From IMG/VR virus record IMGVR_UViG_3300034073_004140, positions 1-29,011 of that record: a DNA stretch of 29,011 nt; one strand, 5' to 3'. This stretch comes from a virus. Below the pieces are notes generated by a model that worked only from the letters and a program-made list of their open reading frames with translations, had not been told where the DNA came from and did no database searches. This document shows positions 1 through 29,011 of this stretch, piece by piece; position 1 is the first letter of the stretch; each line of letters opens with the position of its first letter. Position numbers and translations under genes: made by a program.

Positions 1-255
1 CGACCAGCTTGATTACCAAAAAAGTTATTATAACAACCAGTGGTGTTAAGACGACCAGCAGCTAGACCAAAGAAATTATTAAAACTGCCAGTGGTGTTAC
101 TGCAACCAGCACTTTGACCAAAGAAATTATTACTAGAGCCAGTGGTGTTACGAAAACCACTATTACATCCTAAAAAATTATTAAAAGTGCCTGTGGTGTT
201 AGCAAAACCTGAAGAAAAACCTGCAAAGAAGTTATGACATCCAGTGGTGTTACAG
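1..255 (-). repeat. Long direct repeat, left copy (partner at 28026-28280)
   Basis: Aligned by eye, this tract matches 28026-28280 with about ten mismatches and no gap (about 96% identity). The first 100 bases are identical. It covers five consecutive 17-residue units of the left giant fibre in the same order as in the right one, including the unusual FSSGF and LGCNSGF units. The left limit is the window edge, so the tract may be longer. Confidence 0.9.
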
Positions 256-2297
256 TAACCAGCATTGTTACCAAAGAAATTATTATTAGCGCCAGTGGTG
301 TTATAGTAACCAGCACGATTACCAATGAAAACATTATTATTGCCAGTGGTGTTAGAGTAACCAGCATAAACACCAATGAAAACATTATGGCAGCCAGTGG
401 TATTACAGTAACCAGCATTTAGACCAAAGAAATTATTATAACAGCCAGTGGTCATATAGCGACCAGCAGATGAACCAAAGACATTATTATACCTGCCAGT
501 GGTGTTATTACATCCACTGGTGACACCAAAGAAATTATTGTTACTGCCAGTGGTGTTACATAGACCAGCACCACGACCAAAGAAATTATTAAAAGTGCCA
601 GTGGTATTGTTGCGACCAGCATTGCAACCAAAGAAATTATTATTACTGCCAGTGGTGTTACATAGACCAGCAAATAAACCAAAGAAATTATTAAAACAGC
701 CAGTGGTGTTACTGCGACCAGCACATGAACCAAAGAAATTATTACTACAGCCAGTGGTGTTACATAGACCAGCAAACAAACCAAAGAAATTATTATTACT
801 GCCAGAGGTATTGCTATAACCTGCACATAAACCAAAGAAAATATTAGAACTGCCAAGCGTGTTAGACCTTCCCGCTTGATTACCTATAAAAATATTATTG
901 GAGACGGTGGTATTGGAATAACCAGCACAATTACCAGCAAAGAAGTTATGACTTCCCGTAGAATTACTATAGCCTGTACGATTGCCTATGAAAATATTAT
1001 TACTACCGATTGTATTATTATAGCCTGTATTGAAACCAAAAAAATTATTATCATTTCCAGATGTATTGTATCGACCCGTTTCAGCGCCAATAAAATTGTT
1101 ATTGATACCTGTGGTATTATTTCCGCCGGCCCAAGCACCAATAAAATTGTTACAATTACCCGTCGTATTGTAATAGCCAGCAAGAGGACCAAAGAAATTA
1201 TTATAAGTGCCTGTGGTATTACATGTTCCAGCAAAATATCCAAAAAAATTATTACAGCCGCCAGTTGTATTACTACTACCAGCATCACGACCAAAGAAAT
1301 TATTATAACCACCAGTGGTATTGCAGGCACCAGTACATTGACCAGCAAAGAAGTTACCACTGCCAGTGGTGTTTTTGAAACCAGCACTGTTACCAAAGAA
1401 GTTATTATGAGATCCTGTGGTGTTATAGGAACCAACTTGGTAACCAATGAAATTATTGTGACAGCCAGTGGTGTTACAGTAACCAGCATTTATACCAAAG
1501 AAATTATTATAACGACCATTGGTGTTATATTTTCCTGCTGATCGTCCAAAGAAATTATTATAACGGCCAGTGGTGTTACGGTAACCAGCATAATAACCAA
1601 AGAAATTATTATTCTGGCCAGTGGTGTTAAATGAACCAGCACCACAACCAAAGAAATTATTATAACGACCAGTGGTATTACAGCGACCAGCATTTAGACC
1701 AAAAAAGTTATTCCAACCGCCAGTTGTGTTACTGTAACCAGCGCATTGACCAATGAAAACATTATGGCAGCCAGTGGTATTACAGTAACCAGCATAATAA
1801 CCAAAGAAATTATTATAAGCGCCAGTGGTGTTCTTGTAACCAGCAAATAAACCAAAGAAATTATTACTACGGCCAGTGGTGTTATAGTAACCACTACCTT
1901 TACCAATGAAATTATTATGATTGCCAGTGGTGTTACTGTAACCAGCACTACAACCAAAGAAATTATTATAAGCGCCACCAATATTACAGAAACCTGCTTG
2001 ACGACCAATGAAGTTATTATGTCTAGCATAAGTTCCATGTCGTCCACTATTAATACCAATGTAAATATTACCACATCCAATGGTATTACAACAACCAGAT
2101 AAAGAACCAATAAAAATATTTTCAGAAGCGGTGTTAATGCGACCAGCACACAAACCTAAGAAAATATTATAGCCGCCAGTCGTGTTACAGACACCAGCAT
2201 TTTGACCAATGAAAATATTATGATTACCAGTGGTGTTACAGACACCAGCACATTGACCAGCAAAGAAGTTATTTGTTCCGGTACCACCGATTCCACT
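1..2297 (-). repeat. Array of about 44 coding 51-bp repeats (17-residue NTTG units)
   Basis: On the plus strand the phrase ccagtggtgttac recurs every 51 bases with ccaaagaaattatt between copies. Read on the minus strand each unit encodes NTTG-x-x-NNFFG-x-x-AG-x-x. The 17-residue period matches the beta-roll repeats often found ahead of S74 chaperone domains (YadA-head-like). Units differ mainly at the x positions, where Cys, Tyr, Arg and Ser are frequent. It is coding, not a CRISPR: the period is a multiple of three and the frame stays open throughout. Confidence 0.9.
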
Positions 2298-4883
2298 TAT
2301 GCAACTTACTATATTATTTGATCCACATACATTAAATACTGACGATCCACCTCCTATACCTGTCAAAGATGATCCATCACCAAAAAATTTTGTAGCGGTT
2401 ATGTTATTGGCAGTAAAAGATCCTGAAGCATCTCTAGCAACAATCGTTGAAGCACCATTAGCTGATGCTGCACTAGTTCTAGCGTTTGCTAAAGTACCTG
2501 AAGATATATTAGATGCATTTGTGGTATCTGTTGTCGCTGATGCTGCTAATCCTGAAACTGCACTTGAACTAATTGCAATGTTTACGTTTGCTACACTCGT
2601 CGCTCTACCGTATGTATCAACAACAATTCGTGGTACAGATGATGCTGATCCATAAGTGTTTGCACTGACACCTGATGTTGGAAGTCTTGCAGCATTTAAA
2701 GTACCTGAGGATATGTTTGATGCATTTGTTGTATCAGTTGTAGCTGACGATGCTAAACCAGAAACTGCACCTGAACTAATGGCAATGTTTACGTTTGCTA
2801 CACTTGTTGCTCTACCGTATGTGTCAACGACAACCTGAGGTACTGCTGATGCTGAACCATAAGTACCTGCTGTTGCACCTGATGTTGGAAGTCTTGCGGC
2901 ATTTAAAGTTCCGGAAGATATGTTGGATGCATTTAGTGTTGTTAATGATGCGCCACTACCAGAGAATCCTGTACTTGCAGTAATTGTATTTGCTGTTAAG
3001 TTTGCAATTCTAAATTGTGTATTTGATGTATCAATGTTTGTGTTTGTTCCAGGCTCAATAGGATAATTTTCAAAAAACTTCCATATACCGTCTGAAGCAT
3101 CCCTAAACAAGCCAGCATGTACATTTGCACTATCCGAAAGTCTTCGATAATGTCCAATAAAACCAATATCAACTGCATCGGTTAGATTATCTTTTCCTAA
3201 TTGAATAATGTTATCTTCAATCACAAGATTATTTGCAGTTACGGAAATAACGTTACCTGTGAATGATACGTTTCCTGTTACAGTTAAATCTTGAAGAGTT
3301 ACATTACCTGCTGAAAATGCTCCTGACGCATCTCTCAAAACAATTGTTGATGCCGTATTAGATGCCGTAGCAGTTGTTCTAGCGTTTGCTAAAGTACCTG
3401 AGGATATATTAGATGCATTTGTGGTATCTGTTGTAGCTGATGATGCTAAGCCTGAAACAGCACCAGATGAAATTGCAATTGAGACATTGGCTACACTCGT
3501 CGCTCTACCATATGTATCAACAACAATTTGTGGTACTGCTGATGCTGAACCATAAGTACCTGCTGTTGCACCTGATGTTGGAAGTCTTGCAGCATTTAAA
3601 GTTCCGGAAGATATGTTGGATGCATTTAGTGTTGTTAATAATGCGCCATTACCAGAAATAGTTGTTGATGTTATAACGTTTGCTGTAAAAGATCCTGAAG
3701 CATCTCTAGCAACAATGGTAGAAGCACCATTAGCTGATGCTGCACTAGTTCTAGCGTTTGCTAAAGTTCCGGAAGATATGTTGGATGCATTTGTTGTATC
3801 AGTCGTCGCTGATGATGCTAAGCCTGAAACAGCACCAGATGAAATTGCGATTGAGACATTGGCTACACTTGTCGCTCTACCATATGTGTCCACAACAATT
3901 TGTGGTACAGATGACGATGATCCATAAGTGTTTGCACTGACACCTGATGTTGGAAGTCTTGCGGCATTTAAAGTTCCACTTGAAATATTAGATGCATTTG
4001 TTGTATCAGTCGTCGCTGATGTTGCTAAACCAGAAACTGCATTTGAACTAATTGCAATTGAGACATTGGCTACACTTGTCGCTCTACCATATGTATCAAC
4101 AACAATTTGTGGTACTGCTGATGCTGAACCATAAGTACCTGCTGTTGCACCTGATGTTGGAAGTCTTGCAGCATTTAAAGTTCCGGAAGATATATTAGAT
4201 GCATTTGTTGTATCAGTCGTCGCTGATGTTGCTAAACCAGAAACTGCATTTGAACTAATTGCAATTGAGACATTGGCTACACTTGTCGCTCTACCTTTAG
4301 TGTCCACAACAATTTGTGGTACTGCTGATGCTGAACCATAAGTACCTGCTGTTGCACCTGATGTCGCTAATCTATCAGCACTCAATGTACCTGAAGATAC
4401 ATTAGAAGCATTTATATTTGTAAGAGTTGAGGCATTTATATTTGTTAATGCTGATCCATCACCACTAAATGTTGTAGCTGTAATAACGTTCGCTGAAAAT
4501 GATCCAGCACCATCTCTGAGCACAATAGTAGAAGCGCCGTTCGCTGAAGATGCTGTTGTTCTTGCGTTTGCTAAAGTTCCGGAAGATATATTAGATGCAT
4601 TTGTTGTATCAGTAGTCGCCGATGTTGCTAAACCAGAAACTGCATTTGAACTAATAGCAATGTTTACGTTTGCTACACTTGTTGCTCTACCTTTAGTGTC
4701 CACAACAATTTGTGGTACTGCTGATGCTGAACCATAAGTACCTGCTGTTGCACCTGATGTCGCTAATCTATCAGCACTCAATGTACCTGAAGATACATTA
4801 GAAGCATTTATGTTGGTTAAGGTATTACCAGAACCAACAAAATGTAAAGCCGAAACGGCTTCTTTGACTTTAAAATTTGCCAT
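1..4883 (-). CDS. Giant mosaic tail-fibre/virion surface protein (3' end beyond window)
   Basis: The reading frame starts at the ATG at 4883 (MANFKVKEAVSALHFVG), preceded by GAGG five bases upstream, and I find no stop before the left edge, so about 1,627 residues are visible and the C-terminus is missing. Residues 1 to about 860 are Gly/Ala/Ser/Thr-rich repeats of the SGTLANARTTA and ANGASTIVLRD type. They include seven copies of a 69-residue unit containing GTYGSASAVPQIVVD and KGRATSVANV. Around residues 565-610 is a VDIGFIGHYRR...HAGLFRDASDGIWKFF module known from marine T4-like fibres. After about residue 864 the protein switches to 17-residue NTTG-x-NNFFG-x-AG repeats like those of the giant gene at the other end of the window. 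It is last of four consecutive fibre genes after the portal gene, 42 bases behind the 774-residue fibre. Role inferred: a long, trimeric beta-structured fibre for host recognition. A C-terminal S74 chaperone could be expected by analogy but is not visible here. Confidence 0.85.
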   Translation of the reverse strand, partial: MANFKVKEAVSALHFVGSGNTLTNINASNVSSGTLSADRLATSGATAGTYGSASAVPQIVVDTKGRATSVANVNIAISSNAVSGLATSATTDTTNASNISSGTLANARTTASSANGASTIVLRDGAGSFSANVITATTFSGDGSALTNINASTLTNINASNVSSGTLSADRLATSGATAGTYGSASAVPQIVVDTKGRATSVANVSIAISSNAVSGLATSATTDTTNASNISSGTLNAARLPTSGATAGTYGSASAVPQIVVDTYGRATSVANVSIAISSNAVSGLATSATTDTTNASNISSGTLNAARLPTSGVSANTYGSSSSVPQIVVDTYGRATSVANVSIAISSGAVSGLASSATTDTTNASNISSGTLANARTSAASANGASTIVARDASGSFTANVITSTTISGNGALLTTLNASNISSGTLNAARLPTSGATAGTYGSASAVPQIVVDTYGRATSVANVSIAISSGAVSGLASSATTDTTNASNISSGTLANARTTATASNTASTIVLRDASGAFSAGNVTLQDLTVTGNVSFTGNVISVTANNLVIEDNIIQLGKDNLTDAVDIGFIGHYRRLSDSANVHAGLFRDASDGIWKFFENYPIEPGTNTNIDTSNTQFRIANLTANTITASTGFSGSGASLTTLNASNISSGTLNAARLPTSGATAGTYGSASAVPQVVVDTYGRATSVANVNIAISSGAVSGLASSATTDTTNASNISSGTLNAARLPTSGVSANTYGSASSVPRIVVDTYGRATSVANVNIAISSSAVSGLAASATTDTTNASNISSGTLANARTSAASANGASTIVARDASGSFTANNITATKFFGDGSSLTGIGGGSSVFNVCGSNNIVSCISGIGGTGTNNFFAGQCAGVCNTTGNHNIFIGQNAGVCNTTGGYNIFLGLCAGRINTASENIFIGSLSGCCNTIGCGNIYIGINSGRHGTYARHNNFIGRQAGFCNIGGAYNNFFGCSAGYSNTTGNHNNFIGKGSGYYNTTGRSNNFFGLFAGYKNTTGAYNNFFGYYAGYCNTTGCHNVFIGQCAGYSNTTGGWNNFFGLNAGRCNTTGRYNNFFGCGAGSFNTTGQNNNFFGYYAGYRNTTGRYNNFFGRSAGKYNTNGRYNNFFGINAGYCNTTGCHNNFIGYQVGSYNTTGSHNNFFGNSAGFKNTTGSGNFFAGQCTGACNTTGGYNNFFGRDAGSSNTTGGCNNFFGYFAGTCNTTGTYNNFFGPLAGYYNTTGNCNNFIGAWAGGNNTTGINNNFIGAETGRYNTSGNDNNFFGFNTGYNNTIGSNNIFIGNRTGYSNSTGSHNFFAGNCAGYSNTTVSNNIFIGNQAGRSNTLGSSNIFFGLCAGYSNTSGSNNNFFGLFAGLCNTTGCSNNFFGSCAGRSNTTGCFNNFFGLFAGLCNTTGSNNNFFGCNAGRNNTTGTFNNFFGRGAGLCNTTGSNNNFFGVTSGCNNTTGRYNNVFGSSAGRYMTTGCYNNFFGLNAGYCNTTGCHNVFIGVYAGYSNTTGNNNVFIGNRAGYYNTTGANNNFFGNNAGYCNTTGCHNFFAGFSSGFANTTGTFNNFLGCNSGFRNTTGSSNNFFGQSAGCSNTTGSFNNFFGLAAGRLNTTGCYNNFFGNQAG
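2380..4800 (-). repeat. Seven copies of a 207-bp (69-residue) coding repeat
   Basis: The marker ccataagt, with its surrounding GTYGSASA/SAVPQIVVD coding block, occurs at 2650, 2857, 3550, 3922, 4129, 4336 and 4732. Three of the intervals (2650-2857, 3922-4129, 4129-4336) are exactly 207 bases. The other intervals hold inserted ANGASTIVLRD-type modules and the HAGLFRDASDG module near 3060-3180. The unit combines GTYGSA, KGRATSVANV, AISSNAVSGLA and SSGTLANAR-type segments. High nucleotide identity between copies indicates recent amplification or recombination. Confidence 0.85.
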
Positions 4884-4925
4884 TACCTCGTCCCATTAGT
4901 TATAAACTCAGAGGTCTATATTGTG

Positions 4926-7250
4926 TTACACTGTGCTGTAATTTGTTCCTACTAGTTTCACTGTGATAGTTGCATTAGTTCCTTGAGCAAAAAGTCTTAG
5001 ATTTCCGGAACTAATGTTTGCAGTGAAGATTACTAAATCATCATTTACATTAGTCGATACGATACCATATTCTGATATATATACGTTTGTATCATCATGT
5101 ACAACATGAATTTTTCCAGTTGAAAAATATGGTGTGCCTGTTGTAGTTTTTATATGGTATGTATATTCTGCCGTTCGATATGTAGCAATCGCAAAACTAT
5201 CAACAATTGTTGCTGATCCTGTTGTTATGCCAGATGTAGATGATTCTAAAGAACCTGCACCTGTAAATACAATATTATCACCAGATTTGCTTACTGTGAC
5301 TGTTCCAGCGCCAACAAAGTTTACATTACTCGTTGCACCACTTGTCAATGCTGTTAGTGTAAGATTTGCACCAGATGTCGCTGTTGTAGTTGATATAGAA
5401 TATGTATCATATTCAACCGGAATAGGTACATTATAATAATTAGTACCATTATTTGTAAAGTTCCAACGATCACTAGATTCGTTCCATAAAAATTTAACGT
5501 TTGTTGATGTGCCACGCTCAACTTCAATACCTGCGTCTTGTGACGGAGAACCAGTCTCATCACTGTTCAACAATAAAACGCTGTCACCAATGTCAACTTG
5601 ATTTGAATTAACCGTTGTAGTTGTACCATTAACAGTTAGATTTCCTGTAATAACAGTATTACCGTCAACACTCAGATCATTGACTGTTACATTACCCGCT
5701 GAAAATGCTCCAGCAGCATCTCTAAGAACTATCGTTGAAGCGCCGTTTGCTGAAGCAGCGGTTGTTCTAGCGTTATCTAATGTGCCTGTTGATATATTTG
5801 ATGCGTCTAGATTTGTTAACGCTGCGCCGTTGCCAGAGAATGTGGTAGCCGTTATAGCGTTTGCAGCAAAAGATCCTGAACCATCTCTTGCGACAATTGT
5901 GGATGCACCGTTAGCGGATGCGGCTGATGTTCTAGCGTTTGCTAAAGTTCCTGTTGAAATATTTGATGCATCTAAATTTGTTAATGCTGCACCATTACCT
6001 ACATGAGTTCCTGATAATGTTGTACTCGTTATAACATTTGCTGCGAATGAACCAGAAGCATCCCTAGCAACGATGGTAGAAGCACCATTTGCTGATGCTG
6101 CTGTTGTTCTAGCGTTATCTAATGTGCCTGTTGATACGTTAGATGCATTTAAATCTGTAAGTGCTGCTCCGTTACCTGAAAACGTTGTCGCTGTTATAGC
6201 ATTTGCAGCAAAAGATCCTGAACCATCTCTTGCAACAATAGTCGAAGCACCATTTGCTGATGCTGCTGTTGTTCTTGCGTTATCTAATGTTCCAGTTGCT
6301 ACGTTAGATGCATTTAAATTTGTTAATGCTGAACCATTACCAGAAATTGTTGTTGATGTTATAGCATTAGCTGTGAATGATCCTGATGCATCTCTTGCGA
6401 CAATTGTTGAAGCGCCGTTTGCTGAAGCGGCGGTTGTTCTAGCATTGTCCAGTGTGCCAGTTGATACATTTGACGCATTTAAATCTGTAAGTGCTGCACC
6501 ATTACCAGAAATTGTTGTTGATGTTATAGCATTAGCTGTAAATGAACCAGAAGCATCTCTAGCAACAATCGTTGAAGCGCCGTTTGCTGAAGCAGCAGTT
6601 GTTCTATCATTTGATAAAGTTCCTGATGTTACGTTTGATGCATTTAAATTTGTAAGAGTTAACCCATTACCTATAATATAAGTTGCTATAACATTTCCTG
6701 ATATCGTTAAGTCAGCATCAGACGTTGTTAAAGTTGTACCACCAATTTTTAAGGAACTGCCTGAAAGATATAAATCTCTGAATCTATGTGTGTCATCACC
6801 TAGATCGTAAGTTACATTAGCATCTGGTAAAATATGACCTGATACAGTAAGGCCGTTCAAAATTCCTACTTGAGTAATATTTGATTGTGTTGTTGTAATT
6901 AATGTACCAGTAATTTGATTTGCGCTAAAATTTCCAGCCGCATCTCTTGCAACAATCGTTGAAGCACCATTTGCTGAAGCTGCCGTTGTTCTAGCGTTTG
7001 CCAAAGTACCTGATGATATATTGGACGCATTTAAATCTGTAAGTGCTGAGCCATTACCAGATATTGTTGTTGATGTTATAGCGTTTGCGCTAAAACTACC
7101 AGAAGCATCTCTAAGAACAATGGTAGAAGCGCCGTTCGCTGAGGCCGCGGTTGTTTTATCATTTGTTATTGTCGAACCTATCCAGTATCCAGCTGAATTA
7201 ACAACATCTACGCTGTTAACCTTGATACCACTTTTGACCTTAAATGTCAT
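4926..7250 (-). CDS. Repeat-containing tail fibre / virion structural protein, 774 aa
   Basis: The start at 7250 has a good Shine-Dalgarno (TAGGAGA, eight bases upstream) and a T4-type late promoter 33 bases further up. The N-terminus MTFKVKSGIKVNSVDV is followed by eight ANGASTIV-containing units. The regular ones are 55 residues long (NASNVSTGTLDNARTTA...SGNGAALTDL). One interruption carries the GHILPDANVTYDLGDDTHRF/RDLYLSG motif that recurs in phage fibres. Residues from about 520 contain VDIGDSVLLLNSDE and GIEVERGTSTNVKFLWNES, then a C-terminal beta domain (DSFAIATYRTAEYTYHI ... YISEYGIV ... GNLRLFAQG) that is common in marine phage structural proteins. The repeat type is shared with the N-terminal half of the next gene. 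Function as a fibre is inferred from composition and context. Which fibre it is cannot be decided. Confidence 0.8.
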   Translation of the reverse strand: MTFKVKSGIKVNSVDVVNSAGYWIGSTITNDKTTAASANGASTIVLRDASGSFSANAITSTTISGNGSALTDLNASNISSGTLANARTTAASANGASTIVARDAAGNFSANQITGTLITTTQSNITQVGILNGLTVSGHILPDANVTYDLGDDTHRFRDLYLSGSSLKIGGTTLTTSDADLTISGNVIATYIIGNGLTLTNLNASNVTSGTLSNDRTTAASANGASTIVARDASGSFTANAITSTTISGNGAALTDLNASNVSTGTLDNARTTAASANGASTIVARDASGSFTANAITSTTISGNGSALTNLNASNVATGTLDNARTTAASANGASTIVARDGSGSFAANAITATTFSGNGAALTDLNASNVSTGTLDNARTTAASANGASTIVARDASGSFAANVITSTTLSGTHVGNGAALTNLDASNISTGTLANARTSAASANGASTIVARDGSGSFAANAITATTFSGNGAALTNLDASNISTGTLDNARTTAASANGASTIVLRDAAGAFSAGNVTVNDLSVDGNTVITGNLTVNGTTTTVNSNQVDIGDSVLLLNSDETGSPSQDAGIEVERGTSTNVKFLWNESSDRWNFTNNGTNYYNVPIPVEYDTYSISTTTATSGANLTLTALTSGATSNVNFVGAGTVTVSKSGDNIVFTGAGSLESSTSGITTGSATIVDSFAIATYRTAEYTYHIKTTTGTPYFSTGKIHVVHDDTNVYISEYGIVSTNVNDDLVIFTANISSGNLRLFAQGTNATITVKLVGTNYSTV

Positions 7251-7282
7251 AATTTTCTCCTACCTTTGATTAGGTTTTTTAT

Positions 7283-7290
7283 TATTTATA
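7283..7290 (-). promoter_or_regulatory. T4-type late promoter box TATAAATA
   Basis: The minus strand reads TATAAATA here, the exact T4 late -10 element used by gp55-directed RNA polymerase. It overlaps the stop codon of the upstream 373-residue gene and lies 33 bases ahead of the 774-residue fibre start, which gives a short leader carrying a TAGGAGA ribosome binding site. An identical box precedes gp18 and gp13. Confidence 0.75.
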
Positions 7291-8407
7291 ATAATCTTCT
7301 AAACTTGAACGTATAAAGCACTGCTCCGGAAGTGTTGATAGTGCCAGATATTTGAAGTTTCAAATCATCACTATCAGATGTTTCGGTGCGTTGAACTCTT
7401 AAGAATAGAACACCAGAACCTGGACCTCGCCCTGCACGATGCAAAACGATTTCATCAAAGATTGTTGAATCTGTATCCGAAGAAAACCATGACATAAGTC
7501 CAGAGTAATATTCGTTATAATGTTCTCCACCAACTAAGTTGTCGTTTGCAAAAACTTGAACAACATATGTTCCAGTCGGTAAAGATGTTGATTTAATAGC
7601 TGTGTCTTGCCAGGAATCAGTAATTTGTAAACTCACGCTTGTTTCATAATATTGATCAATATTTGTTCCTTGTGTCATTACAAGGCCGCTATGCTGAACT
7701 GTATTAAAAGTTACATCAGATGTAACTTTTAACGGTTGACTCAATCTCACTTGACTTGTATTTCCACTAGGAATTACATTTAAACCGTCATCAATATTGA
7801 ATTGAATTTTGCCTACGTTTGATATTGTATTTGAAGTGGCGCTCGTATTATTGACATTTTCAACTTCAATTTTTAAATCTAATGTTTCGCCAGGAACTAA
7901 ATTTATACCAGTGTCTAAAAGCGATTCTACATAGTTATAGTCTATAATACCGCCTGTTGTATTGCTTGTAAAAATATTACCATTACTTGTTACAATAAGT
8001 GCAGTAGGATTAGGATTAGATATAGTTGAGTTAGGAACAATTCCTATAACTCCGCTATTTGAATTTGTTGAAAATGTTGAACCGCCGAGATTTATTGTAT
8101 TACCACTTAAAAATAAATCTTTAAATCTGTAAGAACTGGAACCAATGTTATAAACTGAATCAACTGTCGGTATAATATTACCCGACATATTTAAATCTGT
8201 AACATTAATTGTATTTGCTGTAAGTACATCTACATTAGCTGTTGTAAATGTTACATTCGCTGAAACACCTACTGTAATACCACCAACTGTACTTCCATCA
8301 CCAATAAAAACTGTTTTAGTGTCGGTTGAATAGATGAGTTCGCCTTCAGCCGGAGTTATCGACAATCTTTCAGCATTCGTTCCTCTTCTAAGTTTAAGAC
8401 CAGACAT
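7286..8407 (-). CDS. Tail fibre / virion structural protein, 373 aa
   Basis: The start at 8407 follows AAGGATATAT eight bases after the upstream stop. Residues 4-43 (LKLRRGTNAERLSITPAEGE ... YSTDTK ... FIGDGS) form the N-terminal module found in many phage fibre and receptor-binding proteins. Residues about 76-112 carry VDSVYNIGSSSYRFKDLFLS, the same Y-x-[LI]-G...RFKDL[FY]LSG motif as in the neighbouring 774-residue protein. The last ~110 residues (SLQITDSWQDTAIKSTSLPT, YYSGLMSWFS, VLHRAGRGPGSGVLFLRVQR) make a C-terminal beta-sandwich-like domain seen in other phage proteins, probably the exposed end. It sits in the four-gene fibre block. The exact role (short fibre, whisker or receptor-binding tip) is not determined. 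Confidence 0.8.
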   Translation of the reverse strand: MSGLKLRRGTNAERLSITPAEGELIYSTDTKTVFIGDGSTVGGITVGVSANVTFTTANVDVLTANTINVTDLNMSGNIIPTVDSVYNIGSSSYRFKDLFLSGNTINLGGSTFSTNSNSGVIGIVPNSTISNPNPTALIVTSNGNIFTSNTTGGIIDYNYVESLLDTGINLVPGETLDLKIEVENVNNTSATSNTISNVGKIQFNIDDGLNVIPSGNTSQVRLSQPLKVTSDVTFNTVQHSGLVMTQGTNIDQYYETSVSLQITDSWQDTAIKSTSLPTGTYVVQVFANDNLVGGEHYNEYYSGLMSWFSSDTDSTIFDEIVLHRAGRGPGSGVLFLRVQRTETSDSDDLKLQISGTINTSGAVLYTFKFRRLL

Positions 8408-8415
8408 ATATATCC

Positions 8416-10869
8416 TTATACAAAAGAACCAAAATCAACTGTAAGACCGGCTGTAGGTGAAGTAAAAGATCCAAAATCAAGTTCAATGATTGCGTTATTG
8501 GAAGGTGTTATGCTATTTATCGAATCAAATCTTATTGATTGATTTATACTATTCGCTGTAATTGTTATACCAGTACCAGCTAAAAAATTTACTGTGTCTA
8601 AACCAACAGCAGTCAATCCTGGATTTGAATTTACATTCCAATATTTAAATGAAGTAATTGTATTTGCGTAATCATAAGCTGCTTGTGCTAAACTGTTTGC
8701 AGTGTTTGCTGTATCATATATGCTATTTGCATCAGTTCTTAGCAAATATTGTGGATGATCATCGTCCGTAAGGCCCGTAAGTAAACCATGATCACTCAAA
8801 GTTGCTGGTAAAGTTGTTATAGAATTAAAACTTCTTAAATCCCAAACAGAAACTAATCTTGCATTGACGCTGTTTATATAACTTGTTTTGCATTCGTAAA
8901 CAAGTTTGTATAACGGACGCATTTCAACAACAGGAAATCCCGTAAGAATCAAATCTGAGAATTGAATTCCTTCAGCATCACCTATGTTAGACCTTTGATC
9001 TTGACCAATAATACCTATAACAGGATAATTGATGTTGTTTGTTGCAACAATAAAAGTTACACCAAATTTATTGTTATCAATGTCTACGGTAGACCATGTA
9101 CCACCGCTGAATTGATTATATTGTGGTCTTGCAGATCCTTGTTTAATTGGAAAGTTAGTTGGTGTATCAATCACCCAAGCATCATTGCTTAAATAAAACA
9201 TTGGAATTCTTGCGGGGCCTTGCAAGTCTTGTTCCCATGTATTTGCTGTCGGTGTGTTTGAATGCGTGATATCAACTTGCAAATCTTCATCAAAAAACGT
9301 ACCATCCTGAATATCAATTTGAAGGTGTGTATCAAGAGAACCATCGCCATTAACTATATAATTTGTAGCACCAAAACCATTTGCAATCGCTGCACCTCTT
9401 GTACGATGCAAATATTCGTGCGTCTGCCAATCTAAAGTAATGCCGTGACGTTCATCTGCAACAAACGGCGCTGTTTGTGTATTTTGATTCCAATACACAT
9501 AAGCAACCATACAATCATCATCCCAATCAAAAAATGTTGTTCTATATTGAAGAACACCACTAGGATCAAAATAAATGTAATAAAGACCTGTTGTATTTGG
9601 TATAGTGACGGATCTGCTATTTGTAATCTGTCTTTTGATACCTTTAGTGTAAATGTAATATGATGCACTAACTGGTGATATAGTAAATGTCCTTGATACA
9701 TCATTAAATGATATAGCGGAATCTGTTCTTTCAACAATTCCCATTGGCTCTTTTGTATCAGCAAAAATTGCATTGATTGTATCAAGGAATGGTGAAGAAA
9801 TTGTTAGTGTGTCAGTGCTCGCATCAGTAGTAATAACAATATTATTGCCAGCAGCAATAGTTAATGTATCAGTATTTGAATCAGCAACTATATCATCTTG
9901 TCCTGTTACTGATATTGTTTTAAATAAAATAATTGTATTAGCATAATCATATGCCGCTTGAGCTAAAGAATTTGCGTTGTTGGCTTGGTCATATGCTGAA
10001 TTTGATGTATTCCAAATTTGATATACTGTAGTATTAACTGCATATCCAGTTAAATCAACATCAAATGTTAAAGAGTCTGCTACCGTGTCTGTTGTTATAA
10101 TTAAATTATTACCAGATACAACACTCAATGTAGCGTTTGTAGAATTCGCTGTAACTAAATCGGTATTGTTTACTAAAACATTTCTAAAAGCTGGACCACC
10201 TTCTCCTGTGCCAGTTTGTTGTATAAAAGTAAATTTTTTAGTTGCGTTGTTATAAGAAAGAACATAACCTTCTTGAATACTATCACGGTCAACATCATCT
10301 AGCCAACGAAAATTAACTTCACCACCACCAGAACTACCGCCTACAATATTTTTAGATATTATAGCATTGACTTTATTTTTGTATTGAACAACATCTTTGA
10401 GAACTAATGATTTAAAGTTTTTAAAATCTTTTTCAAATTCTTTGGTATCAGCATCTCTGCCAGAATCACCTTTATCACCTTTTTCGCCTTTATCTCCCTT
10501 TTCACCTTTTGGACCTTGAATTCCAGGAAGACCTTTGTCTCCTTTAGGACCACGTGAACCTGTCTCACCTTTCTTACCTTGCGGACCCTGGATACCTTGA
10601 GGACCTTGCTCGCCAGTATCACCTTTTTCACCAGAAAATCCACGTGGACCAATTTCGCCTCTATCACCTTTTAAAACACGAACGAGTCCTTCCTGATCAG
10701 TAGGATCTTTTATTGCACCTGATTCAACAATTGTTTTTGCGTATTCTTCTAAAGATTCTAGTCGTTTTAAAAGTTTATCAACTTCTTTTTTTGTATATGC
10801 TATAGAAGTTGCTATAGATAACGCTTCATCAATTGCTTTTACATGAAGATTACTTTTCTCCTCGCTCAT
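8416..10869 (-). CDS. Collagen-like-stalk tail fibre protein, 817 aa
   Basis: The ATG at 10869 lies inside the 3' end of the portal gene (20-base overlap), with a weak AGAAGAGA ahead of it, suggesting translational coupling. Residues 1-50 form a probable coiled coil ([19 protein letters not shown]). Residues 68-139 are 24 uninterrupted Gly-X-Y triplets, a trimeric collagen-like stalk. Then come [17 protein letters not shown], two copies of [13 protein letters not shown] with beta repeats of the [10 protein letters not shown] type, and a large central domain (about residues 350-660) including [33 protein letters not shown] and [19 protein letters not shown]. The motif [14 protein letters not shown] near residue 700 is a common fibre element. 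The family as a whole is a virion surface protein, likely a fibre attached near the neck or baseplate. The receptor is unknown. Confidence 0.8.
10453..10668 (-). repeat. Collagen-like Gly-X-Y tract, 24 triplets
   Basis: Residues 68-139 of the 817-residue fibre are perfect Gly-X-Y triplets. They are rich in GPQ, GEK, GDK and GPK and therefore strongly charged, with Lys and Asp/Glu alternating. Phage collagen-like tracts form trimeric rods without hydroxyproline. The DNA repeat is imperfect, with 9-bp periodicity. Confidence 0.9.
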
Positions 10870-12508
10870 TTCTTGTCTCTTCTGTTAATGTATCAAAAAA
10901 TCTAGTCATAGATTTTGCTAAATCTTTTTGGTCACTATCATCAAATTTTCTAGATTCTAGATTTTCTTTTTTTACACTCACAACGACTTCTTGAGGAGGT
11001 GGCGGTGAAGGTGGTGGAGGTTGAACTGGCTCCATCGGTTCATCTTCCATATTTGCTTTATCTTCTTCCATTTCTTTGTCCATATCTTTGATTTCATCTT
11101 CAGATTGACGAAGAATGTTCTTACGAATATAAGCAACGGAAAAATATTTACCTACATACGGATCAATTTCACCGAGCAGTCCAAGTCTATCTTTCATAAT
11201 TTCAGATTGTTTCAGTTCTACAAAATAAGAATCAGAAATGAAATCATAATTGATTTCTTCTTTGAGTTGAAGCCATTCTGCCCTTGTGCATATACCCTTA
11301 AGAAGTAATTGTGTTTCTAAAAGTTTATCAAATAAATGTGTAAAACGCAAGCGCAGTCTTGAAACAAATTTTGAAAACTTGATTTCATCTCTAGAGATTT
11401 CACTTGCACGACCTAAAGAGAAACCTTGATCCGATTCTAATCTTGAAATTGGTACGTTCAATGATTTATAAAGTTTCTTTTGAAAGTATAGAACGTCTTC
11501 AATCTCACCTAGATTTTGACCAGCAGGAAGCGTTGTAATTTCTGTACCTTTACCACCTTCTCTACGTGGCAACCAGAAATCTTCAAGCATTGTTTGAAAT
11601 CTTCTATCATCACGAATTTCACCAGTTTGTGCATCATAGACAAGTTTGTTCTTGTATTTTTGCATAATCTCACGGAGATATTGCTCTGCTTTTATTTTAG
11701 GTAAATTACCGACATCGATATAAAAAATTCTTCGTTCAGGTGCTCTTGAGATTCTGTAAATGACTGTAGCATCTTCAAGCATTCTTAACTGATTCAGTGG
11801 CTTGATTGCCTTATGTAGATGTGATATAACAACTTTACCATCTTTATCAAACTGACCGCAATGAACATAGCAAATGGAATCTGCTGCTATCTTAAGACCT
11901 TGTGCACCATCTTTTGCAAAACCTTTGTCTGAAAAAATATAATACTCATTTGGTTTAGTATAAATTTGTGCAATACCAGTTGTATCTTTCTTCTTTACTG
12001 ACTCACGGACTTTGCGAATCTTTCTTGGATCAATGTAACGAATCTCACGAAGACCTGAGCGTGGAGATTTTTCATCAATAATCATGTGATAGTATAATCG
12101 TCCATCAATGTACCAGCGTCGAAAAATGTCATAGCCCATATTATTGAAATCAAGAAGTTTCATAATGTGTGTATATTCATCACGAATTTTCTTTTTGATT
12201 GATTCTGGCTGTTTAAGTTCGTCCAGTACAATTTCAACAGGATACTTATGTTCTTCGTATACAATCGCTTCGTTAACTATATCATCAATCGCTAAATCAC
12301 ACTCTGGCTGCATAGCCATTTCACGATACTTATTGATGAGTTCAGAGTCGGAACGTATTTGACCTTCTAAGTCAACATATGTACCATAGATTCCGCCTGC
12401 TGATATTGCAACAGCACCATCATCTTCCGCTTTAGGCACAAATGATTGTACTTGTGATTGTTCTGGCTCATCTTTTCCAATTTTAAAACCAAATAAACGA
12501 ATTGCCAT
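10850..12508 (-). CDS. 20: Portal vertex protein (T4 gp20 homologue), 552 aa
   Basis: This is the dodecameric portal through which DNA enters the capsid and on which the neck assembles. The sequence shows the gp20 signature blocks: [18 protein letters not shown] near residues 74-91, [77 protein letters not shown] and [16 protein letters not shown]. The length is close to T4 gp20 (524 aa). The C-terminus adds a polyproline stretch (about residues 496-505) and a charged tail ending in [10 protein letters not shown]. Its start has AGAGAG five to twelve bases upstream. A U-tracted hairpin lies just upstream of it, behind the second tube gene. Position after gp19 matches T4 order, but the next gene is a fibre rather than a prohead gene. 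Confidence 0.95.
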
Positions 12509-12522
12509 TTAAGTCTCTCTTT

Positions 12523-12549
12523 AAAATGAAAAGGGGCGTAATAGCCCCT
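12523..12549 (-). terminator. Intrinsic terminator-like hairpin between tube 2 and portal genes
   Basis: Read on the minus strand: AGGGGC, loop TATTAC, GCCCCT, followed by a U-rich tail (TTTT CA TTTT). The six-pair stem is perfect and GC-rich in an AT-rich setting. It is 56 bases downstream of the second tail-tube stop and 15 bases upstream of the portal start codon, so it could end or attenuate the tail transcript, or mark an mRNA processing site. Confidence 0.7.
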
Positions 12550-12566
12550 CTTGTGAATAACTATTA

Positions 12567-12587
12567 CGCAACTATTTATTCGTTGCG
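12567..12587 (-). promoter_or_regulatory. Hairpin with late-promoter-like AATAAATA in its loop
   Basis: The inverted repeat CGCAAC...GTTGCG (12567-12572 with 12582-12587) encloses a nine-base loop. The loop contains AATAAATA on the minus strand, one base off the T4 late box. It lies in the same intergenic region as the terminator-like hairpin. It could be a weak late promoter for the portal gene or just an RNA hairpin. The sequence cannot decide. Confidence 0.35.
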
Positions 12588-12604
12588 AAAAGTTTCTTAT
12601 AACA

Positions 12605-13201
12605 TCATACCGATGCCGCTGAATTTACTTCAGTTTCATCTGAAATTGAACCATTACTTACAGCCGTCAATGAATGATACTGGAATGTAACTGTAAATTC
12701 AGAAATTGTATCAGATGAATCATAAGATAAATCAATAGCGCCAATATCCGTAGGAAAACATTCAAATAATTGATATGATCTGGAAACTGTATTATCTTGT
12801 TTTAAATGATCAACTCTTAAATCAACCATATAATCAAAACCAGATGATCCTGTTGGTCTAATTGCTTCATTATCATAGTTATTTAATTTGATGTAGCTTA
12901 CCCATTGATTGAATAATCCTCTAAGTGTATGAGCATCGTCAGAAATAAATGTTGCTGTCCAGTCTGCAAACGTTCTATCTCCAGGAACTTTAATTCTTCT
13001 ACCACCACGATAAGGAACTTCAATAACACCTAATGTGAATGCTGGTATCGCTGCTGATTTACATAGATATTTTGCTCTATTGGCCGCTGATATAATATTT
13101 ACACCAACACTTGAAGGCCATAAAAAAGTAATTTCAAATAGATTTGGTCTAGCACCAATTCCTAACTGTTCTTTTAAATTTGAAATCGTCGATAGTGCCA
13201 T
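12605..13201 (-). CDS. Second tail tube protein paralogue (gp19-like), 198 aa
   Basis: It is clearly paralogous to the preceding gp19. Shared blocks are LGIGARPNLFEI vs LGAGSRPNLFLV, RGGRRIKVPGDRTFADWT vs VGGRRLKMGGDRQFAEWT, and CFPTDIGAIDLSYDSSDTIS vs CWPSDISSIDLSFDTTDTVE, followed by EFTVTFQY vs EFTVTWSY. It differs in an N-terminal insertion (VGVNIISAANRAKYLCKS) and a longer Ser-rich C-terminus. T4 uses gp19 for the tube and the gp19-like gp54 as tube initiator, so this copy may be an alternative tube subunit, initiator or cap. Which of these is unknown. The start has AAAAGGAAAA upstream, 15 bases behind the gp19 stop. Confidence 0.85.
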   Translation of the reverse strand: MALSTISNLKEQLGIGARPNLFEITFLWPSSVGVNIISAANRAKYLCKSAAIPAFTLGVIEVPYRGGRRIKVPGDRTFADWTATFISDDAHTLRGLFNQWVSYIKLNNYDNEAIRPTGSSGFDYMVDLRVDHLKQDNTVSRSYQLFECFPTDIGAIDLSYDSSDTISEFTVTFQYHSLTAVSNGSISDETEVNSAASV

Positions 13202-13216
13202 TTTATTTTCCTTTTA

Positions 13217-13774
13217 TTATAAATTTATATTAGCTTCATCGCCTACGAGATAATAATCGTAAGACCAAGTAACTGTAAATTCTTCGACGGTATCTGTTGT
13301 ATCAAAAGACAGATCAATAGATGATATATCGCTGGGCCAACAATTAATTAATTTATACTCAGCATTTGGCCCAACAGAATTACCATCGGCATCTAATTGA
13401 AATATTTCAACGGTGCCTGAAACGAGAGTTCCTGTTCCAACTGTTCTATTGCCCACAGAAGGTAAATTGTAATTAGTTTTGGATATTGTTGATTGCCATT
13501 CCTCAAATCTTGATCGAATGTAAAAATTTTCGTCATTGAGTACCGTTGTTGTCCACTCAGCAAACTGTCTATCACCACCCATTTTTAATCTTCTACCACC
13601 TACCGTTGCAACTTCAATTAATCCAACGGTTGCTGATGGTAGAGATGCTGAACGGCAAACATATTCAAATCCAGTAAAAGTGAACGCTGCTGGTGGATTA
13701 ACTTTGACAAGAAACAGGTTCGGACGTGAACCTGCTCCTAATGCCTCCCTAAACGCTTGAATTGTAAATGCCAT
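13217..13774 (-). CDS. 19: Tail tube protein (T4 gp19 homologue), 185 aa
   Basis: This is the major subunit of the inner tail tube, stacked as hexameric rings inside the sheath. The N-terminal FREALGAGSRPNLFLVKV, the central GGRRLKMGGDRQFAEWTTT and the C-terminal CWPSDISSIDLSFDTTDTVE then EFTVTWSYDYY are the T4-type tube signatures. The length (185) is near T4 gp19 (163). It lies 27 bases after the sheath gene with a strong AAAGGAGA ribosome binding site. I assign it as gp19 rather than the next copy because it follows gp18 directly and is the shorter, more canonical of the two. Confidence 0.92.
   Translation of the reverse strand: MAFTIQAFREALGAGSRPNLFLVKVNPPAAFTFTGFEYVCRSASLPSATVGLIEVATVGGRRLKMGGDRQFAEWTTTVLNDENFYIRSRFEEWQSTISKTNYNLPSVGNRTVGTGTLVSGTVEIFQLDADGNSVGPNAEYKLINCWPSDISSIDLSFDTTDTVEEFTVTWSYDYYLVGDEANINL
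13222..13229 (-). promoter_or_regulatory. Possible late promoter box TATAAATT
   Basis: The minus strand reads TATAAATT, one mismatch from the T4 late box. It sits at the very end of the gp19 gene, 20 bases ahead of the second tube gene. It overlaps coding sequence, so it may be chance in AT-rich DNA. If real it would let the two tube proteins be expressed at different levels. Confidence 0.25.
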
Positions 13775-13801
13775 ATTGTTTCTCCTTTACTCTATTTCTA
13801 T

Positions 13802-15691
13802 TTAAGCGCCAATTTCAGCGAAAGCGGCTGCACCTCTAACAGAAACAAAGTTCAATTGAATGAAGTTGACTGATCCAATTGGTTGTACAAAGATATCAGC
13901 AACAAATCCATTTGAATTTACAATGTCTTCAGTGTTATTTGTTTCATTACATATAACTCTGAAATCAACAATACCACGTCTTGCTTGAACACTTCTTAGA
14001 TATGGTGTTACAAGATTAACAAACGTTGATCTTGTTGTTGCATCATTTTGATCGAATAGAATACTTTCAGCAGTAGCAGTAATTGTTTTCTGAAGTTCAA
14101 TAAACAATTTACGAACGTTAATTCGATTGAGTGATTGATTCTTTGTAATAAATGTTTTGTCACCATATAAAACTGTGCCACGACCAACTTTATTGAGTAC
14201 AGCATTTACTGAGATTTTATATAGCGCATCTCTATCTGTTGGGCTTGGATTGTAAGCAAGTTTTACAACATTTGAAATAACGCCATTTGTTGTTCCTGCT
14301 GGTGAAAGCCAAGGATCTCTTGTACCATCGTTACGTGCAATAACTCCAGCAATATCTGGATTTAATGGAACATAAACGTATGTATCGTTATATCTATCGT
14401 ATTGATATTTCCAGCCTGTATCAGCAAAGCCGTATGTAGAACGTGTGATTCCACCAAACCATGTTTCAAGATTTGCAAGTGGACTTGGCACGTTTACAAC
14501 ATATGATTTTGGTGGTGAGAACGTAACGATAGCATCTTTTCTGATTTCAGCAATGTCTGAAATTAAAGAATTAATAACGGTATTTGATGACTGACCAGCA
14601 ATTATAACGCTAACTTCAACAGATTCTTTACTTTCGAATTTATCGTAGCCTGAAAGTCTTTCTGTGTCGCCAATGTCTGTGCCATCTGCACCGCCACTTA
14701 AACTAAAATTGATTGTATTTGAATTTCTACCAAATGCACCTGCATTGATAAGTGAAGTGCCCCATGCAGTAGCAGAATCAGGATTTGTATTTGTTGAATC
14801 ATGCCCTACCCAGTAAATATACTGTGAACGTGCGTTAATTACATCTTTATAATAATTTGTACCGCCGTCTGGTGAACGTGCATCAACACCTTTTGAAAGA
14901 CCTTCGTATTTTTCTAAAACAAGACCAATTGTTCCTGTGATTGCAGCATCTTCATCAACAACTGCTACGTGAAGTTCATCATACAATGCATTTGCTGAGG
15001 CTGCACTAGCTGAAGTACCTGGTGCTGCTGCGAATTCATCGTAATATTCCCAACGACGTTTTCCTGTTACGCCTGTTAATGTCACAGGATACGCTGAAGT
15101 GAGCGTGAAATGTGTAGTATTAGTAATCGAAGCAACTTTAATTGAACGACCTTCACATACGAAATAGTCTCCAACTCTCATTTCAGTGTTTGCTGCTGAA
15201 CTTGTTCCTACAACTAAAGTGGATGCTGCTGTAGTGGCATAAGTTCCAGAAAGGTCGCTTTGCCAAGCATTTGCTGATGAACATACGGAAACTTTAAGTG
15301 AATTGCCTAATGCGCCTGGATACTTAGCAATCCATAATCCATTATTAAATGATGTCGTATTATTATAATCGTCAATATTTTCAACAAGCGTGGCTGAGCC
15401 AGTAGACACTGCATTAAATGCTGTAGTGGTATTCGCTGCTCTAACTACATAGAGATTTCCAGTATAATTTAGAAAGTTACCGGCACAAAGAAAATCAACG
15501 ATACAGTTTGAATTTGGCTTACCAAATTTTGTTGCCAATTCATTTTCACTTGTAATTTGAGTGACTTCGTTCACTGGACCCCAACGGAATTGTCCCGTAA
15601 AGGCACCAGCAACAGTACCAGTAGATGGCGCTACGGAAGTAAAGTCTCTTTCAGTAACCTTTACTCCAGGTGAAACTAGACTGATTGCCAT
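13802..15691 (-). CDS. 18: Contractile tail sheath protein (T4 gp18 homologue), 629 aa
   Basis: This is the sheath subunit whose helical array contracts to drive the tube through the host envelope. The N-terminus (SLVSPGVKVTERDFTSVAPS, then TGQFRWGPVNEVTQI) and the C-terminal domain (TPYLRSVQARRGIVDFRVIC, NSNGFVADIFVQPIGSVNFI, FVSVRGAAAFAEIGA) are typical of T4-like sheath proteins. The length is close to T4 gp18 (659 aa). The middle, about residues 130-300, is the variable protruding region. The start has AAGGAGA eleven bases upstream, and a perfect late promoter stands in the 69-base gap after the terminase gene. Confidence 0.95.
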   Translation of the reverse strand: MAISLVSPGVKVTERDFTSVAPSTGTVAGAFTGQFRWGPVNEVTQITSENELATKFGKPNSNCIVDFLCAGNFLNYTGNLYVVRAANTTTAFNAVSTGSATLVENIDDYNNTTSFNNGLWIAKYPGALGNSLKVSVCSSANAWQSDLSGTYATTAASTLVVGTSSAANTEMRVGDYFVCEGRSIKVASITNTTHFTLTSAYPVTLTGVTGKRRWEYYDEFAAAPGTSASAASANALYDELHVAVVDEDAAITGTIGLVLEKYEGLSKGVDARSPDGGTNYYKDVINARSQYIYWVGHDSTNTNPDSATAWGTSLINAGAFGRNSNTINFSLSGGADGTDIGDTERLSGYDKFESKESVEVSVIIAGQSSNTVINSLISDIAEIRKDAIVTFSPPKSYVVNVPSPLANLETWFGGITRSTYGFADTGWKYQYDRYNDTYVYVPLNPDIAGVIARNDGTRDPWLSPAGTTNGVISNVVKLAYNPSPTDRDALYKISVNAVLNKVGRGTVLYGDKTFITKNQSLNRINVRKLFIELQKTITATAESILFDQNDATTRSTFVNLVTPYLRSVQARRGIVDFRVICNETNNTEDIVNSNGFVADIFVQPIGSVNFIQLNFVSVRGAAAFAEIGA

Positions 15692-15740
15692 TTATATTCT
15701 CCTTGTTATAATGATATTCAATCTTGCGATTTGTTTATTT

Positions 15741-15748
15741 TATTTATA
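15741..15748 (-). promoter_or_regulatory. T4-type late promoter box TATAAATA (for gp18)
   Basis: An exact TATAAATA on the minus strand, 50 bases ahead of the sheath start and outside any coding sequence. It is bracketed by TTGCG (upstream side) and CGCAA (downstream side), a five-base inverted repeat. Placement of a strong late promoter before the most abundant tail protein fits T4-like regulation. Confidence 0.8.
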
Positions 15749-15760
15749 AAAAACGCAATT

Positions 15761-17404
15761 TTATAATCTGAAGAAGTCTTTTTCTCGCCTTTCCAAGTCT
15801 CTATCTATTTCCCAAAGTTGACCGGAACCATCAACAATTCTATCTTCATCGTGGCCATCATTAATAATTCCAAATGGAGTGACTTCATCCTCGATTGCTT
15901 TCATTCTTTGTTCGTACAATTCTTTTCTTATATTGGTATTTGTTAGTTCTTTAAAATATGGATTGGTTGTAAGCCAAGAAAAGAGCACCAGTGGCATGAC
16001 TAAATCATCATGATAGCCTTCGTCTGCACTGTAACTATTTTTTCGTTCAATAAATGTTGAAATTTCCGCAATGGTATCCGCATCTTGAATCAGCATTTTC
16101 TTGCCTTCAACAAGCGATTTAAAATTCATACAGCCAATCCGTTTGACTTTTTTATCTGTATTCACGCCCAATTGTGTCTTACCACCACCAAATCCACCCG
16201 AAACAACTTGACCCTGTGGTGTTCGATTGACGAATATAATGTTCTCATATTCATATTCACTATGTAGAATTTCTGCTACTTGCTCTGAAGTGTTGGTTTC
16301 AATGAGTACCCAAGCACTGTTATATTCTTTAGCAACTTTATAAATCATAGAAGGGTATAATAGTGGACTGATTGTATTGTCTCTGAATTTACCAACTTGA
16401 CGATAAGGCATTTCAGTTACATCAAGCACTGTAAATGCTGAATAGTCTCCACCGACACCTTTTGCAACATCGGCAACCAACACATAAGAATGATCACGTT
16501 CTACTTTATCATAAACATCTAAACCATCTTTACTGTAAATTGGACTACCTGCTGACATCTGTGCTATAGAATCTGCATCAATTAATGTCAGACTTGATCC
16601 TAAGAATGCACAAAGAATCTCTTGGTTAAACTTAAGATTACCCAACTGTCTACGCTGTTCTTCAGCCCATTTCTCATCACGCCCAGGTATCTTCCAGTAT
16701 GGTATAAACAATGGTACAAAATCGTTTCTCTTCTTTTCAGCATCGTTCCAGAATTTCCAGAAGTGGTTGTATCCAAGAGGTGTAGAAGATAGTAGAATTT
16801 TGGTTGTAGAACCAGCAGAAATGGTTGGTGAAACTGCTGTAAAGAATTCTTCTGCTATATTATTTGGTATAATTGCTGTTTCGTCAACATACAATAAATT
16901 AACAGACTTACCACGAATACCCTGGCGACTTGTTGCTGCTGTGAAAACAATCGATCCATTTTCAAGTGCAATGTCACCTTTGTTCCATGTCTTGACGCCT
17001 TGCTGCAACCATTGCGGAAGGTGTTCGTACATAAGTTGATAACGTGATAAAACTTCTCTTGCTGCTGTTGCTTTGTTTGCAAGGATTGCTACAGTTTTGC
17101 TGCCCTGAAAAAGTGTGTACCAAAGAATATATGCAGCCGAAGTTGTAGTCTTTCCTTGCTGCCGTGGCTCCATCAGAATGACTTTCCGGTTGTTATGGAT
17201 TATATCCAGTTTTTCTTTCTGACAATCGTAAAGATTGAACGGCTGCAAACCATAATCTAATGTTACAATTTTACAATATTTTTCAATAAAGTAAATGTAA
17301 TCCTCTGAACACTTAATATATTCTTCGATGTTCTCTTTTGTAAACGGTACTGAAACACCCGCTGCTTTGAGGAGCGGATTTCCTAAATAAATTTTCTTAG
17401 CCAT
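15761..17404 (-). CDS. 17: Terminase large subunit, DNA packaging motor and nuclease (T4 gp17), 547 aa
   Basis: This is the ATPase/nuclease that packages DNA into the prohead through the portal. The ATPase half shows Walker A EPRQQGKTT (residues 79-87), Walker B LLYVDET (170-176) with the catalytic Glu at 175, and the coupling motif SSTP (206-209). The nuclease half has the RNase H-like acidic triad in ADVAKGVGGDYSAF (Asp312), LIETN (Glu369) and YHDDLVMP (Asp466/467). It is somewhat shorter than T4 gp17 (610 aa). The start overlaps the end of gp16 by eight bases, giving translational coupling. All key residues are present, so it should be active. Confidence 0.97.
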   Translation of the reverse strand: MAKKIYLGNPLLKAAGVSVPFTKENIEEYIKCSEDYIYFIEKYCKIVTLDYGLQPFNLYDCQKEKLDIIHNNRKVILMEPRQQGKTTTSAAYILWYTLFQGSKTVAILANKATAAREVLSRYQLMYEHLPQWLQQGVKTWNKGDIALENGSIVFTAATSRQGIRGKSVNLLYVDETAIIPNNIAEEFFTAVSPTISAGSTTKILLSSTPLGYNHFWKFWNDAEKKRNDFVPLFIPYWKIPGRDEKWAEEQRRQLGNLKFNQEILCAFLGSSLTLIDADSIAQMSAGSPIYSKDGLDVYDKVERDHSYVLVADVAKGVGGDYSAFTVLDVTEMPYRQVGKFRDNTISPLLYPSMIYKVAKEYNSAWVLIETNTSEQVAEILHSEYEYENIIFVNRTPQGQVVSGGFGGGKTQLGVNTDKKVKRIGCMNFKSLVEGKKMLIQDADTIAEISTFIERKNSYSADEGYHDDLVMPLVLFSWLTTNPYFKELTNTNIRKELYEQRMKAIEDEVTPFGIINDGHDEDRIVDGSGQLWEIDRDLERREKDFFRL

Positions 17405-17804
17405 TACCTTTGAGCAATTTCTGTAACTCTGCTGTACTACCTACAAATAAAGCGTTGGTTACATGACTTGGTTGCTTGTCTTCTTCTTTGTGTTTGATTT
17501 CTTTGACTTTCTTAGAAAGTTCTAATAAATCTTTATTTGTTTCTGCTAATGTTTTGATAAGTTGACCGACAACTTCAAATGCTCTTGGAGATTCTACGTC
17601 TTTGGCCAAATAAAGAGCATCTTCCATAGCCTCTTTACCACGTTCAATAAAATGGCGAAGATTGTCCCGAGCATATTCAAAATCATCGTCAATAGAATCA
17701 TTCTGTTTTTCCATAATAGATGCGACAGGATATTCTTTAGGGCTATTTTCAATATAAGGTATATCCAATGCATCGCTTAATTTTTTGTCTACGGGAGTTT
17801 TCAT
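17397..17804 (-). CDS. 16: Terminase small subunit (T4 gp16 homologue), 135 aa
   Basis: This is the small packaging protein that recognises DNA and stimulates the gp17 ATPase. It shows the gp16 pattern: a central helical region (RDNLRHFIERGKEAMEDALY), SPRAFEVVGQLIKTLAETNK, LLELSKKVKEIKH, and the C-terminal VTNALFVGSTAELQKLL, which corresponds to the NATVFMGSPTELM segment of T4 gp16. It is slightly shorter than T4 gp16 (164 aa). It overlaps gp15 by an ATGA junction and gp17 by eight bases. Identification rests on these segments plus its position between gp15 and gp17. Confidence 0.93.
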   Translation of the reverse strand: MKTPVDKKLSDALDIPYIENSPKEYPVASIMEKQNDSIDDDFEYARDNLRHFIERGKEAMEDALYLAKDVESPRAFEVVGQLIKTLAETNKDLLELSKKVKEIKHKEEDKQPSHVTNALFVGSTAELQKLLKGNG

Positions 17805-18547
17805 GGTGTTGTCAATGTTGTTGAAAATCCAAAATCGGAGTTTGAAACTATGGATGTTGTACTTACGAGTGCTGGTTCTGTTACGCTTTTTGAATCATTC
17901 TTAATGTTAATTGTAGCATTACCGATATATCTATTTGTTGTAACTGGTCCAAATAAGTATCCTTTTACGACAAATGATAAGTCCCAACTAATGATTCTGC
18001 GAGAATCAAAATCTCCTTCGTATGTATCTTCGGAAGAAATTGATAAAAGTTCTATAGGAATGTCCATATTCAGCGACAGACTTGGCAAAACTTTCATCGT
18101 AACAGTGAAATCTGGTGCAAAAAATGGTATAATTTTTTCTATAATTTGCGTTCCGTCTTCAGCATTTCTTACCAACGCACTCAGTGTAAAATTCATATCG
18201 TAAGGAACTGGAGAATATACGCTTGTAAAGTTTATTGCATCAGGATTTAAATTCTTTTTTATCTTAAATCCGGTGTTTAATTTTCTTGCTGGAGCATAAG
18301 TTATACCGTTCATTTCAAATCCTAATCGTGGAAGTTGTGTGCTAAATTGTTCTCTTCCGATTTGAGGATCAGTTGTAACTCTACGAATAAATTTTTGTTT
18401 TGGTCCATATTCTATAGGAACATTCACGTTTTGTATGACGCTCCCATTTGAATCATATCGCTCAACTTGAATTTCATTGAAGATATTTCCAAACATTATA
18501 ATATATCGACGTAGCGTGCCGTGATAGAAATCATGACCGAATATCAT
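17801..18547 (-). CDS. 15: Proximal tail sheath stabiliser / tail completion protein (T4 gp15), 248 aa
   Basis: In T4, gp15 forms the ring that caps the finished tail and binds the neck. The N-terminus (FGHDFYHGTLRRYIIMFGNI, then FNEIQVER) aligns with the start of T4 gp15 (FYNSSFRRYATLMGDLFSNI). VNVPIEYGPKQKFIRR, YSPVPYDMNFTLSALVRNAE, QIIEKIIPFFAPDFTVTMK and DSRRIISWDLSFVVKGYLFG match the rest of the family. The length is near T4 gp15 (272 aa). The start directly follows the gp14 stop and has AAGGAG upstream. Confidence 0.93.
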   Translation of the reverse strand: MIFGHDFYHGTLRRYIIMFGNIFNEIQVERYDSNGSVIQNVNVPIEYGPKQKFIRRVTTDPQIGREQFSTQLPRLGFEMNGITYAPARKLNTGFKIKKNLNPDAINFTSVYSPVPYDMNFTLSALVRNAEDGTQIIEKIIPFFAPDFTVTMKVLPSLSLNMDIPIELLSISSEDTYEGDFDSRRIISWDLSFVVKGYLFGPVTTNRYIGNATINIKNDSKSVTEPALVSTTSIVSNSDFGFSTTLTTP

Positions 18548-19393
18548 TTACCACTCCTTAGTTGAAGCAAATGGATTCGCTTCGCTAAAATCTAAAATGT
18601 CATCATCATTAATTTGTGATGTAATGAAATCATTATCTGCTGTATTTGCTCTATTTTCAAAGAAATATCCTTCTAGTAGAATACTACTTAAATCTTGATG
18701 GACTAATTTATATCCATCTTCCATTAACAATTCATCAAGGACATTTGTAGCGAGACTGTAGGAGTCTTCGATTTCGTCAATGTCTGAAACGTCAGTATCA
18801 ATAACTTCTGCTGAGTAATCAAATCTATCACATCGTAATTCGTATGTATATGTTTTACCTAATTGAAAAAAGTATTCATTATCTTCACAAAATTTAATTT
18901 CATACATTGATTTTACCAAAGGCAACCAAATTAAGTCACCCTCTCTTGGTCTGTAGATACCTGAATAATCGTAATCTGAGTTTTTTCTGCCATCTATCTG
19001 TGATAGTTCTTCATCTTGAAACAGCAATTCATTACCATCTTCAAGCAAAAGATTGTAATTATATTCCGTCATGAGGCATGGTTTCATTGCCTGTTGAAAT
19101 CTTTTTTGCGGCAATGAAAATGTAATTTGTTCATCGACTTGCAAACCAAACTTTGATATGAAATCCAATTGACCTTGAAAGCCGTCAAATGTTTTAATAT
19201 ACATTTCAAGTTCTATAGCATCATCAAAATACATTGAACCATCTTCGCCATAAAGTTTGTCAAGATTGACATGTGTTCTTGGTAAATAATAAGCTGGTAC
19301 ACCATAAATCTTTATAGCTTCAATAATCAAATCTTCATAAACATTTTGTTCAGTGGATGTTGAATATTGATTGAAGTGCCTATTTCGTGCCAT
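18548..19393 (-). CDS. 14: Neck protein (T4 gp14 homologue), 281 aa
   Basis: Together with gp13 this forms the head-completion neck under the portal. NVYEDLIIEAIKIYGVPAYY, LPRTHVNLDKLYGEDGSMYF, LEMYIKTFDGFQGQLDFISK and FGLQVDEQITFSLPQKRFQQ are typical of gp14 from marine T4-like phages. PREGDLIWLPLVKSMYEIKF and FFQLGKTYTYELRCDRFDYS complete the pattern. It is packed between gp13 (two-base gap) and gp15 (no gap), in T4 order. Confidence 0.9.
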   Translation of the reverse strand: MARNRHFNQYSTSTEQNVYEDLIIEAIKIYGVPAYYLPRTHVNLDKLYGEDGSMYFDDAIELEMYIKTFDGFQGQLDFISKFGLQVDEQITFSLPQKRFQQAMKPCLMTEYNYNLLLEDGNELLFQDEELSQIDGRKNSDYDYSGIYRPREGDLIWLPLVKSMYEIKFCEDNEYFFQLGKTYTYELRCDRFDYSAEVIDTDVSDIDEIEDSYSLATNVLDELLMEDGYKLVHQDLSSILLEGYFFENRANTADNDFITSQINDDDILDFSEANPFASTKEW

Positions 19394-19395
19394 GA

Positions 19396-20139
19396 TTATC
19401 CAATCATATCAGATACAGGTAATGAATATGAAGATATCATCTCAGCTTCTAATGCTGTTATTTCATCTGTTGCTTCATCCCAAATTTTTTGACCGTTGAA
19501 TGTCAGACCACCCGGCATTTGGAGACCTTCAAACTTTTTTAAATTTTCGCCCCACTGTTTTTTAATTTGTGCTGTTGCATATCGTTGAAGCCATCTGTCA
19601 CCCCATACATCTGAGTATGTATCAGGATCCACTTTCTGGTATGCTTCAATAATAATATATTCGCCAGTCACAACTTTTGCTGACCAATCCATATCGATAT
19701 AAAGTCTGTTTACATGGCGATTATATCTGAGACTTTGGCGCCCAACAAAAAGTTCTTCAGCAAGCGCAACATTCTGAAGTGCCATGTAGTATGGTGCGAA
19801 AGGTCCATAATTGAATGCAAACAGATCGTTCAGTGCGATTTGATATCGAATGTTGAACAGATTGTTTGAAGAATAAGAGTCACCAATATCAAATATATTA
19901 ATGATACCAATGACTGCTTCTGGAATGGTTATGTATTTGTTTGTCTTGTCTTCAGCAGTGACTGGATGTGCTAAATAAACTTTCTGTGTACCATCAAAAT
20001 GATAATCGTGATAATACGCTAATGCTTCGTCAATTCTATCTTCAACTTGTTCATCCGCTACATTAATTTCAAGTACAGGTTTCCCTAACTTACGTAAGCA
20101 ATATTCTTTAAATTCATCTCTACTGGTAGGTTTAGCCAT
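19396..20139 (-). CDS. 13: Neck protein (T4 gp13 homologue), 247 aa
   Basis: This is a head-completion protein that seals the packaged head and accepts the tail. The N-terminus (SRDEFKEYCLRKLGKPVLEI, then NVADEQVEDRIDEALAYYHD and YHFDGTQKVY) follows the gp13 pattern of T4 (LKDVILRRLGAP...YHFDGLNKG). LYIDMDWSAKVVTGEYIIIE and VWGDRWLQRYATAQIKKQWG are further conserved blocks. It is shorter than T4 gp13 (309 aa), as is usual in the marine relatives. A late promoter precedes it and the start has AAAGGAAA upstream, so it opens the structural operon. Confidence 0.9.
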   Translation of the reverse strand: MAKPTSRDEFKEYCLRKLGKPVLEINVADEQVEDRIDEALAYYHDYHFDGTQKVYLAHPVTAEDKTNKYITIPEAVIGIINIFDIGDSYSSNNLFNIRYQIALNDLFAFNYGPFAPYYMALQNVALAEELFVGRQSLRYNRHVNRLYIDMDWSAKVVTGEYIIIEAYQKVDPDTYSDVWGDRWLQRYATAQIKKQWGENLKKFEGLQMPGGLTFNGQKIWDEATDEITALEAEMISSYSLPVSDMIG

Positions 20140-20165
20140 GGCATTTTCCTTTAATGCGACATGAC

Positions 20166-20173
20166 TATTTATA
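20166..20173 (-). promoter_or_regulatory. T4-type late promoter box TATAAATA (for gp13)
   Basis: An exact TATAAATA on the minus strand in the 36-base gap between the 70-residue gene and gp13, 27 bases upstream of the gp13 start. It would start the neck-terminase-tail transcript independently of the upstream accessory cassette. Confidence 0.78.
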
Positions 20174-20175
20174 AT

Positions 20176-20388
20176 TTAACAGATTAGTGCTTTGCCATCA
20201 ATCAATAGTAAATTGCCTTTGCATGCCAGATTCCATTTTTTTACACCATGCTCGTAAGTACATTCGTCATACACGGGCACGTTGATTTCTAAACTTTTAG
20301 CTAAGACTTCTTCGCCATTTTCAAAAATTCTCCAGAAAAAATCAGTGTCGCCGTGCTGTGTATTAAATCGAATATGGTATTGCTTCAT
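20176..20388 (-). CDS. Small protein of unknown function, 70 aa
   Basis: No function recognised. The protein begins MKQYHIRFNTQHGDTDFFWR and contains VPVYDECTYEHGVKKWNLAC. It is soluble-looking, with no signal or membrane segment, three Cys residues and a beta-rich pattern. Its ATG overlaps the stop of the APS-kinase-like gene by four bases (ATGA), so the two are probably translated together, as last gene of the accessory cassette. I have the impression that similar short proteins occur in marine T4-like phages, but I cannot verify this. Confidence 0.8.
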   Translation of the reverse strand: MKQYHIRFNTQHGDTDFFWRIFENGEEVLAKSLEINVPVYDECTYEHGVKKWNLACKGNLLLIDGKALIC

Positions 20389-21221
20389 TCAATTCCCATT
20401 TCTTTTCGAATTTTGGTTGCTGAAATAGCATGTATCGTATCATCGAAAACTTCTTGTTCAATCTTGTAGCCGACATCTCTACCGTATGTGATGTTTACAA
20501 TGTTTGGAACAATCAAAATTTCATACTGACCTTGATAGAGTGGATCTAAGTCTCTTCGAATATAGTTTTTAACTTCTTCAATTGCAAATGGATTACTTCC
20601 ATTCCAACCCTGACAATCACGAATCATGATACATACTTGACCAGTTTTTGCTAACGCTCTTTCAAATAACGCACGATGACCTTTGTGCCATGGTTGCCAA
20701 CGACCTAACATCTGCACAGTTTCTTTGCGCCAATCAAAAGTTGGTCTTCTTTTACGACTTAAAATTGCTTCACCTACATACTGCACCCACTTTTCAGCAT
20801 TCTTTTCGTTGATTCTAAAATCATAGATTTCTGGTGGCACAAATGCTTTGTTCGTATCTTCATAACGACCAGCATCAATCGTATCCATCCAGATTGTCCA
20901 GTCTGCTTTAAAGTTGTGACGCATTTCAGCAAGTGGTGCTACAAAATCACAAATGACATATTCGCCAGTGCATCGCATTGCAAATTCTGCCATCCTCAAC
21001 GACTGCCGAATGCGACCTTCTTTTGAAAAGTCCCAATCATTGAATCGCTTTCGAATGTCATCAGCATTGAACCAATCAACTCGTGCGTTCATTCGAGGAT
21101 ATGGAGCGTCACTAAGTGTGTTTAAAGGACGCTCTCCGTGAATCTCAAGATAAGTCTTTAATCGTTCTGCAAAATATGTTTTACCTGAGCCAGGCAAACC
21201 CATAATCAATATTTTTTCCAT
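20385..21221 (-). CDS. APS-kinase-like / HxGH nucleotidyltransferase fusion, 278 aa
   Basis: Residues 1-150 resemble adenylylsulfate kinase (CysC): P-loop GLPGSGKT at 8-15, FNADDIRKRF at 51-60 in place of LDGDNVRHGL, DFSKEGRIRQ at 64-73, and DFVAP at 92-96 for the AFISP block. CysC makes PAPS, the universal sulfate donor, from APS and ATP. Residues about 170-278 form a nucleotidyltransferase domain with GRWQPWHKGH (HxGH at 179-182), NPFAIEEVKNYIRR, YGRDVG and ISATKIR (266-272). It is far shorter than ATP sulfurylase and closer in pattern to NadM/cytidylyltransferase types. The order (kinase then nucleotidyltransferase) is that of animal PAPS synthetase. Start: ATG at 21221 with GGAG nine bases upstream. 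A TTG at 21236 overlaps that site and is less likely. The overall reaction (PAPS or another activated compound) is not proven. Confidence 0.82.
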   Translation of the reverse strand: MEKILIMGLPGSGKTYFAERLKTYLEIHGERPLNTLSDAPYPRMNARVDWFNADDIRKRFNDWDFSKEGRIRQSLRMAEFAMRCTGEYVICDFVAPLAEMRHNFKADWTIWMDTIDAGRYEDTNKAFVPPEIYDFRINEKNAEKWVQYVGEAILSRKRRPTFDWRKETVQMLGRWQPWHKGHRALFERALAKTGQVCIMIRDCQGWNGSNPFAIEEVKNYIRRDLDPLYQGQYEILIVPNIVNITYGRDVGYKIEQEVFDDTIHAISATKIRKEMGIE

Positions 21222-21238
21222 TATATAAAACTCCAAAA

Positions 21239-21484
21239 TTATTGAGCGATTGCTGCACTTCCCTGAGTGATTGCGTTATGCAAATCAGAAATGTCTTCGC
21301 CAGATCCGGACACATCTGGATTTCCAACTACTAGTTTAAGATGCTCAACATTTCGATCAATGTTTCCACGAAGTTCGTCAGAAAGTGTTGCGCCTGCTGC
21401 AATCTTTGCTAAAGAATCTTCAATGACCCAAACGCTATCTCTTGCTGCTCGAATTGTATATAGAACTTCTGGTGTTGCTGGCAT
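21239..21484 (-). CDS. Small protein of unknown function, 81 aa
   Basis: Not recognised. The sequence starts MPATPEVLYTIRAARDSVWV and looks mostly helical (IRAARDSVWVIEDSLAKIA, then RGNIDRNVEHLKLVVG), ending with DLHNAITQGSAAIAQ. It has no Cys, signal peptide or membrane segment. It has the best ribosome binding site in the cassette (AGGAGG, five bases before the ATG, at 21490-21495), suggesting high expression. It lies between the sulfotransferase (one-base gap) and the APS-kinase-like gene. The weakly acidic helical make-up would suit a small structural or adaptor protein, but that is a guess. Confidence 0.8.
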   Translation of the reverse strand: MPATPEVLYTIRAARDSVWVIEDSLAKIAAGATLSDELRGNIDRNVEHLKLVVGNPDVSGSGEDISDLHNAITQGSAAIAQ

Positions 21485-21485
21485 A

Positions 21486-22436
21486 TTAGCCTCCTATGAG
21501 TTTAGTATCTTCGGTTTCTGTTGGTGCATCCGATTCGGATGTTGGTTCTTCAAAATTTGCGTCAATCTCTTGTAGATTTCTCCAAAATGCTGTATTTTCA
21601 CATCGCTTTAAAATTTCTTCTGAAAGAACTTCTTTAGGATCGACTGACGCTCTATTTATTGTACTACGAACTTCATGCATGTCTGCAAGCCCATAAACTT
21701 CAGCATCTTTTTCTTTATGTATGTTTTCAATTTTGCTAAAGTCATGTGCGAAATATTCTTCACCAAGAAATTCATAAATCTTTCGCATTGTATCATCTGG
21801 ATTCTCAAGCAAATCGTTATATTCAATGAAGTGAAGATTTTTCTGTCTACCTTCCATTAGTGCTTGTTGAATGCCAAAATAGCTTTGGCCAAGAATTCCA
21901 TTTGGACTAGCTAAGAACGTACATCGATTATCATCGTTTAAAGGCGTGTTTGTTTTGATAAGCATTTCATCAATGAAATTAATCTTACCTTCACCGCCGT
22001 ATGGATTTCTGCGTTGCATTGTAATAAATGATGTAAGAATTTCTTCAATGTCACGAACTGGGCATAAAACTTTTGGTTCAATTCCAAAATATCCAGGAAT
22101 GTAATGTAGTCGATTCACCCATGACCGATTCTTGTCAATGATGACAGGCTTATCTACGTCAGAATAATAATTATCCATGACACTAGAAATAATTTTTGCA
22201 GCTTGTGGTAACTTAGGAAAAGCCATAAAAAGTTCATCGTTTGAAAAAGAATTTTCAAGCGTGAGCATTGTAGGTACCACAGGAGAACTTGGACCAGAAT
22301 AGACTCTTGGATTTTGATTTAGAATCGATGATAGAAGTGTACTTCCTGATCTTGGAAGCCCAGACATAAAGTAGTATGTCTTCATTGACGCTCTCATCAT
22401 TTCTTCTCTTATAATTTCTTTAATCATTTCTTTCAT
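21486..22436 (-). CDS. PAPS-dependent sulfotransferase, 316 aa
   Basis: Sulfotransferases of this family move sulfate from PAPS to a hydroxyl or amine, typically on a glycan. Residues 25-35 (SGLPRSGSTLL) are the 5'-phosphosulfate-binding loop. CPVRDIEEILTSFI (125-138) gives the Arg128/Ser136 pair of the 3'-phosphate-binding motif. IEYNDLLENPDDTMRKIYEF (204-223, then LGEEY) is the typical downstream block. A 17-residue amphipathic N-terminal extension (MKEMIKEIIREEMMRAS) precedes the fold, and the C-terminus is an acidic tail (ESDAPTETED). There is no signal peptide, so it acts in the cytoplasm. The start at 22436 has GAGGTGAT upstream. Neighbours (three glycosyltransferases upstream, APS-kinase-like fusion downstream) suggest a sulfated-glycan pathway. 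The acceptor is unknown. Confidence 0.88.
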   Translation of the reverse strand: MKEMIKEIIREEMMRASMKTYYFMSGLPRSGSTLLSSILNQNPRVYSGPSSPVVPTMLTLENSFSNDELFMAFPKLPQAAKIISSVMDNYYSDVDKPVIIDKNRSWVNRLHYIPGYFGIEPKVLCPVRDIEEILTSFITMQRRNPYGGEGKINFIDEMLIKTNTPLNDDNRCTFLASPNGILGQSYFGIQQALMEGRQKNLHFIEYNDLLENPDDTMRKIYEFLGEEYFAHDFSKIENIHKEKDAEVYGLADMHEVRSTINRASVDPKEVLSEEILKRCENTAFWRNLQEIDANFEEPTSESDAPTETEDTKLIGG

Positions 22437-22447
22437 TGTTCATCACC

Positions 22448-23350
22448 TCATTGTTGATTGTTTACAGATTCTATAATTTTATTTATATCAAATAATTTAA
22501 CGTCATCTGTATAAGGATATTCAATTTCATTTCCGTTGAAGTCAAAGTCAAATAAGTAACTGCCAGGAAGTTTGAAGTTATATGGCACATCGGTACAAAT
22601 ATTATCATGCATATCATAACCAAAAACTTTAGGGCTTGTACCATTCCATAAAACAGTGGATTTCTTTCTAAGTGCTGCTGCTGCATGTTGCAACGAAGAG
22701 TCTATAAGAATTCTCTTTTTGCTATGTAAAAGAATACTAAAAAATTCCATTAGACTGAGTGCTTGTTGCTGCGTAGCAAAAACATGTTCAGCGCCTTCAA
22801 GTTTTGGTGAGTTCATCTTGGTAACTTGGTAAATATGATAGTCTTTTTTGTAATAGTCTATCAATTCTTGTGCTAATTCTGGCGGCATGTCTCTTGTCCA
22901 TGAATAAGGCTTAGCATCTGTTGTCATTGGACCGCCACTTGTATGTATAACCATGATAGGCTTTTTTCTCAACCAAAATTTTCTTGAAAGATCCCATTGA
23001 AGTTTATTAAACTTTACCTCTGGGCGCTCATTGTCGAATTTTAATTGATGCATTTCGCACCAATTTTCAATCAGTCGTTTCCGTTTATGTATATGATTTG
23101 TCGTATAGTATGGTTCGTGATGAAAAATCAGAGAATCTTTATCTTGAATGTATTCTTGGTAGAAATATTGTGTGCCACCTAACAGAAAAACTCTGTCAAC
23201 AAAAGAAAGATTAATAAAAATATCAGGATATGCACATACGACAATGAGTTTTCTGTCAGGAAAATTGTTTTTAATTGCTTTTGCAACAGCGGTTGCTGCT
23301 ACGTGTTTTCCAATACCGCCTTGAAGATGAAAAATACTATATTTCTTCAT
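22448..23350 (-). CDS. GT9-like (heptosyltransferase-type) glycosyltransferase, 300 aa
   Basis: The N-terminal HLQGGIGKHVAATAVAKAIK (residues 8-27) and the following beta-alpha pattern (DRKLIVVCAYPDIFINL, VDRVFLLGG) resemble the acceptor half of GT-B enzymes of the ADP-heptose/LPS heptosyltransferase family. The second half has VIHTSGGPMTTDAKPYSWTR, HVFATQQQALSLMEFFSILL and IDSSLQHAAAALRKKSTVLW, matching the donor-binding (IGTDSGxxHxAAA-like) region. No signal peptide. It is soluble and cytoplasmic. It follows two other glycosyltransferase genes with a one-base gap. The sugar and acceptor cannot be read from the sequence. It might decorate phage proteins or modify host surface glycan. Confidence 0.78.
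   Translation of the reverse strand: MKKYSIFHLQGGIGKHVAATAVAKAIKNNFPDRKLIVVCAYPDIFINLSFVDRVFLLGGTQYFYQEYIQDKDSLIFHHEPYYTTNHIHKRKRLIENWCEMHQLKFDNERPEVKFNKLQWDLSRKFWLRKKPIMVIHTSGGPMTTDAKPYSWTRDMPPELAQELIDYYKKDYHIYQVTKMNSPKLEGAEHVFATQQQALSLMEFFSILLHSKKRILIDSSLQHAAAALRKKSTVLWNGTSPKVFGYDMHDNICTDVPYNFKLPGSYLFDFDFNGNEIEYPYTDDVKLFDINKIIESVNNQQ
22480..22487 (-). promoter_or_regulatory. Possible late promoter TATAAATA before the sulfotransferase
   Basis: The minus strand reads TATAAATA exactly, 44 bases ahead of the sulfotransferase start. It lies inside the last codons of the GT9-like gene (Asp-Ile-Asn-Lys), so coding constraint could have produced it. If active it would place sulfotransferase, the 81-residue protein and the APS-kinase-like protein under late control separately from the glycosyltransferases. 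Confidence 0.45.
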
Positions 23351-23351
23351 A

Positions 23352-24080
23352 TTATAACCTTTCTTTTGTTGCTTTCACGATGTCCCACGTTCTCGCATTT
23401 TTGATATGATGAAAATGATATGCATTACTTGCGTCTAAAGCTAGTCTTTTAGTTATGTCATAATTTTTATGCTCTGAAACAAGCGTTTTTGATATCTCAC
23501 CTTTGATCCTATTCGTCTTGAATATGTATATATGTTCGTTGTTCTGCGTCAGATATTCATCACCGAACCAGATTTGATATAGTCTTGGTATCACCTTATA
23601 CGAAGTTCGCTTTATAAACATACATACACCAAATGCATATCCTTGACCACCTATAGGTTGAGTTTTATCATGTTTGAGTTTGAACAATTCATCTTCACCT
23701 TCATGAACACCAACTGTATAATTATCTGGTGTGTTTTTTAAATGAACGCCTACAACATCAATCTCTTTAAAATCTACTGCTGAGAAATCACGAAATACAC
23801 TCGATTCAACTTCTATGTCATCATTGATAATGGAAAGAACATTCGCTTTTGATCTATAGTAACCTTCATTCCACGAAGGATTTACGTAGTTGTTTTTACC
23901 ATAACAAATGATATGCAACTTAGATGAATTCAATTCGTCAACTCTTTTTGGTCGATTTGCTTTGTCATTGTCAATCAAAAAGATATTTCCAATATACTCG
24001 CATTCAATGTAGGTGTCAAGTGCGGATAGAAAATTTTTAGACTTCCACATTGTAGGAATTACAACGTCAATTGTATTCAT
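23352..24080 (-). CDS. GT-A-like glycosyltransferase, 242 aa
   Basis: The N-terminus MNTIDVVIPTMWKSKNFLSA is a family-2-like nucleotide-sugar-binding start. NPSWNEGYYRSKANVLSIIN (68-87 region) and the following NDDIEV give the DxD-equivalent Asp pair at residues 87-88. QPIGGQGYAFGVCMFIKRTS and IWFGDEYLTQN correspond to the acceptor/catalytic region. HFHHIKNARTWDIVKATKER closes the protein. It overlaps the first glycosyltransferase by four bases and is one base from the next. Donor sugar and acceptor unknown. It could instead be a glycosyltransferase-like protein with altered activity. Confidence 0.75.
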   Translation of the reverse strand: MNTIDVVIPTMWKSKNFLSALDTYIECEYIGNIFLIDNDKANRPKRVDELNSSKLHIICYGKNNYVNPSWNEGYYRSKANVLSIINDDIEVESSVFRDFSAVDFKEIDVVGVHLKNTPDNYTVGVHEGEDELFKLKHDKTQPIGGQGYAFGVCMFIKRTSYKVIPRLYQIWFGDEYLTQNNEHIYIFKTNRIKGEISKTLVSEHKNYDITKRLALDASNAYHFHHIKNARTWDIVKATKERL

Positions 24081-24739
24081 AAATCTTCTATGTTATAATT
24101 TTTCATTGTCGATTCAAAATTACCTTTATACATCTTATTGCCTAAATGGTAAACTGTATGATTCGGTTTGATCCAGATTTTGTAACCGAGTTCTCGAATC
24201 TTATTTGAAAGTGTAATATCTTCACCAACAAAAGCTCCGTTTATGTATGTAAATTCACATATGTTTTTTAATTTCTTACTACGAAAATCTAATTCAACAT
24301 TAGAGATCCATAAATCTTTAATGACTTTTTTGGAAAGTTTTAGAAAGCCTGTTCCTACACGAGATGCTGTCAGATAACCATCTTTCGGATCTCTCTTGAC
24401 CACACTGTTAAAATAAACGTTATACTGTATATTTGTATCACCTTTATTTACAACTGGTATAGCGATGACATCTTTTGGTGAAGAAAGAATTTCAATCAAT
24501 GCTTTCTCATCCCACATTTCATCATCGTCAATGAATACCATTGCATCATAATTTTCTTTGTATGCTAAATTAAAGAGTTCATTTCTGGCCATTGGAAGAA
24601 TACTTTCATTGGCCAGAAACACTACATTGATTGACAAATCGTGTTTCAATCCTAACTTAATAGATTCACATAAACTATGAACGAAATATGCGTCTACTTT
24701 TTGATCTAAACATGGTGTAGCAATTAATATACGTTTCAT
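24077..24739 (-). CDS. GT-A-like glycosyltransferase, 220 aa
   Basis: MKRILIATPCLDQKVDAYFV opens a GT-A Rossmann-like fold. LPMARNELFNLAYKENYDAM is followed by VFIDDDEMW with the metal-binding Asp cluster at residues 71-73. VGTGFLKLSKKVIKDL and GAFVGEDITLSNKIRELGYK, then IWIKPNHTVYHLG, form the typical C-terminal catalytic part with the conserved Glu-Asp. It is the first gene after the sigma70-type promoter at 24775-24803, with AAAGG as ribosome binding site. It is short for the family but complete. The product is expected in the cytoplasm. Substrate unknown. Confidence 0.78.
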   Translation of the reverse strand: MKRILIATPCLDQKVDAYFVHSLCESIKLGLKHDLSINVVFLANESILPMARNELFNLAYKENYDAMVFIDDDEMWDEKALIEILSSPKDVIAIPVVNKGDTNIQYNVYFNSVVKRDPKDGYLTASRVGTGFLKLSKKVIKDLWISNVELDFRSKKLKNICEFTYINGAFVGEDITLSNKIRELGYKIWIKPNHTVYHLGNKMYKGNFESTMKNYNIEDL

Positions 24740-24774
24740 AACATACCTTTTCTTTCATCATTGTTCACACAGCC

Positions 24775-24803
24775 ATTGTATATATTGTCACATAAAATGT
24801 CAA
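24775..24803 (-). promoter_or_regulatory. Near-consensus sigma70-type promoter for the glycosyl/sulfation cassette
   Basis: On the minus strand: TTGACA (24803-24798), a 17-base spacer, TACAAT (24780-24775). This is a perfect -35 and a five-of-six -10 with the optimal spacing, and it is not a T4 late box. The -35 overlaps the TGA stop of the giant fibre, and the predicted start lies some 30 bases ahead of the first glycosyltransferase. ACAT-TTT-ATGT within the spacer forms a small hairpin with the -35 region and could act as a weak terminator or operator. Confidence 0.7.
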
Positions 24804-27800
24804 GTAACTCTTTTCTCTAGTGCTTCAAGTCTACTCTTAAGTGCATCTATTTCATTCGACATCTCATTAATTGTATTGACAAGAACTGGTATCAAATGAT
24901 CATTTGTCATTTGAAGTTTTTCCGGCATCTCTTTACTTACGATGACAGGATTGTCACCTTCAGCCTCTAGAATGTTTTGTGCGCTGAAACCATATCGTTT
25001 TCTGGTATCCGTAATTTCACCAGTGTCTCGATTTTTAAATGAGAATTCAATTGGTGTAATCTTTCGAAGAAAATCTCTACCGTGTGGAACAGGTCCGAAG
25101 ATTGTTTTGTCACGAACATCTGAAACAGTAGTCCAACCAATTTGAATTTGAGCGCAAGTATGTGCATTATTGCCCATGATGATGCGATTTGATTCAGTTG
25201 TGATATTAGCTAGACCAATTGTTCCAACAGCAGCATTGCATCCAAAGAAAAGATTGTTGCTGCCAGTGGTGTTACAGTAACCAGCACATTGACCAGCAAA
25301 GATGTTATTATTGCCAGTGGTGTTAGCAGCACCAGCAGCATTACCAATGAAATTATTGTTAGAGCCAGTGGTGTTATTTAAACCAGCACTTTGACCAAAG
25401 AAATTATTACTACAGCCAGTGGTATTGCCATAACCAGCACTTGAACCAATGAAATTATTAAAACCGCCAGTGGTATTGTAGCGACCAGCACTTGCACCAA
25501 AGAAATTATTACTAGTGCCAGTGGTGTTGTTTAGACCAGCACTTGCACCAAAGAAATTATTACTAGTGCCAGTGGTGTTACTGCAACCAGCATTCACACC
25601 AATGAAATTATTGTAACTGCCAGTGGTGTTCTTGTAACCAGCACGATTACCAATGAAATTGTTATGTCCGCCAGTTGTGTTATAGTAACCAGCACGATTA
25701 CCAAAAAAATTATTTTGGCTGCCAGTGGTATTATAGTAGCCAGTTTGCCTACCAAAGAAATTATTATAATTGCCTGTGGTATTATAGAAACCTGCTAATG
25801 GACCAAAGAAATTGTTACAATTACCTGTTGTGTTACAGTAACCAGCACATGCACCAAAGAAATTATTAAAAAATCCAGTGGTATTATTGTTACCAGCCAC
25901 GTAACCCATAAAATTATTATAAGCGCCTGTGGTGGTATTGCGACCAGCACATAAACCAGCGAAGAAGTTGTAACAGGCATCGTTACAGTAACCAGCTGCT
26001 AAACCAATAAAAATATTACCAATGCCTGTGACGTTAAAGCGACCTGCATCTTTTCCAAAGAAAGTATTATTGCTACCAGTTGTATTTTTACAACCAGCAA
26101 GATTACCAATGAAAGTGTTATAACTGCCATTAGTATTACAGAGACCAGCACATTGACCAATGAAAGTATTGCCACTGCCAGTGGTATTGCCATAACCAGA
26201 TACAAGACCAAAGAAATTATTATGACATCCAGTGGTGTTGCTGGAACCAGCTTGATTACCAAAGAAATTATTACAACTGCCAGTGGTATTAGTTATGCCA
26301 GCAGCATTACCAAAGAAATTATTATGACAGCCACTGCTATTGCCGCGACCAGCATATCGACCAAAGAAATTATTAAAACAGCCAGTAGTATTGTAGCGAC
26401 CAGCACAACAACCAATGAAATTATTATAACTGCCAGTGGTATTGTAGCGACCAGCACAAAAACCAATAAAATTATTACTAGTGCCAGTGGTGTTAGAGAA
26501 ACCAGCACATTGACCAAAGAAATTATTATTACAGCCAGTGGTATTGGAGCGACCAGCACTTGGACCAAAGAAATTATTATTGCTGCCAGTGGTGTTACAG
26601 AAACCAGCCCATCTACCAAAGAAATTATTAAAACAGCCAGTGGTGTTATTGCGACCAGCACATAGACCAAAGAAATTATTATAGCTGCCTGTTGTGTTAA
26701 CCAAACCAGCACTATTACCAATGAAATTATTATTGCTACCCGTCGTGTTACAGTAGCCAGCCGACTCACCAAAGAAATTATTATGACTGCCTGTTGTGTT
26801 AAAGCGTCCGGTATAATAACCAAAGAAATTATTATTGCTGCCTGTTGTGTTCAAACAACCAGCACTTCCACCAAAGAAATTATTCTTCCAGCCTGTTGTG
26901 TTACATAAACCAGCACAACGACCAAAGAAATTATTATAGCTGCCTGCTGTGTTAAAGTAACCAGCACTTAGACCAAAGAAATTATTACAGCCGCCTGTTG
27001 TGTTACAGAAACCAGCACTTTGACCAAAGAAATTATTATTACAGCCAGTGGTGTTACTGTAACCAGCAGCGCAACCAAAGAAATTATTGTGATTGCCAAT
27101 TGTATTGGAAAAACCAGCACTTTGACCAAAAAAGTTATTCCAAGCACCACTGATATTACACATACCAGCACAAAGACCAGCAAAGAAGTTACAACCGCCA
27201 ATGATATTGTAGCGACCAGCATTTAAACCGATAAAAGTATTATGACAGCCTGTTGTATTACAGAAACCTGCACATCGATTAATAAAGGTATTATATTTGC
27301 CATTGGTATTAAAACGACCAGCATCACGACCAAGGAAAATATTATCATTACCATCGATATTAGCGTAACCAGCACATTGACCAGCAAAGAAGTTATAACT
27401 GCCAGTGATGTTACAGTAACCAGCAGCGCAACCAAAGAAATTATTATTACATCCAGTGGTATTATTAATACCAGCAAAATGACCAAAGAAATTATTAAAT
27501 CTAGCAGTGGTGGTAGAACGACCTGCTTGATTACCAATGAAAGTATTACCAAATCCAGTGGTATTAGCGTAACCAGCATAGTAACCAATGAAATTATTAG
27601 AACCACCAGTGGTGTTACAGTAACCAGCACATGTACCAGCAAAGAAGTTATGACAGCCAGTGGTATTACTGTAACCAGCAAGATAACCAAAGAAATTATT
27701 CATACTGCCAGTGGTGTTACTGTAACCAGCACATAAACCTGCGAAAAAGTTATGACTACCAGTGGTGTTACATAAACCAGCACATGCACCAATAAAAGTA

Positions 27801-29011
27801 TTATGACTGCCAGTGGTGTTAAAGCGACCAGCGCATAAACCTGCGAAAAAGTTATAGCTACCGTAGTTATTGGCTAAACCAGCACTGTTACCGAAGAAAT
27901 TATTGTGACTGCCAGCATTCAAATAACCAGCAAAATGACCAAAGCTATTATTATTACAACCAGTAATGCTAAGAAAACCAGCATAGCGACCAAGGTAATT
28001 ATTATGACTGCCAGTGGTATTGGAGCGACCAGCTTGATTACCAAAAAAGTTATTATAACAACCAGTGGTGTTAAGACGACCAGCAGCTAGACCAAAGAAA
28101 TTATTAAAACTGCCAGTGGTGTTATTGCAACCAGCACTTTGACCAAAGAAATTATTACCAGCGCCAGTGGTGTTACGAAAACCACTATTACATCCTAAAA
28201 AGTTATTAAAACTGCCAGTGGTGGTGGCAAAACCTGAAGAAAAACCTGCGAAGAAGTTATGACATCCAGTGGTGTTACAGAAACCAGCACATTGACCGAA
28301 GAAAATATTACCAGCGCCAGTGGTGTTATTGTAACCAGCATATTGACCAATGAAAATATTAAAACATCCTGTGGTGTTGTAGCGACCAGCACAGGAACCA
28401 GCAAAGAAGTTGTGACTACCAGTGCTATTGGCATAACCAGTATAACAACCAAAGAAATTATTATGAGATCCTGTGGTGTTATTGAGACCAGCAGCAAGAC
28501 CTAAAAAATTATTCCAACTACCTGTAGTGTTATTTCTACCTGAATTATTACCAATGTAATTATTATTACAGCCTGTAGTATTGTTACGACCTGTATATTT
28601 TCCAATAAAATTATTGTTAGATGCTGTTTCATTATATAATCCAGCACCTTTACCAAAGAAATTATTGTAAGAACCTGTGCTATTATACTTACCAGCTTCA
28701 TGACCAAAGAAATTGTTATAACATCCGCTACTATTACATCGTCCAGCATTTAAACCAAAAATATTATTAAAACATCCTGTAGTGTTAATACAACCAGCAT
28801 TTTGACCTAAGAAAATGTTCCAACTACCAGCTAAGTTGCATCGGCCAGCAGATTCACCTAAAAAGATATTACTGACGCCAGTGGTGTTACAAAAACCAGC
28901 TCGTGATCCTGCAAAAAAGTTGCTGCTTCCTCCACCAAAATTACATGACATGCCACTTATTATATTGCAATTACCTTTAGTTACAAATGCACTTGTAGTT
29001 TTTTCTGTATA
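24800..29011 (-). CDS. Giant repeat tail fibre with S74 self-cleaving chaperone (5' end beyond window)
   Basis: The frame is open to the right edge. The ATG at 28951 (MSCNFGGGSSNFFAG) is internal, because the 20 codons before it (YTEKTTSAFVTKGNCNIISG) are open and echo the left giant fibre (GSNNIVSCISG), and no ribosome binding site is evident. Counted from that ATG there are 1,383 residues. Residues 8 to about 1240 are roughly 70 units of 17 residues (NTTG-x-x-NNFFG-x-x-AG-x-x), with about 70 Cys. Residues 1256-1383 form a peptidase S74-type intramolecular chaperone: Ser1277-Asp1278 in VSDVRDK with the Lys five residues after the Ser, then ITPIEFSFKNRDTGEI, KRYGFSAQNILE, and a terminal coiled coil (MSNEIDALKSRLEALEKRV). 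The chaperone trimerises the fibre and is then cut off. Role: long host-recognition fibre. Confidence 0.9.
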   Translation of the reverse strand, partial: YTEKTTSAFVTKGNCNIISGMSCNFGGGSSNFFAGSRAGFCNTTGVSNIFLGESAGRCNLAGSWNIFLGQNAGCINTTGCFNNIFGLNAGRCNSSGCYNNFFGHEAGKYNSTGSYNNFFGKGAGLYNETASNNNFIGKYTGRNNTTGCNNNYIGNNSGRNNTTGSWNNFLGLAAGLNNTTGSHNNFFGCYTGYANSTGSHNFFAGSCAGRYNTTGCFNIFIGQYAGYNNTTGAGNIFFGQCAGFCNTTGCHNFFAGFSSGFATTTGSFNNFLGCNSGFRNTTGAGNNFFGQSAGCNNTTGSFNNFFGLAAGRLNTTGCYNNFFGNQAGRSNTTGSHNNYLGRYAGFLSITGCNNNSFGHFAGYLNAGSHNNFFGNSAGLANNYGSYNFFAGLCAGRFNTTGSHNTFIGACAGLCNTTGSHNFFAGLCAGYSNTTGSMNNFFGYLAGYSNTTGCHNFFAGTCAGYCNTTGGSNNFIGYYAGYANTTGFGNTFIGNQAGRSTTTARFNNFFGHFAGINNTTGCNNNFFGCAAGYCNITGSYNFFAGQCAGYANIDGNDNIFLGRDAGRFNTNGKYNTFINRCAGFCNTTGCHNTFIGLNAGRYNIIGGCNFFAGLCAGMCNISGAWNNFFGQSAGFSNTIGNHNNFFGCAAGYSNTTGCNNNFFGQSAGFCNTTGGCNNFFGLSAGYFNTAGSYNNFFGRCAGLCNTTGWKNNFFGGSAGCLNTTGSNNNFFGYYTGRFNTTGSHNNFFGESAGYCNTTGSNNNFIGNSAGLVNTTGSYNNFFGLCAGRNNTTGCFNNFFGRWAGFCNTTGSNNNFFGPSAGRSNTTGCNNNFFGQCAGFSNTTGTSNNFIGFCAGRYNTTGSYNNFIGCCAGRYNTTGCFNNFFGRYAGRGNSSGCHNNFFGNAAGITNTTGSCNNFFGNQAGSSNTTGCHNNFFGLVSGYGNTTGSGNTFIGQCAGLCNTNGSYNTFIGNLAGCKNTTGSNNTFFGKDAGRFNVTGIGNIFIGLAAGYCNDACYNFFAGLCAGRNTTTGAYNNFMGYVAGNNNTTGFFNNFFGACAGYCNTTGNCNNFFGPLAGFYNTTGNYNNFFGRQTGYYNTTGSQNNFFGNRAGYYNTTGGHNNFIGNRAGYKNTTGSYNNFIGVNAGCSNTTGTSNNFFGASAGLNNTTGTSNNFFGASAGRYNTTGGFNNFIGSSAGYGNTTGCSNNFFGQSAGLNNTTGSNNNFIGNAAGAANTTGNNNIFAGQCAGYCNTTGSNNLFFGCNAAVGTIGLANITTESNRIIMGNNAHTCAQIQIGWTTVSDVRDKTIFGPVPHGRDFLRKITPIEFSFKNRDTGEITDTRKRYGFSAQNILEAEGDNPVIVSKEMPEKLQMTNDHLIPVLVNTINEMSNEIDALKSRLEALEKRVT
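25230..28940 (-). repeat. Array of about 70 coding 51-bp repeats (17-residue NTTG units)
   Basis: These are the same 51-base period and the same plus-strand phrases (ccagtggtgttac, ccaaagaaattatt) as at 1-2297. Most units follow NTTG-[SC]-x-NNFFG-x-x-AG-x-x, with occasional FFAG, TFIG and NIFLG variants. A few units are 15-16 residues long (for example around LNAGSHNNFFG and CNDACYNFFAG). Near-identity of many units at the DNA level suggests continuing homogenisation. Confidence 0.92.
28026..28280 (-). repeat. Long direct repeat, right copy (partner at 1-255)
   Basis: It matches 1-255 with about ten mismatches and no indel, in the same orientation and reading frame register. The match fades after 28280 (position 255 of the left copy), where both genes continue with differently ordered units. 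It falls within the giant fibre near its N-terminal side. Confidence 0.9.

Follow-up and report, generated by a model that had tools for sequence, protein, structure and literature searches.

A putative compact PAPS-producing fusion protein encoded beside a sulfotransferase and glycosyltransferases in a T4-like phage, with relatives of its second domain near the aprMBA genes of SAR11 bacteria

Why does a phage carry a sulfotransferase gene, and where would the sulfate donor for such an enzyme come from? The function of cyanophage sulfotransferases is termed unclear in a section of one report (PMC10580990), and a passage of another includes cysC in a list of auxiliary genes of aquatic viruses, marked there as not validated (PMC12713726). 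We addressed these questions through a stretch of viral DNA of 29,011 nucleotides (IMG/VR record IMGVR_UViG_3300034073_004140, positions 1 to 29,011; referred to as the window), which stems from a T4-like phage. A first-pass annotation of its sequence had proposed a glycan-sulfation cassette of seven tightly packed, co-directional genes positioned between a fibre gene and the neck operon.

The seven genes are real and intact minus-strand open reading frames in the region 20176-24739 of the window, and their coordinates, junctions and flanks are as that annotation had described them. A large minus-strand fibre gene (24800..28951) ends 60 bases upstream of GT1 (24077..24739), whose reading frame overlaps that of GT2 (23352..24080) by 4 bases; GT3 (22448..23350) follows after 1 base, the sulfotransferase gene ST (21486..22436) after 11 bases, and the small gene p81 (21239..21484) after a single base. 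The next reading frame, KN (20385-21236), probably starts at the ATG at 21221 and then encodes 278 residues; the gap to p81 is 17 bases with this start and 2 bases with a TTG start. KN overlaps the gene for another small protein, p70 (20176..20388), by 4 bases, and the neck operon, whose first gene is that of the minus-strand head-tail adaptor (19396..20139; phrog_211) and which includes a T4 neck protein gene, begins 36 bases downstream of the cassette. When the same gene set was searched for in relatives, both the order fibre-GT1-GT2-GT3-ST-p81-KN-neck and the adjacency to the fibre gene proved to be kept across divergent phage contigs.

ST matches the Sulfotransfer_3 family (PF13469; 8e-15, 56.1 bits against a Pfam cut-off of 27 bits) and also passes the cut-off of PF00685. 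Its 5' phosphosulfate loop, GLPR[SA]GST, is invariant in ten of ten aligned sequences, in keeping with the intact PAPS-loop motif noticed at first pass. Equally invariant in all ten are R128 and S136, whose spacing corresponds to that of the Arg and Ser residues at the 3' phosphate site. ST is a member of the PAPS-dependent sulfotransferase family, and activity with PAPS is predicted from its sequence. The protein is 35-40% identical to the sulfotransferases of the cyanophages S-SKS1 and S-SRM01, in whose records, unlike in that of the phage studied here, no KN was found.

Among solved structures, protein-tyrosine sulfotransferases come closest to the ST profile (2e-6), and Tyr residues, as judged by eye, are plentiful in the repeats of the fibre. 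ST might hence sulfate tyrosines of a virion protein while the glycosyltransferases act separately. We consider this unlikely, given that the structural match lies mainly over the PAPS loop and that ST constantly adjoins glycosyltransferase genes: in 26 of the 27 other distinct contigs that carry both genes, several of which are near-identical, GT3 lies immediately upstream of ST in the same orientation.

How firmly can the three genes upstream of ST be called glycosyltransferases, as had been claimed for all of them? GT2 is a family-2 glycosyltransferase by virtue of its orthologue in contig L055, which exceeds the Glycos_transf_2 (PF00535) cut-off (26.9 versus 23.3 bits); the window protein itself has no Pfam match, and a glycosyltransferase appears in its PDB profile search at an E value of 0.02. 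The L055 orthologue is fused to a Methyltransf_24 domain. For the other two genes the assignment is probable and rests on weak profiles. GT1, a probable GT-A enzyme with a DDD motif recognized by eye, belongs to phrog_1574, a PHROG without assigned function; it matches HpsN (5e-4), and its orthologues match Glycos_transf_2 below the cut-off only. GT3 is probably GT9-like, with 14.3 bits against the PF01075 (Glyco_transf_9) cut-off of 22 bits and matches likewise below the cut-off in four of five orthologues. PDB profile searches with GT1, GT3 and p81 gave no useful match. The p81 protein is conserved and is a constant companion of the glycosyltransferase and sulfotransferase part of the cassette; ST is present in each of the 15 viral KN loci with p81, and p81 also occurs in cassettes lacking KN.

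The possible acceptor next door, the 1383-residue fibre protein, contains 50 NTTG repeats and ends in a Peptidase_S74 domain (PF13884; 28.6 bits against a cut-off of 22 bits). A fibre of the S74 type directly precedes GT1 in several relatives; in contig L004, a 1017-residue reading frame at this position gave no family match. We do not take the Asn sequons in the fibre to prove that it is an acceptor, because NTT belongs to the repeat and D/E-X-N-X-S/T sites are absent. With the same chemistry, the sulfated product could instead alter the lipopolysaccharide or capsule of the host and thereby hide infected cells or exclude rival phages. The heptosyltransferase-like character of GT3, albeit below the cut-off, and the polysaccharide genes that surround cellular KN in SAR11-rich loci are in line with this possibility, which we regard as a serious one though not as the expected outcome; the position that the cassette keeps in many relatives, between the fibre gene and the neck operon, suggests that it acts late and on the virion.

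KN, described at first pass as an APS-kinase-like fusion, consists of two domains. The first, K (20747..21221), bears out that description: it surpasses the Pfam APS_kinase cut-off (28.7 versus 21.1 bits) and matches APS kinase in a profile search (3e-15), and the top 30 rows of a structural search are all APS kinases (Z 18.7, rmsd 2.1, 140 residues), the next family following at Z 15.4. The animal PAPS synthase PAPSS1 is among the structural matches. K scores 17.9 bits against the NCBIfam equivalog TIGR00455, whose cut-off is 138.7 bits, and is therefore a divergent relative of the APS kinases that is not filed as an orthologue. Its APS-binding positions read NDWDF..GR..Q and those of soil members DLGF, as compared with the classical form, N.DLGFS..R..N. 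K is APS-kinase-like, as is CysC; the viral cysC in a passage of PMC12713726 is placed under assimilatory sulfate reduction, whereas K is fused to a second domain and often lies beside a sulfotransferase gene. We also considered KN as a kinase of SAR11 host sulfate assimilation and discarded this idea: among 34 KN-bearing genomes (32 SAR11 and 2 SAR116 by record title), CysD is found in one and ATP sulfurylase in three, and 30 have neither.

At first pass, KN had been treated as an APS kinase; its second domain, N (20388..20744), together with the link to aprMBA, is the more novel part of the locus. It is an HxGH nucleotidyltransferase of about 120 residues whose closest families are NMN adenylyltransferase and PPAT, which are tied in a structural search (Z 10.5 and 10.9, respectively); both the fold and the HxGH motif are present. 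With the archaeal-type NMN adenylyltransferase NadM, N shares the fold, a GRxQPxHxGH motif and an IS[GA]T-type motif; N is, however, shorter and has an invariant or near-invariant YGR[DG]VGY stretch, and the NadM profile match spans its first half only. Against three curated NMN adenylyltransferase cut-offs, N remains at 28.4 versus 127, 30 versus 397 and 26.5 versus 181.2 bits. ATP sulfurylase (Sat; PF01747) has HxxH, GRD and ISGT-type motifs in the same order as N, but comprises about 350 residues and displays no significant profile similarity: KN has no Pfam match to PF01747, a comparison of N with ten SAR11 Sat sequences gave an hhalign probability of 9%, and ATP sulfurylase chains are absent among the best 50 structural matches listed for N, although they may be present further down.

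Animal PAPS synthases (PAPSS1/2) resemble KN in having the APS-kinase domain first and a nucleotidyltransferase domain second, and PAPS would be the product of KN as well. They are about 620 residues long, compared with 278 for KN, and contain a true ATP sulfurylase, whereas the second domain of KN lies outside PF01747. N would work like an ATP sulfurylase without being a member of that family.

Cellular relatives provide context for such a role. The aprMBA genes serve the conversion of sulfite to APS. In SAR11, K and N also occur as separate genes, and in one locus (L191) the N gene adjoins aprM-aprB-aprA, as verified with NCBIfam. At least 41 of the 97 aprB genomes have N, K plus N, or KN close to aprB (25, plus 16 of 50 in fetched loci), a lower bound taken from the best places listed, with 22 of the 97 aprB loci outside the count; the other 34 of the 50 fetched loci show no N. 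K/N homologues are found in 87 of the 97 aprB genomes versus 35 of 100 others (Fisher 7e-16), a known ATP sulfurylase in 9 of the 197. Among SAR11 genomes, Sulfotransfer_3 occurs in 47 of the 73 that have at least two K/N matches versus 4 of the 26 with a single one (2e-5; 1e-3 at a stricter ST cut-off), the number of matches serving as a proxy for K plus N versus N alone. Both associations are open to effects of completeness and kinship, as the genome draws include incomplete genomes. Sulfotransfer_3 is present in 5 of 23 SAR11 genomes with fused KN versus 76 of 197 overall, and 20 of these 76, which may be incomplete, show neither K/N nor Sat. In soil alphaproteobacteria, the family most often met among proteins encoded near KN is Sulfotransfer_3 (18 of 89 proteins, many from related Bradyrhizobium and two per locus). 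Most SAR11 are described in part of one source as lacking ATP sulfurylase for AprBA-dependent sulfite oxidation (PMC10356861), and pathways are termed incomplete in a passage of another (PMC12636525).

K could instead be an APS kinase that draws its APS from the host, N another adenylyltransferase, for instance in NAD or FAD supply, and ST would still use PAPS. The nearest families of N fit this view, as does the NADAR gene beside KN in Casjensviridae, and a FAD role near aprBA is conceivable because AprA is a flavoprotein. We nevertheless judge it unlikely: the curated NMN adenylyltransferase cut-offs are far off, and the fusion to an APS kinase, the aprBA linkage and the scarcity of known sulfurylases point to APS as the product of N.

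Do KN and ST form one unit in viruses? Of 89 nonredundant viral KN loci, 33 have ST nearby, in every case upstream and on the same strand; in 29 of them it lies within 3 kb, versus 18.6 expected. These calls were made with HMMs built for this work and a simple ORF caller by which small genes are lost; KN was missed in the phage records L098 and L100, in both of which tblastn finds it. In a set of 38 long viral records, KN is present in 32, of which 13 lack a Sulfotransfer_3 match, and Sulfotransfer_3 in 25, of which 6 lack KN; these records are fragments chosen through KN and ST searches, so that the overlap is no test of co-occurrence. We therefore abandoned the notion of an indivisible cassette: a sulfation cassette with its own donor enzyme beside a fibre gene is upheld by conservation and context, but KN and ST also occur apart, an outcome that the first-pass annotation had itself named as counting against its proposal, and the cassette is modular. 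The p70 gene stays beside KN whether or not the locus contains ST. Genes for psbA/psbD are found in only three of the 38 records, all of which hold the cassette without KN; L003 has neither KN nor psbA. In Casjensviridae, KN overlaps the NADAR gene, and no ST was found nearby. When the surroundings of KN loci lacking ST were pooled for a Pfam scan, the 25 families listed of 134 included glycosyltransferases and methyltransferases but no sulfotransferase. No Pfam match was obtained for two L054 proteins whose start resembles a P-loop. Portal-based control loci (80 short loci, 510 kb) contained neither ST nor KN and provide a weak background only.

On balance, we lean towards KN as a compact PAPS maker with an ATP-sulfurylase-like N, and ST as the enzyme that sulfates a glycan on the fibre or the host; the resemblance of N to NMN adenylyltransferase and the separate occurrence of KN and ST count against this reading. 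N would join ATP and sulfate to APS, and K, as its family and fold strongly suggest, would phosphorylate the 3'-OH of APS to yield PAPS. ST, a sulfotransferase by family, would then transfer the sulfate to a sugar built by GT1-GT3, with p81 perhaps serving as a carrier or scaffold. The acceptor would most likely be the adjoining fibre or another virion protein and, next, the host envelope. Phages may carry KN when their hosts are unable to provide PAPS, and cassettes of the cyanophage type would do without it. In SAR11, no candidate for the ATP sulfurylase that is missing beside aprMBA is better than N. We see about even chances that N represents a new family of ATP sulfurylases, about 120 residues in size and with no detectable profile similarity to known ones. 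Alone, it would complete AprBA sulfite oxidation in SAR11; together with K it would make PAPS, and the KN fusion would be a minimal PAPS synthase with which phages sulfate glycans if their hosts cannot supply PAPS.

Such an enzyme might offer a single answer to three questions raised in passages of the sources cited above: the purpose of sulfotransferases in phage genomes (PMC10580990), the reason for viral APS-kinase-like genes (PMC12713726), and the completion of AprBA sulfite oxidation in SAR11 (PMC10356861). If this holds true, biochemistry would gain a minimal PAPS synthase, and the biology of aquatic phages would come to include sulfated glycans of phage or host.

Seven genes, all on the minus strand, lie in the 29,011-base virus record, flanked on one side by the gene for a repeat fibre of 1383 residues and on the other by a T4-type neck/sheath/tube/terminase/portal block; they include those for three putative glycosyltransferases (GT1, GT2, GT3), a Sulfotransfer_3 sulfotransferase (ST), a small companion protein (p81), and a fusion protein (KN) that joins an APS-kinase-like domain (K) to an HxGH nucleotidyltransferase domain (N). 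A 113,653-base IMG/VR contig carries ST, KN and portal genes that are 100% identical to those of the window. ORF analysis, a Pfam scan and an ST alignment confirmed the gene coordinates, junctions and PAPS-loop motifs of the first-pass annotation, and its overall outline, a glycan-sulfation cassette, was upheld. The cassette is nevertheless modular and not an indivisible unit: among 38 long viral records, which had been selected from the KN and ST sets, 32 carried KN and 25 Sulfotransfer_3, and only 19 carried both. No description of this system was found among the open-licence papers searched. Elsewhere in the window, two tail-tube paralogues (phrog_45) sit side by side at positions 12605-13201 and 13217-13774.

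GT3 lies immediately 5' of ST on the same strand in 26 of the 27 distinct contigs with both genes (the exception is locus L103), among the loci compared other than the window's own contig; this set represents fewer lineages, since several of its members are near-identical. GT1, GT2 and p81 usually accompany the pair (protein identity 38 to 84%), p81 doing so whether KN is present or absent, and KN follows downstream in 19 of the 27 contigs, including L005, where it is cut by the contig end. The upstream neighbour of GT1 was inspected in 18 loci, some of them on one contig or near-identical. The ORF ending ahead of GT1 encodes a fibre, either S74-type or with NTTG repeats, in L003, L011, L012, L014, L016, L018, L019, L034, L036, L038, L043, L047 and L055, at a distance of about 0.8 kb in L016 and L018. 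A different large ORF without a family match precedes GT1 in L004 and L005, two genes, one GT11 and one mannose-phosphate-isomerase-like, do so in L007 and L330 (a single contig), and L057 leaves no room for a gene before GT1. In L007 (3517-5152) these additional genes make for an extended cassette, the latter gene being mannose-phosphate-isomerase/cytidylyltransferase-like.

The presence of three glycosyltransferases, as originally proposed, is likely but falls short of proof, because the orthologues of GT1 and GT3 match Glycos_transf_2 and Glyco_transf_9 below cut-off only; for GT2 the assignment is supported by its orthologue in L055, which scores above the Glycos_transf_2 cut-off and is fused to a methyltransferase domain. 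GT2 orthologues in L003, L012, L045, L047, L055 and L330 have an additional C-terminal domain (Methyltransf_24 above cut-off in L055) that the window's GT2 does not have.

KN is the most surprising part of the cassette. The APS-kinase-like character ascribed to it was borne out for its first half, which passes the Pfam APS_kinase cut-off. A 14-sequence K-domain profile retrieved APS kinases among solved structures at 3e-15, the best other hits being adenylate kinase 9 (2e-8, P-loop stretch only) and then seryl-tRNA(Sec) kinase (8e-5). Likewise, APS kinases were the best structural match of an AlphaFold2 model with a pLDDT of 89.5 (7yq0: Z 18.7, rmsd 2.1, 140 residues), with gluconate kinase as the first other family (Z 15.4). 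Two members from soil alphaproteobacteria carry the DLGF signature typical of classical APS kinases.

The second half of KN is an HxGH nucleotidyltransferase, for which a profile search finds NMN adenylyltransferase at 1e-10. Modeled alone (pLDDT 92.1), N tied between the PPAT (Z 10.9, rmsd 3.0, 104 residues) and NMNAT (Z 10.5, rmsd 2.6, 107 residues) families. Its profile gave no significant match to SAR11 ATP sulfurylases; N and these enzymes nevertheless share HxxH, GRD and IS[AG]T-type motifs in identical order.

A first scan confirmed 571 relatives of KN in viruses and a second at least 590; bacterial and archaeal genome contigs yielded 350, and among the 80 of these retained, SAR11 and other alphaproteobacteria predominated. 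Matches under 1e-20 occurred in 122 of the 197 SAR11-family genomes drawn; 23 of these 122 encode a fused KN (under 1e-100), and the remainder have K and N as two genes, or only N. Separate genes were seen in 19 of 20 inspected regions, six of which had been chosen because their K and N matches sat apart; the twentieth was missed by the ORF caller. The phage protein thus corresponds to a two-gene cellular module. Several neighbourhoods of KN were also recorded. SAR11-rich loci, including L145 (7018-7989), have a pyruvate-kinase-barrel gene within the two nearest KN neighbours on either side, and PF00224 was matched by 8 of 132 scanned neighbour proteins of this set. In two Casjensviridae phages (L099 and L100, 7565-8741), KN overlaps the preceding gene, NADAR according to the L099 annotation, and ST was not found there. 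In eight viral loci, among them L090 (8821-9024), a DUF2061 membrane-protein gene lies immediately 3' of KN. The viral loci L284-L307 form a group whose KN is SAR11-like; several of them have uvsX- and uvsY-like genes nearby, and sulfotransferase was not detected in the group.

A functional lead for N comes from the sulfite-oxidation genes of SAR11. In locus L191, a CADD-family gene and a membrane gene come after K and N, and then aprB (188.5 bits; cut-off 135.65) and aprA (997.5; cut-off 641.75). An aprB match was present in 97 genomes (96 above cut-off), at least 25 of which have N, K plus N, or KN on the same strand within about 4 kb of aprB. Among 50 further aprB loci, which brought the coverage to 75 of the 97, 16 had N but no K in the stretch inspected and 34 lacked N; seven of these 34 have under 3.5 kb upstream. 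In all 16 N-only genes the tested residues are conserved apart from the Asp of GRD, which is replaced by Gly; the N-only genes near aprMBA (L382-L420) read YGRGVGY where most fused KN proteins read YGRDVGY. The position of N next to AprBA fits the step APS + PPi -> ATP + sulfate. A known ATP sulfurylase was detected in 9 of 197 SAR11-family genomes; the enzyme is described as absent from most SAR11 in one paper (PMC10356861), and another calls sulfate-reduction pathways incomplete in all Pelagibacteraceae examined (PMC12636525). K and N have a second setting in SAR11, among glycine-betaine-type and DddP-like genes, where no plain link to APS was seen.

ST was present in 33 of 89 nonredundant viral KN loci, always upstream of KN and on the same strand (33/33), and lay within 3 kb of KN in 29 of the 33 versus 18.6 expected (p 6e-5); none was found across the 24 loci (11 nonredundant) of the SAR11-like viral group. 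In soil alphaproteobacteria, Sulfotransfer_3 was the commonest family among KN neighbours (18/89 proteins); SAR11-rich neighbours included five Sulfotransfer_3 and six Sulfotransfer_1 proteins among 132. Sulfotransfer_3 was commoner in SAR11 genomes having at least two K/N matches (47/73) than in those having one (4/26; p 2e-5). Of the 76 SAR11 genomes with Sulfotransfer_3, 56 had K/N homologues (52 of them without the known ATP sulfurylase Sat), four had Sat and 20 had neither. Counting against a link between KN and sulfotransferases, Sulfotransfer_3 was not enriched with fused KN in SAR11 (5/23 genomes).

Cyanobacteria produce PAPS themselves. The three of the 38 long viral records with psbA/psbD, two of them apparently close relatives (same protein identities), all carry the cassette without KN; KN may therefore be carried where the host cannot make PAPS. 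This reading is no more than suggestive, as L003 has neither KN nor psbA.

From the observed gene order, the families of ST and K, the fold of N and the genomic links, we infer a route in which N would make APS, K would convert it to PAPS and ST would sulfate a product of GT1-GT3. The closest solved structures to ST, protein-tyrosine sulfotransferases, count among the pointers to the acceptor; the position of the cassette favours the fibre, and GT3 and the cellular contexts favour an envelope glycan.
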